Source: an uncultured Magnetospirillum sp.
GTDB lineage: Bacteria > Pseudomonadota > Alphaproteobacteria > Rhodospirillales > Magnetospirillaceae
Assembly: GCF_903853455.1 (NCBI RefSeq)
Contig: NZ_CAINTR010000183.1
Span: 1-61,013 of the forward strand
DNA length: 61,013 nucleotides
Reading direction: 5' to 3'
Position 1 is the first letter of the stretch. Every line of letters begins with the position of its first letter. The notes under the pieces were generated by a model. The model worked only from the letters and a program-made list of their open reading frames with translations, was not told where the DNA came from and made no database searches. Shown here in pieces: positions 1-61,013 of the stretch. The position numbers and the translations under genes are program-made.

Positions 1-1
1 C

Positions 2-205
2 AACCTGGGCAAGCTGGAAGCGGTCATCGTCAAGGCCGAGATCTTCCAGGCCAAGATCGGCCACCGCCCGAGCAAGCGGGAGCTGATCTCCGGCGTCCGC
101 GACATCCAGAACAACGCCATGGCGGAGTTCGTGCTGGAGGTAATGACACCCCTGCCGGGGGCCAATGACAACACCGGCCTGGCCGATGACAAGGCCGCCG
201 CATGA
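2..205 (+). CDS. Hypothetical protein, 5' end outside the window
   Basis: An open frame of 67 codons runs from the window edge to a TGA at 203-205. The visible C-terminal part is charged (for example KAEIFQAKIGHRPSKREL) and I recognise no family. The stop overlaps the ATG of the next gene (ATGA at 202-205), so the two are probably co-translated. Together with the next gene it sits on the outer side of the chemoreceptor truncation at about 605, so it probably belongs to an inserted element such as a prophage or plasmid-derived island. That origin is inferred from position only. Confidence 0.55.
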   Translation, partial: NLGKLEAVIVKAEIFQAKIGHRPSKRELISGVRDIQNNAMAEFVLEVMTPLPGANDNTGLADDKAAA

Positions 206-513
206 GTGCCCACGAACGGCTGGAGCGGGAGATGGCCATCGCCGAGGGCCGGGCTTGGTTGGTAGCCCGACCCAACGCTATCGCCCTGTGCTCTGCACTG
301 GCCCAGGTCGGGCACGTCCCGACCTGCGCGGCCGCCATGCTGGCTCCAGTGATGGATGCCGGGCATGCCCTGTGGGCGAGGATCGTCAGGGAAGTTACGG
401 CGGACCAACCCAGTACGGTGCTGGTGGAAATGTTCGGTCCGGCGTTGGAGGCCGGAAAAGCCTACAGCGAGGAGATCGGATGGGACGACGACACGGATGA
501 TATTCCGTTCTGA
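202..513 (+). CDS. Small hypothetical protein with SSB-like acidic C-terminus
   Basis: A 103-residue protein starting at an ATG that overlaps the stop of the upstream gene. The body is helical-looking and matches no family I know. There is no OB-fold pattern and no membrane segment. The last residues read WDDDTDDIPF, which closely resembles the conserved C-terminal tip of bacterial single-stranded DNA-binding protein (DDDIPF), the peptide that recruits RecO, RecG, PriA, exonuclease I and other partners. This suggests a phage or plasmid protein that docks on SSB partners, or a modified SSB remnant. The motif is seen directly; the role is inference. The gene lies in the accessory segment left of the broken chemoreceptor gene. 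Confidence 0.6.
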   Translation: MSAHERLEREMAIAEGRAWLVARPNAIALCSALAQVGHVPTCAAAMLAPVMDAGHALWARIVREVTADQPSTVLVEMFGPALEAGKAYSEEIGWDDDTDDIPF

Positions 514-571
514 TTCCCTTGCACTCGTGCGTTACCGTCGGAAATGACCTCGGAGAGGAATCAGGGAGACG

Positions 572-1840
572 TCACGCAAATTGGCGTTGTTTAATAGAAC
601 ACGACATGGTGGCGTTGAGCGCCAGCATGCGGGTCTGGCCGGCGATGTTCTGGATCATGTTGACGACGCTGCCGATGCGCGTCGCCGATTCGGTCAGACC
701 GGCCACCCGCAGGCTGGCGTCGTCGGCCCGCTGGCGCGCCGTGTCGGCCAGCCGCGAGGAATTGGCCACCTGGGCCAGGATCTCCCGCGAGGACGCCTCC
801 AGTTCGGCGGTGGCGCTGGCCACGGTCTGGACGTTGCCGGCGGTGGTCTCGACCGACTCGCTGACCTCCTGGGCGGCCTCGTGCAGCGACGCCGCCACCT
901 GCGACAGCTTGGTGGCGCCGTCGGTCAAACGATTGGTCTGGGACGAGATGTCGCCGACGGTTTCCTGGATCTCGCCCTCCAGCACCTCGGTCAGCGTCAG
1001 CATCTCGTCGCGCAGATATTTCTGGGCGCGGCGCTCCTCCTCCTGCTGGGCGACGACCAGACGCCGGTTCTCCAGGCCGTTGTCCTTGAACACCTGCAAC
1101 GCCGCCGCCATGGCGCCGATCTCGCCGCCAGCGTCCCGCTGCGGCACCATGACCGCATAATCGCCGTCGGCCAACTGGGTCATGGTGGCGGTGATGCGGT
1201 GCAGCGGTCCGACGACTTGGCGTGAGACCACTAGGCCGGTGACGGTGAAGCCGAACAGCAGGCCGGCGACCAGCACCACCAGGAAGGTGACCTGCTTGGC
1301 GCCGTAGGAACTGTCCACCAAAGCGCTCAGGCGGACCACCTCGGCCTCGTTGGCGGTGCCCAGCGCCTTGAGCTGGTCGTTGAGGGCACCGCGCACCTTG
1401 CGGTTGGCGTCGTTGTCGCCGAAGGCCCGTGCCTCGGGCAAGGAGGCCTCGCGCGACAGCCGCACCAGTTCGGTGCGAAAGCGGATGAACTCCTCCGTCG
1501 CCTTCTCGGCGTCGGCGAAGTGGCCACGTTCTTCCGGCGCCACTTGATCGCGCCACTCGGCCAGGGTCCGGCGCAGCTTGTCGAGGGTCTTGAGCAGGGG
1601 GGCGGCGAACTTCTCCGACTCCGCCCCGGTCGTCGCCATGTAGATGCCGCGCGAATCCATCACGATGGCGAAGACCAGGCCGTTGACCCGCTCGGCCAGC
1701 ACCGCGCTGCGGGCGGTGGCCTCCATGTCGGCCACGGTGCCGCGGTAGGAGCGCAGCGAAACCATGGCCAGGATGCCGACGACGACAGCCACCAGCGCGA
1801 GAATGGTCGTGGCCAGATAGATCTTGGACGCTAGACGCAC
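572..1840 (-). pseudogene. Methyl-accepting chemotaxis protein, 3'-truncated
   Basis: The product has an N-terminal membrane segment (about residues 7-28), a periplasmic ligand-binding helical region, a second membrane segment (about 188-210), a HAMP domain and the start of the cytoplasmic signalling coiled coil. The GTG start at 1838-1840 has a GGAGGGG ribosome site. The frame is normal up to LALNAT. At that point family members continue with IEAARAGE, the hairpin tip that binds CheA and CheW. Here the sequence switches to MSCSIKQRQFA and stops. The tip, the return helix and the C-terminal methylation region are missing, so the receptor should not signal. The break at about 605 coincides with the edge of the accessory segment on the left, pointing to an insertion or rearrangement. 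What is present is clearly an MCP. Confidence 0.9.
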
Positions 1841-1958
1841 TTAAGCCCCTCCACAGTTTCCCAAGCCATGCCTATGCCGGGACGGTGTATGGTGCCTTAG
1901 TTCTATGAATAAAGTATCGGCCGAACTTAAACCAAAGATGAACCACACTCCTGGGGCG

Positions 1959-2693
1959 TCATTGCTTCACTCCCAGCACCATGTAGTTGACGTCCAGATT
2001 CTCGGTCTCGCGCCAGGAATCGGTCAGCGGCGAATAGGCCATGCCGGCCATGCGCCGCACATCGACGTCGCAGCCGCGCAGCATGGCGGCGAATTCCGAC
2101 GGGCGGACGAATTTGTGCCAGTCATGGGTGCCCTTGGGCAGCCAGCGCAGGATGTATTCGGCCCCCACCACCGCCAGCGCCCAGCATTTGGCGGTGCGGT
2201 TGAGGGTGGCGCCGACGAAGAGTCCGCCCGGTTTCAGCCGTTGGGTGGCGTGGTCGAGGAAGACGGCGATGTCGGTGACGTGCTCGACCACCTCCATGCA
2301 CAGCACCACGTCGAAGGACAGGCTGGGGTCGAGGTTCTCGGGGGTGGAGACGCGGTAGTCGATGGCGAGGCCCGACTGCTCGGCATGCAAGGCGGCCACC
2401 GCGACGTTCTTGGCGCCGGCGTCGATGCCGGTGACGGCGAAGCCCATGCGGGCCAGCGGCTCGGACAGCAACCCGCCGCCGCAGCCCACATCCAGCAAGG
2501 TCAAGCCCTCGAACGGCCGCAGGAGCGACTCGTCGCGGCCGAAATGGGCGGCGAAGTGCCGGCGCATGAAGTCCAGCCGCACCGGGTTGAAGCGGTGCAG
2601 CGGCTTGAATTTGCCCAGCGGATCCCACCAGGCTTCGGCCATGGCGGTGAACCGGGCGACTTCCTCGGGCGATGCGGTGCCCCCTAACTCCAT
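1959..2693 (-). CDS. ubiG: Ubiquinone biosynthesis O-methyltransferase UbiG
   Basis: A 244-residue class I SAM-dependent methyltransferase, the usual UbiG length. It carries out both O-methylation steps of ubiquinone synthesis. Motif I is LLDVGCGGGLLSEPLA near residue 60, followed by the acidic post-I strand VTGIDAG. The N-terminal signature VARFTAMAEAWWDPLGKFKP and the motif GTHDWHKFVRPSE are typical of UbiG. The start at 2693 is chosen because AGGAG precedes it at good spacing and family alignment begins there; the open frame extends much further upstream only as antisense shadow of lysC. The gene is divergent from lysC, with 174 bases between them that must hold both promoters. In many alphaproteobacteria ubiG and lysC are neighbours in this arrangement. 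Confidence 0.95.
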   Translation of the reverse strand: MELGGTASPEEVARFTAMAEAWWDPLGKFKPLHRFNPVRLDFMRRHFAAHFGRDESLLRPFEGLTLLDVGCGGGLLSEPLARMGFAVTGIDAGAKNVAVAALHAEQSGLAIDYRVSTPENLDPSLSFDVVLCMEVVEHVTDIAVFLDHATQRLKPGGLFVGATLNRTAKCWALAVVGAEYILRWLPKGTHDWHKFVRPSEFAAMLRGCDVDVRRMAGMAYSPLTDSWRETENLDVNYMVLGVKQ

Positions 2694-2867
2694 GGAAAGC
2701 TCTCCTGTTGTCCCCCTCCCCGAACGGGGTGGGCCGCTCTTGCTTCCGAAACTGCGACAGAGTATGAATACGCGCCCTCCCGGCAGCAATCCGGGCATAC
2801 AATAGAATTCCAGAACCGACCGCAAGCGTCTGGAGCGACCAGGCGCTCGGTCCAAAAGGGTTTCCGC

Positions 2868-4088
2868 ATGGCTCGCATCGTTATGAAATTCGGCGGCACC
2901 TCCGTCGCCGACATCGAGCGGATCAAGAATGTCGCCAACCGCGTCAAGCGGGAGGTGGAGTCCGGCAACGAGGTGGCGGTGGTGGTTTCGGCCATGTCCG
3001 GCGTCACCAACCAACTGGTCGCCTGGTGCAACCAGATGGCGCCGCTGCATGACGCTCGTGAATATGACACCGTGGTCGCCACCGGCGAACAGGTGACCAC
3101 CGGCCTGCTGGCCATCGCGTTGCAGGAACTGGGCCTGTCGGCCCGGTCGTGGTGCGGCTGGCAGCTGCCCATCCATACCGACGGCGTCCACGGCAAGGCG
3201 CGCATCATGTCCATCGAAACCGCCGAGATGATCGAGCGCATGGGCAAGGGCGAAGTGGCGGTGGTGGCCGGTTTCCAGGGCCTTGGACCCGACCGGCGCA
3301 TCGCCACCTTGGGACGCGGCGGCTCGGACACCTCGGCGGTGGCGCTGGCTGCGGCCTTGAAAGCGGATCGCTGTGACATCTACACTGACGTGGACGGTGT
3401 CTACACCACCGACCCGCGGATTGTGACCAAGGCCAGGAAGCTCGACAAGATCACCTATGAAGAGATGCTGGAGCTGGCCTCGGTCGGTGCCAAGGTGCTT
3501 CAGACCCGGTCGGTCGAGATGGCCATGAAGCATCGGGTTCGCGTCCAGGTGCTGTCGAGTTTCGAGGACAAGCCCGGGACTCTCGTTTGCGATGAGGATG
3601 AGATCGTGGAAAAGGAACTGGTGAGCGGCATCGCCTACAGCCGCGACGAGGCAAAGGTCACCCTGGTGCGCGTGTCGGATCGGCCCGGCGTCGCCGCCGC
3701 CATCTTCGGACCGCTGGCCGAGGCCGCCGTCAACGTGGACATGATCGTCCAGAACGTGTCCGAGGACGGCAAGTCCACCGACCTGACCTTCACCGTCGGC
3801 AACGCCGACCTGGAGCGGGCCAAGAAGGTGCTGGAAGACCACCAGGGCGAGCTCGGCTACGCGAAGCTGATCTCCGACCCCAACGTGGTCAAGGTCTCGG
3901 TAATCGGCGTCGGCATGCGCAGCCATGCCGGCATCGCCCAGAAGATGTTCCAGACCTTGGCGTCCGAGGGTATCAACATCCAAGTGATTTCCACCTCCGA
4001 GATCAAGATCAGCGTCCTGATCGAGGAAAAGTACACCGAGTTGGCGCTTCGGGCCCTCCACACCGCCTACGGTCTCGACGCCGCCTGA
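2868..4088 (+). CDS. lysC: Aspartokinase
   Basis: A 406-residue monofunctional aspartate kinase, the first step of the lysine, threonine, methionine and diaminopimelate pathway. The N-terminal KFGGTSVAD is the kinase signature, and GRGGSDTSAVALAAAL with the following TDVDGVYTTDP are the substrate and nucleotide loops. Two ACT domains occupy about residues 265-406 (RVSDRPGVAAAIFGPLAEA and VSVIGVGMRSHAGIAQKMF) and are the lysine/threonine feedback site in this family. It heads a same-strand series with the nitronate monooxygenase-like gene (27-base gap) and ptsP. Two other diaminopimelate pathway genes, dapD and dapE, lie 12 kb downstream. Confidence 0.97.
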   Translation: MARIVMKFGGTSVADIERIKNVANRVKREVESGNEVAVVVSAMSGVTNQLVAWCNQMAPLHDAREYDTVVATGEQVTTGLLAIALQELGLSARSWCGWQLPIHTDGVHGKARIMSIETAEMIERMGKGEVAVVAGFQGLGPDRRIATLGRGGSDTSAVALAAALKADRCDIYTDVDGVYTTDPRIVTKARKLDKITYEEMLELASVGAKVLQTRSVEMAMKHRVRVQVLSSFEDKPGTLVCDEDEIVEKELVSGIAYSRDEAKVTLVRVSDRPGVAAAIFGPLAEAAVNVDMIVQNVSEDGKSTDLTFTVGNADLERAKKVLEDHQGELGYAKLISDPNVVKVSVIGVGMRSHAGIAQKMFQTLASEGINIQVISTSEIKISVLIEEKYTELALRALHTAYGLDAA

Positions 4089-4115
4089 CCGACGGACAAG
4101 GGATCAGGGAATTTC

Positions 4116-5156
4116 ATGGACAAGGCCAGACAACGGCTCGAACATCTGTGGCAGCGCGGGCGCGAGTTCCTCGGCACCGAATACGCCATCATGGGCGGCG
4201 CGATGTCGTGGATATCGGAGCGCAACCTGGTCGCCGCCATTTCCAATGGCGGCGGCTTCGGTGTGCTGGCCTGCGGCTCCATGCCGCCGGAACTGCTGGC
4301 CGAGGAGATCCGCGCCACCCAGGAGCGGACCCTCAAGCCGTTCGGCGTCAACCTGATCACCATGCACCCCCAGCTCGAGACCCTGATCGAGCTGTGCGGC
4401 GAGATGCAGGTGGGCCACATCGTGCTGGCCGGCGGACTGCCCGGCAGCGCCGCGATCAAGCAGGCCAAGGACACCGGCGCCAAGGTGATCTGCTTCGCCC
4501 CCGCCCTGGTGGCGGCCAGGAAGCTGCTGCGCTCCGGGGCCGACGCCCTGGTGATCGAGGGCGCCGAGGCCGGCGGCCATATCGGCCCGGTCTCGACCAG
4601 CGTGCTGGCCCAGGAAATCCTGCCGGTGATCGACGCGGTGCCGGTGTTCGTGGCCGGCGGCATCGGCCGCGGCGAGGCGGTGGTGTCCTATCTGGAGATG
4701 GGGGCGGCCGGCTGCCAGCTCGGCACCCGCTTCGTTTGCGCCACCGAGTGCATCGCCCATCCCGAGTTCAAGAAGGCGTTCATCCGCGCCGCCGCCCGCG
4801 ACGCCATGCCCAGCGTCCAGGTCGATCCGCAGTTCCCGGTGATCCCGGTGCGCGCGCTGGGCAACAACGCCACCAAGCGGTTCACCCTGTTTCAGTTGGA
4901 CATCGTCGCCCGCTTCAAGGCCGGTGAGATCGACCAGAAGGAAGCCCAGCTCCGGATCGAGCATTTCTGGGCAGGAGCGTTGAAGAAAGCCGTCATCGAC
5001 GGAGATGTCGAAAACGGGTCCCTCATGGCCGGCCAAAGCGTCGGCATGGTATCGCGCGAGCAGCCGACGGCGGACATCCTCCAGGAGTTGGTGGATCAGG
5101 CCCTGGCCGCCCTGGACGCCAGGGAAGGACCGGTTTCGACGCGAGTCCAATGCTGA
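4116..5156 (+). CDS. Nitronate monooxygenase-like flavin oxidoreductase
   Basis: A 346-residue TIM-barrel flavoprotein of the nitronate monooxygenase / 2-nitropropane dioxygenase / FabK superfamily. Family hallmarks are GGAMSWISERNLVAAISNGG near the start, the glycine-rich FMN-phosphate loops around EGAEAGGHIG, VFVAGGIGRG, and the strand ending in GCQLGTRFVCATE. Members oxidise nitronates or act as enoyl-ACP reductases; the substrate here cannot be read from sequence. The gene is tightly placed between lysC and ptsP and its stop overlaps the ptsP start by seven bases, so it is probably transcribed with both. No functional link to lysine synthesis is evident. Confidence 0.85.
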   Translation: MDKARQRLEHLWQRGREFLGTEYAIMGGAMSWISERNLVAAISNGGGFGVLACGSMPPELLAEEIRATQERTLKPFGVNLITMHPQLETLIELCGEMQVGHIVLAGGLPGSAAIKQAKDTGAKVICFAPALVAARKLLRSGADALVIEGAEAGGHIGPVSTSVLAQEILPVIDAVPVFVAGGIGRGEAVVSYLEMGAAGCQLGTRFVCATECIAHPEFKKAFIRAAARDAMPSVQVDPQFPVIPVRALGNNATKRFTLFQLDIVARFKAGEIDQKEAQLRIEHFWAGALKKAVIDGDVENGSLMAGQSVGMVSREQPTADILQELVDQALAALDAREGPVSTRVQC

Positions 5157-7417
5157 CGGCCGGAACCACCTCGGTTTCCAGGCGGTTGCTGGGGCGTCTG
5201 CGCGACGTGATGGCCGGTGGCGGCTCGGCGCAGGAACGCCTGGACAAGGTGGTGACCCTGATCGCCGCCGACATGGTGGCGGAAGTCTGCTCCTGCTACG
5301 TCATGCGCGCCGGCGAGGTGCTGGAGCTGTTCTCCACCGAAGGCCTGCGCCACGACGCCGTCCACCAGACCCGCCTGCGGGTCGGCGAAGGCCTGGTCGG
5401 CGACATCGCCGCCCATGCAAGGCCGCTGGCCCTGGCCGACGCCCAGGCCCATCCCAATTTCGCCTACCGGCCCGAAACCGGCGAAGAGATTTTCCATTCG
5501 CTGATGGGCGTGCCCATCATCCGGGGCTCGCGGGTGGTCGGCGTCCTGGTGGTGCAGAACCGCACCATGCGCCACTACACCGACGAGGAGATCGAAACCC
5601 TCGAGACCGTGGCCATGGTGCTGGCCGAGCTGGTGGCGTCGGGCGAACTGGTCGACCGCGCCGAGCTGGTGCCGGTGGACGGCAACGCGCTGCTGCCGCT
5701 GCGTCTGGAAGGCGTCCGGCTCAACGGCGGCGTCGGCATCGGCGTCGCGGTGCTGCACAACCCGCGCATCGTCATCCGCCGCCTGGTGGCCGAAGACCCC
5801 GACGTGGAGCTGGAACGTCTCAAGACGGCGCTGGCCGGTATCAAGACGGCGCTGGAGGAATTGTTCTCGCGGCCGGAAATGCGCGACGGCGAGCACCGCG
5901 ACGTGCTCGAGACCTACCGCATGTTCACCGAGGACAAGGGCTGGATCAACCGCATCAGCGAGGCCATCCGCACCGGCCTGACCGCCGAGGCGGCGGTCCA
6001 GAAGGTCCACGACGACACCCGCGCCCGCATGAATCAGATCACCGATCCCTACTTGCGCGAGCGCATGCACGATTTCGAGGATCTGGCCAACCGCCTGCTT
6101 CAGTATCTGTCCAGCGGCAACGAGGACAGCCCGCGCGGCGAACTGCCCGAGAATTCCATCCTGATCGGCCGCAACATGGGGCCGATGGAGCTGTTCGACT
6201 ACGATCCCAAGCGCCTGCGCGGCCTGGTGCTGGAGGAAGGCTCCGCCACCGCCCATGTGGCCATCGTCGCCCGTGCCCTGGACATCCCGGTGGTCGGCCG
6301 GGTCAAGGACGTGCTGGACAAGATCGAACCGCTCGACCCCGTCATCTGCGACGGCGACAATGGGCAGGTCTTCATCCGGCCGCCGGACGACATCCGCGAA
6401 AGCTTCATCGAGGCGGTGGGCCAGCGGGAATTGCGCATGGCGGTCTACGCCCGGTTGCGCGACCTGCCGGCGGTGACCCGCGAAGGCGTCCGCATCGGCA
6501 TCCACATGAATGCCGGCCTGCTGCTGGACCTTCAGCATCTGCACGAATCAGGCTCCGACGGCATCGGGCTCTATCGCACCGAACTGCCGTTCATGGCGCG
6601 CTCCTCGCTGCCCGACGTGGCGGCCCAGACCCTGCTGTACCGCAAGATTCTCGATCAGGCCGAGGGCAAGCCGGTGGTGTTCCGCACCCTCGACGTGGGC
6701 GGCGACAAGGTGCTGCCCTACTGGAATCCCTACGAGGAGGACAATCCGGCGTTGGGCTGGCGGTCGATCCGTATCACGCTGGACCGCCCGGCGGTGATGC
6801 GCCATCAGTTGCGCGCCTTGCTGCGCGCCGCGGCCGGGCGCGAACTGGCGGTGATGTTCCCCATGATCGCCGAGGTGGCGGAGCTGGTTCAGGCCCGGCG
6901 CATCCTCGACATCGAAATCGAGCACGAGCGGCAGAGCGGCACTCCGCTGCCGACCACGATAAAGGTCGGCACCATGCTGGAAGTGCCTGCCCTGGCGTTG
7001 CAGTTGGACGCCCTGCTGCCGCTGGTGGACTTCGTCTCCATCGGCACCAACGACCTGATGCAGTTCCTGTTCGCGGTCGACCGCGGCAATCCCCGCATCG
7101 CCGAGCGCTACGACCCGCTGGCCCCGACCATGATCCGCTTCATGCGCTATGTGGGCGCCAAGTGCCGCGAGCATGACGTGCCGCTGTCGGTATGCGGCGA
7201 GATGGCGGGACGGCCGCTGGAGGCCATGGCGCTGATCGGCGTCGGCATCCGCCATCTGTCGGTGTCGTCGCCCTCCATCGGCCCGGTCAAGACCATGGTT
7301 CGCAGCCTGGAGATCTCGTCGCTGGAATCCTACATGGAAACCCTGATGGACTCGCCCGACCACAGCCTGCGCAGCAAGTTGAAGAGTTTCGCCATCGACC
7401 GTGGCGTCGTCCTGTGA
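5150..7417 (+). CDS. ptsP: PEP-protein phosphotransferase, nitrogen-PTS enzyme I
   Basis: A 755-residue EI-Ntr protein. An N-terminal GAF domain (about residues 20-165) is followed by the PEP-utilising N-domain, the phosphohistidine domain with EGSATAHVAIVARAL (the His in TAHVAI is the phosphorylated residue), and the C-terminal PEP-binding barrel with GIGLYRTELPFM, DVGGDKVLPYWN and FVSIGTNDLMQFLFAVDRGN. It passes phosphate from PEP to NPr and EIIA-Ntr, a regulatory chain linked to nitrogen and carbon status in alphaproteobacteria. The GAF domain separates it from sugar-type enzyme I. The ATG overlaps the end of the upstream gene by seven bases. Length and domain order are normal. Confidence 0.96.
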   Translation: MLTAGTTSVSRRLLGRLRDVMAGGGSAQERLDKVVTLIAADMVAEVCSCYVMRAGEVLELFSTEGLRHDAVHQTRLRVGEGLVGDIAAHARPLALADAQAHPNFAYRPETGEEIFHSLMGVPIIRGSRVVGVLVVQNRTMRHYTDEEIETLETVAMVLAELVASGELVDRAELVPVDGNALLPLRLEGVRLNGGVGIGVAVLHNPRIVIRRLVAEDPDVELERLKTALAGIKTALEELFSRPEMRDGEHRDVLETYRMFTEDKGWINRISEAIRTGLTAEAAVQKVHDDTRARMNQITDPYLRERMHDFEDLANRLLQYLSSGNEDSPRGELPENSILIGRNMGPMELFDYDPKRLRGLVLEEGSATAHVAIVARALDIPVVGRVKDVLDKIEPLDPVICDGDNGQVFIRPPDDIRESFIEAVGQRELRMAVYARLRDLPAVTREGVRIGIHMNAGLLLDLQHLHESGSDGIGLYRTELPFMARSSLPDVAAQTLLYRKILDQAEGKPVVFRTLDVGGDKVLPYWNPYEEDNPALGWRSIRITLDRPAVMRHQLRALLRAAAGRELAVMFPMIAEVAELVQARRILDIEIEHERQSGTPLPTTIKVGTMLEVPALALQLDALLPLVDFVSIGTNDLMQFLFAVDRGNPRIAERYDPLAPTMIRFMRYVGAKCREHDVPLSVCGEMAGRPLEAMALIGVGIRHLSVSSPSIGPVKTMVRSLEISSLESYMETLMDSPDHSLRSKLKSFAIDRGVVL

Positions 7418-7517
7418 CGCAACCCTGGCCGGGGTTGTTGCCAGGGACCCGTAGGATTTGATACACAGATACCGCTTCCCCTGGGGCAACCCGGTTTGAT
7501 GGAAAGGTTCACTCGCC

Positions 7518-8888
7518 GTGGAAACCCCCGTTCCTGACAATCCGCCCGAGATTCCGGCCGTTCCGGTCGAGTCCGCTCCGGTCGCCGTGCCCGAGCCGCC
7601 GGTCGAGGCTGTCCCTGCCGCCACGCCTGAACCGCCCATCGAGGCTGCCCCTGCCGCCACGCCTGGACCCGTCGCCGTACCCGAGCCGGCGACGCCCGCC
7701 GTTTCCATGTTCGGCGTCGGCCCGACGCTGCGCGCCGCTCGCGAGAAAATGGGCAAATCCCTGGCCGAGTGCTCCAAGCAGCTGCGGATCCGTCAGCCCT
7801 TCCTGGAAGCGCTGGAGGACGGCCGTCATGGCGACTTGCCCGGTGGAACCTATGCCGCCGGCTTCCTGCGCACCTATTCCGAATATCTCGGCCTCGATGG
7901 CGAGGAACTGGTCCGCCGCTTCCGCGACGAAGGCGCCGGGGGCTTCACCGCCCGTGCCGAGCTGTCGTTTCCGTCGCCAGTCTCCGAGGGTCGCTTTCCC
8001 GGCGGCGCGGTGATTTTCCTTGGCGTGCTGCTGGCCGCCGTCGCCTATGGCGGCTGGTACATGCTATCGTCGCGGGAGTCCAAGGTGGCGGAGATGGTAC
8101 CGCCGCTGCCGGATCGCCTGTCGACCATCCTCAGCCGGCAGGCGGCTCTGACCGGCGACGCCAAGGCGCCGTCGTCCGCCGGGGCGCCCGAGGACGTCAA
8201 GCCGCCCGAGGACCAGGGCAAGGTCAAGGAGGACGTGGTCCCTCCCGTCGAGGTCGAAGACGACAAGTCTCCGACTTCCCCGCCGGTGGCGGCTCCGTCC
8301 GCCCAACCCGCCGCCGCACTGCCCCCCCCCGCACCACCCATGATCGCTCCGGTGGAGCAGACCTCGGTTGCTCCCCCGAAGGCGGAACCCGCCAAGGTCG
8401 AACCGCCCAAGGTGGAGGTTGCCAAGGTCGCCCCCCCGAAGGCCGAGCCCCCGAAGGCAGAGTCCACGAAAGTCGAACCTCCCAAGGCTGACGTCGCCAA
8501 GGTCGAAGCCCCAAAGGCTGAGCCTCCGAAGGTCGAGCCCGCGAAAGCCGAACCTCCGAAGGTAGAAGCCCCCAAGGCTGACGCCGGCGCGGGCGACAGC
8601 AAGGTCTTCGGCACGGAATACGCAGATTCCCGCGTGGTGCTGAAGGCCAACAGCGACGATTGCTGGGTCCAGGTGCGCGAGATGGACGGTTCGCTGCTGC
8701 TGTCGCGGCTGCTGCGGCGCGGCGACAGCTACCGCGTTCCCAACCGGCCGGGCCTCAGCCTGATGGTGGGCAACGCCGGGTCGCTGGAGGTTTCCGTCGA
8801 TGGACGCAGAACCCCCGCGCTGGGCGCCGTCGGTCAGGTTCGGCGCGACATCCGCCTCGACCCCGACAAGCTGATGACGGGGGGCTGA
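7518..8888 (+). CDS. RodZ-like helix-turn-helix membrane protein
   Basis: A 456-residue single-pass protein starting at GTG. Residues about 1-65 are rich in Pro, Ala and Val. A RodZ-type HTH domain follows (VGPTLRAAREKMGKSLAECS through GGTYAAGFLRTYSEYLGLD), then a transmembrane helix near 155-178 (VIFLGVLLAAVAYGG). Next comes a long low-complexity linker with many PPKVE / PAKAE repeats (positions 8376-8585), and finally a C-terminal DUF4115 beta domain (VVLKANSDDCWVQVRE). This order matches RodZ, which links MreB filaments to the cell-wall elongation machinery, although linker and N-terminus are longer than in E. coli. It lies upstream of ispG, a pairing common in proteobacteria. Assignment to the family is firm; true RodZ function is inferred. 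Confidence 0.8.
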   Translation: METPVPDNPPEIPAVPVESAPVAVPEPPVEAVPAATPEPPIEAAPAATPGPVAVPEPATPAVSMFGVGPTLRAAREKMGKSLAECSKQLRIRQPFLEALEDGRHGDLPGGTYAAGFLRTYSEYLGLDGEELVRRFRDEGAGGFTARAELSFPSPVSEGRFPGGAVIFLGVLLAAVAYGGWYMLSSRESKVAEMVPPLPDRLSTILSRQAALTGDAKAPSSAGAPEDVKPPEDQGKVKEDVVPPVEVEDDKSPTSPPVAAPSAQPAAALPPPAPPMIAPVEQTSVAPPKAEPAKVEPPKVEVAKVAPPKAEPPKAESTKVEPPKADVAKVEAPKAEPPKVEPAKAEPPKVEAPKADAGAGDSKVFGTEYADSRVVLKANSDDCWVQVREMDGSLLLSRLLRRGDSYRVPNRPGLSLMVGNAGSLEVSVDGRRTPALGAVGQVRRDIRLDPDKLMTGG

Positions 8889-8968
8889 GTCGGGTCGTCA
8901 TCCGGCGTGTTCCGCCCGGAACGACATCGACCCTTGCGCCCCGCGAATAGCCCCAAACAGGTTGTTGC

Positions 8969-8998
8969 TTTCGGATCGGTCCTCACTTGCGCTATAAC
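8969..8998 (+). promoter_or_regulatory. Possible sigma-70 promoter for ispG
   Basis: TATAAC at 8993-8998 is a good -10 hexamer. TTTCGG at 8969-8974 is a weak -35 with an 18-base spacer. It lies about 67 bases before the ispG ATG in the 176-base gap after the RodZ-like gene, where the sequence is less GC-rich than its surroundings. The -10 is convincing and the -35 is not. Confidence 0.35.
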
Positions 8999-9064
8999 CC
9001 CCTCGCTCTGGCCGGCGTGCGTGCCGGCCTTGAGCGAACTGCACCTGTCAGCGAGAGCGATCCC

Positions 9065-10177
9065 ATGAGCCTGCGGCCCTATCGCGAAATCAGCCGGCGC
9101 AAATCCCGGCAAATCCACGTCGGTTCCGTGGCCGTTGGCGGCGACGCGCCCATTTCGGTGCAGACCATGACCAACACGCTGACCACCGACGTGGCCGGCA
9201 CCCTGGACCAGATCCGCCGCGCCGCCGATGCCGGCGCCGACATCGTGCGGGTGTCGTGCCCCGACGAGGACTCGACGGCAGCGCTGAAGGCGATCGTCAA
9301 GGACTCGCCGGTCCCTATCATCGCCGACATCCACTTCCACTATAAGCGCGCCATCGAGGCCGCCGAGGCCGGCGCCGCCTGCCTGCGCATCAATCCCGGC
9401 AATATCGGCTCGCACGAGCGGGTGCGGGAAGTGGTCAAGGCCGCCAAGGACCACGGCTGCTCCATGCGCATCGGCGTCAACGCCGGCTCGCTGGACAAGC
9501 ACCTGCTGGAGAAGTATGGCGAGCCCTGCCCCGAGGCGCTGGTGGAAAGCGCGCTGGAGCATGCCAAGCTGCTGGAGGACAACGACTTCCGCGAGTTCAA
9601 GATCGCGGTCAAGGCCTCCGACGTGTTCCTGGCCGTCGCCGCCTATCAGGGGCTGGCCAAGGCCTGCGACTATCCCCTTCACCTCGGCATCACCGAGGCC
9701 GGCGGTCTGATCGGCGGCACCGTCAAGTCGGCCATGGGCATCGGCTCCCTGCTGTGGCAGGGCATCGGCGACACGCTGCGCGTCTCGCTGTCCGCCGACG
9801 TTACCGAGGAGGTCAAGGTCGGCTTTGAAATGCTGAAGTCGCTGGACCTGCGTCATCGCGGCGTGCGCATCGTGTCGTGCCCGTCCTGCGCGCGGCAGGG
9901 CTTCGACGTCATCAAGACGGTGGAAACCCTGGAGAACCGCCTGTCCCACATCCGCGCTCCGGTGACGCTCTCCATCCTCGGCTGCGTCGTCAACGGCCCC
10001 GGCGAGGCGCGGGAAACCATGGTGGGGATCACCGGCGGCGGCAGCGACAACCACAAGGTCTATGTGGGCGGCTCGCCCGACCACAACATCGCCGGGCCGG
10101 AGATGATCGATCACATCGTCGAACTGGTCGAGGCGCGCGCCGCCGAGATCGAAGCGGCCAAGAAGAAGGACGCCTGA
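9065..10177 (+). CDS. ispG: 4-hydroxy-3-methylbut-2-en-1-yl diphosphate synthase
   Basis: IspG (GcpE) performs the penultimate step of the MEP isoprenoid pathway, converting cyclic MEcPP to HMBPP with a [4Fe-4S] cluster. The protein is 370 residues from the ATG at 9065, the start that matches the family ([16 protein letters not shown]); an open frame extends 78 bases further upstream but without family similarity. [20 protein letters not shown] is the substrate-loop signature. The C-terminal cluster ligands are the two cysteines in [11 protein letters not shown] and the cysteine in [12 protein letters not shown], followed by the conserved Glu. It is the bacterial short form without the plant-type insert. 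It is followed four bases later by hisS. Confidence 0.97.
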
Positions 10178-10180
10178 CCC

Positions 10181-11419
10181 GTGTCGAGTCTACAGCCGGT
10201 TCGCGGCACCCATGACCTGCTTCCCGATGATTCGCGCCGCCACCGCTGGGTGGAGGAGGTGGCCTTCGCCGCCGCCAAGCGCTATGGCTTCGGCGAGATC
10301 GTCACCCCCATTTTCGAGTTCACCGAGGTGTTCTCCCGCACCCTGGGCGAGACCTCGGACGTGGTGACCAAGGAGATGTACACCTTCGCCGACCGTTCGG
10401 GCGATTCGCTGACGCTGCGGCCCGAAGGCACCGCCGGGGTGGCGCGCGCCTTCATCTCCAACGGCCTGGCCCAGTCGCTGCCGCTGAAGCTGTTCTATCG
10501 CGGTCCCATGTTCCGCCACGAGCGCCCTCAGAAGGGCCGCCTGCGCCAGTTCCACCAGGTCGGTGTCGAGCTGCTGGGGGTGGAATCGCCGCTGGCCGAC
10601 GTGGAGGTCATCGCCCTGGCCTGGCGGGTGCTGTCCGAGTTGGGGCTGGCCGGCAAGGTTCGGCTTGAGCTCAACACCCTGGGCGATGCCGACAGCCGGG
10701 CCGCCTACCGCGACACCCTGACCGCCTATCTGTCCGATTTCCGCGCGTCGCTCAGCGAGGACAGCCGCAACCGGCTCGACCGCAATCCACTGCGGGTGCT
10801 GGACTCCAAGGACGAGGGCGACCGCAAGATCGTCGAGGGCGCGCCGCTGATGAGCGATTCGCTGACGCCCTCGGCCCGCGAATTCTTCGCCACCGTGACC
10901 GACGGGCTGACCCAGCTGGGGATTCCCTTCGTCGTCAATCCCAAGCTGGTGCGCGGTCTCGACTACTACTGCCACACCGCCTTCGAGTTCACCACTACCG
11001 CCCTGGGGGCTCAGGGCACCGTGCTGGCCGGCGGGCGCTATGACGAACTGATCGCCCAGATGGGCGGCGTCCGCACGCCGGGCATCGGCTGGGCCGCCGG
11101 CATCGAGCGGCTGTCCATGCTGGTGGACCAGGTTCCCGCCGGGGTGCGGCCGATCACCGTCATCCCCATGGGCGACGCCTTGCGTGCCATGGCGGTGGCC
11201 GAGCGGCTGCGCCGCGCCGGCATGACGGTGGACCTGGGCTATTCCGGCAACATGAAGAAGCGCATGGCGCGGGCCGACAAGGTCAACGCCCGCTTCGCCG
11301 TCATCATGGGCGAGGACGAGGCGTCGCGCGGCGCCGTCACCATCCGCGACCTGGATGGCGGAACGCAAGACGAGGTGCCGCTGGCGTCGCTGGAGGAACA
11401 CCTCGGCCGCCTGCTGTAG
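10181..11419 (+). CDS. hisS: Histidyl-tRNA synthetase
   Basis: A 412-residue class II synthetase. Motif 1 lies near the N-terminus after VRGTHDLLPDD. Motif 2 appears as FRHERPQKGRLRQFHQVGVE. The HisA/HisB signatures are seen as LVRGLDYYCHTAFEF and AGGRYDELIAQMGG. The C-terminal anticodon-binding domain begins near ITVIPMGDALRAMAVAERL. The start is GTG at 10181, three bases after the ispG stop, and the ispG-hisS order is widespread in proteobacteria. Length is normal for a bacterial HisRS. Confidence 0.97.
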   Translation: MSSLQPVRGTHDLLPDDSRRHRWVEEVAFAAAKRYGFGEIVTPIFEFTEVFSRTLGETSDVVTKEMYTFADRSGDSLTLRPEGTAGVARAFISNGLAQSLPLKLFYRGPMFRHERPQKGRLRQFHQVGVELLGVESPLADVEVIALAWRVLSELGLAGKVRLELNTLGDADSRAAYRDTLTAYLSDFRASLSEDSRNRLDRNPLRVLDSKDEGDRKIVEGAPLMSDSLTPSAREFFATVTDGLTQLGIPFVVNPKLVRGLDYYCHTAFEFTTTALGAQGTVLAGGRYDELIAQMGGVRTPGIGWAAGIERLSMLVDQVPAGVRPITVIPMGDALRAMAVAERLRRAGMTVDLGYSGNMKKRMARADKVNARFAVIMGEDEASRGAVTIRDLDGGTQDEVPLASLEEHLGRLL

Positions 11420-11425
11420 CGAGGC

Positions 11426-12679
11426 ATGCCGGTGGCAGCGTCCGCCCATCGTCTGGTCATGATCGGGGCCAATCACAAATCGGCCTCGCTGACGCTCCGC
11501 GACGCGCTGTTCGTGGACGACGCCACCGCGCCCGGCTTCCTCGAAGGATTGAGGCGAGCGGGGTTGGGCGAGGCGCTGGTGCTGTCCACCTGCGACCGGG
11601 TCGAGGTGTGGACCGTCGACGACGATCCCGCCCACGCGGCGCGGCTGGTGGGCGAATCCCTGGCGGCGCGGGCCGGTCTGGAGCCGGCGGCGCTGGCCAG
11701 CCATCTCTACACCCTGGCGGGGGCCGAGGCGGTCAGCCACGGCTTCACCGTCACCGCCTCGCTGGACTCGCTGGTGATCGGTGAACCCCACGTCACCGGC
11801 CAGGTCAAGGCCGCCCATCGGCTGGCCCGCGAGGGCGCCACCATGGGCGGCGAGCTGGATGCCTTCGTCCAGGCCGCCTTCGCCGTCGCCAAGCGGGTAC
11901 GCAGCGAGACCGCCATCGGCGAGGGTCCGGTCAGCATCGCCGCCGCCGCGGTGCAGATCGCCCGCGACCTTCACGGCGATCTGGGGCGCTGCCGGGCGCT
12001 GCTGGTGGGCACCGGCGAGATGGGCGAACTGGTGGCGGAAAGCCTGCTGGCAGCGGGCTTGAAGGACCTCTCGGTCACCGCGCCGCGCAGCAGCCGCGCC
12101 GAGGCGTTGGCCAAGACGCTGGACTGCCATGTGCTGCCGTTCGAGGAGATGCGCGACGCCCTGGCCGGGGCCGACGTGGTGCTGACCTGCATGGGCAGCC
12201 GCAACGTGGCGGTCAGCGCCGAGGCGGTCAACGCCGCTCTCAAGAAACGCCGCCGCCGTCCCATCTTCCTGGTCGACGCCGGCATTCCCGGCGATGTGGA
12301 AACGGCGGTCAACCGGGTGGAAGGCGCCTTCCTCTACGATCTCGGCGACCTGGAGAAGGTGGCGCTGGAAGGCCGCGCCACCCGCGAGGCGGCGGCGCGC
12401 GCCGCCCGCGCCATCGTCGCCGACGAGGCGGCGACCTTCCTGCGCGGACGCCAGGCGCGAGCGGCGGTGCCGGCCATCGTGGCCCTGCGCGCCTCGTTCG
12501 AGGATGTCCGCGCGACGGTGCTGGCCGAGGCCGGAACCGATGCCGCCGAGGCGACGCGGCTGCTGGTCAACCGCTTGCTGCACGCCCCCAGCGAGGCGAT
12601 GAAAGCCACGGCCGCCGACGGCGCCGAGTGGCGGGCCATGGAAAAGACGCTGAAGACGCTGTTTCGGCTTGAAGAGTGA
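11426..12679 (+). CDS. hemA: Glutamyl-tRNA reductase
   Basis: A 417-residue HemA of the C5 pathway, which reduces glutamyl-tRNA to glutamate-1-semialdehyde for tetrapyrrole synthesis. The N-terminal catalytic domain contains LVLSTCDRVEVW, with the active-site Cys inside the family pattern STCNR (here STCDR). The NADP-binding domain shows LLVGTGEMGELVAESLLAAG and the C-terminal dimerisation helix follows. Many alphaproteobacteria use ALA synthase, but this C5 enzyme is expected in some Rhodospirillales. It starts six bases after hisS. The classical hemA-prfA neighbourhood is kept but is interrupted here by a toxin-antitoxin pair. Confidence 0.92.
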   Translation: MPVAASAHRLVMIGANHKSASLTLRDALFVDDATAPGFLEGLRRAGLGEALVLSTCDRVEVWTVDDDPAHAARLVGESLAARAGLEPAALASHLYTLAGAEAVSHGFTVTASLDSLVIGEPHVTGQVKAAHRLAREGATMGGELDAFVQAAFAVAKRVRSETAIGEGPVSIAAAAVQIARDLHGDLGRCRALLVGTGEMGELVAESLLAAGLKDLSVTAPRSSRAEALAKTLDCHVLPFEEMRDALAGADVVLTCMGSRNVAVSAEAVNAALKKRRRRPIFLVDAGIPGDVETAVNRVEGAFLYDLGDLEKVALEGRATREAAARAARAIVADEAATFLRGRQARAAVPAIVALRASFEDVRATVLAEAGTDAAEATRLLVNRLLHAPSEAMKATAADGAEWRAMEKTLKTLFRLEE

Positions 12680-12719
12680 AATTGGTGCGCCGTGCCGGAT
12701 CTGTTGCTATGATCAAACC

Positions 12720-12908
12720 ATGACCGCGATGCCCAAGTCCGACCCCGTTTGCACCGACGACGCCGAGCGCGAGGCGAAGCGACGTGCCATTGCCGCAGCG
12801 CGTGCCGACGCGGCCGCCGGCCGCTTGATTTCGAATGCGGCGATGGGGCGATGGCTGGACTCGTGGGGCACCTCCGACGAACTTCCCCCGCCCTCGACGT
12901 GGAAGTAG
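12720..12908 (+). CDS. Small antitoxin of a ParE/RelE-type pair
   Basis: A 62-residue protein from the ATG at 12720. The middle is an alanine/arginine-rich helix (REAKRRAIAAARADAAAGRL), followed by the phrase SNAAMGRWLDSWGTSDELPP. The ending of the type W-L-x-SWGT-x-x-E-x-PPP is characteristic of the short antitoxins encoded directly upstream of ParE/RelE toxins in proteobacteria. Its stop overlaps the proposed toxin start by ten bases, giving coupled translation. It is expected to neutralise the toxin and repress its own promoter. An alternative start 51 bases upstream overlaps hemA and is less likely. Confidence 0.75.
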   Translation: MTAMPKSDPVCTDDAEREAKRRAIAAARADAAAGRLISNAAMGRWLDSWGTSDELPPPSTWK

Positions 12909-13177
12909 TCTGGCCTTATGCGGCCGAGGCCGATCTCGGGAAAATCCGCGCTTTCATTGCTCAAGAGAATGTCTTCGCCGCCGATGCGGTTGCCGCGGCC
13001 ATCAAGGCGGCTGCCGACAATCTTGGACGATTTCCGTTCAAGGGGCACCCCGGCGAGGACGGTACGCGGGAATGGGTGGTTCCGCGCTTCAAGAGGTTCC
13101 TTCTCATCTACGACGTTGACGAGACGGCGGGGACGGTGACGATTCTCCGGGTCTGGCATCAGTCGCGGCATCGCTGA
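12899..13177 (+). CDS. RelE/ParE family toxin
   Basis: A 92-residue protein read from a GTG at 12899 ([20 protein letters not shown]). The fold signature is that of RelE/ParE: an N-terminal helix pair with [12 protein letters not shown] and [18 protein letters not shown], a turn with [19 protein letters not shown], and a last strand with [12 protein letters not shown]. ParE members poison DNA gyrase and RelE members cut mRNA on the ribosome; sequence alone does not decide which. The open frame runs further upstream, but the GTG start fits the family and the overlap with the antitoxin. The pair sits between hemA and prfA, an atypical insertion point. Confidence 0.8.
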
Positions 13178-13200
13178 CGTGTGGTAATGGAAACAGTTCG

Positions 13201-14277
<1,077 letters not shown>

Positions 14278-14285
14278 TCATGCTG

Positions 14286-14350
14286 TCCCTCAGGCGCCGG
14301 GCGGCATCGTGCCCCCTCTCCCTTGAGGGAGAGGGTTGGGGTGAGGGGGA
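14286..14350 (+). repeat. Intergenic repeat cluster between prfA and prmC
   Basis: Two repeat types abut here. First comes CCTCAGGCGCCGGGCGG, the leading core of the dispersed repeat also found at 28007, 40249 and 52841. Next is a palindrome at about 14311-14332 (CCCTCTCCC...GGGAGAGGG) followed by a GGGGTGAGGGGG tail, the REP-like unit seen again at 49592-49735 and 55714-55748. The hairpin could act as a processing or weak termination signal between prfA and prmC. Confidence 0.65.
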
Positions 14351-14371
14351 AGCGTTGAAGGCAAGCATCTC

Positions 14372-15217
14372 ATGCTAACCGTCGCCCAGATCCTGCACCG
14401 GGCCGCCGAGCGGCTGGCGGCGGCGGGGATCGACACCGCGCGGCTCGACGCGAGGCTGCTGCTGGGCGAGGTCCTGAGCCTGGAGCCGCGGGCGGTGTTC
14501 TCCCGGCCGCAATGGGAGCCGAGCGCCGCCGAGCGCGAGCGGTTCGACGCCCTGCTGCAACGGCGCCTGGCCCGCGAGCCCATGTCCCATCTGCTGGGAC
14601 GGCGGGGCTTCTGGACCCTGGAGCTCAAGGTCACCGCCGACACCCTCGACCCCCGGCCCGACACCGAGACGGTGATCGAAGCGGTGCTGGATGGCCTGCC
14701 CGAGCGGGAGCGGCCGCGCCGCATCCTCGACCTTGGCACCGGCACCGGCTGCATCCTGCTGGCCCTGCTGGCGGAACTGGGCGGCGCCACCGGCCTGGGG
14801 ATCGACAAAAGCCCGGCGGCGCTGGCGGTGGCGCGCGCCAACGCCGACAGCCTGGGGCTGGCCGAGCGGGCCGCGTTCCACCTCGGCGATTGGGGCGCCG
14901 GCCTGGAGGAGCGCTTCCAGGTCATCGTCTCCAACCCGCCCTATATTCCCGACGGCGACATCGACGGGCTGGAGCCGGAAGTGGCGCTGTTCGAGCCGCG
15001 TCTGGCGCTGGCCGGCGGTCCCGACGGCCTCGATTGCTACCGCGCCTTGGCGCCCCAGATCGCCCGCCTGCTCGCCCCCGGTGGGGTGGCGGTGCTGGAG
15101 GTGGGCATGGGGCAAGCCGGCGCCGTGGCGGGGCTTTTGGCGGCGGCGGGGCTGACGCTGGGTGGGGTTCGGCGCGACCTCGGCGGGGTCGAACGCTGCG
15201 TCGTGGCGAGTTTATAA
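14372..15217 (+). CDS. prmC: Release factor glutamine methyltransferase
   Basis: A 281-residue PrmC (HemK), which N5-methylates the glutamine of the GGQ motif in RF1 and RF2. The N-terminal helical domain recognises the release factor. The Rossmann SAM-binding motif is RILDLGTGTGCILLALLAEL, and the catalytic motif VSNPPYIPDGD binds the glutamine side chain. It follows prfA with only a repeat element between them. The ATG at 14372 gives the standard N-terminus (MLTVAQILHRAAERL). Confidence 0.96.
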   Translation: MLTVAQILHRAAERLAAAGIDTARLDARLLLGEVLSLEPRAVFSRPQWEPSAAERERFDALLQRRLAREPMSHLLGRRGFWTLELKVTADTLDPRPDTETVIEAVLDGLPERERPRRILDLGTGTGCILLALLAELGGATGLGIDKSPAALAVARANADSLGLAERAAFHLGDWGAGLEERFQVIVSNPPYIPDGDIDGLEPEVALFEPRLALAGGPDGLDCYRALAPQIARLLAPGGVAVLEVGMGQAGAVAGLLAAAGLTLGGVRRDLGGVERCVVASL

Positions 15218-15414
15218 AAAAAGTTGTTGGAAAGCGGCGCTCAGCCGACTAGGGTTGCCCTAATACACGCCACTTGAGCCGGATGACCGCGTTGAGCTTT
15301 TTTTGGGCTCCGCCTCTCGTTCATGTGCCGTGAAATCCCCCATCGCCGCCCTTCACCCGGTAGCGGACAGGCCGAACAGCGATGTCGGCAAACTGGATTT
15401 GAGCGAAAATCACA
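15218..15414. other. Intergenic gap between prmC and the DUF4167 gene
   Basis: These 197 bases are less GC-rich than the flanking genes and contain a run of seven A at about 15217-15224 and a run of seven T near 15299. They probably contain the promoter of the DUF4167 gene. I could not settle on one pair of hexamers, and I see no open reading frame with family similarity, RNA gene or clear terminator. Confidence 0.4.
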
Positions 15415-16170
15415 ATGATGCACATGAAGGCAGGTCCCGTGAATCCGAAGCAGCGTTCCCGTGGTCGTGGTCCCAACGGCGGTGGTGGTGGTGGTGGCGG
15501 TGGTGGTGGCGGCGGCGGCGGCGGCGGTAAGAACCGCGGCGGCGGCGGTGGTGGAGGTGGCGGCGGCGGCGGCATGCCCCGCCCCAACCAGGTCTTCGAC
15601 AGCAATGGCCCCGAATGTCGCATTCGCGGCAATGCCCATCAGGTGCTGGAAAAGTATCTGACCCTGGCGCGCGACGCCTCGTTGCAGGGCGACCGGGTCG
15701 CCGCCGAGAACTACTATCAGCACGCCGAGCACTATTTCCGGGTGATCAACGCCCAGAACCAGAACAACGGCCGGCCGCGCCAGCAGATGCCGACCCCCGC
15801 CGACGAGCAGTCCATGCAGTCGGAGAATGACGACGAAAACGAAAACGGCACCGAAAACGGGAACGAGAACGGGAACGAGAACGGCAACGACTTCGGACAA
15901 CAGCAGCAGCCCCAGCGGCAGCAGGTCGCCGAGATCCCCGGCGAAGGCCCTCAGCCCTCCATCGAGCCGCCGCCCGAACTGATCGCCGAGCAGAGTGTCG
16001 CTCCGGTTCGCGAACCGGCCCCGGAACGGACCCGGGAGCCCCGTGAGCCTCGGGAACCCCGTGGCCCGGGCCGCCGGCCCCGCGAGCCGCGCGCACCGCG
16101 CGAACCGGTTCGGGAAGCCGCCGCCGAGGCGGTCGTCGCCGAACAGGCTCCCGAGCCGACCGAAGCCTGA
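15415..16170 (+). CDS. DUF4167 domain protein with polyglycine tract
   Basis: A 251-residue protein. After a basic start (NPKQRSRGRGPN) comes an almost pure glycine tract of about 35 residues encoded at 15478-15573, then the DUF4167 core (NQVFDSNGPECRIRGNAHQV and AAENYYQHAEHYFRVINAQN), a Gln/Asn/Glu-rich stretch with repeated NGNEN units, and a C-terminal region rich in Arg, Glu and Pro with REPR repeats. DUF4167 is an alphaproteobacterial family of unknown function. RG/G-rich tails like this are usual in RNA-binding proteins, so an RNA role is a reasonable guess. Starts at 15415, 15418 or 15424 are possible. The glycine tract is prone to replication slippage. Confidence 0.85.
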   Translation: MMHMKAGPVNPKQRSRGRGPNGGGGGGGGGGGGGGGGGKNRGGGGGGGGGGGGMPRPNQVFDSNGPECRIRGNAHQVLEKYLTLARDASLQGDRVAAENYYQHAEHYFRVINAQNQNNGRPRQQMPTPADEQSMQSENDDENENGTENGNENGNENGNDFGQQQQPQRQQVAEIPGEGPQPSIEPPPELIAEQSVAPVREPAPERTREPREPREPRGPGRRPREPRAPREPVREAAAEAVVAEQAPEPTEA

Positions 16171-16204
16171 CAGGCGCCGGGAAAGCTGCGGTTCTGACTG
16201 GGGT

Positions 16205-16227
16205 GGGGCGTAAGCTCCGCCCCTTTT
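16205..16227 (+). terminator. Rho-independent terminator after the DUF4167 gene
   Basis: GGGGCG at 16205-16210 pairs with CGCCCC at 16218-16223 across a seven-base loop, and four T follow directly. It lies 35 bases after the stop codon. The 193-base gap to dapD otherwise shows nothing I can name. Confidence 0.6.
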
Positions 16228-16363
16228 GGTTTCCCGACGACGGCGCATGGCGAGGGTGGTCGTCCGAGGAGAAGGCGGGGCATGCCCCGCCAATGTTGAC
16301 TCCCGTCCCCCAGGCGGTATGTTCGTCTCCCCCGTTTCGACCGCTTCAAGCAGGACCCGAGCC

Positions 16364-17206
16364 ATGAGCTTTGCCGCCATCGAGAAGACCATCGACGCCG
16401 CCTGGGAGGCGCGCGACGGCGTCACCCTCCAGACCAAGGGCGAGGTCCGCGACGCCGTCGAGGCGGCGCTGGAGGCCTTGGACGGCGGCAAGCTGCGCGT
16501 CGCCGAGAAGAAGGACGGCGCCTGGGTGGTCAACCAGTGGCTGAAGAAGGCGGTGCTGCTGTCCTTCCGTCTCAACGACATGGCGGTGATGGGCGGCGGT
16601 CCCAACGGATCGGCCTGGTTCGACAAGGTGCCCATGAAGTTCGAAGGCTGGGACGACGCCCGCTTCCGCGCCGCCGGCTTCCGTGCCCTGCCCGGCTGCG
16701 TCGTGCGCCGCTCGGCCTATATCGCGCCGGGCGCGGTGCTGCTGCCCAGCTTCGTCAATCTCGGCGCCTATGTGGATTCCGGCACCATGATCGACACCTG
16801 GGCCACCGTCGGCTCCTGCGCCCAGATCGGCAAGAACGTCCACATCTCCGGCGGCGCCGGCATCGGCGGCGTGCTGGAGCCGTTGCAGGCCGGCCCGGTG
16901 ATCATCGAGGACAACTGCTTCATCGGGGCGCGGGCCGAGGTGGCCGAGGGCGTGCTGGTGGAAACCGGCGCGGTGCTGTCCATGGGCGTCTATATCGGCG
17001 CCTCCACCAAGATCGTCGATCGCGAGACCGGCGAGATCCATATGGGCCGGGTTCCCGCCTATTCGGTGGTGGTGTCGGGCAACATGCCGGGCAAGCCGTT
17101 CCCCGACGGCAGCCCCGGCCCTGGCCTCTACTGCGCCGTCATCGTCAAGAAGGTGGACGAGCGCACCCGCTCCAAGGTCTCCATCAACGAACTGCTGCGC
17201 GATTGA
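16364..17206 (+). CDS. dapD: Tetrahydrodipicolinate N-succinyltransferase
   Basis: A 280-residue left-handed beta-helix enzyme that succinylates tetrahydrodipicolinate in the succinylase branch of lysine and diaminopimelate synthesis. The hexapeptide-repeat region spans roughly residues 110-240 ([54 protein letters not shown]). The start at 16364 ([17 protein letters not shown]) matches the family; an in-frame extension upstream to 16226 does not. Its stop overlaps the proposed dapE start, so the two consecutive pathway enzymes are coupled. Confidence 0.97.
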
Positions 17207-18345
17207 CCGATCCGACCGATCCCCTCGGCCTGGCCCAGGCCCTCATCCGCTGTCCCAGCGTCACCCCCGAGGATGCCGGGGCGCTGGATGTGCTGGCCGG
17301 GGTGCTGGGCGGCCTGGGGTTCACCTGCCATCCCATCCGTTCGGACAGCGGTGGGCCGGAGATCCGCAACCTCTATGCCCGGCGGGGCGAGGCGGCGCCG
17401 AATTTCTGCTTCGCCGGTCACACCGACGTGGTGCCGGTGGGCAAGGGGTGGACGGTTGATCCCTTCGCCGCGACGGTGGTCGATGGCAAGCTGTTCGGGC
17501 GCGGTACCGCCGACATGAAGGGCGGCATCGCCTGTTTCGTGGCGGCGGTGGCCCGGCTGCTGGCCGAGGCCCCGCCCGCCGGCTCCATTTCGCTGCTGAT
17601 CACCGGTGACGAGGAAGGCCCGGCGGTGGACGGAACCGTCAAGGTGCTGGACTGGCTGGCGGCGCGGGGGGAAACGCTGGATTGCTGCATCGTCGGCGAA
17701 CCCACCAATCCCAAGCGCCTGGGCGAGATGATGAAGATTGGCCGGCGCGGCAGCCTTAACTGCCGCCTCACCGTGTTCGGAACCCAAGGCCATTCCGCCT
17801 ACCCCCATCTGGCCGACAACCCGATTCCCCGCCTGCTCGACATCCTGCGCCGGCTGACGGAAAAGCCCCTCGACGACGGCAACGCCCATTTCCAGGCCTC
17901 GACCCTGGCGCTGACCACCGTGGACGTGGGCAACGCCGCCACCAACGTCACCCCAGCCGAGGCCCATGCCGGTTTCAACATCCGCTTCAACGACAGCCAT
18001 AGCGGCGCCTCGCTGGAACGCTGGATTCGCGACATCGTGGCCGCCGCCGGCGGCGAGGTGGAGGTGTCGATCGAGGTCTCGGGCGAGTCCTTCCTCACCC
18101 CACCGGGGCCGCTGTCGGCCACCCTGGCCGAGGCGGTACGGGCGGTGACCGGCTTGGTGCCGGACCTGTCCACCACCGGCGGCACCTCCGACGCCCGCTT
18201 CATCAAGAATCTCTGCCCGGTGGTCGAGTTCGGTCTGGTGGGCCAGAGCATGCACAAATCGGACGAGCATGTGGCGCTTGCCGATCTGGAGGCGCTGACC
18301 CAAATCTACCACCGGGTCTTGCGAGCGGTGGTGGGCGGGTCATGA
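17203..18345 (+). CDS. dapE: Succinyl-diaminopimelate desuccinylase
   Basis: A 380-residue M20 metallopeptidase-family enzyme that hydrolyses N-succinyl-LL-diaminopimelate. Metal ligands are in [26 protein letters not shown] and [13 protein letters not shown], and the dimerisation domain contains [16 protein letters not shown] place the start at a TTG at 17203-17205 that overlaps the dapD stop (TTGA). It gives the usual length, and no ATG or GTG lies close enough to preserve the N-terminal helix [19 protein letters not shown]. The gene after it begins on the last four bases of dapE. Confidence 0.92.
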
Positions 18346-18896
18346 TCGTGGCGGGCGAAATCATCGGCGGCGTTTACGGGGCCTGGCGGCTGGCGCGGCG
18401 CGATCCGGCCGGCCTGATCTGGTTCGACGATTCCCCCGCCGGCTTTTGGCATTCGTTCTGGGGGCCGGCACTGGTGCTGCCCGGCTTCCTGGTGCTGCAG
18501 ACCATCGACGGCACCTTCGCCGACGGCATCGCGCTGCCGCTGGTGGTGAATCTGATCGCCTATGTCATCGGCTGCGTCGCCTTTCCGCTGGCGGTCGCCC
18601 ACATCGCCGACGGGCTGCAACGCTCGGCGACCTATTGCCGCTTCATCGTCGCCTATAACTGGTCGGCGGTGATCCAGATGGCGGTGCTGCTGCCGGTGGC
18701 GGTGCTGGTCCATCTGTTCCCCGGCAACGGCCTCGCCATCCTCAATCTGGCCGCCACCTTGGTGCTGTTGGTCTATCAGGCCTACATCGCCCATGTGGCC
18801 CTGGCGGTCACGCCCGGCACCGCCGGCCTGCTGGTCCTGCTCGACCTGCTGATCGGCGCGCTGATCCAGATGTCCGCCGACCGCCTGCTGACGTAG
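18342..18896 (+). CDS. Polytopic membrane protein of unknown function
   Basis: A 184-residue integral membrane protein with about four to five predicted membrane helices ([84 protein letters not shown]). It resembles small YIP1-like membrane proteins in helix spacing, but I cannot name a family. The ATG overlaps the dapE stop (ATGA), so it is co-translated with dapDE. No soluble domain or catalytic motif is visible. Confidence 0.75.
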
Positions 18897-20279
18897 TCAG
18901 ACCCACACCGTATATCGAAGAACTTTCTCGGTGTGGCTGGCGAAGCCGCGCTTGTACAGGCTGATGTTGCGCAGTTTGGCGTCGAAGCCCTCGGCCGTGT
19001 GCAGGAGGCCGAAATCGAACCGCTTCTGCCCCTCCGCCTTGGCGTCCATGATCGCCTGATGCAGGACCACATGCCCCAGCGGCTTGTTGCCGATGATCAC
19101 CTTGGCACTGGCCCAGTAATAGGTGGTGCTGCCATGGCGCGACGACAGCAGGGCCACCACCGGCTTTTCCTCGAAATAACCGATATAGAGGTTGAAGCGT
19201 CCCTCGTCGAGATAGGTGGCGAGGATGTCCGTCGATACGGCCGGCCAACGGCCGCAGTCGAAATGAACCTCCCGGTAGAGGTCGATCTGCACCGGATCGG
19301 GGGTGGTGGTCTTGACAATTCGGATGTTCTTGCGCCCCCAGCGCAGACTCTGGCGGTGAGCATCGCGATAGCCCCGCTCGATCGCCTCCTCGCTGGCGGA
19401 CAGGTCGATCCAGGCGGCGGTGAAGGAAACGACCCCGGCATCCGTGTTGGTGATCCATGCCCAGAGCAGCGGCGACAAGGCAACGCCCGGACGGGCCTCG
19501 AACATGGCCGAGGAACAGCCGGACCATTCCAGGATGATCCGCAACTGGCGCACCGCCAGGCTTTCCGCCTGGGCGATCTGCGGGTGGGCCTCGTCCAGCC
19601 GGGTCAACAGAATCCAGGTTTCACGGCATCCCAGATAGCGGTCGCCACGGGCATCGGCCTCGACCTGCAGGATCGGGCGGCCGTTTCCGTCCAGCACGAA
19701 GAACGAGCAGTCGTCGACGACGACGCCGCCGTCAGGGGGCGGAGTCTGGCAATAACGTTTAGTGAGGGTGGGGTCGCGCAACGGATCATTGAGAAGGGGG
19801 GAATCAGGCAGGGACGCCACGATACGAGCATAGTCGGTGGGATCGGAATGGGCGGTCTGCACCATCAGATCGCCGTCCTCCAGTTCCAGCAGCAGCCCGC
19901 CGGTGTTCTGGATGCCGCGCAGACGGTTGGCGGCCCTCTGGTCGGCGGCGGCGGCCCATTCCATGTGCAGCTTGCGCTCGATCTCCGCCCGGCTCGCATA
20001 GGCGTCGGCGCGTACGTCCGCATCTCCCACGTTGGAAAGCCGGCCATAGGCGGCAAGCGCCGATGCCGTCAGTCCGGCGTCGCGCAGCGCGTCGGCCAGT
20101 TGCCGCCAGTTCGCCACGTCGTCCTTGCCGTCGTCTTGCAAAAGTTGTTCGAGGAAGCTGAGCAGCGTGGTTGGCACGCGATGGCGAATCACCTGCAGCG
20201 CCAGCGTATCGCCATGATCGATGGCATCAAGAATGGCCGTGTCAGCATCGTTGACCGGCCGGGCCTGCTCTCGCAGCAT
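18897..20279 (-). CDS. FemAB/GNAT-like acyltransferase with N-terminal helical repeats
   Basis: A 460-residue protein. Residues about 1-120 are helical and TPR-like (ADALRDAGLTASALAAYGRL, ADAYASRAEIERKLHMEWAA). The middle of the protein (about residues 130-250) is mixed. The C-terminal 200 residues resemble the acetyltransferase half of the FemAB/BioF2 group: AIERGYRDAHRQSLRWGRK, a central strand YFEEKPVVALLSSRHGSTTY, then LGHVVLHQAIMDAKAEGQKR and DFGLLHTAEGFDAKLRNISL with a final FKRGFA-like ending (YKRGFASHTEKVLRY). These enzymes move acyl or aminoacyl groups onto cell-surface or peptide acceptors. The substrate is unknown. It is convergent with the membrane protein gene; the stop codons abut with no gap. 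The acyltransferase label is moderately secure. Confidence 0.65.
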   Translation of the reverse strand: MLREQARPVNDADTAILDAIDHGDTLALQVIRHRVPTTLLSFLEQLLQDDGKDDVANWRQLADALRDAGLTASALAAYGRLSNVGDADVRADAYASRAEIERKLHMEWAAAADQRAANRLRGIQNTGGLLLELEDGDLMVQTAHSDPTDYARIVASLPDSPLLNDPLRDPTLTKRYCQTPPPDGGVVVDDCSFFVLDGNGRPILQVEADARGDRYLGCRETWILLTRLDEAHPQIAQAESLAVRQLRIILEWSGCSSAMFEARPGVALSPLLWAWITNTDAGVVSFTAAWIDLSASEEAIERGYRDAHRQSLRWGRKNIRIVKTTTPDPVQIDLYREVHFDCGRWPAVSTDILATYLDEGRFNLYIGYFEEKPVVALLSSRHGSTTYYWASAKVIIGNKPLGHVVLHQAIMDAKAEGQKRFDFGLLHTAEGFDAKLRNISLYKRGFASHTEKVLRYTVWV

Positions 20280-20379
20280 TATGTCTCCCCTGGCGTACGC
20301 GAAACGTCCACACCATCGTCAACGGGCCGGTGGAAGGTGTAGCGGGGAGCGGCACCTGATGGGACCCGGATCGGCGAAT

Positions 20380-20413
20380 GCCCCCTTCCCGTCCGAACGG
20401 ACAGGAAGGGGGC
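20380..20413 (-). terminator. Strong hairpin after the FlaF-like gene
   Basis: GCCCCCTTCC...GTCC pairs with GGAC...GGAAGGGGGC around a four-base loop GAAC, with one bulge. It begins six bases past the stop of the minus-strand gene ending at 20419. There is no T run on the minus-strand exit, so it may act as a 3' stabiliser or a Rho-assisted end. It also separates this gene from the acyltransferase gene. Confidence 0.6.
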
Positions 20414-20418
20414 TTCGA

Positions 20419-20766
20419 TCACCGCGCCTTGGCGCCCTCGAGCAGACCTTCGGAGATCTGGAGGTTGATGTTGATGAAGGAGTCGATGGTCTCGTTGGTG
20501 ACGCTTTCCAAACCCGCCAGGGTCTTGTCGGCGACGAACTGCGCCAGCCGGCGGAGATTGCGCTTCACGTCCTCGCTCAAGACGCAGTCCTCGTGCGAAA
20601 TGACGGTGCAGAGCGCCACCCAGGTGTCGAGGTTGCTCTTCAAGGCGACGGCGAAAGGACCGACGTTCTTGTCGCGCTCGCTCCTGGTCTGATCGAGCAG
20701 GATGGCAGCCTGGGACAGCTGGAATGCTTGCTCCTCAGCAAGAGAGAGTGAGGTCTGCTGAGACAT
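20419..20766 (-). CDS. Small FlaF-like protein
   Basis: A 115-residue protein beginning at 20766 behind an excellent ribosome site (AGGAGG). The open frame continues upstream but this start is clear. The central pattern FAVALKSNLDTWVALCTVIS followed by LSEDVKRNLRRLAQFVADKT matches the layout of FlaF proteins (F..AL..N..LW..L, then LP..LR..L..L..FV...T). FlaF promotes flagellin export and modification in Caulobacter and Rhizobium relatives. The C-terminal extension ETIDSFININLQISEGLLEG is longer than in classical FlaF. No other flagellar gene is in the window. The family call is moderate. Confidence 0.55.
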   Translation of the reverse strand: MSQQTSLSLAEEQAFQLSQAAILLDQTRSERDKNVGPFAVALKSNLDTWVALCTVISHEDCVLSEDVKRNLRRLAQFVADKTLAGLESVTNETIDSFININLQISEGLLEGAKAR

Positions 20767-20983
20767 GGTTCCTCCTGATCGGTTCGCCGAAGTTGGGTTT
20801 CGTAGAAATGCCTTCGGTAAAATTCTCGAAGATGATGCCGTTTCTGCCGCGCGTCCGCACCGGACTAAATCAGGTTGGCCTTCGGCGTGTGCCCCGTTGG
20901 CAACCAATTGTCACGAGCCTACTGCCGTTTGGGATGATATTCAACCTCGTGCTGCCGATGCCTTGCGACGATTTTGGCAGGCT
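20767..20983. other. Gap between the FlaF-like gene and the ATP synthase terminator
   Basis: This stretch contains the promoter region of the FlaF-like gene on the minus strand. I see no convincing hexamer pair and no other gene with family similarity; the open frames covering it on either strand have shadow-like composition. Confidence 0.35.
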
Positions 20984-20988
20984 CCAAA

Positions 20989-21024
20989 ACAAAACCCCCG
21001 CCGGAGTGGTCCGACGGGGGGTTT
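20989..21024 (-). terminator. Terminator of the F0 ATP synthase operon
   Basis: On the minus strand CCCCCGTCGGA pairs with TCCGGCGGGGG around a short ACCAC-type loop, and TTTTGTTTT follows. It lies about 30 bases after the atpF stop at 21051. Stem, loop and T tract together make a textbook intrinsic terminator. Confidence 0.85.
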
Positions 21025-21050
21025 ATCTTGGGGGGAAAGCCCGGCAAATC

Positions 21051-21608
21051 TTAGTGAAGCTTGCCCGGCAGATCCGAAATGGCGGCATCAACCAGTTGGC
21101 TGGTCTGGGCGGCCGACATGCTTTCGCCGATCATTTTCTGAGCGGCACCGATGGCGACATCGACGGCGAGGTTCTGAACCTCCTTCACCGCCTGGGCTTC
21201 GGCCTGGGCGATGCGGTCGAGAGCCATCTGCTCGCGGCGCTTCATGCTGGCGTCGAGATCCTTGGCCGCCTGCTTGGCGAGACGCTCGGCCTCGGCCTTG
21301 GCATGGGCGATGATTTCCTCGGCTTCCTTCATGGCGTCGCGCTGCTTGCGCTGATAGGTGGCCAGCATCTCCTGGGCCTCCTCACGCAGCTTGTGCGCCT
21401 CGTCGAGGCGGGCCTTGATCTTGGCGGCGCGGGCGTCGAGCCCGGCGGCGATGGCGCGCGACACCGGCCGCCAGGCCAGCACCACCACCAGGATGAAGGA
21501 AACATCGACCCAGAAATGGGGCTCGGTATAGAAGGGGCCGTGATGGGCCGCATGCTCGGCGACGGCGGCGCCATGTTCGGCGGCGGCGGCGAAGGCGCTA
21601 GAAATCAT
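21051..21608 (-). CDS. atpF: ATP synthase F0 subunit b
   Basis: A 185-residue b subunit. One N-terminal membrane helix ([15 protein letters not shown]) is followed by a long charged coiled coil ([20 protein letters not shown] and onward), the peripheral stalk that holds F1 to the a subunit. It starts on the last four bases of the b' gene, the final gene of the operon. Alphaproteobacteria carry two distinct b-type subunits; this is the second, recognised by its Ala/His-rich N-terminal lead ([19 protein letters not shown]). Confidence 0.93.
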
Positions 21609-22099
21609 TTGCCGTGCTCCTTGAGGGCGGCGGCGACGGCGGTTTCCAACCGGGCGGCATCGGCGGCGGAGCCGACGAGGCGAGCGAAGACGGAACCGGC
21701 CACGTCGACGGCCACGTCGCGGACATTGGCCACGGCCTTGTCCTTGGCCTGGGCGATACGGACCTCGCCGGCCTTGATCTGCTCGGCCAAGCGGGCGGCC
21801 AGCGCCTTGTTGCGCTCGTCGGCCTCCTGGGCGAGGCGATCCGACGCCTCCTTGATGACGGAATGGGCGTGGGCGCGGGATTCGGACAGAGCCCTCTCAT
21901 ACGCCGCCACCGCAGCCTCGGCCTCGGCCTTCAACTGAGCGGCCTTGTCGAGATTGTCGTCGATCTTGCGCTGACGCTCGTCGAGGACGGCGCCGATCTT
22001 GGGCAGGGCCACCATGGTCATCAACACGTAAAGCGTGACGAAGGTGAGCAACAGCCAGAACAGCTGGGGCGCAAAAAAGGTGGGATCGAATTGAGGCAT
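21605..22099 (-). CDS. ATP synthase F0 subunit b'
   Basis: A 164-residue b' subunit. It begins [20 protein letters not shown], has one membrane helix ([20 protein letters not shown]) and a charged stalk helix beginning [20 protein letters not shown]. The b/b' heterodimer forms the peripheral stalk in alphaproteobacteria, cyanobacteria and chloroplasts. It lies between atpE and atpF, overlapping the latter by four bases. In different databases this gene is called atpF', atpG or atpX. Confidence 0.93.
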
Positions 22100-22159
22100 C
22101 CCGAAGCTCCTGGGCGGGTATTAGATGCTGACCCGAAAAGTCTCGGACCGGCCGGATGA

Positions 22160-22190
22160 CCGCGACGGAGTGATGACCACCCCGTCGCGG
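22160..22190 (-). promoter_or_regulatory. Hairpin between atpE and the b' gene
   Basis: CCGCGACGG pairs with CCGTCGCGG and the stem continues through G-T and Watson-Crick pairs to about 13 pairs around a five-base loop. It sits in the middle of the 123-base gap, the largest inside the operon. No T run follows, so it is more likely an RNA stabiliser or processing site than a full terminator. Confidence 0.55.
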
Positions 22191-22222
22191 CACCGACCAC
22201 GTTCCGAAGGAGACTCTTCGCC

Positions 22223-22447
22223 TTAGGCGAAGAGAACCATCAGGGCAACGACCAGGGCGAACAGCGCGATCGCCTCGGTCACCGCGAAGCCGATCCAGCC
22301 GTAAAGCTCGACATTGGCCTTGGCGGACGGGTTGCGGCCGACGGTGGCGATCAGGCTGGACCAAATGTTGCCCACGCCGATACCCGAACCGATCATGCCG
22401 ATGGCAGCCAGACCAGCACCGATGAACTTAGCAGCTTGCGGATCCAT
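22223..22447 (-). CDS. atpE: ATP synthase F0 subunit c
   Basis: A 74-residue proteolipid of two membrane helices that forms the rotor ring. The polar loop is ATVGRNPSAKANV, and the proton-carrying acid is the Glu in FAVTEAIALFALVVAL. The start at 22447 (MDPQAAKFIGAGLAAIGM) is set by family alignment and an upstream GAAGGAG site; the frame continues upstream without similarity. The wide intergenic gap downstream contains a strong hairpin. Confidence 0.97.
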   Translation of the reverse strand: MDPQAAKFIGAGLAAIGMIGSGIGVGNIWSSLIATVGRNPSAKANVELYGWIGFAVTEAIALFALVVALMVLFA

Positions 22448-22503
22448 GTACTCAACTCCTTCAGGACAAAACGGAATAGGATGAACGTCTGACCGCACCC
22501 GCC

Positions 22504-23247
22504 TCAATGCATGTGGATGGCATCGTGCAGGTAGATGCAGGACAGGATGGTGAAGACATAAGCCTGGAGCAGGGCGATACCGAATTCCAGTACCGTCACC
22601 GCCGACAGGAAGGCGAAGGGAACCACACCGGGGACCAGATAGAACGCACCCAGCGACACCACGAAGCCGCCCATCACCTTGAGGATGATGTGGCCCACCG
22701 TCATGTTGGCGAACAAACGGACGGCGAGGCTGAAGGGACGCGAAAAGTACGAGATCAGCTCGATGGGGATCAGGATGATCGCGGTCGCGATCGGCGCACC
22801 CTCGGGGAAGAACATGCGCAGGTAATGGGTGCCGTGACGGGCGAAGCCAATGATGGTCACGCCGACGAACACGAAGGCCGCCATGGCGAAGGTCACGATC
22901 ACGTGGCTGGTATAGGTGAAGCCGATCACCGGGATCGGCATCATGCCCAGCAGGTTGCCGAACAGCACGAACATGAACAGGGAGAAGATGAAGGGGAAGT
23001 ACTTCCGCCCTTCGGCTCCCACGTTGTCGCGCAGCATGCCGGCGATGAATTCGTAGAAGATTTCCGCCATGGACTGCCAGCGGCCCGGCACCAGGGCGCG
23101 CGAGCGCACCGACAGCGTCAGGAACAAGGTGATCAGACAGACGGATAGCACCATCATGGCCGCGGAGTTGGTGAACGAAATGTCCAACGCCCCGACCTTG
23201 AGCGGAACCAACGGCTGGATCTTGAACTGTTCGATCGGATTAGCCAC
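22504..23247 (-). CDS. atpB: ATP synthase F0 subunit a
   Basis: A 247-residue a subunit with five to six membrane helices that forms the proton half-channels against the c ring. The essential Arg lies in LAVRLFANMTVGHI. The last helices (GIALLQAYVFTILSCIYLHD) are typical. It precedes atpE and follows atpI by 12 bases in the order atpI-B-E-F'-F. The F1 genes are not in this window, consistent with the split operons of alphaproteobacteria. Confidence 0.97.
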   Translation of the reverse strand: MANPIEQFKIQPLVPLKVGALDISFTNSAAMMVLSVCLITLFLTLSVRSRALVPGRWQSMAEIFYEFIAGMLRDNVGAEGRKYFPFIFSLFMFVLFGNLLGMMPIPVIGFTYTSHVIVTFAMAAFVFVGVTIIGFARHGTHYLRMFFPEGAPIATAIILIPIELISYFSRPFSLAVRLFANMTVGHIILKVMGGFVVSLGAFYLVPGVVPFAFLSAVTVLEFGIALLQAYVFTILSCIYLHDAIHMH

Positions 23248-23259
23248 CGCATGCCTCTC

Positions 23260-23613
23260 TCAATGGTTCTTCGTCTGCTCTGCCCGGCGCTGCGCCTGTC
23301 CCAGACCGACCGAGGCGTCCATGCCGCGCATGACGCGAAGCACGTTCATCAAACCGGCCGCCCCACCCAGGATCAGAAACAACACCATCAACCAGGGCGC
23401 GGTCTTCAGCCAAGCGTCCAGCGCCCAACCTATCCCCACGCCAACCATCACACCAGCCACCAGCTCGACCCCGATGCGCATTCCAAGTCCCGCTCCGGTC
23501 GGCCGTCCTCGGCTTTCCGGTCCACGACCCGAATCTTCCTCTTCCCTTGCGCGGGCGACGCGCAAACGAGCATCGAGGTCTTCCAGCGACGGGGGCGTCT
23601 CGGGGTCAGCCAT
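23260..23613 (-). CDS. atpI: ATP synthase assembly protein AtpI-like
   Basis: A 117-residue protein from the ATG at 23613 (MADPETPPSLEDLDARLRVA). It has a charged N-terminal half and two membrane helices (LVAGVMVGVGIGWALDAWL and PWLMVLFLILGGAAGLMNVL). AtpI assists c-ring assembly and is the usual first gene of the F0 operon. The start is chosen because the promoter hexamers at 23669-23697 exclude the longer in-frame starts upstream. It is the alphaproteobacterial AtpI type. Confidence 0.9.
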   Translation of the reverse strand: MADPETPPSLEDLDARLRVARAREEEDSGRGPESRGRPTGAGLGMRIGVELVAGVMVGVGIGWALDAWLKTAPWLMVLFLILGGAAGLMNVLRVMRGMDASVGLGQAQRRAEQTKNH

Positions 23614-23668
23614 TTGGGTGCATCCTCGATATCCCCCCTTCTGGCCCATGGGTGCCAAAAGCGCGGGC

Positions 23669-23697
23669 ACCATAAGGTCTGGCCCCACCCGTGTCAA
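23669..23697 (-). promoter_or_regulatory. Sigma-70 promoter of the F0 ATP synthase operon
   Basis: On the minus strand TTGACA (23692-23697) and TATGGT (23669-23674) are separated by exactly 17 bases. The -10 lies about 55 bases before the atpI ATG. A perfect -35 and good spacing make this the clearest housekeeping promoter in the window. Confidence 0.75.
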
Positions 23698-23782
23698 GGC
23701 CGTAAACCCGCAGAACTAATCCGCTGTTTCGCATAGGAATTTCAAGCCCCACCGGTCCTTGCGGCCCCAAGGGATATTGCAG

Positions 23783-23823
23783 CGCGACAAAAAATCTTTC
23801 CTCCCCGAAGGGGTGGTGTCGCG
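23783..23823 (-). terminator. Terminator after hepT
   Basis: On the minus strand CCACCCC-TTC-GGGGAGG (one internal mismatch) is followed by AAAGATTTTTT. An outer pairing CGCGACA / TGTCGCG encloses the whole element. It begins about 18 bases after the hepT stop and separates the toxin-antitoxin pair from the ATP synthase promoter. Confidence 0.6.
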
Positions 23824-23840
23824 GGAATCGCGCGCCAAGG

Positions 23841-24191
23841 CTAGGATTCGTCGGGGGCCCCCGCCCCGATCACCAGGAGGTCGGCGATCAGCGTCGGCAG
23901 AAAGAGCGTGGCGGTATCGAAGATGATCCGAGGATCGGCCCCATCGTAATTGTGAGCAAGCACATTGCGCATGCCGATAATCTGGCGCCAGGGAATGGCG
24001 GGAAAGCGGCTTTGAACGTCATCGGGAATGCGGCGGGCGGCCTCGCCGACGATCTCGATGGCGCGGGCGGTGGCGAATTGGGTCCGCACATCCGCCCGGA
24101 AATCTTCCCAACTCATGCCCCCAACAAAGCCCCGTGCTTTCCGGGCATGATCGAGCATGTCATCAAGAAAATCGGCGAACTCACGCGTCAC
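23841..24191 (-). CDS. hepT: HepT-like HEPN toxin (DUF86)
   Basis: A 116-residue all-helical HEPN protein. The catalytic HEPN motif Rx4HxY is present as RNVLAHNY near residues 74-81. The helix before it (TARAIEIVGEAARRIPDDVQ) is the standard DUF86 signature. HepT toxins are RNases or tRNA-acting enzymes inactivated by their MNT partner, which adenylylates the tyrosine of the motif. The start overlaps the stop of the mntA gene by four bases, so the pair forms one unit. It ends at a hairpin with a T run. Confidence 0.9.
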   Translation of the reverse strand: MTREFADFLDDMLDHARKARGFVGGMSWEDFRADVRTQFATARAIEIVGEAARRIPDDVQSRFPAIPWRQIIGMRNVLAHNYDGADPRIIFDTATLFLPTLIADLLVIGAGAPDES

Positions 24192-24481
24192 AACGGCCGC
24201 ACCTCGGCCAAAATGTGGCGACCGATGCGGCGCTTGAGCGTCTTCTTGTTGGCGAGTTCGACCTTCAGGCCGAGGGCATCGGACAGTTCGAGCTGAAGCC
24301 CGACGTAATCCACCAGGGTGGTTCCGTCCGCCAGATCCACCAGCAGGTCGAGATCGCTGTCCTCGCGTTGCTCACCCCGCGCATAGGAGCCGAACACCCC
24401 CATCTCACGGATGCGGTAGCGGCGATTCAGATCGGGCTGCATGGCCCGAAGCTGGCCCATGATGTCGTCGAGGGTTCGCAT
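24188..24481 (-). CDS. mntA: MntA-like nucleotidyltransferase antitoxin
   Basis: A 97-residue minimal nucleotidyltransferase. The active-site pattern GSx10DxD is exact: GSYARGEQREDSDLD near residues 30-45, preceded by the strand EMGVF. MntA antitoxins transfer AMP to the HEPN toxin and thereby block it. The remaining helix-strand region (VGLQLELSDALGLKVELAN) is typical of the family. It lies 46 bases after the smc stop and could receive read-through from smc. The HEPN/MNT module is the most abundant two-gene toxin-antitoxin type in many prokaryotes. Confidence 0.9.
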   Translation of the reverse strand: MRTLDDIMGQLRAMQPDLNRRYRIREMGVFGSYARGEQREDSDLDLLVDLADGTTLVDYVGLQLELSDALGLKVELANKKTLKRRIGRHILAEVRPL

Positions 24482-24527
24482 GTCGCGTCACCACCTTGTT
24501 CCGGCGGGATTATAGCCTGAACCCGCC

Positions 24528-27500
24528 CTACCTCACCACCGTCTTGTCCCTGAGCGCCTCGGCCTGGGCGAGATCGACCGAGACCAACTGCGACACGCCG
24601 CGCTCGGCCATGGTCACGCCGTAGAGGCGGTCCATGCGGGCCATGCTCATGCGGTGGTGGGTGACGATCAGGAAGCGGGTGCGGGTGGCCCGGGCGATGC
24701 CCTCCACCAGCGAGCAGAAGCGGTCCACGTTGGCGTCGTCCAGCGGCGCGTCGACCTCGTCCAGCACGCAGATGGGGGCCGGATTGGTCATGAACACCGC
24801 GAACAGCAGCGCCAGCGCGGTCAGGGCCTGCTCGCCGCCCGACAGCAGCGACAGCTGTTGCAGCCGTTTGCCCGGCGGGCTGGCCATGATCTCCAGCCCG
24901 GCTTCCAGCGGATCGGCGGATTCGGTCAGCGCCAGATGGGCGCGGCCGCCGCCGAACAGCTTGACGAACAGGTCGCGGAAATGCTGGTCCACCGCCTGGA
25001 ACGAGGCCAGCAGGCGCTCGCGGCCCTCGCGGTTGAGTTCGCCGATGGCATGGCGCAGCTTGGCGATGGCGGCGGTCAGGTCGTCCTTTTCCGCCACCAT
25101 GGCCTTGATGCGGGCGTCCAGTTCCTCGACCTCCTGCTCGGCCCGCAGGTTGACCGGCCCCATGTTGTCGCGCTCGCGGATCAAGCGGTCCAGCTTGCGC
25201 AGGGTCTCCTCCGGGTCGGGGCGCTCGGTTTCCACCAGACCGGCGACCTCGCGCAATTGCTCCGGCGTCATCTCCAGGCGTTCGGCGATGCGGCCGGCCA
25301 CAGTACGGCAGGCCTGGTCGGCGGCGGCCACGGCGGCCTCGCGCCGGATGCGGTCCTCGCGGGCCGACACCAAGATGCCTTCGACGGCGCGGACCAGACG
25401 GTCGGCCTCGGCCAGCGCCCCCTCGGCGCTAACCAGAGCGTCGCCACAGGCCTTGCGGGCGGCCTCGGCCGCCTCCATGCGCTCGAACAGGGCGGCGCGG
25501 CGCTTGGCGATGGTGTCGGGCAGGGTGGACAGCCGCTCGATCTCGGCCATCACCGTCTCGCGGCGCTCCTCCAGCTCCTCCACATGGGCGCGGGCGGCCT
25601 CGGTGCGGTTGCGCCAGGACTTGGCGTCGGCCTCCACCGCGTCGAGCCGGCGGCGGCGCTCGCCGCCCTCGCGGATCCGGCGGTCAAGCTCGGAGCGGGC
25701 CTCCACCAGGGCGGAGCGGCGCTCGGCCAGGGCGGCGCGCAGCGAGGCGACCCGGTCGCGGCCGTCGGTGGATTCGGGGAAGGCGGCCACCGCCGCCTTG
25801 GCCTCCGCCAATTCCGTCTCGGCCAGGGCCAGATCGGCGCCGACGCCGTCGCGCTGTTCGGTCACGGCGGCGAGGCGGCTTTCATAGGCGCTGAAGCGCT
25901 GGGCCAGTTTGGCATGGGCGTCACGGGCCTTGGCGGTTTCGGCCTCGGCCTGCTTGACCGCGTCCTTGGCGCGGCGCTCGGCCTCGGCGGCATGCTCGGC
26001 GGCCATGGTGGCGGTCTGCACCGCCTCCTCCGCCTCTTCCACCCCCAGCGAGGCATCCTCCAGGCGGGCTTCCAACTCGCGCAGGCGATTGCGCTGGGCG
26101 AGGCGCAACGCCATGGGGCTGGGGGCGCCGGCGCGGGCGGTATAGCCGTCCCAGCGCCACAGGTCGCCGTCGCGGCTGACCAGCCGCTGCCCCACCGCCA
26201 GGGCGGGGCGCAGGGCCTCGCCGGCCGCCGCGTCGGCCACCACCCCCACCTGGGACAGCCGCCGCGCCAGTTGCGACGGCGCGGTGACGAAGCGGGCCAG
26301 CGGCTCGGTGCCGGACGGCAAGGCGGGGGGATGGTCCAGCGGCCCCAGTTCGTCCCAGTGCAGCGGCGCGCTCGCATCGGTGGGCGCGCCGAGATCGTCG
26401 CCCAGCGCCGCCGCCAGGGCGGGCTCGAAGCCGGACATGGCGGAGGTGTCTTCCAGCACCGGCCGGTGGTCGCCGCCCTTGCCCTGGGCCAGCACCTGGC
26501 GCAGGGCGTCGGCCTCGGCCTGGAGGCGCGAACGGGCGGCGCTGGCGGCCTGGAAGGCGTCGCGGGTGGTTTCACGCGCCGCCTGGGCCTGAACGCGGGC
26601 CCGGTCGGCGGCCTCGGCGCCCTCGCGCGATTCGTCGAGGAATTCCAGCGCCCCTTCCAGGTCCATTTCCAGGGCGGTGAGATCGGAGCGGTCGATGCTT
26701 TCGGCCTCGATCTCGGCCCGCTGGCGCTCCACCTGGTCCAGCCGCTCCTTCAGGCGGTCGCGGCGGGTCTCGGTCTCGGACAGGCGGCGATGGGCGGCGC
26801 CGCGCTCGGCATCGGCGGCGGCCACCTCCTCCATCAGGGCCGACAGGTCGTGCTCGACCTCCACCACCGCGCCGGCCGCCAGATCCACCACCGCCTCGGC
26901 CTCGAGACGGGATTCGGCCTCGCCCTCCGAGGCCTCGATCAGGGCTTGGCGTTCCTCGTCCAGGCGGGCGATGGCTTGGGTGGCGTCGGCGGCGCGGGCA
27001 TGCTCGCGCTGAAGGTCGGCGCCGGCCTGGGCCAGTCTTGCCTCCAGATCGCGGCGGGTCTCGGCGAGGCGGCCTTCCTCGGCCTCCAGCTGCTCGCGCT
27101 CGGCCGCCACCTTCTGCAACGCCACCGCCGCGTCGGAATCGGCCCGGCGCAGGTCGGGCAGGCCGGCGGCGATCTCGGCCTGACGGGCGGCGGCGATGGC
27201 GGCCTGCTCGGTGGCCTCCTCCACCCGCATCTCGGCCTCGCGGAAGGCGGCCCGCGCCGCATCGACGCCGGCCAGCGCCGCCAGCCAGTCGAGATAGAGC
27301 ACCTGGGCCTCGATCTTGCGGATCTGCTCCGACAGGGTGCGGTAGCGGTTGGCCTGACGCGCCTGCTTCTGCAACGACTTCAACTGCTCGTCCAGGGTGG
27401 TCAGCACGTCGTCGAGGCGCGACAGGTTGGTCTCGGCGTTCTTGAGACGCAGCTCGGCTTCGTGGCGGCGGGAATACAGGCCGGAAATGCCGGCGGCCTC

Positions 27501-27995
27501 TTCCAGCAGCAGCCGCCGGTCGGCGGGCTTGGCGGCGATCAGCGCCCCTACCCGGCCCTGGCTGACCAGTCCCGACGAGCGCGCTCCCGTCGCGGCGTCG
27601 GCGAACAGCAACTGCACGTCGCGGGCGCGGGTCTCGACGCCGTTGATGCGGTAGAGCGAACCGTTGCCGCGCTCGATGCGGCGCATGACCTCGATCTCGT
27701 CGCGGTCGAACTGGGGGGGCGCGGTGCGGTCGGTGTTGTCCAGCACCAGCCCGACCTCGCCGATATTGCGGGCCGGGCGCGACGAGGTGCCGCCGAAGAT
27801 GACGTCGTCCATCTCGCCGCCGCGCATCTGCCGCGCCGAGGTCTCGCCCATCACCCAGCGCAGCGCCTCGATCAGGTTGGACTTGCCGCAGCCGTTGGGA
27901 CCGACCACCCCGGTCATGCCGGGTTCGATCAGCAACTCGGCCGGGTCAACGAACGACTTGAACCCGGACAACCGCAGTTTGGTGAACTGGATCAA
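24528..27995 (-). CDS. smc: Chromosome segregation protein SMC
   Basis: A 1155-residue SMC. The N-terminal head has Walker A [9 protein letters not shown] (about residues 32-40). A coiled arm follows to about 490, then the hinge (about 500-640, with [20 protein letters not shown]), the returning coil, and the C-terminal head with the signature [18 protein letters not shown] and Walker B [20 protein letters not shown]. SMC dimers with ScpA and ScpB load at the ParB region and align chromosome arms. Length is normal. A dispersed repeat lies just before the ATG, between smc and the dsbA-like gene upstream. A long open frame opposite smc is a GC-driven shadow. Confidence 0.97.
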   Translation of the reverse strand: [1155 protein letters not shown]

Positions 27996-28006
27996 ATGTT
28001 TTGATG

Positions 28007-28094
28007 CCCCTCAATCGCCGGGCGGGCGCGTCCCGCGCCCTTGGCTTTCGCGGCATGTGCCGCGCCGGCCCTTGGCCGCAACTCCGCGCCGTTC
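28007..28094 (+). repeat. Dispersed palindromic intergenic repeat, copy upstream of smc
   Basis: It begins CCCCTCAATCGCCGGGCGGG, continues through an inner GGGCGCG...CGCGCCC hairpin to TTGGCTTTCGCGGCATG, then a second GC hairpin and CTTGGCCGCAACTCC. Almost the same 85-90 bases occur at 52841-52919 in the other orientation, and the first 60 occur at 40249-40308. It fills most of the gap between the dsbA-like gene and smc. Confidence 0.8.
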
Positions 28095-28129
28095 TGGCGC
28101 GTCGGGGTCCCCCGTTCCCGCCGGCATTC

Positions 28130-28744
28130 CTACTTCTTGGCGGCCTTCAGCGCCTTGTCCAGGTCCTCGAACGACTGGGCGCCGACCAGCAGCTTGCCGT
28201 CGACGATGAAGGACGGCGTGCTGTCGACGCCGTAGCGGTCGTAGCCCTCCTTGGCGCGGGCAGTAATGGCGTCGGCCAGATCCTGCTTCTTGAGGCAGGC
28301 GTCGACCCGGTCCTCGCCCAGACCGGCCAGCTTGGCCAACCGCTTCAGCTCGGCCAGCTTGTCGTCGGCACCCATCCACTTGTCCTGATGGTCCATGATC
28401 AGCCCCAGCAGACCGAAATAGCGGTCGGGACCGGCGCAATGGGCGATCATCGACGCGCCGACCGACAGCGACTGCGGGCCGGTGGGGAAGTCGCGGAAGA
28501 TCAGCTTGGCGCGGCCGGTGTCGATCCACTCGGCCTTCAGCTTGGGCAGGGTCTCTTTATGGAAGTGGGCGCAGTGCGGGCAGGTGGTGGAGGCGTATTC
28601 GATGATGGTCAGCGGCGCGTCGGCCTTTCCCAGCACCTGATCGATCTTGTACCCATCGTCGGCGGCCCAGGCGGGCTGGGCGACGAACAGCGCGGCGACG
28701 ACGGCGAGCAGACGGACGAGCGACTTCACCTTCTTATCCTCCAT
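28130..28744 (-). CDS. DsbA-family thiol-disulfide oxidoreductase, exported
   Basis: A 204-residue protein with a signal peptide (KSLVRLLAVVAALFVAQPAWA, cleavage after AWA) and a thioredoxin fold with helical insert. The active site is CPHC in STTCPHCAHFHKETLPKL, and the cis-proline loop is STPSFIVDGKLL. It resembles the DsbA/DsbG-like group of alphaproteobacteria that introduce or repair disulfides in the periplasm. The start is debatable: ATG at 28744 gives MEDKKVKS, but the DNA after it reads GGAGGATAAGAAG and then GTG at 28729, so the ribosome site may lie inside the longer frame and the true start may be the GTG. Confidence 0.9.
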   Translation of the reverse strand: MEDKKVKSLVRLLAVVAALFVAQPAWAADDGYKIDQVLGKADAPLTIIEYASTTCPHCAHFHKETLPKLKAEWIDTGRAKLIFRDFPTGPQSLSVGASMIAHCAGPDRYFGLLGLIMDHQDKWMGADDKLAELKRLAKLAGLGEDRVDACLKKQDLADAITARAKEGYDRYGVDSTPSFIVDGKLLVGAQSFEDLDKALKAAKK

Positions 28745-28792
28745 GGCGATAAACCGGGGGGATATTAGGAGGTCAGGCCGGCCGGCACAAGA

Positions 28793-28999
28793 TCAGTAGG
28801 AGGTCGGCGCGCCGGTCGCGGCAGGAGCCTCGGCCGGAGCGGTGGCGGGAGCCGTGACTGAAGCCACCGGCGGCACCACCCGCCCCCACAGGAACAGGGC
28901 CAGCATCAAGGCGGCGATGACGCCGCCGATCAACAGGAAGTATTTCATTCCCAACCCATAATCGCGAGACATGTCGGACAGGTCGTGCAGCGCACCCAT
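28793..28999 (-). CDS. Small single-pass membrane protein
   Basis: A 68-residue protein with one membrane helix (KYFLLIGGVIAALMLALFLW) and a Pro/Ala-rich tail on the far side. A ribosome site GGAGGGG precedes the ATG at 28999. A shorter version could start at the Met before KYFLL. No family is recognised. It lies between the DciA-like gene and the dsbA-like gene on the same strand. The composition and ribosome site support a real gene. Confidence 0.6.
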   Translation of the reverse strand: MGALHDLSDMSRDYGLGMKYFLLIGGVIAALMLALFLWGRVVPPVASVTAPATAPAEAPAATGAPTSY

Positions 29000-29038
29000 T
29001 GTGTCACCCCTCCATGGCCCAACGTATATGGGGATGTC

Positions 29039-29551
29039 TTAGGATTTGGTAAGGGGGCCACCAATTCGCCGCCCCAACCGGGTCAGCACCTCGCGCAGTT
29101 CGGGGTCCTCGACCTCGGCCAGCCGGGCCTCCATCCGGGAGTCCAGTTCGGCCGCGACGGCGGCGGGCTTGGGCTTGCGCGGCGCCTCGGGCAGCGGGCC
29201 TTGCATCAGCTTCAGCCGCGCCACCGCCTTCCAGCCGAAATAGCCGTTGATGCGCTCCAGGATCAGCGGCTCCAGGTGCTGGACCTCCAGGGCGAAGGCC
29301 CCGGAATCCACCTTGATGATCAGGGTGCCCTCGGCCCGCTCTTTCGGCGGGAAGCGGATGCGGATGGGCATTGTGTGGCTGGCCACCGCCGAGCCGACGA
29401 TGGCCGGCCAGTCCACCACCAGGGCGCCGCCGGCGAAGCCGTGCTTGCCGAACACCGGCCGCGTCACCCGCTCGCTGGGCACGGCGATGGAGACCATGCC
29501 GTAGACGCGGCGGTCTTCGTCCTTCTTGGCGGGTGGTTTCGAATCGGCCAT
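29039..29551 (-). CDS. DUF721 protein, DciA-like
   Basis: A 170-residue protein from the ATG at 29551 (MADSKPPAKKDEDRRVYG). The core FAGGALVVDWPAIVGSAVAS and the following strand-helix GTLIIKVDSGAFALEVQHLE plus LERINGYFGWKAVARLKLMQ define DUF721. That family includes DciA, the helicase-loading protein that replaces DnaC in most bacteria. The C-terminal part is charged (MEARLAEVEDPELREVLTRL). It is divergent from mutY, 46 bases away, an arrangement common in alphaproteobacteria, often with a dsbA-like gene and smc next to it as here. Confidence 0.85.
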   Translation of the reverse strand: MADSKPPAKKDEDRRVYGMVSIAVPSERVTRPVFGKHGFAGGALVVDWPAIVGSAVASHTMPIRIRFPPKERAEGTLIIKVDSGAFALEVQHLEPLILERINGYFGWKAVARLKLMQGPLPEAPRKPKPAAVAAELDSRMEARLAEVEDPELREVLTRLGRRIGGPLTKS

Positions 29552-29597
29552 AACGCGACCATACCCTAGCGGCGGATTTTGCACTATCCTCGCCGCC

Positions 29598-30662
29598 ATG
29601 CCGACTCCGCCATCTTCCGCCCGCCTTCTCGTCTGGTACGATCGCGACCGCCGCGTCCTGCCGTGGCGTGCCCCGCCCGGCCAGACCAGCGATCCCTACC
29701 GCGTGTGGCTGTCCGAGGTCATGCTCCAGCAGACCACGGTGACGGCGGTGCAGCCCTATTTCCGCGCCTTCGTCGCGCGCTGGCCCACCGTCGAGGCCCT
29801 GGCCGCCGCGCCGGTGGAAGACGTCATGCAGGCCTGGGCCGGGCTGGGCTACTACGCCCGTGCCCGCAACCTGCATCTGTGCGCCAAGACGGTGACCGAG
29901 TGGCGGCACGGCCACTTTCCCGACGAGGAACAGGCGCTGCGCCAGCTTCCCGGCATCGGCGACTATACCGCCGCCGCCATCGCCGCCATCGCCTTCGGCC
30001 GTCCCGCCGTGGTGATGGACGGCAATGTCGAGCGGGTGATGGCCCGGCTTTACGCCGTGACCGAGCCACTGCCCAAGGCCAAGCCGCGCCTCAAGGCGCT
30101 GGCGGCGGGACTCACCCCCGCGACGCGGCCGGGCGACTACGCCCAGGCGGTGATGGATCTGGGCGCCACCATCTGCACCCCCAAAAGCCCCGCCTGCGGC
30201 ATCTGCCCGTGGCGGGAGTCCTGCGCCGCCCTGGCGCTGGGGATCGAGGCCGACCTGCCGGCCAAGCTGGCCAAGGCCGAGCGCCCGACCCGGCGCGGCA
30301 TCGCCTTTTGGACCACCGCCAAGGACGGCGCCGTGCTGCTGCGCCGCCGCCCGCCCAAGGGGCTGCTGGGCGGCATGATGGAGGTGCCCTCCACCGAATG
30401 GCGGGCCGAGGCCTGGACCCTGGACGACGCCCGCGCCGAAGCGCCGCTGCCGTCCAAGGCGCTGGCCGCCGACTGGCGCCTGCTGCCCGGTCTGGTGCGT
30501 CACAGCTTCACCCATTTCCATCTGGAACTGACCGTCGCCACCGGGCGGGCCGGCTCGGCGCCGGCGCGCGGCCTGTGGTGCCCGCTGGACCGCCTGGGCG
30601 AACAGGCCCTGCCCACCCTCATGCGCAAGGTGGTCAGCCACGCCTTGGCAAAAGCCTACTGA
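29598..30662 (+). CDS. mutY: A/G-specific adenine glycosylase
   Basis: A 354-residue MutY that removes adenine mispaired with 8-oxoguanine. The catalytic Glu is in SEVMLQQTTV. The helix-hairpin-helix is LPGIGDYTAAAIAAIAFG followed by the catalytic Asp in VVMDGNVERV. The four iron-sulfur ligands are exactly spaced C-x6-C-x2-C-x5-C (CTPKSPACGICPWRESC). The C-terminal NUDIX-like domain that reads 8-oxoG includes RHSFTHFHLELTV. The start is set at 29598 by family alignment; a longer in-frame ATG at 29526 overlaps the divergent gene. Confidence 0.96.
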   Translation: MPTPPSSARLLVWYDRDRRVLPWRAPPGQTSDPYRVWLSEVMLQQTTVTAVQPYFRAFVARWPTVEALAAAPVEDVMQAWAGLGYYARARNLHLCAKTVTEWRHGHFPDEEQALRQLPGIGDYTAAAIAAIAFGRPAVVMDGNVERVMARLYAVTEPLPKAKPRLKALAAGLTPATRPGDYAQAVMDLGATICTPKSPACGICPWRESCAALALGIEADLPAKLAKAERPTRRGIAFWTTAKDGAVLLRRRPPKGLLGGMMEVPSTEWRAEAWTLDDARAEAPLPSKALAADWRLLPGLVRHSFTHFHLELTVATGRAGSAPARGLWCPLDRLGEQALPTLMRKVVSHALAKAY

Positions 30663-30671
30663 CCGGGAGTC

Positions 30672-31307
30672 ATGATGCGCCGCTTCATCCTTCTTGCCGC
30701 CGTGGCCCTGGCCCTGATTCCCGCCGCCGGACAAAGCCAGATGCGCGAACCGCCGCGCCTCCCCCAGCCGCAGCGCGGGGCGCCCGCGCCGGGCGGCGAG
30801 ATCACCGAGCGGATGATCATGACGCCGCCGCAAGGCTGGCAGATCCACGGCTCCAGCAGCAATCAGAACTCCATCACCAAGCAGCTGTTTCCGCCGGGAC
30901 AAAACCCGGAAAGCTGGAGCGAGATGATGGCGGTGCAGATTCTGGCCGATCCCAAGGCCGATCCACGCGAATACATCCAGCGCATCGTCGAGGCCAGCCG
31001 CACCAATTGCGAGGCGTCGGGGCCGAGCCCGGTGAGCGAAACCCAGACCAACGGCTATCCGGTGGCGACCATGACGGTGACCTGCACCAAGGGGCGCAAG
31101 ACCGGCCTGGGCGGACTGGTGGCGGTCAAGGCCATCCGCGGCACCGCGGCCATGTACGTCGTCCAGCGGATCTGGCGCGGCCAAGCGTTCGAACGCAACG
31201 AAATCGCCCCGGCCCCCCCCGACATGTTGCAGGAATGGGCCAGCTTCCTGCGCAACGTCTCGGCCTGCGACACCGCCGACTCGGCGCGGCATCCGTGCCC
31301 GAAGTGA
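30672..31307 (+). CDS. Secreted protein of unknown function
   Basis: A 211-residue protein with a clear signal peptide (RRFILLAAVALALIPAAGQS). The mature part begins with Pro/Arg-rich sequence and contains two cysteines in the middle (NCEASG, VTCTKG) and one near the C-terminus (SACDTADS), compatible with disulfides. I recognise no family. It starts nine bases after the mutY stop, so it may be transcribed with it, but no functional link is evident. It ends close to the convergent cowN gene. Confidence 0.7.
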   Translation: MMRRFILLAAVALALIPAAGQSQMREPPRLPQPQRGAPAPGGEITERMIMTPPQGWQIHGSSSNQNSITKQLFPPGQNPESWSEMMAVQILADPKADPREYIQRIVEASRTNCEASGPSPVSETQTNGYPVATMTVTCTKGRKTGLGGLVAVKAIRGTAAMYVVQRIWRGQAFERNEIAPAPPDMLQEWASFLRNVSACDTADSARHPCPK

Positions 31308-31320
31308 GGGTCTCAGTCTC

Positions 31321-31617
31321 CTAGCAGCACTCGTCTTCCAGCCGGCGGAGCGCGGCGAGGCCGATTTCGTCGGCGGCGGCTTCGAACAGTTCCTCGATGT
31401 AGTAGGTGTGGGAGCAGGCCAGGCACAGCTCGTCCGACTTGCGGGCGCCCAGCTTGCCGGCCTCGGCCAGGCGGATGCGGAAGCGGTCCCAGAAGCAGTT
31501 GGCATAGGCCGGCAGGTCGATCAGGGCCAGGACGTGCTCGACCACGATGCGGGCGTTGCCGTCGCAATCGATGCCGTTGAACGAGATATAGCGGTCCGGC
31601 GGAACGGCGATGCTCAT
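31321..31617 (-). CDS. cowN: N2-fixation sustaining protein CowN
   Basis: A 98-residue protein from the ATG at 31617 with GGAGA eleven bases upstream. It matches the CowN family from the first residues (DRYISFNGIDCDGNARIVVE) through CFWDRFRIRLAEAGKLGARK to the diagnostic C-terminal ending EDECC. CowN protects nitrogenase so that N2-dependent growth continues in the presence of carbon monoxide, as shown in Rhodospirillum rubrum. The upstream gene is a PAS-LytTR regulator of the RcoM type, and three LytTR-type repeats lie between them. The short in-frame extension upstream of 31617 runs into those repeats and is unlikely to be coding. Confidence 0.88.
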   Translation of the reverse strand: MSIAVPPDRYISFNGIDCDGNARIVVEHVLALIDLPAYANCFWDRFRIRLAEAGKLGARKSDELCLACSHTYYIEELFEAAADEIGLAALRRLEDECC

Positions 31618-31673
31618 GATGCTCTCCCTGGCTGGGCCACAGCCTTGGTTATCGCCGCGCCGGGAACAACCGG

Positions 31674-31730
31674 GCATGAACGAACGGAGCCCCCGGCGCG
31701 TGAACGGTCCCCAGGCCCGCGTGAACGGTA
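31674..31730 (-). promoter_or_regulatory. Three LytTR-type direct repeats upstream of cowN
   Basis: Read on the minus strand: ACCGTTCACG at 31720-31729, the identical ACCGTTCACG at 31699-31708, and TTCGTTCATG near 31675-31684. Spacings are 21 and 24 bases, about two helical turns. Each matches eight of nine positions of the usual LytTR box (W-M-M-GTT-N-R-K). A possible -10 (GATAAC, 31648-31653) lies between the repeats and cowN. The repeats sit between the regulator's stop and cowN, so this is the expected operator. Confidence 0.7.
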
Positions 31731-31734
31731 ATGG

Positions 31735-32436
31735 TCACAGCGCCAACCGCCGCCGGACCAGATCGATGCGAGCGCGGCTGACCGGCACATGGGGATTGTT
31801 GGGAGCCGCCATGACGATGGCCCACTGGCCGTCGCGGCGGTCGATGGCGCGGGCATGGTGCAGGTTGACGACGAAGCTGCGATGCACCCGCAGGAACACG
31901 GCGGGATCGACCCGCTTGACCAGGGCGGCCAGCGACAGCGAGCAGAAATGCTGGCCGTCGGCGGTGTGGACGCGGGTGTAGTGCCCCTCCGCCTCCAGAT
32001 AGACGGCGTCGGCCACGTCCAGCAGCACCACGCCGGCGCGCGATCCCACCGGCAGCTTGACCAGGATGTCGCCGGACGCGGGCGCCGCCGCCGTCATGGC
32101 GAAGCCCTCGGGCAGATGGAAGATCATGCACCAGCCGGGAGCTTCCTCGCTTACCCCCTCCATCATGGTGACCCGCGCCACCAGGGTTCCGAACGGCAAG
32201 GTCATGGCCATGCCCGCCGGTTCGTGGGGACGGGCGCGGGCGGCGTCCAGCAGCCATTGCACCTTGGCGCGGGCGGGTTCGGGATGCAGGTCCAGCAGGT
32301 CGGCGCCCAGGATGGGGCCGTTCACCGGCTCCAGCAGGCGCCGCGCCAAACCGTTGGCAGCCACCACCCGGCGGCGGCTGTCCAGCAGAACCACCCCCAT
32401 GGGGGCGCGTTGGAGCTGGTAGGCGACGCTGGTCAT
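31735..32436 (-). CDS. rcoM: PAS-LytTR regulator, RcoM-like CO sensor
   Basis: A 233-residue one-component regulator. Residues about 5-110 form a PAS domain; about 135-233 form a LytTR DNA-binding domain (EAEGHYTRVHTADG, FLRVHRSFVVNL, VPVSRARIDLVRRRL). The PAS part resembles RcoM, which binds heme and responds to CO: LDLHPEPARAKVQWLL contains the His equivalent to its heme ligand (here His51), and MAMTLP offers Met76 or Met78 for the ligand CO displaces. The Cys that binds oxidised heme in Burkholderia RcoM is not in the matching loop. The start at 32436 aligns with the family minus its short N-terminal extension. cowN follows directly. Heme binding is inferred. Confidence 0.8.
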   Translation of the reverse strand: MTSVAYQLQRAPMGVVLLDSRRRVVAANGLARRLLEPVNGPILGADLLDLHPEPARAKVQWLLDAARARPHEPAGMAMTLPFGTLVARVTMMEGVSEEAPGWCMIFHLPEGFAMTAAAPASGDILVKLPVGSRAGVVLLDVADAVYLEAEGHYTRVHTADGQHFCSLSLAALVKRVDPAVFLRVHRSFVVNLHHARAIDRRDGQWAIVMAAPNNPHVPVSRARIDLVRRRLAL

Positions 32437-32530
32437 GGGGTTGCACCTGTTCCGGGGGGGTGTTAACGTCCGCCACGATTCACAATATCGCAAGCAATTC
32501 CTGCGGCCAACGGCGGAGCAAGCCATTCCC

Positions 32531-32814
32531 ATGTCCCTGGACAAAGCGACCGTTCGCAACATCGCCAATCTGGCGCGGATCGAGATTCGCGACGAGGACC
32601 TCGACCACCTCGCCGGTGAACTCTCCAACATCATGACCTTCGTCGAGCAACTCTCCGAAGTGAACACCGACGGCATCGAGCCCATGACCTCGGTGGCGGC
32701 CATGACCCTGCCCCTGCGCAAGGACGTCATCACCGACGGCGGCCAGCCCGAGGCGGTTCTGCTCAACGCGCCCGAGGCCGAGGACGGCTTCTTCACGGTT
32801 CCCAAGGTGGTGGA

Positions 32815-32818
<4 letters not shown>
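32531..32818 (+). CDS. gatC: Asp/Glu-tRNA amidotransferase subunit C
   Basis: A 95-residue GatC, which stabilises GatA and joins it to GatB in the enzyme that converts mischarged Glu-tRNA(Gln) or Asp-tRNA(Asn). The family opening [20 protein letters not shown] and the closing [11 protein letters not shown] are clear. The start at 32531 is chosen on family alignment. Its stop overlaps the gatA start by four bases. It begins the gatCAB operon, divergent from rcoM with about 95 bases between them. Confidence 0.96.
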
Positions 32819-34322
<1,504 letters not shown>

Positions 34323-34323
<1 letters not shown>

Positions 34324-35780
34324 TGGCCTATATCATCCAGGGCGAAACCGGCGATTGGGAGGTCGTCATCGGCCTCGAGGTCCACGCGCAGGTGATCTCG
34401 CACTCCAAGCTGTTTTCCGGCGCCGCCACCGAGTTCGGGGCCGAGCCCAACACCCAGGTCAGCTTCGTCGATGCCGGCTTCCCCGGCATGCTGCCGGTGA
34501 TCAACGAGGTCTGCGTCGCCCAGGCGGTCAAGACCGGCCTGGGGCTGAAAGCGCGCATCAACCTGACATCGGTGTTCGCCCGCAAGAACTACTTCTACGC
34601 CGACCTGCCCCAGGGCTATCAGATCAGCCAGTTCGACAAGCCCATCGTCGGCGAGGGCGAGGTGATCCTCGACCTACCCGACGGCTCCACCCGCACCGTC
34701 GGCATCGAGCGGCTGCATCTGGAGCAGGACGCCGGCAAGTCCATCCACGACATGCATCCCAGCAAGTCGTTCATCGACCTCAACCGCTCGGGCGTGGCGC
34801 TGATGGAGATCGTCTCCAAGCCCGATCTGCGCTCGCCGGAAGAGGCCGGCCTATACCTGACCAAGCTGCGCTCGATCCTGCGCTATCTGGAGACCTGCGA
34901 CGGCAACATGCAAGAAGGCTCCATGCGCTGCGACGCCAATGTCAGCGTCCGGCCGGTGGGCTCGACCGAGCTGCGCACCCGCTGCGAGATCAAGAACGTC
35001 AACTCCATCCGCTATGTCCAGCAGGCCATCGAGTTCGAGGCAAGGCGCCATATCGACGTCTACGAGACCGGCGGCACCATCAGCCAGGAGACCCGGCTGT
35101 TCGATTCCATCAAGGTCGAGACGCGGTCCATGCGCTCCAAGGAGCAGGCCCACGACTACCGCTACTTCCCCGACCCCGACCTGCTGCCGCTGGTGATTGC
35201 CCAGGACTTCGTCGATGGCATCAAGGCCGGCTTGCCGGAGCTGCCCGACGCCAAGAAGACCCGCTTCATGGCCGAGTACGGCCTTAACGCCTACGACGCC
35301 GGGGTTTTGGTGGCGGAGCGCATTTCGGCCGAGTTCTTCGAGACCGTGGCCAAGGGCCGCGACGCCAAGATCGCCTGCAACTGGGTGATGGGCGACTTCT
35401 TCGCGGCACTCAACGCCACCGGCAAGACCATGGAGAACCCGCCGGTCTCGGCCAAGGATCTCGGTGCCCTGATCGACCTGATCGGCGACGGCACCCTGTC
35501 GGGCCGCCTCGCCAAGGACGTCTTCGCCTTGATGGTGGAAACCGGCAAGGCGCCCGGCGTGCTGGTCGAGGAAAAGGGCCTGAAACAGGTCACCGACACC
35601 GGCGCCATCGAAGCGGCGGTGGACGCGGTCATCGCCGCCAACCCCGACAAGGTGCAGCAGGTCAAGGACGGCAAGACCACCCTGCTGGGCTGGTTCGTCG
35701 GCCAGGTGATGAAGGCCACCCAGGGCAAGGCCAACCCGGCCATGGTCAACGAGATGCTGTCCAAGAAGGTGCTGGGGTAG
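34323..35780 (+). CDS. gatB: Asp/Glu-tRNA amidotransferase subunit B
   Basis: A 485-residue GatB that binds the mischarged tRNA, phosphorylates the glutamyl or aspartyl end and accepts ammonia from GatA. Signatures are [38 protein letters not shown] and the region [13 protein letters not shown] with [20 protein letters not shown]. The C-terminal YqeY-like tail domain is complete ([20 protein letters not shown]). The start at 34323 follows the family; the frame extends into gatA without similarity. The operon gatCAB is complete. Confidence 0.97.
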
Positions 35781-35783
35781 CCC

Positions 35784-36347
35784 GTGGCTGCCCCACTCCC
35801 CTTCCCGCTGACCATCTGCGGCATCGACGAGCTGCCCAACCACGCCGATGCCGGGGTGAGCCACGTGCTCACCATCCTCGATCCCGGCTGGCCGGACCCG
35901 GAGCACTTCGCCCGGTTCCGGCCCCATCGCCGCACCGTCTGGCGCTTCCACGACATCGTCCATCCCCACGAGGGCCAGACCCATCCCACCGAAGCCCATG
36001 CCCAGGCCATCCTGGACTACGGCGTGGCGCTGCGGGACGAGGCGGTGGCGCATCTGCTGATCCACTGCCACCAGGGACTGTCGCGCTCCACCGCCACCGC
36101 CATCATCCTGATGACCCAGGCCAAGCCCGGCGGCGAGGCCGAGGCCTTCGAACACCTGCGCGCCATCCGGCCGTTCTCCTGGCCCAATTCGCGTATGATC
36201 GCCATGGCCGATTCCCTGCTGGGACGCGGCGGAACCCTACTGGAAGCCATGCGGGACCACCACCGCCGGATGGCCCGCGCCCGTCCCGACATGATGCCCT
36301 ATCTGCGGGCCGGCGAACGGGCGGCGGAAGTGCCGGACGAAGGGTAG
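35784..36347 (+). CDS. Dual-specificity-type protein phosphatase
   Basis: A 187-residue protein with the cysteine phosphatase signature CX5R in HCHQGLSRSTATAIILM (Cys95 to Arg101). The surrounding pattern, including HCHQGLSRS and the earlier FHDIVHPHEGQT where a general acid Asp lies, fits the tyrosine/dual-specificity fold. The GTG start is three bases after gatB. Related proteins in alphaproteobacteria sit near gatB, but the substrate is not known. The C-terminus is charged and helical (EAMRDHHRRMARARPDMMPY). Confidence 0.8.
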   Translation: MAAPLPFPLTICGIDELPNHADAGVSHVLTILDPGWPDPEHFARFRPHRRTVWRFHDIVHPHEGQTHPTEAHAQAILDYGVALRDEAVAHLLIHCHQGLSRSTATAIILMTQAKPGGEAEAFEHLRAIRPFSWPNSRMIAMADSLLGRGGTLLEAMRDHHRRMARARPDMMPYLRAGERAAEVPDEG

Positions 36348-36452
36348 CCGGCCTGATCGTTACACTCTGTTACCCATTCCTCCGGCCCATGACATCTTTT
36401 TGTAAGGGGACTGCCGTACTCTTGCCTGCATGCAGTCGCGAGGTTCGGCAAG

Positions 36453-37127
36453 ATGGGAATCATATCACTGTCAAAGACAGCTCCAATATGCGACGAGACG
36501 AAGGCGGCCGAGGAGGCCGTCATCCAGCTTATGGAGATCGCAGGCTGGGAGAACGACAACCTGGACCTTGAAATCAACACCTTCAACGTTGAAACGAATA
36601 CGTTCATAGAATCCAAAGAGTTCTTCTTCGCTCAGAACGCCAGCATCGGCAATTTCTTCATCGGCCGCCGGTCCTATGTGCTGAATGGGGGCCTGCTGTC
36701 GCCCAACACCATCATCGGCCGATACAGTTCCATCGCCAACGCCACCGGGATCGGGGTCAACCGCCACCATATGGAATCGCTGAGCACCGGGCTGCTGCCG
36801 CGCAATTCCTTCGCGGTGTCGCCGCCGCAGCAGCAGCCCTATACAGTCATCGGCTCCGACGTATGGATCGGGTTCGGCGCAACCGTTGTCGGCGGCGTCA
36901 GGGTCGGCCATGGCGCCTGTGTCGGAGCGGGGGCTGTCGTCACCCATGACGTGGAGCCCTACACCGTGGTGGCCGGAGTGCCGGCCAAACCCATCCGCAA
37001 GCGGTTTTCCAGCGACATCGTCGCCGCGTTGCTGGCCACCAAGTGGTGGGCGCTGTCGGAACAGGTGATCAGCCTATTGCCCTATGACGACATCGAAGCC
37101 TGCGTGAGATTTCTTCAGAACCTGTAG
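36453..37127 (+). CDS. CatB-like hexapeptide acetyltransferase
   Basis: A 224-residue left-handed beta-helix protein. Hexapeptide repeats run through NTIIGRYSSIANATGIGVNR, and after a loop (ESLSTGLLPRNSFAVSPPQQ) through TVIGSDVWIGFGATVVGGVR and CVGAGAVVTHDVEPYTVVAG to the signature VPAKPIRKRF. This is the CatB-related xenobiotic/sugar O-acetyltransferase group. The catalytic His is likely the one in GVNRHHMESL. The N-terminal 70 residues are not part of the core. Acceptor unknown. Base use is less GC-rich at the 5' end than in neighbouring genes, which may indicate a different origin. Confidence 0.8.
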   Translation: MGIISLSKTAPICDETKAAEEAVIQLMEIAGWENDNLDLEINTFNVETNTFIESKEFFFAQNASIGNFFIGRRSYVLNGGLLSPNTIIGRYSSIANATGIGVNRHHMESLSTGLLPRNSFAVSPPQQQPYTVIGSDVWIGFGATVVGGVRVGHGACVGAGAVVTHDVEPYTVVAGVPAKPIRKRFSSDIVAALLATKWWALSEQVISLLPYDDIEACVRFLQNL

Positions 37128-37130
37128 GGT

Positions 37131-37160
37131 CTTCTCCCCCGGCCGAAGCCGGGGGAGAAG
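37131..37160. terminator. Bidirectional terminator between the acetyltransferase gene and leuA
   Basis: A perfect inverted repeat: CTTCTCCCCCGGC, loop CGAA, GCCGGGGGAGAAG. It lies exactly between two convergent genes. There is no T run, but a 13-base-pair perfect stem with a stable tetraloop would block or protect both transcripts. Confidence 0.7.
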
Positions 37161-37172
37161 CGAAGCCCGGCC

Positions 37173-38834
37173 CTACCCCCGGTTCAGGGCGCTGACCAGC
37201 GCCTTCAGCGACGCCATGGTGATGCCGGGATCGGTGGCGGCGCCATGCACCGAGGCGCCGTCCGGGCCGGCGACCTCCACATAGCAGGCCGCCTGGGCCT
37301 CCGAGCCGGCCCCGATGGCGTGCTCGTGGTAGTCGCGCACCTTGACCTTGCGGCCCAATCCGCTTTCCAGGGCGGCGATGAAGGCGTCCAGCGGGCCGTT
37401 GCCCTCGCCTTCGACACGCTTTTCCACCCCCTTGTCGCGGATGGTGGCGGTCAGCCGGCGGCGGGCGCCGCCGCGCCCCTGGGGATGGGTCTCGTAATCC
37501 ACCAGCTCCAGCGGCCAATCCTTGCAATAGGTCCGGGTGAAGGCGGCCATGATCTCGCCCGAGTCCAGTTCACGGCCCTCGCGGTCGGCCACCTCCTGGA
37601 CGACACGGGCGAACTCCACCTGCAACGGGCGCGGCAGTTCGAGGCCGTGGTCGCGCTCCAGCACGGCGGCGATGCCACCCTTGCCCGACTGGCTGTTGAT
37701 GCGGATCACCGCCTCGTAGCTGCGCCCCACATCGGCGGGATCGATGGGGAGATAGGGCACCTCCCACACCGGGTCGTTGGCGCTTTTGCGGGCGGTGAAG
37801 CCCTTCTTGATGGCGTCCTGGTGCGAGCCGGAAAAGGCGGTATAGACCAGATCGCCGGCATAGGGGTGGCGGGGATGCACCGGCAGGCCGGTGCAATGCT
37901 CGGCGGTGCGGCGCACCGCGTCGATGTCGGACAGGTCGAGGCCGGATTCGACGCCCTGGGTGTAGAGGTTCAGCGCCAGGGTCACCACGTCCACGTTGCC
38001 GGTGCGCTCGCCATTGCCGAACAGGGTGCCCTCCACCCGGTCGGCGCCGGCCATCACCGCCAGCTCCGCCGCCGCCACGCCGGTGCCGCGGTCGTTATGG
38101 GGATGGACCGAGACGATGAGCGAGGCGCGATTCTTCACCGTGGTGCAGAACCACTCGATCACATCGGCATAGAGGTTGGGCGTCGACATCTCCACCGTTG
38201 CCGGCAGATTACAGATCAGCCGGCGCTGGGGCGTGGCGCCCCATTCCGCCGCCACCGCCTCGACGATCTCCACCGCGAAATCGGGCTCGGTGCCGGTAAA
38301 GCTCTCCGGCGAGTACTGCAACGTCACCTCGCCCTCGGGCCGCGCCGCCGACAACTCGCGGATCAACCGGACCCCGCCCAAAGCAAGATCGACGCAGCCC
38401 TGGCGGTCGATGCCGAACACGATGCGGCGCTGCGCCTCCGAGGTGGAGTTGTAGAGGTGGACGATGCAGCGCCTAGCGCCTTCCAGCGCCTCGAAGGTGC
38501 GGCGGATCAGCTCTTCGCGCGACTGCACCAGCACCTGGATGGTGACGTCGTCGGGGATGTGACCGCCCTCGATCAGGGCGCGGATGAAGTCGTATTCGGT
38601 CTGCGAGGCAGCGGGGAAACCGACCTCGATCTCCTTGAACCCCATGGCAACCAGGGTGTTCCACATGCGCATCTTGCGCTCGGTGCCCATGGGATCGATC
38701 AGCGCCTGATTGCCGTCCCTGAGATCGACGCTGCACCAGATCGGCGGCATGGTGATGCGGGCGTCGGGCCAAGTGCGCTGGGCCGGGCGAACGGTGGCGT
38801 AGGGACGGTACTTGGTCTGGGCGGCGGGCATCAT
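37173..38834 (-). CDS. leuA: 2-isopropylmalate synthase
   Basis: A 553-residue LeuA of the longer type II group, which condenses acetyl-CoA with 2-ketoisovalerate as the first committed step to leucine. The catalytic signature is PIWCSVDLRDGNQALIDPMG. Metal-binding histidines lie in VSVHPHNDRGTGVAAAELAV. The C-terminal regulatory domain gives leucine feedback. The start at 38834 (MMPAAQTKYRPYATVRPAQR) has AGGAGG upstream; the frame extends further without similarity. Upstream on the same strand is a leader of about 270 bases with two short Leu-rich reading frames. Confidence 0.96.
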   Translation of the reverse strand: MMPAAQTKYRPYATVRPAQRTWPDARITMPPIWCSVDLRDGNQALIDPMGTERKMRMWNTLVAMGFKEIEVGFPAASQTEYDFIRALIEGGHIPDDVTIQVLVQSREELIRRTFEALEGARRCIVHLYNSTSEAQRRIVFGIDRQGCVDLALGGVRLIRELSAARPEGEVTLQYSPESFTGTEPDFAVEIVEAVAAEWGATPQRRLICNLPATVEMSTPNLYADVIEWFCTTVKNRASLIVSVHPHNDRGTGVAAAELAVMAGADRVEGTLFGNGERTGNVDVVTLALNLYTQGVESGLDLSDIDAVRRTAEHCTGLPVHPRHPYAGDLVYTAFSGSHQDAIKKGFTARKSANDPVWEVPYLPIDPADVGRSYEAVIRINSQSGKGGIAAVLERDHGLELPRPLQVEFARVVQEVADREGRELDSGEIMAAFTRTYCKDWPLELVDYETHPQGRGGARRRLTATIRDKGVEKRVEGEGNGPLDAFIAALESGLGRKVKVRDYHEHAIGAGSEAQAACYVEVAGPDGASVHGAATDPGITMASLKALVSALNRG

Positions 38835-38916
38835 GGCCTCGTCCTCCTGCTCGGAATTGTCTTTGGGATGGGCGGGCGCGGCGCGTTTCGCGGCCGCCGG
38901 GCGGCCACGCAAGACG

Positions 38917-38997
38917 CTAGCCCCGGCGACCGCAGGTTAGTCGCGGCAGCAGCAGGGCGGCGGGAGTCACGACGGCGATGAAAGTGAAGGAAGACAT
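38917..38997 (-). CDS. Second short Leu-containing reading frame in the leuA leader
   Basis: A possible 26-residue leader peptide on the minus strand whose middle reads IAVVTPAALLLPRL, using CTG-CTG-CTG and then CTA for leucine. It ends at a TAG, and a GC hairpin (GGCCGCC-C-GGCGGCC, near 38897-38911) follows before leuA. It lacks a clear ribosome site, so translation is doubtful. It is listed because its position and Leu codon run repeat those of the frame at 39050-39103. Confidence 0.35.
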   Translation of the reverse strand: MSSFTFIAVVTPAALLLPRLTCGRRG

Positions 38998-39036
38998 TTG
39001 AACAAACCCGACTCAAACAGCTGGAACGCACGAAAT

Positions 39037-39062
39037 CCCGGCGTCGTCGTTACGACACCGGG
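39037..39062 (-). promoter_or_regulatory. Attenuator-type hairpin in the leuA leader
   Basis: On the minus strand CCCGGTGTCGT pairs with ACGACGCCGGG (one G-T pair) around an AACG loop. The 5' arm overlaps the last codons of the leader peptide at 39050-39103. A ribosome stalled at the Leu codons just before would change whether this stem forms, the standard logic of attenuation. No T run follows. Confidence 0.5.
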
Positions 39063-39103
39063 CGGCTTAGCAGCAGCAGACGGGTTGCGATCAAGGTTGC
39101 CAT
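39050..39103 (-). CDS. leuA leader peptide with four consecutive Leu codons
   Basis: A 17-residue reading frame, MATLIATRLLLLSRPVS, with Leu codons CTG CTG CTG CTA in a row. Short peptides of this kind control leucine genes in proteobacteria: scarcity of charged leucyl-tRNA stalls the ribosome and alters the folding of the RNA behind it. The frame lies about 215 bases before leuA and is followed by an 11-base-pair hairpin. The ribosome site is weak. The position, strand and codon run make it a good candidate. Confidence 0.6.
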   Translation of the reverse strand: MATLIATRLLLLSRPVS

Positions 39104-39255
39104 GGCCCGAGACTGCCCGAATCCCATACGGCACGTCAAGCCCCGCGTATTGCCCAAGGCTGACCGCTTGTAATACCTAAGACATAGACACGCCCGCTCA
39201 AAAACCGTAGACTCCTCCCCACTCATCATCCGCCGGATCTCCCTCAGGAAATTGC

Positions 39256-39699
39256 ATGTCACGGGCCCGCGCCACACACTTCAATGTTCTGCTGGTCGAG
39301 GACGATCCCGGCGACGCGAATCTGACCAAAGCCGCCTTCGCCGCCGGCACGTTTTCCTGCCGGCTGGATCACGTCCTCGACGGTGCCGAGGCGATGGCGC
39401 GCCTCCTGGCCATCGCCGACGGCAGCCTGGACGTCCGTCTGCCCGACTTGGTGCTGCTCGACCTCAACATGCCGCGAAAGAACGGCCATCAGGTCCTGGC
39501 CGAAATCCGGGCCGACGACCGGCTCAAGGACATCCCGGTGCTGGTGTTCAGCACCTCCAGCGCCAAGCGAGACATCGCCCTCGCTTATGGCGGCGGCGCC
39601 TCCAGCTTCGTGATCAAGCCGGTGGATCTGGACGGCTTGTTCGCGGCGGTCCAAAGCATCGAGGATTACTGGTTCGGCTTGGCGCAGTTGCCCCGCTGA
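39256..39699 (+). CDS. Single-domain response regulator
   Basis: A 147-residue receiver domain with no output domain. The acidic pair is in LLVEDDPGDANL, the phosphorylated Asp is Asp69 in LVLLDLNMPRKNG, the Thr/Ser is in VLVFSTSSAKRD, and Lys121 is in SFVIKPVDLDG. The pattern resembles the Rcp1-type receivers that work with bacteriophytochrome-like histidine kinases. It is divergent from leuA and convergent with hyfI, four bases apart. A partner kinase is not adjacent; the truncated kinase at the right edge is of a fitting type but 21 kb away. Confidence 0.88.
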   Translation: MSRARATHFNVLLVEDDPGDANLTKAAFAAGTFSCRLDHVLDGAEAMARLLAIADGSLDVRLPDLVLLDLNMPRKNGHQVLAEIRADDRLKDIPVLVFSTSSAKRDIALAYGGGASSFVIKPVDLDGLFAAVQSIEDYWFGLAQLPR

Positions 39700-39703
39700 G
39701 TCC

Positions 39704-40240
39704 TTACTTCGCCGCCACGCTGTCCAACAGGGCCAGCAGCCCGGCCAGAATCTGCTTCGGCGCGGGCGGGCAGCCCGGAATGTGCAGATCCACCGGCAGC
39801 ACCCGGTCCACTCCGCCCACCACCGCGTAGGAGCCGGCGAAACAGCCGCCGTCGCGGCCGCAATCGCCCAGGGCCACCACCCATTTCGGCGACGGCGTCG
39901 CCTCGAAGGTGCGCCGCAGCGCCTCGGCCATGTTGACGGTGACCGGGCCGGTGACCAGCAGGACGTCGGCATGGCGGGGACTGGCGACGAAGCGGATGCC
40001 GAAACGCTCCAGGTCGTAGACGGGAGCGTTGACGGCGTGGATCTCCAACTCGCAGCCATTGCATGAGCCGGCATCCACCGCGCGGATGGACAGCGACCGC
40101 CCCAGCCGCTCGCGCACCCGCTCGCCCAGGGCGCGGGCCAGCTCCTCCGAGCCGTCGGGGTCGGGCGGCGGCACCGCCCGCAGGGTGTGCGGCCCCTTGA
40201 CCAGATGGCGGAACAACATGCGGGCGATCGGGGGGATCAT
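39704..40240 (-). CDS. hyfI: Hydrogenase-4-like small subunit (NuoB/HyfI family)
   Basis: A 178-residue protein of the NuoB / [NiFe]-hydrogenase small subunit family. The ligands of the proximal 4Fe-4S cluster are kept: the CxxC in SCNGCELEI, the Cys in ALGDCGRDGGCF, and the Cys in IPGCPPAPKQILAGLL. It should pass electrons at the foot of a membrane complex made by the other hyf genes. It is the last gene of the cluster and is separated from hyfG by a repeat element bracketed by a 16-base duplication that includes its own start codon. Confidence 0.9.
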   Translation of the reverse strand: MIPPIARMLFRHLVKGPHTLRAVPPPDPDGSEELARALGERVRERLGRSLSIRAVDAGSCNGCELEIHAVNAPVYDLERFGIRFVASPRHADVLLVTGPVTVNMAEALRRTFEATPSPKWVVALGDCGRDGGCFAGSYAVVGGVDRVLPVDLHIPGCPPAPKQILAGLLALLDSVAAK

Positions 40241-40371
40241 TGGTCATGCCCCTCAAGCGCCGGACGGGCGCATCCGCGCCCTAGGCTTTCGCCGCATGAG
40301 CGGCGCGCGCTCAACGCGCTCGTCGCTACGCTCCAGCCTTGCCCCAGGATCCCGCTCATTGGTCATGCCCC
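40237..40371. repeat. Repeat element with 16-bp flanking duplication between hyfG and hyfI
   Basis: TCATTGGTCATGCCCC occurs at 40237-40252 and again at 40356-40371. One copy contains the hyfI start codon and the other the hyfG stop codon. Between them lies a copy of the dispersed repeat (CTCAAGCGCCGGACGGGCGC onward to 40308) and about 45 further bases of GC-rich palindromic sequence. If the element and one copy of the 16 bases are removed, hyfG and hyfI join in an ATGA overlap, like the other junctions of the operon. Confidence 0.8.
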
Positions 40372-41876
40372 GAATAGGAACAATTGAACGACTTGTTGCA
40401 CAGCGGGAAGTCGGCGACGATGTTGCCCTCGATGGCGGCTTCCAGCAGCGGCCATTGGAACCACGACGGATCATGGGCGTGGCAGCGTTCCACCACCCCG
40501 CCCTCGCCGATCCGCACCCAGACCACCACCTCGCCCCGGAAGCTTTCCGCCACCGCCATGCCCTCGCCGGCGACCTGAGGCAGCGCCACGCTGACCGGTC
40601 CCTTGGGCAGGTCGGCCAGCATCTGGCTGATCAGCAGCAGGCTGGCGCGGACCTCGGCGATGCGGACCTCGACGCGGGCGTTGACGTCGCCGTCCAAGGC
40701 CTCGATCACCGCCATGTCGAGATCGTCATAGGGGGGATAGCCCGGCGAGCGGCGGCAATCATGGGCGCGGCCCGAGGCCCGGCCGACCACCCCGCCGGCC
40801 CCGAAGCGGTGGGCCAGCGAGGCGGTGACGATGCCGGTGCCGGTGGTACGGTCCAGCAGCGACGGCGTCTCGTTGTACAGGGTCACCGCCCGGTTGAAGT
40901 CCTTGCGCAGCGTCCGCAGCAGCAGCGGCAGCAGATGAAGCCCCTCGGGCCCCAGATCGCGGACGATGCCGCCCGGCCTGACGCAATCCATCAGCAGGCG
41001 GTGGCCGAACATGGTGTCGTTGGCCCGCAGGATGCGTTCGCGCAGCACCCCCATATGGGACAGCATGATGGCGAAAGCGGCGTCGTTGCAGATGGCGCCC
41101 ATGTCGAAGATGTGGTTGGCGATGCGCTCCAGCTCGGCCATCAGGGCACGCAGCCAGTGGGCGCGCGGCGGCACCTCGCAGCCGGTGGCGGCCTCGACGG
41201 CGCGGGCGAAGGCCAGGGCATAGGACACCGTGGCGTCGCCCGAGATCCGGCCGACGATGCGGGCCGCCTGATCGATAGTCTTGCCCGCCAGCAGGCCGGC
41301 GACGCCCTTGTGGACGTAACCCAGCCGCTCCTCCAGCCGCACCACCGTCTCGCCCTGGGCATGGAAGCGGAAATGGCCGGGCTCGATGATCCCGGCATGA
41401 ACCGGCCCCACCGGAATCTGGTGCAGGCCGTGGCCTTCGGCGGCCAGGAAGTCGTAGACATGCGGCTGCTCGGCCGGCGGCAACGGATGCGCCGCCAGCG
41501 GATGCCTCTGCGGCCAGCGCCCGTGATCCAGCCACGGCCGACGATCCTCCGCCCCCAGGGGGGCCAGCCCCCACAGGTCGTGTACGGCGCGCTCCAGGCG
41601 GATGGCGCTCGGCCGCGCCCGCGCCAGGGAGTGGAAGCGGTGCTCCGGGCAGGGATGCGACGCCACCGCGATGTCGCCGGTCTCCTCGTCGCGCAGCGCC
41701 ACATGGACTTCGTCCGGTTCGCCCCACAGGGCCATCACCGACCATTCGGCGGCGGCCATCTGCTCGATCATCGCCCGCCAGGCGCGGCCGTCCAGCCGGA
41801 AGCGCGGAAACGGCCGATGGTCCACCACCGGCTGGCCGGCGGACAGGAACTCCAGCAAGGTGACATTGCCCATCAT
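40356..41876 (-). CDS. hyfG: Hydrogenase-4-like large subunit without N-terminal nickel cysteines
   Basis: A 506-residue protein. Residues about 1-120 resemble NuoC; the rest resembles NuoD and the large subunit of group 4 [NiFe] hydrogenases (HAGIIEPGHFRFHAQGETVV, LGYVHKGVAGLLAGKTIDQA). In true hydrogenases the next motif is RxCGxC, whose cysteines bind nickel; here it reads RIVGRISGDATVSYALAF and has none. The C-terminal end has two cysteines in PLCNKSFNCSYSGHDQ, not the usual DPCxxC. The nickel site is therefore probably lost, as in NuoD. It starts on the stop of hyfF. The symbol reflects homology, not proven H2 activity. Confidence 0.85.
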   Translation of the reverse strand: MMGNVTLLEFLSAGQPVVDHRPFPRFRLDGRAWRAMIEQMAAAEWSVMALWGEPDEVHVALRDEETGDIAVASHPCPEHRFHSLARARPSAIRLERAVHDLWGLAPLGAEDRRPWLDHGRWPQRHPLAAHPLPPAEQPHVYDFLAAEGHGLHQIPVGPVHAGIIEPGHFRFHAQGETVVRLEERLGYVHKGVAGLLAGKTIDQAARIVGRISGDATVSYALAFARAVEAATGCEVPPRAHWLRALMAELERIANHIFDMGAICNDAAFAIMLSHMGVLRERILRANDTMFGHRLLMDCVRPGGIVRDLGPEGLHLLPLLLRTLRKDFNRAVTLYNETPSLLDRTTGTGIVTASLAHRFGAGGVVGRASGRAHDCRRSPGYPPYDDLDMAVIEALDGDVNARVEVRIAEVRASLLLISQMLADLPKGPVSVALPQVAGEGMAVAESFRGEVVVWVRIGEGGVVERCHAHDPSWFQWPLLEAAIEGNIVADFPLCNKSFNCSYSGHDQ

Positions 41877-43363
41877 CCCAGAACCCTCGCCACCGTCTGG
41901 AACCACGACACCAGTTCCCGGGGCAGATACAGCCCGGCCACCAGCACCAACAGCATGTGGAGCCACAGCGGCGTCAGCGCCAGGATGTTCGACACCGTCG
42001 AGGCGTTACCATGGGAATACCGCACCGCGGGCGGCTCGCCGAAGGCCATCATCTGCAGCCGGCTGACCAGGGCGCCGAAGGCCAGCAGCAGGCCCAGCGC
42101 CAGCGGGATGGCCAGCAGCGGCTGGCGGGCGAAGGTGGAGCTGACCACCAGGAACTCGCTCATGAACACGCCCATGGGCGGCAGGCCGGCGATGCCCAGC
42201 ACCGCGATGACGAAGCCCCAGCCCAGCACCGGATGCGACGAGGTCAGGCCGCGAATATCGGCGATGCGCTTGGTGCCGGCATTCTGGCTGATGATGCCGA
42301 CCGCGAAGAAGATGGCCGACTTGGTCAGCGAGTGCATGGTCATGTGCATCAGGCCGGCGAAATTGGCCAGAGGCCCGCCCATGCCGAAGGCAAAGGTGAT
42401 CACGCCCATATGCTCGATGGAGGAATAGGCGAACAGCCGCTTGATGTCGCCGCGCCGGTACAGCATGAACGCCGCCAGGAACAGCGACGACAGCCCCATG
42501 ATCACCAGCAGCGGCCCCGGCGTCAGGGCGTGGCCATTGGCGGCGATCACCATCTTGAAGCGCAGCAGGGCGTACAGCGCCACGTTGAGCAGCAGCCCCG
42601 ACAGCACCGCCGAAATGGGCGTCGGCCCCTCGGCATGGGCGTCGGGCAGCCAGGAATGCAGCGGCGCCAGACCGACCTTGGTGCCGTAGCCCACCAGCAC
42701 GAAGACGAAGGCCAGGTTGAGCAGGTCGGGCTGAAAGGCGTGGGCGCGGCCGATCATCAGGGTCCAGGCCATGGCGTCGGCGCCGTCGCCCATCACCGGC
42801 TGGGCCGCCAGATAGACCAGGATGGTTCCGAACAACGCCAGCCCGATCCCCACCGAGCACAGGATGAAATACTTCCACGCCGCCTCGATGGCTTCCCGGG
42901 TGCGGTACAGGCTGACCATCAGCACGGTGGTGAGCGTCGCCGCCTCCACCGACACCCACATCACCCCGGTATTGTTGGCGGTCAGCGCCAGCAGCATGGT
43001 GAACAGGAAGGCTTGGTACATGGAGTGGTAGAAGCGCAGATGCAGGTCGGACAGCCGGCTGGCGGCAGTCTCGCGGGCGATGTAGGCGGCCGAGAAGATC
43101 GCCGTGGTCATGCCCACGAACGAGGTCAGCACCACCAGATAGATGTTGAAGTCGTCGATGAACAGCAGCCGGGTCGCCGCCGGCCGGTTGTCCAGCAGCA
43201 GCAGCGACGACACGAAGGTGGCCGCCGCCGCGGCCACGTTGACCCAGGTCGCCACCCGCCAGTCCCTGATCACGGCAAGGAAACCGGCCGAGCCCAGCGG
43301 CACGCCGAGAATCCACATCAGCGGATTGTCGAAGCCCGGCAGCGCGAAGAAATGGGCCATCAT
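41873..43363 (-). CDS. hyfF: Hydrogenase-4-like membrane subunit F (proton pump family)
   Basis: A 496-residue antiporter-type membrane subunit of the NuoL/M/N family with about 13-14 helices. Conserved features are LRFYHSMYQAFLFTMLLALT, the Lys-bearing helix in FVLVGYGTKVGLAPLHSWLP followed by DAHAEGPTPISAVLSGLLLN, and YSSIEHMGVITFAFGM. These residues form the proton path in complex I and in formate hydrogenlyase-type complexes. The gene overlaps hyfE and hyfG by four bases each. It is shorter than HyfB and lacks a lateral helix. Confidence 0.92.
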   Translation of the reverse strand: MMAHFFALPGFDNPLMWILGVPLGSAGFLAVIRDWRVATWVNVAAAAATFVSSLLLLDNRPAATRLLFIDDFNIYLVVLTSFVGMTTAIFSAAYIARETAASRLSDLHLRFYHSMYQAFLFTMLLALTANNTGVMWVSVEAATLTTVLMVSLYRTREAIEAAWKYFILCSVGIGLALFGTILVYLAAQPVMGDGADAMAWTLMIGRAHAFQPDLLNLAFVFVLVGYGTKVGLAPLHSWLPDAHAEGPTPISAVLSGLLLNVALYALLRFKMVIAANGHALTPGPLLVIMGLSSLFLAAFMLYRRGDIKRLFAYSSIEHMGVITFAFGMGGPLANFAGLMHMTMHSLTKSAIFFAVGIISQNAGTKRIADIRGLTSSHPVLGWGFVIAVLGIAGLPPMGVFMSEFLVVSSTFARQPLLAIPLALGLLLAFGALVSRLQMMAFGEPPAVRYSHGNASTVSNILALTPLWLHMLLVLVAGLYLPRELVSWFQTVARVLG

Positions 43364-44031
43364 TGGCGGTCACCCCGATAGGTCTCGAGGTTCTGGAGGT
43401 CCAGGGTGTCGAACCGCTCGCGGATGCGGAAGAAGAAGATCCCGAACAGGGTCATGGCCACCAGCACCGAGAAGGCGATGGAAATCTCCACCACCAGCGG
43501 CATGCCCTTGGCCGAGACCGCCGCCAGGATCAACCCGTTCTCCAGCGCCATGAACCCCACCACCTGGGTCACCGCGTTGTGGCGCGTGATCATCATCAGC
43601 AGCCCCAGCAGCACCACGCTCATGGCCAGGGCCAGACTCTCGCGGGTCAGCGCCGCCGCGTTGGCGGTCACCGGCAGCACCAGCAGGATCGACAGCGCCA
43701 CCAGCGCCACCCCGGCGATCATGGTCCAGCCGATGGACATGGCGGTTTCCACCGTCTTGTGGATGCCAAGGCGCTCCACCAGCCAGTGCAGCGCGAAGGG
43801 CACGATCATCGCCTTGAACACCAAGGCCAGCCCGGCGGTGATGTACAGATGCGGCGCGTTCTGGATATGGGCCTGCCATGCCGCCGCCGCCGCCAGCGCC
43901 AGCGCCTGGAAGGCGAAGGTGTTGAGCACCGCGAACAGGCGGCGCTGGTACAACAACTGGAACCCGGCCATCAGCACCGTCGCCCCGATCAGATGGGCCA
44001 CCTCGTAGGAGGATTGGCTGATGGGAGGCAT
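43360..44031 (-). CDS. hyfE: Hydrogenase-4-like membrane subunit E (NuoK-like)
   Basis: A 223-residue membrane protein with about six helices. The second half resembles NuoK (LMMITRHNAVTQVVGFMALE with the membrane Glu, then NGLILAAV), and the first half is the HyfE-specific extension (VLMAGFQLLYQRRLFAVLNT). It begins on the final bases of hyfC and ends on the first bases of hyfF, all through ATGA overlaps, which points to tight co-translation. Confidence 0.9.
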   Translation of the reverse strand: MPPISQSSYEVAHLIGATVLMAGFQLLYQRRLFAVLNTFAFQALALAAAAAWQAHIQNAPHLYITAGLALVFKAMIVPFALHWLVERLGIHKTVETAMSIGWTMIAGVALVALSILLVLPVTANAAALTRESLALAMSVVLLGLLMMITRHNAVTQVVGFMALENGLILAAVSAKGMPLVVEISIAFSVLVAMTLFGIFFFRIRERFDTLDLQNLETYRGDRQ

Positions 44032-44978
44032 CACACCGCCTCCGAGACATAGAGGAAGACGGTGGCCAGCAGCCCCAGCAGCAGCGCGCCGCCCAGGAAG
44101 GCGGCGTAGCGGAACACCCGCATCTTGGCGATCATGGTCTCGAACACCGCCAGTCCGGTCGCCAGCACGAAGCACTTGGCCAGGAAGGCGGCGAGTCCCA
44201 CCACCACGCCCACCGCGTTGGCCCCCGGCACGGCGATGCCCCACGGCGCGAAGATGCCGCCGATCAGCGCCATGAACAGGGTCAGGCGTACCATGCCGGC
44301 CCCTTCCATCAGCGCCAGATGGCGGCCGGAATACTCCAGCACCATGGCCTCGTGCACCATGGTCAGTTCCAGATGGGTGGCGGGGTTGTCGATGGGAATG
44401 CGGCCGTTCTCGGCGATGGCCACCATGATCAGCGCCGCCAGCGACAGGCCCATAGAAACCTCGATGCCGACGCCGCCGCCCAGGATGAAGGCGATGATCT
44501 GGGCCGGCGAGGTGGTCCCCGAAATCAGCGACAGCGAGAAGCTGACCATCAGCATGGCCGGCTCGGCCAGCGAGGCGATCATCATCTCGCGCGAGGCGCC
44601 CAGGCCGCCGAAGGCGGTGCCCACATCCATGCCGGCCAGCGCCGTCCAGAACCGCGCCACCCCCAGCAGCGCCACCAGGGCGATGAGATCGGCGGCCGGC
44701 GCCAGGAACAGGTTGGTGGTGAAGGTGGGAATGACGGCGGCGGCCAGCCACACTGCCGCGAAGGTGACATAGGGCGCGGTGCGGAATACCCACGACGCCG
44801 AATGGGCCACCACCGCTTCCTTTTGCAACAGGCGATAGATGTCGCGGTAGGGCTGCAACGGCGACGCCCCGATGCGCCCCTGAAGGCGGGACTTGACCAG
44901 CCGAACCCAGCCGGTGATCAGCGGCGCCAGCGCCACCACCAGGAAAATCTGCCCGATCTGGCCTAAGATTGCGCTCAT
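44031..44978 (-). CDS. hyfC: Hydrogenase-4-like membrane subunit C (NuoH-like)
   Basis: A 315-residue protein with about eight membrane helices, related to NuoH and to HycD/HyfC. Key segments are GWVRLVKSRLQGRIGASPLQ, PYRDIYRLLQKEAVVAHSAS and the loop ENGRIPIDNPATHLELTMVH with EAMVLEYSGRHLALME, which lies at the interface with the small subunit and the proton path. The start at 44978 (MSAILGQIGQIFLVVALAPL) overlaps hyfB. The open frame continues upstream for 1.9 kb only as a shadow of hyfB. Confidence 0.93.
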   Translation of the reverse strand: MSAILGQIGQIFLVVALAPLITGWVRLVKSRLQGRIGASPLQPYRDIYRLLQKEAVVAHSASWVFRTAPYVTFAAVWLAAAVIPTFTTNLFLAPAADLIALVALLGVARFWTALAGMDVGTAFGGLGASREMMIASLAEPAMLMVSFSLSLISGTTSPAQIIAFILGGGVGIEVSMGLSLAALIMVAIAENGRIPIDNPATHLELTMVHEAMVLEYSGRHLALMEGAGMVRLTLFMALIGGIFAPWGIAVPGANAVGVVVGLAAFLAKCFVLATGLAVFETMIAKMRVFRYAAFLGGALLLGLLATVFLYVSEAV

Positions 44979-46984
44979 TGCTGCTGCCTCACCGCGACGA
45001 CGAGAAGCATGAACACCAAGGTGGCGAACATCATCAGCAGATAGCGCCGCACCGTCAGGAACTGCATGCGGTTGACCTGATCGGCCACCACGTCCACCAC
45101 CCGGACGATGCCGAGATAGAGATACCGCCAGATGGGATCGACCACCCGCACCGTCAGGCGCGCCGGCGCCAGATCGCCCGGCTCGGGCATCTCCACCGTC
45201 TCGCGGGCGGCGAACAGCGAGGAGCAGAACACCCGCCGCAGCGGTTGGGAGAAGCTCTGGCCGGTATACTGGCTCTCGGGAATATCCTCGCGGTGGCCGC
45301 AATCCCAGGCGTCGGCGCGGCGCACCTTGGTGGTGCCGAACCGGTGCACCAGCAGGATGCTGATCACGAACAGCGTCAGCCCGGTCATCACCAGCACGGT
45401 GCCGGAGTAAGAGCCGCGGGTCGAGCTCACCGGCGACAGCCACGGCCAGCCCAGATCGGCCGACACCGCGAAATGCACCCCGGTCAGCGGCTGCACCACC
45501 CCCGACAGGGCGTCGGTCACCGTCACCGGGATGGCGCCGAGGATGATGCACAGCACCGCCAGCACCGTCATGGTCCAGCGCATGGTCAGCGGCACCCGTT
45601 CGGCCTGGGCGGCGGCCTTGCTGCGCGGCCGCCCCAGGAAGGCGATGCCGAAGGCGCGCACGAAGCAGCTGGCCGCCAGCGCCGCCGCCAGGGCCAGCAT
45701 GGCGCCGACCACCGGCACGCCGAATTTCATGGCCCAATGGGGCAGGCTGGGGCCCTTGAACAGGGCCTGGAAGATCAGCCATTCCGACACGAAGCCGTTC
45801 AAGGGCGGCAGGGCGGAAATGGCCGCCGCGCCCACCAGGGTGGCGGCGCCGGTCCACGGCATCCGCTTCAGCAATCCGCCCAGCTTGCCGAGATCGCGCT
45901 CGCCGGTGGAGGTGATCACCGCCCCGGCCGACAGGAACAGCAGGGTCTTGAAGATGGAGTGGTTGATCATGTGGTAGAGACCGGCCACCAGCGCCAGCGC
46001 CGCCAGCGCCTTCTCGCCGCTGTCCTTGAAGGCGAGCGCCAGCCCCAGACCGATCACCGCCACCCCGATATTCTCCACGGTGGAATAGGCCAGCAGCTTT
46101 TTGAGGTCGTCCTGCAAGATGGCGTAGAGCACCCCCAGCACGGCGGTGATGCCGCCGATCACCATCAGCGCCGCGCCCCAGCCCCAGCTCACATGGCCGT
46201 GCAGGTCGAACAGGATGCGGATCAGTCCGTACAGCGCCACCTTGGTCATCACCCCGCTCATCAGCGCCGAGACATGGCTGGGCGCCGCCGGATGGGCCAG
46301 CGGCAGCCATGCGTGCAACGGCACCAGACCGGCCTTGGATCCGGCCCCCAGCACCGCCAGCAGCACCACCAGGAAGCCGGTCACCGGCGTCAGCAGGCTG
46401 CCGCGCATGGCCGGGAAGGAATAGGCGCCGTCGGGACCGGCCAGCAGGCCGAAACAGGTCAGCAGGCAGAAGGTTCCGAACGCCGCCATCATCAGATAGA
46501 CCATGGCGGCCGAGCGGTTCTCGGGATTCTTGTGGTCGGCCAGCACCAGCAGCCACGATGCCAGCGACATGAACTCCCACGACACCAGGAACATGAAGGC
46601 GTCGTCGGCGATCAGCACCGCGTTCATGCCGAACAGGAACAGCGGAAAGAACGGCGTCACCCGCCGGGGCTCGGGCAGGTGCGAGCAATAGCCGATGCCG
46701 TAGACCGAGGCCGCCAGCGTCCCCAGGTTGACGATCACCATGAACAGCGCCGACAGGTTGTCGAGGCGGAAATGGGCCGCCATCCACGGCAGGCCGATGG
46801 GCAGGATGATGGCGGGGCCGGTGCCCGGCGTCTGGCCCAGATGCTTGAGGCCGCCGATCAGCAGGGCGGCACAGGCCAGGGCGCAGCAGGCATAGATGAC
46901 GCGGTGCCGCCACATTTCGTCCCCGGCCAGCACGCCGAGCACGGCGAGGGCCAAAAAGACGGACAGGGCGGCCGCGATCAGCAT
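44975..46984 (-). CDS. hyfB: Hydrogenase-4-like membrane subunit B (NuoL-like)
   Basis: A 669-residue NuoL-type antiporter subunit, first gene of the cluster. Core segments are DAFMFLVSWEFMSLASWLLV, SKAGLVPLHAWLPLAHPAAP with the Lys and His of the channel, YSTVENIGVAVIGLGLAL, and the C-terminal cytosolic and amphipathic part with AWDCGHREDIPESQYTGQSF, typical of HyfB. Together with HyfC, E, F, G and I it makes a six-subunit complex. No hyfA, hyfH, formate dehydrogenase or hyp maturation gene is in the window. Confidence 0.93.
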   Translation of the reverse strand: MLIAAALSVFLALAVLGVLAGDEMWRHRVIYACCALACAALLIGGLKHLGQTPGTGPAIILPIGLPWMAAHFRLDNLSALFMVIVNLGTLAASVYGIGYCSHLPEPRRVTPFFPLFLFGMNAVLIADDAFMFLVSWEFMSLASWLLVLADHKNPENRSAAMVYLMMAAFGTFCLLTCFGLLAGPDGAYSFPAMRGSLLTPVTGFLVVLLAVLGAGSKAGLVPLHAWLPLAHPAAPSHVSALMSGVMTKVALYGLIRILFDLHGHVSWGWGAALMVIGGITAVLGVLYAILQDDLKKLLAYSTVENIGVAVIGLGLALAFKDSGEKALAALALVAGLYHMINHSIFKTLLFLSAGAVITSTGERDLGKLGGLLKRMPWTGAATLVGAAAISALPPLNGFVSEWLIFQALFKGPSLPHWAMKFGVPVVGAMLALAAALAASCFVRAFGIAFLGRPRSKAAAQAERVPLTMRWTMTVLAVLCIILGAIPVTVTDALSGVVQPLTGVHFAVSADLGWPWLSPVSSTRGSYSGTVLVMTGLTLFVISILLVHRFGTTKVRRADAWDCGHREDIPESQYTGQSFSQPLRRVFCSSLFAARETVEMPEPGDLAPARLTVRVVDPIWRYLYLGIVRVVDVVADQVNRMQFLTVRRYLLMMFATLVFMLLVVAVRQQQ

Positions 46985-47044
46985 GGGCTGACCGGCCTGT
47001 CTGGAACTCTGCTTGATGTCACGAGCGCCTCCACGAGGTGGCGA

Positions 47045-47072
47045 ATCATACCACGGACCGTAGTAAGCGCAA
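47045..47072 (-). promoter_or_regulatory. Probable promoter of the hyf operon
   Basis: On the minus strand TTGCGC (47067-47072) and TATGAT (47045-47050) are separated by 16 bases. It lies about 60 bases before the hyfB ATG, in the gap after the PAP2 gene. The -10 is strong and the -35 acceptable. Confidence 0.5.
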
Positions 47073-47099
47073 GGACGGCGACTGGATATAGTAGGATAG

Positions 47100-47882
47100 C
47101 TACTCGCTTAGCGTGCGATCGCGCTCGAATCGCAGCCTGACGTCGATGCCGCGCCGGGCCAGCAGGCGATGGAGGATCACCGTCACCACCATTCCCAGCC
47201 ACGCCCCTGTCACCGCGTCCGACAGGAAATGCACGGTGGTCAGCACCCGCGACGCCGCCACCAGCACCGCCACAGCCATGAAGGCGACGTCGTAGCGGGG
47301 AAACACCAGGGTCAGCGCCGTCATGGCGGCGAAGGCGGTCTGGGAATGGCCCGACGGGAACGAATTGGTCAGATAGGCATGGGTGAACGGCACGAAACCG
47401 TAGATGCCGTCGTCGAACAGGGCGCGCGGCCGGGTGCGCCCCACCAGCACCTTGACCAGGGTGTTGAGCAGGCCCGACACCGCCACCGACAGGAAGACGA
47501 AGCCCGGCACCCAGGCGGTGCGCGCCAGTCGGGCGCGCACCTCGCGCAGCGGCGCCGCCAGCCAGGCCAGCATGATCGCCGCCGCCAGCAACCCGGATGG
47601 GATCATCCAGACGCCGCCGAGGCCGAGGGTGGTGACGGTCTTCCAGAACCCCTCGAACTCGCCGTCGATATGGGCTTTCAGCCAGAACGCCAGCGGCCGG
47701 TCCAGCAGCCCGTAGCCGAGGACGATCAGGAGGACGGCGTAAACACTCGTCCAGGTCAGCGGCCGGCGCAGCGTGCGGCCCCACTGGCCGGCGACGAGAC
47801 GGCGGGCGCCTTCGGTCTCGCGCCAACGCCGGGCCACGGCGGCGCGTTCCCAGAGCAGGGCGAGACGATCAAGGGGGCTCAT
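47100..47882 (-). CDS. PAP2-family membrane phosphatase
   Basis: A 260-residue membrane protein with the lipid phosphatase triad: KVLVGRTRPRALFD (Kx6RP), FPSGHSQTAF (PSGH) and ASRVLTTVHFLSDAVTGAWL (SRx5Hx3D). Helices lie around these motifs with the active site facing the periplasm in related proteins. Substrates in the family are undecaprenyl pyrophosphate, phosphatidic acid and lipid A phosphates. It overlaps the downstream end of the GT39 gene by four bases, so both probably act on the same lipid-linked substrate. Confidence 0.9.
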   Translation of the reverse strand: MSPLDRLALLWERAAVARRWRETEGARRLVAGQWGRTLRRPLTWTSVYAVLLIVLGYGLLDRPLAFWLKAHIDGEFEGFWKTVTTLGLGGVWMIPSGLLAAAIMLAWLAAPLREVRARLARTAWVPGFVFLSVAVSGLLNTLVKVLVGRTRPRALFDDGIYGFVPFTHAYLTNSFPSGHSQTAFAAMTALTLVFPRYDVAFMAVAVLVAASRVLTTVHFLSDAVTGAWLGMVVTVILHRLLARRGIDVRLRFERDRTLSE

Positions 47883-49519
47883 GGCGTGGCCTCCACCGCA
47901 TAGGCGGTCAGGGTCACCGGCTTGCCGCGCGAATAGTTGAAGCCCTTGACCATGCCCACCACCACCGGCCGGATATTGTTGGCGGCGGCGGCGGCGAGGA
48001 AGTCCCGCTCCTCGCGATCAGCCACCAGCGACAGATAGGCCGGCCCCTTGGTCAGGTTGACGGCGGCGTTGGCGCCGTCGGTCAGCACCGTGTCGGTGCC
48101 CAGCAGGAAGACCAGACTGGGCTCGGCATAGCCGGCCACCACCACCGGCCCCCGATGCGGCCGCTCGGCCACCAGCGCGGCGGCGGCGCGGCTGACGAAC
48201 AGGGAATCCAATTGCGGCAGCACCCCTTCGAACACCACCGGAAAGGCGGTAGCCGCCGTCACCACCAGCGCCATGGCGGCGCCGCGCATCCGTCCGCGCA
48301 GGGCCAGGACGGTGGTCAGCAGGCCGGTGCCGGCGATGGCCAGGGCCGACGGGATGCTCATCCAGGCGAAGCCCTCGCCGTATTTCAGCGGCGCGATCAC
48401 CACCGTCGCCGCCAGCACCAGGGCGATCAGGCTCCACAGCCCGTACCACAGCTTGGCGCCCCGGCTGTTCAGGATCGGCGCCCCGCCGATCACCGCCGCC
48501 GCCATCAGCAGGCACAGGGCGGGAAAGGTGGGCAGCACGTAATGGGGCAGCTTGGTCGGCACGATCTCGAACATCACCCAGGCGGGGACGACCCAGGCGA
48601 GGCAATACCGCACCTCCGGCCGCAGCCGCAGGCGCCACGCGGCGATCAGGCTGGGCCACAGCAGCAGCGAGGCCGGCCACATGGTGACCGCCGCCAGGGC
48701 CAGATAGGTGCCGGGCCAGCCGCCATGGCTTTCCTGGGCGCCCAGCAGCTTGGGCAGCAGGTCGCTCTTGACCGCCTCGCCGACGAAGGCGCCGCCGGTG
48801 GCCTGGGAGATGGCGACGAACCACGGCGCCGCGATGGACGCGGCGACGACCACTCCGGTGATGGGCCGCAACCCCACCAGCCAAACCGCCTGCTTGTCGG
48901 CGATGACCAGGGCGAGGATGGTCAACAGGGTGATGGTGGGCACCACCGGTCCCTTGACCAGGATGGACAGGCCGATGGCGACCCAGAACACCAGCGCCAC
49001 CCCGATGCCGGGGAGGGCGGCGGAGCCCTTGGCGCCCAGATAGAACCGTCCCAGCGCCCCTTGCGCCGCCACGGCGCAGGCCAGCATCAGGGCGTCGGTC
49101 TTGGCCTGATGCGCCTCCGTCACCAGGATCAGGCACGACGCCAGCAGCGCCGCTCCCAGCAGGGCGGGCTGGCGGCCGAACAGATGGCGGCCGAAGGCGA
49201 AGGTCATCAGCACCGCCGCCCAGGCCGACAAGGCCGAGGGCAGGCGATAGGGCCAGACCGCGTGGCTGGCCGTGTCGGAGAACAGGCGGACGCTGGCGGC
49301 TTGCAGCCAGTAGGCCCCCACCGGCTTCTTGGCCCGCATGTCGTGCTGGAACTGGATGCGGATGAAGTCGCCGGTCTCCAGCATCTGGCGGGTGGCCTGG
49401 ACGAAGCGCGACTCGTCGCGGTCCAGCGGCGGCACCGAGGCCAGCCCCGGCAGATACAGGAACAGGCACAGCAGCGAAAGCAGGAGATAAGGGCGATAGC
49501 CGCCGGTCAGTCGTTCCAC
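47879..49519 (-). CDS. GT39-family glycosyltransferase, ArnT-like
   Basis: A 546-residue membrane protein with about 12 helices. The first periplasmic loop has the acidic motif in PPLDRDESRFVQATRQMLET (the DRDE of ArnT-type enzymes), followed by QHDMRAKKPVGAYWLQAASV, another family signature. ArnT-type enzymes move aminoarabinose or other sugars from undecaprenyl phosphate to lipid A; other members glycosylate proteins. The sugar and the acceptor are not decided by sequence. The C-terminal 100 residues form a periplasmic soluble part. Paired with the PAP2 gene, a role in lipid A or surface glycan modification is likely. Confidence 0.85.
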   Translation of the reverse strand: MERLTGGYRPYLLLSLLCLFLYLPGLASVPPLDRDESRFVQATRQMLETGDFIRIQFQHDMRAKKPVGAYWLQAASVRLFSDTASHAVWPYRLPSALSAWAAVLMTFAFGRHLFGRQPALLGAALLASCLILVTEAHQAKTDALMLACAVAAQGALGRFYLGAKGSAALPGIGVALVFWVAIGLSILVKGPVVPTITLLTILALVIADKQAVWLVGLRPITGVVVAASIAAPWFVAISQATGGAFVGEAVKSDLLPKLLGAQESHGGWPGTYLALAAVTMWPASLLLWPSLIAAWRLRLRPEVRYCLAWVVPAWVMFEIVPTKLPHYVLPTFPALCLLMAAAVIGGAPILNSRGAKLWYGLWSLIALVLAATVVIAPLKYGEGFAWMSIPSALAIAGTGLLTTVLALRGRMRGAAMALVVTAATAFPVVFEGVLPQLDSLFVSRAAAALVAERPHRGPVVVAGYAEPSLVFLLGTDTVLTDGANAAVNLTKGPAYLSLVADREERDFLAAAAANNIRPVVVGMVKGFNYSRGKPVTLTAYAVEATP

Positions 49520-49591
49520 GTCCTGGTCATCCCGCGCTGGTCACTGAACAGGCGGCATCAACAGCACGAAGCAAGGCCGGCGGTCAACACC

Positions 49592-49735
49592 ATATCCCCT
49601 CGCCCGCTTGCGGGAGAGGGAGGGACCCGCCGCGCAGCGGTGGGAGGGTGAGGGTCACTCTGTTCAAGCAGACGAGCCCTCACCCGGCTCGGCTTCGCCT
49701 CGCCCCCCTCTCCCGCAAGCGGGCGAGGGAATCTA
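49592..49735. repeat. Inverted pair of REP-like palindromes
   Basis: CCCTCGCCCGCTTGCGGGAG at about 49595-49614 returns in reverse complement as CTCCCGCAAGCGGGCGAGGG at about 49712-49731. Inside them GTGAGGG and CCCTCAC mirror each other (about 49648 and 49678). The layout is that of a REP pair (BIME). It sits between the start of the GT39 gene and the end of the GT4 gene, and would form a large cruciform or RNA hairpin. Related single units are at 14311-14350 and 55714-55748. Confidence 0.75.
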
Positions 49736-49740
49736 AGGGC

Positions 49741-50787
49741 CTACTCCGCCGCCGCCGGCCACACCCCGGTCTCGAACGGCGCCAGATTGTCGACGAACTG
49801 GCGGGTGGAGGCGGCCCAGGAGAACTCCAGGGCATAGGCGCGGCAGGCCGAGGTGTCCACCTCCAGCGCCGCCAGCGCCGCCTTGCGCAGGTCCGGGTCC
49901 AGCACGCCGACCGGACTGGCGCCGATGACGTCGGCCGGTCCCGGCACCGGATAGGCCGCCACCGGCAGGCCCGAGGCCAGGGCTTCCAGCAGCACCAGAC
50001 CGAAGGTGTCGGTCCGGCTGGGAAACACGAATACATCGCCGGCGGCGTAATGGGCGGCCAGATCCTCGCCGAAGCGGGCGCCGGCGAAATGGACCTCGGG
50101 ATGGCGGCGCTTCATGTCCTCCAGCAGCGGACCGTCGCCCACCACCGCCTTGGTGCCGGGCAGGTCGAGCGCCAGGAAGGCCTCGATGTTCTTCTCCACC
50201 GCGACGCGGCCCACATAGAGGAAGATCGGCCGGGGCAGACCGGCGAACGGGCCGGAGGCCTCGTCCCGGGCCTCGGGACGCGGCCGGAACAGCTCGGTAT
50301 CGACGCCGCGCGACCAGCGGCTGATCCGGCCGATGCCGCGCTTGGCCAGCTCGGTCTCGATCCCCTGGGTCGCCACCATCACGCAGGCCGAAGCCCCGTG
50401 GAAACGTCGCATCACCGCGTAGGACAGCGGCAGCGGCACCCGGAAGCGGGCCTGGATATATTCGGGGAAACGGGTGTGGTAGGCGGTGGTGAACGGCAAT
50501 CCCATGCGGATGCAATAGCGCCGCGCCGCCCAGCCCAGCGGCCCCTCGGTGGCGATGTGGATGGCGCAGGGCTGCGCCTCCCGGATCATCTTGGCCACTT
50601 TCGGGCCGGGCCGGAAGGCCAGCCGGATCTCGGGGTAGGTCGGGCAGGCGACGGTGCGAAAGCAGTCCGGCGTCACCATGACCACGTCATGGCCGGTGCG
50701 CTCCAACTCGCCTTTCAGGGTGTCGAGGGTGCGGACGACACCGTTGACTTGAGGACGCCAAGCATCCGAAACGACGAGTATACGCAT
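49741..50787 (-). CDS. GT4-family glycosyltransferase
   Basis: A 348-residue GT-B fold transferase. The N-terminal half has VSDAWRPQVNGVVRTLDTLK and LPFTTAYHTRFPEYIQARF; the C-terminal nucleotide-sugar half has PIFLYVGRVAVEKNIEAFLA and the EX7E motif in PSRTDTFGLVLLEALASGLP. It resembles the mannosyl- or glucosyltransferases that build glycolipids such as glycosyl diacylglycerols. The start at 50787 has AGGAGAAGGA upstream. It is directly downstream of an LpxH-like phosphoesterase gene with only a repeat between them, a pairing seen in other alphaproteobacteria. Confidence 0.88.
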   Translation of the reverse strand: MRILVVSDAWRPQVNGVVRTLDTLKGELERTGHDVVMVTPDCFRTVACPTYPEIRLAFRPGPKVAKMIREAQPCAIHIATEGPLGWAARRYCIRMGLPFTTAYHTRFPEYIQARFRVPLPLSYAVMRRFHGASACVMVATQGIETELAKRGIGRISRWSRGVDTELFRPRPEARDEASGPFAGLPRPIFLYVGRVAVEKNIEAFLALDLPGTKAVVGDGPLLEDMKRRHPEVHFAGARFGEDLAAHYAAGDVFVFPSRTDTFGLVLLEALASGLPVAAYPVPGPADVIGASPVGVLDPDLRKAALAALEVDTSACRAYALEFSWAASTRQFVDNLAPFETGVWPAAAE

Positions 50788-50810
50788 TCCTTCTCCTTGT
50801 TCGTACGCCC

Positions 50811-50870
50811 GCAAACGCCGGGCGGGATGCCCCGCATCCCCTAGACTTCCGCGCCGCGCAGCCGCAGGCG
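50811..50870 (-). repeat. Degenerate copy of the dispersed repeat overlapping a gene end
   Basis: CAAACGCCGGGCGGGATGCC, CCCTAGACTTCCGCGCC and the adjoining GC palindrome align with the copies at 28007 and 40249. The last codons of the LpxH-like gene (ending in LRLRGAEV) fall within it, so the element seems to supply the stop codon. It is more diverged than the others. Confidence 0.55.
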
Positions 50871-51701
50871 TGTCATGATCCGATTGACCGTGGTGGCGCG
50901 CTCGCGCCCCGCGGCCTGGGGACTCTGGGTTGCGGTGGAGACCTCGGTCTGGCCGTGCCAGTGAAGAATTTCCAGCTTGCCGTCGAAGTCCTCCACCAGG
51001 GCGGTGCAGCTCTCGACCCAGTCGCCGTCGTTGCAATACAGGACGCCGTTCAGCTCGCGCATCTCGGCATGGTGGATATGGCCGCAGACCACGCCGTCGA
51101 CGCCGTTGCGGCGCGCCTCCTCGGCCATGGTCTCCTCGAAATTGGCGATGTACTGAACCGCGTTCTTGACCTTGTGCTTGAGATAGGCCGACAGCGACCA
51201 GTAGGGAAAGCCCATGGCCCGGCGCACGATGTTGAACCAGTGGTTCAGCGACAGCGCCAGGGTGTAGGCGCCGTCGCCCAGATGGGCCAGCCACTTGGCG
51301 TGCTTGACCACTCCGTCGAAGGCGTCGCCGTGCAGGATCAGCAGGCGGCGGCCGTCGGCGGTCTGGTGAACGGCGGTGGTCGCCACCTGGATGTCGCCGA
51401 ACAGCAGCCCGTGATAATCGCGGGCGAATTCGTCGTGGTTGCCGGGAATGAACAGCACCTGGGTGCCCTTGCGCGCCTTGCGCAGCACTTTCTGCACCAC
51501 GTCGTTATGGGCCTGGGGCCAGTACCACGACTTGCGCAGCCGCCAGCCATCGACGATGTCGCCGACCAGGTACAAGATGTCGGACTCGGTGTTCTTAAGG
51601 AAATCCAACAAGTCATCGGCCTTGCAGCCGCGCGTTCCGAGATGAATGTCGGAAATCCAGATGGCCCTGTAACGCCGTTTGATATCCATGTTGGCGTTCA
51701 T
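50841..51701 (-). CDS. LpxH-like metallophosphoesterase
   Basis: A 286-residue calcineurin-fold phosphoesterase. Metal ligands are in IWISDIHLGTRGCKADDLLD, LVGDIVDGW, IPGNHDEFARDYHG, ILHGDAFD and VVCGHIHHAEMRE. The sequence fits the alphaproteobacterial group annotated as UDP-2,3-diacylglucosamine diphosphatase, which would release lipid X in lipid A synthesis. The C-terminal 40 residues (TQSPQAAGRERATTVNRIMT) are not part of the fold. True LpxH activity is uncertain because many alphaproteobacteria use LpxI. It is divergent from the lipid kinase gene across an unusually AT-rich gap. Confidence 0.8.
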   Translation of the reverse strand: MNANMDIKRRYRAIWISDIHLGTRGCKADDLLDFLKNTESDILYLVGDIVDGWRLRKSWYWPQAHNDVVQKVLRKARKGTQVLFIPGNHDEFARDYHGLLFGDIQVATTAVHQTADGRRLLILHGDAFDGVVKHAKWLAHLGDGAYTLALSLNHWFNIVRRAMGFPYWSLSAYLKHKVKNAVQYIANFEETMAEEARRNGVDGVVCGHIHHAEMRELNGVLYCNDGDWVESCTALVEDFDGKLEILHWHGQTEVSTATQSPQAAGRERATTVNRIMTRLRLRGAEV

Positions 51702-51874
51702 CGGCTAATCATCCGAATGAAGTTCTTGACAGCACATGACCATGGTTCTAGTACGTTACACCACAATATGTACATATATTTTGATTGAAGGCCGCGACAT
51801 TTCATAAAATTGAATGATAGCTGTAATATTAAATTCATACATTTTCAAACTTCGTCACGATATATACCTCTCTC
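51702..51874. other. AT-rich divergent control region
   Basis: These 173 bases are far richer in A and T than the rest of the window, with runs such as ATATGTACATATATTTTGAT and GTAATATTAAATTCATAC. They separate two divergent lipid genes. One clear promoter toward the right lies at 51726-51754, leaving an untranslated leader of about 115 bases. Such islands are typical targets for nucleoid proteins. I see no gene in it. Confidence 0.7.
51726..51754 (+). promoter_or_regulatory. Sigma-70 promoter for the lipid kinase gene
   Basis: TTGACA at 51726-51731 and TAGTAC at 51749-51754 with a 17-base spacer. The -35 is perfect and the -10 matches four of six positions. It points toward the gene at 51875. 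Confidence 0.6.
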
Positions 51875-52807
51875 ATGTCTGCAAAATACATGATCGAACC
51901 GGACTCCGCCCTGCATGTTTCGGCGATTCCTCGCCGAGTGCTGATCATTCACAATCCCACCGCCGGCCGTCACAAGCGCCGACGCTTGCAAGAGGTCGTC
52001 GAACGGCTGGAAGCCCTGGGCTGCGCCGTGACCTGTCGCGAGACGCGCCAGCGCGGCGACGCCGAGGATTTCGCCTCGTCGGCCAGCCCCGACGCCTTTG
52101 ACGCCGTGGTCGCCGCCGGCGGCGACGGCACCGTCAACGAGGTGCTGAACGGCCTGGGCCAGGGCACCGGCGGGCTGGCGCTGGGGGTGATCCCGCTGGG
52201 CACCGCCAACGTGCTGGCCTGCGAGATCGGCCTCGACCCCAAGAATCCCGACCAGATCGCCCGCGCCATCGCTTTCGGCCCCGCCCGCCACGTGCATGTG
52301 GCGGTGGCCAATTGCCGCCGTTTCCTGCTGATGGCCGGCGCCGGCCTCGACGCCCATGTGGTGGCCGGGGTCAGCGTCGCCCTCAAGCGGCGCACCGGCA
52401 AGCTGGCCTATGTGGTGGAAAGCCTGAAGCAGGCGGTGGGCTACGACTTCCCCAAGCTGGGCATCCGCGCCGACGGCATCGATTACGAGGGCAGCATGGT
52501 GGTGGCCTGCAAGGGCCGCTTCTACGGCGGCCCCTTCGTCGCCGCCCCCGACGCCAATCTGGAGACCCCCATGCTGGAGGTCTGCATCTTGCCCAACACC
52601 GGCATCGCCGGCATGCTGCGCTACGGCCTAGCCCTGCCCATGGGCAAGCTGTCGGAACTGCCCGAGGTCCAGGTGATCTCCGCCCGCACCATCCTGATCA
52701 CCGGACCGCGCGGCGCCCCGGTCCAGGGCGACGGCGACATCGTCGCCCGCCTGCCGGCCGAGATCACGGTGGGCGACGACACCGTCGAGCTGATCTGCCC
52801 GGAGTAA
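51875..52807 (+). CDS. Diacylglycerol/lipid kinase family protein
   Basis: A 310-residue protein of the YegS/BmrU/DgkB lipid kinase fold. The nucleotide-binding part has VLIIHNPTAGRHKRRRL and the signature AAGGDGTVNEVLNGL followed by LGVIPLGTANVLACEIGL. The C-terminal beta domain has GAGLDAHVVAGVS and GDGDIVARLPAEI. Members phosphorylate diacylglycerol, sphingoid or related lipids. The start is either 51875 or the ATG at 51890; neither has a good ribosome site. It stands beside LpxH-like and GT4 genes, suggesting glycolipid or membrane lipid turnover. Confidence 0.88.
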   Translation: MSAKYMIEPDSALHVSAIPRRVLIIHNPTAGRHKRRRLQEVVERLEALGCAVTCRETRQRGDAEDFASSASPDAFDAVVAAGGDGTVNEVLNGLGQGTGGLALGVIPLGTANVLACEIGLDPKNPDQIARAIAFGPARHVHVAVANCRRFLLMAGAGLDAHVVAGVSVALKRRTGKLAYVVESLKQAVGYDFPKLGIRADGIDYEGSMVVACKGRFYGGPFVAAPDANLETPMLEVCILPNTGIAGMLRYGLALPMGKLSELPEVQVISARTILITGPRGAPVQGDGDIVARLPAEITVGDDTVELICPE

Positions 52808-52840
52808 GGTTAGGATATCTCGACGAGCGCCCGAGCGCTC

Positions 52841-52919
52841 GGAGTTGCGGCCAAGGGCCGGCGCGCCTCATGGCGCGGAAGCCAAGGGCGCGGATGCGCC
52901 CGCCCGGCGCCTGAGGGGC
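52841..52919 (-). repeat. Dispersed palindromic intergenic repeat, copy after the lipid kinase gene
   Basis: Read on the minus strand it begins CCCCTCAGGCGCCGGGCGGG, continues CGCATCCGCGCCCTTGGCTT and ends in CTTGGCCGCAACTCC. It matches the copy at 28007-28094 over nearly its whole length. It fills the gap between two convergent genes. Confidence 0.85.
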
Positions 52920-52925
52920 CGTATA

Positions 52926-55667
52926 TTACTTCAAAAACTCCGTCGTCAGGCGCACCGCCTCGGCCAGCCCGACCTTGACCGGAACCACGCCGGCCGGGAA
53001 CGCTCCGAACAGCCGCGACGGCATCATGGGATCCAGCAGCACGAAGACGCCGTGGTCGTCGGCCCGGCGCACCAGCCGGCCGAACGCCTGCTTCAGGCGC
53101 AACCGGGTGATCATGTCGTCGTAGGACTTGCCGCCGAACTCGGCCCGGCGGGCCTTGTGCAGGATGTCGGGGCGCGGCCACGGCACCCGGTCGAACACGA
53201 TCAGGCGAAGCGAACGGCCGGGCACGTCCACCCCGTCCCGGACCGCGTCGGTGCCCAGCAGGCAGGATTCCTCCTCGGCGCGGAAGATGTCCACCAGGGT
53301 CGAGGTGTCCATGTTGTCCATGTGCTGGGCCAGCAGCGGAATGCCGGCATCCTCCAGCGGGCCGCTGATGCGCTTGTGCACCGCCTTCAGCCGCGAGATG
53401 GCGGTGAACAGACCCAGCCCGCCGCCACCCGCCGCCAGGAACAGCTCGCGATAGGCGGCCGCCACCTGGTCCATGTCGTCCTTGCGCACGTCGCCGACGA
53501 TCAGCACCTTGGTCTGGGCGGGATAGTCGAACGGCGAGGCCACCGCCGCCCGCAGCGCCGGCTGAGGCAGGTGGACGGCGCCGGTGCGGCGCTCGGCGGC
53601 GCGCCAGTCGGCCTCGGTCTCGCCGGAACCGTCGCGCAGCGTCGCCGAGGTGATGACCACCCCATGGGCCGGCGCCACCACCGCCTTGGCGAAGGGAAGA
53701 CTCGGATCGACCCAGTGGCGGTGCATGCCCACATCCATGTCGCGGCCGTCGATACGGTCCACCGACAGCCAATCCACGTATTTGGCATCCGCAGCGCCCT
53801 CCCTCAGGGTCGCCAGCATCTCCATCCATCCCGCCAGCGGAATCAGCGCCCGCCGCTCGATGGAGCGGCAGATGCTCTCTATGCGCGAACGGGTGGTGGA
53901 TTCCAGTTCAGCGGCTTCGTCATCCAGCAGGCTGGCCAGGGATTTTTGCAGCGCCAGCAAGGGCACTCCCAGCTTGCCCAATGCACTGGACAGCTCGGCC
54001 GCCGCCTCGGCCAGCCCCATCACGGGCGGATGGATTTCTGTTTCCAGGCTGTAAGGGCCGTCGGAGCCTTGGGTGCGGGCATAGACCTGCTGGCGCACCA
54101 GGGCCAGGAAGGTCTCGGCCGGGCCTTGCGGCTCGCCCTCGGTCAGGCGCACCAGCCAGCCGGGGCCGGGCAGGGCGCGCGCCGCGGTCAGCGCCCGCTC
54201 CAACGCCGTCACGGACTCTTCCGCATGCCCCACCAGATCCTCGGTGCGGCGATGCAGCCCCCGTGCCCGCGAGCGCGACGCCATGTCGCCCTCCGGCCCC
54301 AGCAGCCAGCGCCGCAGCTCGGCCGCCTCCATGCCGGTGAGATGGGCCGAGAACGCCGAGTCGGCGGCGTCGAACACGTGATGGCCTTCGTCGAACACCA
54401 GCCGGGTCGGCATGGCGCCGTCGTCGAGGCCGCCCAGCGCCGCCTGGATCATCACCAAAGCGTGGTTGGCCACCACGATGTCGGCGCGCCGCGCCCGGCG
54501 CACCGCCCGCTCGATGAAGCATTTGCGGTAGTGGAAACAGGCCGAGAAGATGCATTCGCCCCGGCGGTCGGCCATGCCCATGGTCCGCGTCCGCCCCAGC
54601 AGGTCCACCAACCAGGCCGGAAAGTCGCCGCCCACCATGTCGCCGTCGCGGGTGGCCATCACCCAGCGAGCCATCAGGCCGGTGGCGTGGGCGTCCTGGT
54701 TGCGGCCGCGATTGACCAGTTCCTCGAAATTCAGCAGGCAGACATAGTTCTCGCGACCCTTGCGGATCACCACCTTGCGCGCCTTGTCCTGGGGCAGCGG
54801 GAACAGGCGGTCCAGCTCGCCATCCAACTGACGCTGGAGATTGCGGGTATGGGTGGAGATCCACACCGGCGCCAGATTCTTCTCTGCCCATAAACTGGCG
54901 GGGGCGATATAGCCCAGCGTCTTGCCGGTGCCGGTGCCGGCCTCGGCCAGCACCATGCGCGGCTCGCCTTCCTTGTCGCGCGGCAGGAAGGCCTGACTGA
55001 CGGCCGAGGCATAATCGGCCTGGCTGGGGCGCTGTTCCGCCCCCGCGCCCAGGATGGCGGCCAGCCGGGCTCGGGTCTCGGCGGGTTCGACGGGAATGCT
55101 GCCGGCCGGCGGCTCGGGGGCGTATTCAGTCCATTCCGGCAGCCGCTCCCACACCCGCGCCGCGCCGCCGCCCCGCCCGGAATCGCCCTGGACGCCCAGC
55201 GCGGCCAGCACCGCGTTGCCCCAGCCCCAGCCGCCGCGCGCCATCATCCAGGCCAGCCCCCTGGTGTCCACCGCCCGCGACGCCTTTTCCGTGGTAACGG
55301 AGCGGGCCAGATCCTCCAGCAGGCGGCGGGTGGCGGTCAGCAGCGCCTCGGCCTCGTCCTCCGGGTCATGGGGGCGCGGCAGCCCCACCGCCTCGGCCAC
55401 CCCCCTCGGCGTCGGCAGGCAGAAGCGGGCCGGCCGCACGAAGGCGAACAGCTCCAGGATGTCGAGACGCAGGAAATCATCAAGGCCGAGCTTGGCCGCC
55501 ACCGCCGGCCCGAAACAGACCAGCGGCGATTCGTTGCGGGCAAAGCGCGCCGCCTGGGCCAGCGACAGCCGCCGGAACTCGCCGTCCGGCTCCAGCACCA
55601 TGGCGCCGCGCGCCCCCGTCACCAGAACCGGGGCATGGGGCAGGATGATGTGGGAACCGCTCGACAT
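52926..55667 (-). CDS. DinG-like ATP-dependent DNA helicase
   Basis: A 913-residue superfamily 2 helicase of the XPD/DinG group. Walker A is in LAEAGTGTGKTLGYIAPASL and the DEAH-type box in LVFDEGHHVFDAADSAF. Four cysteines between them (one in NYVCLLNFEELV, three in ECIFSACFHYRKCF) are placed like the iron-sulfur ligands of XPD and DinG. The C-terminal motor ends with RLRLKQAFGRLVRRADDHGV. About 220 N-terminal residues precede the helicase core and are specific to this alphaproteobacterial type. The start at 55667 (MSSGSHIILPHAPVLVTGA) is preferred to the longer frame. Likely role: unwinding of DNA ends, R-loops or other structures. Confidence 0.9.
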   Translation of the reverse strand: MSSGSHIILPHAPVLVTGARGAMVLEPDGEFRRLSLAQAARFARNESPLVCFGPAVAAKLGLDDFLRLDILELFAFVRPARFCLPTPRGVAEAVGLPRPHDPEDEAEALLTATRRLLEDLARSVTTEKASRAVDTRGLAWMMARGGWGWGNAVLAALGVQGDSGRGGGAARVWERLPEWTEYAPEPPAGSIPVEPAETRARLAAILGAGAEQRPSQADYASAVSQAFLPRDKEGEPRMVLAEAGTGTGKTLGYIAPASLWAEKNLAPVWISTHTRNLQRQLDGELDRLFPLPQDKARKVVIRKGRENYVCLLNFEELVNRGRNQDAHATGLMARWVMATRDGDMVGGDFPAWLVDLLGRTRTMGMADRRGECIFSACFHYRKCFIERAVRRARRADIVVANHALVMIQAALGGLDDGAMPTRLVFDEGHHVFDAADSAFSAHLTGMEAAELRRWLLGPEGDMASRSRARGLHRRTEDLVGHAEESVTALERALTAARALPGPGWLVRLTEGEPQGPAETFLALVRQQVYARTQGSDGPYSLETEIHPPVMGLAEAAAELSSALGKLGVPLLALQKSLASLLDDEAAELESTTRSRIESICRSIERRALIPLAGWMEMLATLREGAADAKYVDWLSVDRIDGRDMDVGMHRHWVDPSLPFAKAVVAPAHGVVITSATLRDGSGETEADWRAAERRTGAVHLPQPALRAAVASPFDYPAQTKVLIVGDVRKDDMDQVAAAYRELFLAAGGGGLGLFTAISRLKAVHKRISGPLEDAGIPLLAQHMDNMDTSTLVDIFRAEEESCLLGTDAVRDGVDVPGRSLRLIVFDRVPWPRPDILHKARRAEFGGKSYDDMITRLRLKQAFGRLVRRADDHGVFVLLDPMMPSRLFGAFPAGVVPVKVGLAEAVRLTTEFLK

Positions 55668-55713
55668 GGCCGGCACAGTATAGAGGGAACGGACCGGGCA
55701 CAAGCGAGCCCTA

Positions 55714-55748
55714 CCTCCCTCACCCGCAAGCGGGCGAGGGTTAGGGTT
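55714..55748. repeat. REP-like palindrome
   Basis: CCTCACCCGCAAGCGGGCGAGGGTTAGGG contains the CCCGCAAGCGGG stem seen in the inverted pair at 49592-49735. It overlaps the stop region of the Cdh gene (stop at 55747) and lies in the gap before the DinG-like gene. Confidence 0.6.
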
Positions 55749-56511
55749 ACGGCGCCGCGATGGCGCAGGCGTGGTCCTGCAATTCCTCGCCGCTGGCCCG
55801 GTCGGCGGTGGCGAGGTCGGCCTGGTCGGCCAGCAGGACGAACCCGTCGCCGCCATCCGCGAAGGTGGCGCCGGTCAGCACCAGGGTCTGACGCTCCATG
55901 TGTTGGCGGGTCTCGGGGCGTCCCTCGGCCAGCAGCTTGAACGGATCGTTGCCGCCCAGCTCCGTCCCCAGGATGCGCCGCGCCCAATAGGGATGGCCGG
56001 CCAGGGGAGCGGCAAGGGGAGCCCATTGCTCGCCGATCCCGGCCAGTTGGCGGCGGATGCCGTCGCGGATGTCGGGACGGATGCAGTCCACATGGATGTG
56101 AAGCTGGTTCTGACTGCGGCCGAACGCCGAATTGATCGCCAGCGCCACCTGATCGCGCGCCAAGGGGCGGTGCAGCCGATCCTCGACCAGGGCCTTGATC
56201 CGCCAGGCCTGGGCCCAGTAGTTGGGCGCCCCGTCGGCGAGAAGCTCCGGGCTTTCCACCCCGCTCCGCCGCAGGGTCGGGATGACCAGGAACTGGGCGA
56301 TTCCGACGCGATCCTTGAGCACGGCGAACCCCGCTTCCGGCCGGGTGTCCAGTTGGACGCATGGGGTAGGGTCGCCGCCGTCCAATTGGTGAGGCCGACA
56401 CTGGCCATCGACGATCTTCCACAGCGCATCGGGATCGCCCGCCGAGGCCTGCCCCAGCGACAGAACCACCGCCGCCACCGCCACGACCGTCACCCGCCAA
56501 GTCATCGCCAT
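55747..56511 (-). CDS. cdh: CDP-diacylglycerol diphosphatase
   Basis: A 254-residue exported protein with a signal peptide (MTWRVTVVAVAAVVLSLGQA, cleavage near ASA). The catalytic HIT-like motif is in SQNQLHIHVDCIRPDIRD, and the family segments DGQCRPHQLDGG with PCVQLD and GFAVLKDRVGIAQFLVIPT are present. Cdh splits CDP-diacylglycerol to phosphatidate and CMP at the membrane. The ATG at 56511 gives a normal signal peptide. It is one of several lipid genes in this half of the window. Confidence 0.9.
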   Translation of the reverse strand: MAMTWRVTVVAVAAVVLSLGQASAGDPDALWKIVDGQCRPHQLDGGDPTPCVQLDTRPEAGFAVLKDRVGIAQFLVIPTLRRSGVESPELLADGAPNYWAQAWRIKALVEDRLHRPLARDQVALAINSAFGRSQNQLHIHVDCIRPDIRDGIRRQLAGIGEQWAPLAAPLAGHPYWARRILGTELGGNDPFKLLAEGRPETRQHMERQTLVLTGATFADGGDGFVLLADQADLATADRASGEELQDHACAIAAP

Positions 56512-56671
56512 CTTTTGTCTCCGGCTGTTGCGGGCCTCAGTGTGCCCGGAGCGGCGGCGCGACGGAAGGGGGAGGGTGCGCCGCGTATCTGGCCCTCGTC
56601 CCTTGCGGTTGACGCGCGGCCCCCGGCAGGACTAGCTTTCCGCTCTTGTTCTTAAACGGAAAGTCCTCGCC

Positions 56672-58255
56672 ATGTCCGATCTCGCCACCCTCGCCCGCTC
56701 CGCCACCGCCTGGCCGTTCCAGGAGGCCCGCGCCCTGCTGGACGAGCGGTTGAAAGGCAAGACGCCGGACAAGGGCTATGTCCTGTTCGAGACCGGCTAC
56801 GGCCCGTCGGGCCTGCCCCATATCGGCACCTTCGGCGAAGTGGCCCGCACCACCATGGTCCGGCGCGCCCTGGCCATCCTGGCTCCCGAGATCCCCAGCC
56901 GCCTGTTCGCCTTTTCCGACGACATGGACGGGCTGCGCAAGGTGCCCGACAACATCCCCAACCAGGAGATGGTCCGCCAGCATCTGGGCAAGCCGCTGAC
57001 CCGCATCCCCGACCCGTTCGGCACCCATGAGAGCTTCGGCCACCACAACAACGCCCGGCTGCGCAGCTTCCTCGACAGGTTCGGCTTCTCCTACGAGTTC
57101 CAGTCGGCCACCGACTGGTACATGTCGGGCCGGTTCGATCAGGCCCTGCTGGGGGTGCTGCGCCATTATGACGCCGTCATCAACGTGGTGCTGCCGACCC
57201 TGGGGCCGGAGCGGCGCGCCACCTATTCGCCGTTCCTGCCGGTCTGCCCCAAGACCGGGGTGGTGCTGCAGGTGCCGGTGGTCGAGCGCAACGTCGAGGC
57301 CGGCACCATCGTCTACAAGAACGAGGACGGTTCCCTGGTGGAGACGCCGGTGACCGGTGGCGCCTGCAAGCTGCAATGGAAGGCCGACTGGGGCATGCGC
57401 TGGGTGGCCTTGGGCGTCGACTACGAGATGAGCGGCAAGGACCTGATCCCGTCGGTGGAGCTGTCCACCCGCATCGCCCGCATCCTGGGCGGCACGCCCC
57501 CCATGAACCTGACCTACGAGCTGTTCCTCGACGACCAGGGCCAGAAGATCTCCAAGTCCAAGGGCAACGGACTGGCGGTGGAGGACTGGCTGAAATACGC
57601 GCCGGCGGAAAGCCTGGCGCTGTTCATGTACCAGAAGCCCAAGACCGCCAAGCGCCTCTACTTCGACGCCATCCCGCGGGTGGTGGACGATTACCTGACC
57701 TTCCTCGGCAAATTCCCTGCCGAGGACGCCGCCAAGCAGTTGGACAACCCGGTCTGGCACATCCACGCCGGCCAGCCGCCGGCCGAGGACGCCCATCTGT
57801 CGTTCAACATCCTGATGAATCTGGTCAGCGTCTGCCATTCGGAAGACCCGGCGGTGCTGTGGGGCTTCATCCAGCGCTACGCGCCCGGCGCCGCGCCGGA
57901 GACCGCCCCCATCCTGAACGGTCTGGTCGGCTACGCCATCGCCTATTACCGCGACTTCGTGAAGCCCAACAAGACCTACCGCAAAGCGACGGCGGACGAG
58001 GCCCAGGCCTTCGCCGACCTCAAGGCGGGGCTGGAAAAACTGCCGTCCGACGCGACGCCCGAGGACATCCAGAATCTGGTCTACGAGATCGGCAAGCGCC
58101 CCTGCTTCGCCGACCTCAAGAGCTGGTTCAAGACCTGCTACGAGGTGCTGCTGGGCAACGACCAGGGACCGCGCATGGGCAGCTTCATCAAGCTGTTCGG
58201 CGTCGCCGAGACCATCGCCCTGCTCGACAAGGCGATCGCGGGCGAGGAGATGTAG
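56672..58255 (+). CDS. lysS: Lysyl-tRNA synthetase, class I
   Basis: A 527-residue class I LysRS, the archaeal-type enzyme that many alphaproteobacteria use in place of the class II form. The HIGH motif is in [18 protein letters not shown] and the KMSKS motif is KISKSKGNG. The C-terminal helical anticodon cage follows. The ATG at 56672 gives [20 protein letters not shown], the normal N-terminus. Length is standard. It is divergent from cdh and followed by an unrelated two-gene cassette of lower GC content. Confidence 0.97.
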
Positions 58256-58324
58256 GGAAGGCGGGTTGCCGAGCCCCAATCGGAAGGATAGACTTCGCAC
58301 TATCTTTTCCGAGGAACTGCCTGA

Positions 58325-59587
58325 ATGTTGAAGCGCCTGACCATCCGGGACTTCCGCTCCATCGTGAATGGGGGAAAGAGCCCGCTCGAATTCGGGCGTC
58401 TCAACTTGTTCATCGGTCCGAACGGTGCCGGCAAGAGCAACGTCATCGAAGCCATCGGCATTGTCAGCGCGGCTCTGGGCGGCGGGATCGCCCCACGCGA
58501 CCTGGAACAGCGCGGGGTAAGACTTTCACTGCCCAAGATGTTCAAGGCGGCTTTTAAACGTCGGAAAATTCCGAAAGAATTCAAACTGACGGCGGAGACC
58601 GATAATTGCGTTTATGCCTTGTCGGCCATTGCCGGCGATGGCAGCGAGACCCTAAACATCAATTCAGAGCGACTCGATATCAGGGGGAATCGTCTATTCG
58701 GTAAGAATATCGGCGGCAGCGTGCGAGCCAAATTAGTGGACGACCCGTTGCTGACCGAGGCCAGCCAGCGCGCGAAAATCGAGCCATTCCAGAGTCTCTA
58801 CGGCGCCCTCAAAGCCTTCCTCCCCCTCGACGAGAAGGATAGGGCGGAACTGGATGCCCTATCGCGTTACGCCATATATGCACCACAGACAGCCGTTCTC
58901 CGTGGCCAAGCCCTTGATGCACGACAAGCGCACCCCCTCGGCTTGACCGGAGGGCGATTGGCAGCGGCTCTAAGAGAGATACGGCGCTCCTGGATAGGCA
59001 ACAGAAAAACACCCTATTGGCGCAACGTACAGGATGTCATTCGCGCCAGCGGTTGGGCTGAATTTGCCACATCGGGACGTCAGGACCCAGGAGTAGTCCC
59101 CGGAGCAGTGCCATCGCTTGAAGATGTTGTCTATTTTATTGATGGCTTCATGAAGCCAGAAAGATCAACTCTCTCGGCCTACGATGCCAGTGAGGGCGCT
59201 TTATACCTCCTGTTCGTCGCCGTACTGCTGCATCACCCTGACTCCCCCAGGATTTTTGCTCTCGACAATGTGGATGGTACGCTCAATCCGGGGCTCGTCC
59301 GCAAACTCGTCCGCAATATCATCGATACGGTTGCCGCAGACCCGACACGGCAGGTCTTCATGACCAGCCACAATCCGGCGGCACTGGACGAACTTGATCT
59401 GTTCAACCCGGACCACCGCGTCTATGTGGTTCACCGCATCGAAAATGGCCACACCGAGTTCTACCCGGTGCGCCCAGACCCCAATTGGACAAGGGAAGAG
59501 TGGGAACGTCGCAAAGGGGGCAAGAATCTCTCCGCACTTTTCGTCGATGGCGAAATTCCCTACGCGTTAGCGGGTAGCGAGGATTGA
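58325..59587 (+). CDS. AAA (OLD/RecF-like) ATPase of a two-gene cassette
   Basis: A 420-residue ABC-type ATPase of the AAA_15/AAA_21 group. Walker A is GPNGAGKSN at residues 31-39, preceded by LTIRDFRSIVNGGKSP, the standard start of OLD-like proteins. The signature region is AYDASEGALYLLFVAVLLHH (about 286-305), Walker B is RIFALDNVDGTLNPGLV (about 309-325) and the switch His is in VFMTSHNPAALDEL (about 343-356). Walker B has Asn where the catalytic Glu is usual, possibly a subfamily trait. No nuclease domain is fused; the next gene supplies one candidate, overlapping by one base. Base composition is lower in GC than the neighbours. Related pairs act in phage defence. Confidence 0.8.
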   Translation: MLKRLTIRDFRSIVNGGKSPLEFGRLNLFIGPNGAGKSNVIEAIGIVSAALGGGIAPRDLEQRGVRLSLPKMFKAAFKRRKIPKEFKLTAETDNCVYALSAIAGDGSETLNINSERLDIRGNRLFGKNIGGSVRAKLVDDPLLTEASQRAKIEPFQSLYGALKAFLPLDEKDRAELDALSRYAIYAPQTAVLRGQALDARQAHPLGLTGGRLAAALREIRRSWIGNRKTPYWRNVQDVIRASGWAEFATSGRQDPGVVPGAVPSLEDVVYFIDGFMKPERSTLSAYDASEGALYLLFVAVLLHHPDSPRIFALDNVDGTLNPGLVRKLVRNIIDTVAADPTRQVFMTSHNPAALDELDLFNPDHRVYVVHRIENGHTEFYPVRPDPNWTREEWERRKGGKNLSALFVDGEIPYALAGSED

Positions 59588-60321
59588 TGCCGACGCCGAC
59601 CGTGGTCTTCGGTCTCGTTGGCGAGGGGCACCGAGACCAGATGCTTGTCGAGGCCCTTCTCGACCATCTGCAAAAGACACACCCTTCTCCAATCCACTTG
59701 GTGCCTCACCGACTTCAGCCCGCCTACACGGACGCGACACGAAGACGCAAAACTGAGGGTGGTGACGATAAAGCTCGCCTGTGGTGCCAAACAAGCCCTG
59801 CCGACCGAACGCGTCTGGCATTTTCTCCGCCTTTCCCGACTTCCGACAAGCCGGCTTGCGACATCGTCGTCATCGTTCACGACGCCGACAACCTACAGGT
59901 AATGCACGACCGAGAACCATCTATCCCGCTGCCAACGCCGCCCTGGGACGCCCCGACACGATCCCGCTACGTTGAAAGCGTTATAGATCATTGGTTATGG
60001 CCATCTTCATCTGACCGCACCACCGGCAATCGACACGACGACTACGCCATCGTCGCCGCAGTCCGTGCCCTCGAAAGCTGGTATGTCGCCGCGCTCGATA
60101 CCACAAAGTTGACGCCAGAAGAACTGGACGCGGTATCCTGCCTCATTACGCTGAGACCGGACATGGAGGACGCTGGGAAGCCTGGAAAATTGAAGAAATT
60201 CAGGGTGAACAGCAAATACGAAGAGTTCAATAGGAGCCTTGTTGAGCGAATCGACCACGTTGCGACCGTGTGTCCTCAATTCCACCGTCTGCTCGACACG
60301 TTGCGACAACGGCTGCCGTAA
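59587..60321 (+). CDS. TOPRIM-like partner of the AAA ATPase (DUF4276-like)
   Basis: A 244-residue protein from the ATG at 59587, which overlaps the stop of the ATPase gene (TGATG). The N-terminus VVFGLVGEGHRDQMLVEALL has the Glu (residue 13) and pattern of TOPRIM-like nucleases of the DUF4276 and RloB type. A second acidic site is ACDIVVIVHDADNLQ with Asp99 and Asp101, the DxD of TOPRIM. The part after it (DDYAIVAAVRALESWYVAAL) is the conserved helix of this group, which often contains E-x-W. In OLD, PARIS and related defence systems an ATPase works with a TOPRIM nuclease. The fold is inferred from motifs only. Confidence 0.6.
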   Translation: MPTPTVVFGLVGEGHRDQMLVEALLDHLQKTHPSPIHLVPHRLQPAYTDATRRRKTEGGDDKARLWCQTSPADRTRLAFSPPFPTSDKPACDIVVIVHDADNLQVMHDREPSIPLPTPPWDAPTRSRYVESVIDHWLWPSSSDRTTGNRHDDYAIVAAVRALESWYVAALDTTKLTPEELDAVSCLITLRPDMEDAGKPGKLKKFRVNSKYEEFNRSLVERIDHVATVCPQFHRLLDTLRQRLP

Positions 60322-60333
60322 TCGTCCCCCCCC

Positions 60334-60903
60334 CTACCCCACCGCCACGGCCAGATCGGCGGATTCGCGGGCGACCGGCAGGGTGAAACGGAAGGTCGCT
60401 CCCCGGCCGGCCTCGCTTTCGATCCAGATGCGCCCGCCATGGCGCTCGACGATACGCTTGCACAGCGCCAGCCCGACGCCGGTGCCCTGGTAGTGGGCCC
60501 GGTCGTGCAGACGCTGGAACAGGCCGAAGATGCGCTGATGGTATTGCGGGTCGATGCCGATACCGTTGTCCTGGACCCAGAACTGCCAGAACTCGCCGTC
60601 GCAATCAGCTCCGATGATCACCTCGGGCGGGCGGCCGGGAGCGGCGTATTTGATGGCGTTGCCCACCAGATTCTGGAACAGCCGCGTCACCTGCGGCGCC
60701 GAGGCCAGCACCAGCGGCAGGGTGCTCCGGTTGATCCCGGCCCCGCTCTGCTCGATGAGGCCGCGCAGATTGTCCAGCGCCGTCGCCAGCGCCTGCTCGG
60801 AATTGACCGGCCCCACCGCCACCGTGTCCATCTTGACCTGGGAGTACTCCAGCAGATCGGTGATCATGGCATGCATGCGCCGCCCGCCTTCGACCGCGTA
60901 GGC
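60334..60903 (-). pseudogene. Histidine kinase, 5' part removed by an insertion
   Basis: About 190 C-terminal residues of a phytochrome-type sensor kinase. Visible are the end of the dimerisation helix (AVEGGRRMHAMITDLLEYSQ), the N box (LFQNLVGNAIKYAAPG), G1 (VQDNGIGIDPQYHQRIFGLF) and G2 (GTGVGLALCKRIVERHGGRI). The phosphorylated His, PAS/GAF sensors and everything before are missing: in-frame similarity stops at about 60900, where IS-like sequence begins. A shorter frame can start at an ATG at 60876, but it would have no phosphoacceptor. It is a fragment, not a small kinase. Confidence 0.85.
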
Positions 60904-61013
60904 TCGCCGCCGACAATTATCTTGGCCGGTTGAGCGACAACTATGATGGCCGGTATGATTGCCCGCTGGGGCCGGACGTAAGGAGGGGCGGAGCCCCGAC
61001 TGGAGACCGGCCC
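60901..61013. mobile_element. Left end of an IS21-type insertion sequence, incomplete
   Basis: Two imperfect direct repeats, CGACAATTATCTTGGCCGGT at 60911-60930 and CGACAACTATGATGGCCGGT at 60935-60954, match at 17 of 20 positions with a period of 24. Short tandem repeats just inside the ends are a hallmark of IS21-family elements, where they bind the transposase IstA. They begin exactly where the kinase frame stops. GGGGCGGAGCCCC at about 60985-60997 is a short palindrome. No transposase gene is visible before the window ends. Confidence 0.5.

Follow-up and report, generated by a model that had tools for sequence, protein, structure and literature searches.

A likely RcoM-like CO switch with conserved LytTR boxes upstream of cowN in Magnetospirillum

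In an uncultured Magnetospirillum sp. a gene for a LytTR protein with a PAS-like N-terminus lies directly upstream of cowN, and the gap between the two holds putative operator boxes. Sequence comparison establishes the identity of both genes, the conservation of the candidate heme ligands, and the conservation of the boxes together with their association with RcoM. We infer that the protein carries heme, that CO is its signal, that it binds DNA and that it activates rather than represses, and we consider the following mechanism likely. The protein would be an RcoM in which His51 ligates the heme and Met76 is the second ligand, the one that CO displaces. With CO bound, RcoM would occupy the boxes at 31677-31725, which lie immediately before the cowN promoter. 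It would then activate cowN, whose product would keep Mo-nitrogenase working under CO. The window, i.e. the whole stretch of DNA that was analyzed, comprises 61,013 nucleotides, and its relevant features are collected in Table 1.

Table 1. Features of the rcoM-cowN locus, with positions in the window
Feature	Position	Strand	Basis or remark
Operator box 1, TTCACGCG	31718..31725	(-)	PWM 13.8 bits
Operator box 2, TTCACGCG	31697..31704	(-)	21 bp after box 1; PWM 10.6 bits
Probable operator box 3, in register, degenerate TTCGTTCA	31677..31684	(-)	20 bp after box 2; PWM 6.3 bits
Copy at 24 bp of the earlier note, TTCATGCC	31673..31680	(-)	PWM 4.1 bits
Possible -35, TTGTTC, just downstream of the boxes	31664..31669	(-)	Inferred, weak; CCGGTTG in four promoters
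rcoM-like gene, 233 aa, PAS-like N-terminus and C-terminal LytTR	31735..32436	(-)	Profile and alignment
His51 codon, candidate proximal heme ligand	32284..32286	(-)	Aligns with RcoM His74
Met76 codon, candidate CO-replaceable ligand	32209..32211	(-)	Aligns with RcoM Met104
cowN, 98 aa	31321..31617	(-)	PF20543 109.8 bits; NF033689 101.6 bits

The locus and its regulator

CowN exceeds the cut-offs of both curated models, which are 27 bits for PF20543 and 48 bits for NF033689. An earlier note on this DNA had placed cowN downstream of a PAS-LytTR gene on one strand, and this arrangement holds: rcoM is followed by cowN on the minus strand, with 117 bp between them. The order mutY - orf - cowN - rcoM - gatC is common to the window and genome G003, and rcoM adjoins gatC-gatA in G005, G008 and G013 too. 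In Paramagnetospirillum marisnigri (L076 1618-3432), gatC is followed directly by the counterpart of window positions 34323-35780; gatA, which lies between the two in the window, gave no match there.

The LytTR domain of the regulator reaches 73.4 bits against PF04397 in a Pfam profile search (cut-off 22.6), and the LytTR half of its predicted model matches the LytTR chain 3d6w_B in Foldseek (E 8.2e-9). Matches of the PAS half stay under the Pfam cut-off, the best being PAS_4 with 17.7 vs 23.1 bits, and residues 1-110 are modeled with moderate confidence (block pLDDT 47-85, mostly 55-85); the PAS chains nearest to this model, with the heme PAS of EcDOS among them, reach E about 0.005-0.02. Along most of its length the protein aligns with a PAS-LytTR protein from the plasmid coxMSL region of Paraburkholderia aromaticivorans (31% identity, 243 columns), and our RcoM comparisons, one with this P. 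aromaticivorans record and one with an RcoM-2 sequence, give about 31-32% identity. Taken together, the profiles and alignments support the view that the window protein is RcoM-like.

Candidate heme ligands

The earlier note had named His51, Met76 and Met78 as residues of interest, and all three are found at these residue numbers. Their conservation was counted in 31 PAS-type proteins, namely the 30 encoded directly upstream of cowN plus that of G255, the row of G087 having been removed; RcoM residues are numbered after the RcoM-2 sequence. His51 is invariant (31/31) and aligns with His74, the RcoM heme ligand, so that His51 stands as a heme-ligand candidate. RcoM Cys94 lies opposite a gap in the window protein. 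Met76 likewise qualifies as a ligand candidate: the position holds Met in 22 proteins, Leu in 7, Ala in 1 and Phe in 1, and it aligns with Met104, the CO-replaceable RcoM ligand according to the title of Bowman 2016, as given in the reference list of PMC9670170. Met78, on the other hand, is not a likely ligand, because it aligns with RcoM Ile106 and is Met in just 16 of the 31 proteins.

These counts bear on the nature of the signal. The regulator might control cowN through the boxes while responding not to CO as such but to redox state, to O2 or NO at a heme PAS domain, or to some other ligand. Such a reading would fit the replacement of Met76 by Leu, Ala or Phe in 9 of the 31 relatives and the weak resemblance (E 0.003-0.02) of the modeled PAS half to heme PAS sensors such as the O2 sensor EcDOS and FixL, and to non-heme PAS domains. 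We nevertheless consider it unlikely, given that the target gene is a CO-protection gene, that both ligand residues are present in the window protein and that this protein aligns with a cox-linked one along most of its length.

Among the nine relatives with a replaced Met76 is G249, whose RcoM-like protein keeps the heme His and has Ala at the Met104 position, although its gene adjoins cowN.

Operator boxes upstream of cowN

Box 1 is the top of the 121,994 PWM positions in the window. Scores elsewhere in the window reach 13.4, 13.1, 12.7 and 12.6 bits, single boxes thus not being rare, and box 2 lies outside the window's top 12 scores. According to the earlier note there were three repeats, at steps of 21 and 24 bases. 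Copies do stand at these steps, but the aligned relatives point to TTCGTTCA at 31684, a step of 20 bp from box 2, as the probable third repeat, which would put the TTCATGCC copy at 24 bp out of register. G005, G008 and G013 have one promoter spacing in common: their third box (TTCGGGCA in G005 and G013, TTGAGGCA in G008) follows box 2 at a step of 20 bp and precedes the TTG of CCGGTTG by 15 bp. On this alignment we place the window's third repeat at 20 bp. A PWM built without the window boxes also favors TTCGTTCA over TTCATGCC at 31680 (6.3 vs 4.1 bits). A 4-bp duplication that would have shifted the third box, giving the 24-bp step, was rejected, since box 1 and the TTG of the common CCGGTTG stand 56 bp apart in the window and the three relatives alike (4/4).

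The first two boxes of the window fit TTCNNGC, with TTCGTTCA as the in-register third. Among the gaps described below, that of the window belongs to the 26 with a TTNNNG pair and stands outside the 15 with a strict triple. By its sequence, the putative operator of the window consists of two good boxes and a weak third.

A sigma-70 scan of the region gave no match for the possible promoter, which is weak. The window promoter is only putative, which leaves some room for a protein that represses cowN and is released by CO. This has been reported for CoxC, a LytTR repressor that, according to the accessible text of PMC11347149, acts on three similar repeats (TTNNNGCN) overlapping the -35 box. We regard repression as quite improbable here, as the boxes lie upstream of the possible -35, and the same text describes RcoM1 as an activator that binds upstream of the -35, its operator being three TTCNNGCA repeats separated by 12-13 bp. 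Activation by CO-bound RcoM is the reading that we retain.

Conservation of the boxes across cowN genes

Of 297 genomes of the order, 46 contain cowN. All 46 neighborhoods were inspected; their flanks vary, and some are cut by contig ends. In 30 of them a PAS-type RcoM gene lies directly upstream on the same strand, in one (G087) an MHYT-LytTR gene takes this place, and in 15 neither is found there. Among these 15, the rcoM of G255 is convergent and lies beyond the cowN end, G129 has the gene on another contig, and G296 shows a match to the LytTR part only, with its cowN promoter at a contig end; the other 12 gave no match to the regulator genome-wide.

The 30 rcoM-cowN gaps were scanned over their whole length (115-242 bp). 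Of these gaps, 26 contain TTNNNG pairs at 20/21 bp, vs 1.8 expected from dinucleotide shuffles, and 15 contain triples at these steps, vs 0.04 expected. Accordingly, the spacing histogram shows 20 bp in 23 gaps and 21 bp in 17, with further peaks at 41 (14), 15 (11) and 35 (10), of which those at 15 and 35 may reflect TTGCCG after CCGG. With 200 bp scanned upstream of cowN in G255, G129 and the 12 genomes that lack RcoM, and with G087 and G296 omitted, the pair is found upstream of cowN in 28 of 32 cases with RcoM (26/30 plus G255 and G129) and in none of the 12 without (Fisher p 9e-8, shared ancestry ignored). The strict pair is absent from 4 of the 32 upstream regions from RcoM genomes. In G255 a triple precedes cowN while rcoM is not upstream, which shows that cowN can retain its boxes even with rcoM in another position. 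As far as sequences tell, the predicted boxes are conserved and associated with RcoM across cowN genes.

Could the repeats have arisen by chance in GC-rich DNA? Single boxes are common, and the loose pair pattern (TTCNNGC, steps 20-22) gave 96 matches in the whole genome vs 109 when reversed; a genome search with this pattern alone was therefore discarded as uninformative. Yet we give chance next to no credence, because spacing and position recur in relatives, in 26 of 30 gaps vs 1.8 expected. The strict pair pattern gave 6 matches in the whole genome vs 2 reversed. Long open frames run across the remaining five, as spurious ones do across the window site, and the strict patterns yielded no convincing second site as a further RcoM target in the genome.

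Several loci show how the arrangement varies. In G014 (L104 3754-4193), the window's locus takes the form mutY - orf - cowN - gatC - gatA, with cowN intact and both rcoM and the boxes absent; CooA or RcoM found no match elsewhere in that genome. It is the only clean case of joint loss of rcoM and boxes. G124 was considered as a second one and rejected, as no gene from around its cowN found a match in the flanks retrieved for six relatives. G010 (L105 5805-6005) holds an rcoM remnant (residues 48-116) beside gatC, and its genome gave no cowN match. In the cowN gap of G087 (L040 269-1363) the strict scan found no pair; by eye, CTGGTG and TTGGTG lie 20 bp apart, one mismatch from a TTNNNG pair.

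It could still be that the boxes are remnants or act elsewhere, and that cowN transcription either reads through from rcoM or starts at another promoter, e.g. one of the sigma-54/NifA type. The gene indeed lies on the same strand 117 bp after rcoM, and a loose pattern gives sigma-54-like matches near some cowN genes, including those of G008, G165 and G197 in the RcoM group. Against this, the boxes stay with cowN in G255 and G129, where rcoM is not directly upstream, and patterns of the NifA, sigma-54 and CooA types found nothing within 250 bp upstream of the window cowN. We hold this explanation to be highly improbable and continue with control of cowN by RcoM through the boxes. Simple patterns may miss sites, however, as the CooA-type pattern finds nothing at the cowN of G249.

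Five cowN genes of genus g62 (L066, L068, L069, L070 and L071), which lack RcoM, have sigma-54-like TGG-N9-TGC sites, which precede the matched part of cowN by 75-87 bp.

RcoM, cowN and CO genes in related genomes

At E 1e-3 the regulator matched in 17 of 60 relatives. Fourteen matches, the window's own genome included, are near full length; the remaining three are a fragment in G010 and the LytTR part only in G032 and G039. The rcoM-cowN pair is present in P. marisnigri, Magnetospirillum aberrantis, Magnetospirillum sulfuroxidans and Telmatospirillum siberiense. Within the genus, 9 of 17 genomes have full-length RcoM, 10 have cowN and 9 have both (Fisher p 4e-4). All 17 have nifD; that of the window genome scores 835.9 bits against TIGR01282, above the cut-off, which places a Mo-nitrogenase in the genome that carries cowN.

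A CooA search with the R. rubrum query at E 1e-12 gave no match in the window genome (G000); CooA matched in none of the 17 genus genomes and in 8 of the 53 genomes searched overall. In six of the nine genus genomes with RcoM and cowN, neither CooS nor form I CoxL exceeds the cut-off, one of these six (G012) being only 79% complete. CooS is present in G003 and G013, both with RcoM and cowN, and the window genome has form I CoxL. A phylum-wide sample contained cowN in 5 of 398 genomes, two of them already encountered, a set too small for a wide regulator comparison. In one of the three new genomes, from another family (G306, L110 746-1306), a CooA homologue (32% identity) is encoded directly upstream of cowN.

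The form I CoxL of the window genome is the only one over the cut-off among the 17 genus genomes. Just upstream of its coxM, coxS and coxL genes (L103, contig C54 of G000, 1524-5296) lies a gene (207-1310) for an MHYT-LytTR protein with three MHYT repeats, the only other LytTR match in that genome. The gap before coxM contains two copies of TTCGTGCA and one of CCCGTGCA, with steps of 11 and 21. In the window genome, CO oxidation and nitrogenase protection may thus be assigned to different LytTR regulators whose box words are similar.

Discussion

Accounts of RcoM deal mainly with its regulation of CO oxidation genes. If the proposed circuit is true, a conserved RcoM operator at cowN would give RcoM a second role, that of guarding nitrogen fixation, and most RcoM-cowN genomes of the genus show no CO dehydrogenase over the cut-off. 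We are evenly divided on a broader reading, in which RcoM of the Magnetospirillum clade would have come to serve nitrogenase protection alone, with no tie to CO oxidation and perhaps none to NifA control, while the window genome would run a second LytTR regulator (MHYT-LytTR at coxMSL), splitting CO protection from CO oxidation with possible cross-talk. The natural variants of operator and ligands would help to test three-box LytTR binding and heme-ligand switching.

As to the earlier note's central claims, comparison lends support to the RcoM-like identity, the putative operator and its link to cowN, through the aligned ligands, the published box and boxes that track RcoM. As far as the accessible parts of these sources go, the RcoM triplet operator is already published, and so is the adjacency of rcoM and cowN in Rhodospirillum rubrum, in a passage of PMC4257681 that cites Kerby and Roberts 2011. 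No description of RcoM boxes at cowN was found in the openly readable literature, and one may exist elsewhere. None of the full-text matches listed concerned Magnetospirillum with cowN. What is newer are the conserved boxes at cowN, the RcoM-cowN pairs in genomes without CO dehydrogenase genes over the cut-off, and MHYT-LytTR at cox.

Comparison with known systems

The window resembles the RcoM-1 and RcoM-2 systems of Paraburkholderia xenovorans LB400 in a single-component layout of PAS-like and LytTR domains, in the equivalents of His74 and Met104, and in TTCNNGC boxes that precede the target gene at a spacing of about 21 bp. It differs from them in its proposed target, which is cowN and not cox, in a gap at Cys94 and in a degenerate third box. 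Around coxMSL in P. aromaticivorans, TTNNNG triples, counted without a shuffle control, precede coxM (steps 21, 20) and, toward rcoM, an ompW-type gene (21, 21).

With R. rubrum the window shares the adjacency of rcoM and cowN. G249, with a CooA that matches the R. rubrum sequence at 100% identity, has the same rcoM-cowN order and one box pair at 20 bp; unlike the window genome it also has CooA, and its RcoM-like protein differs by the Ala at the Met104 position. In Gluconacetobacter diazotrophicus and Rhodobacter capsulatus, cowN control is likewise proposed to be CO-responsive. There, according to the accessible text of PMC8047169, it is exerted by CooA, with its own palindromic site, and by NifA, partly as predictions, whereas the window genome has no CooA match and, by simple patterns, no CooA- or NifA-type site.

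CoxC of Afipia carboxidovorans, in the part of PMC11347149 available to us, shares with the window regulator the LytTR domain and, as proposed here, binding to three repeats and CO responsiveness. It is, however, a membrane MHYT sensor and a repressor, unlike the presumed activator of the window. The window genome also encodes an MHYT-LytTR protein, beside coxMSL.
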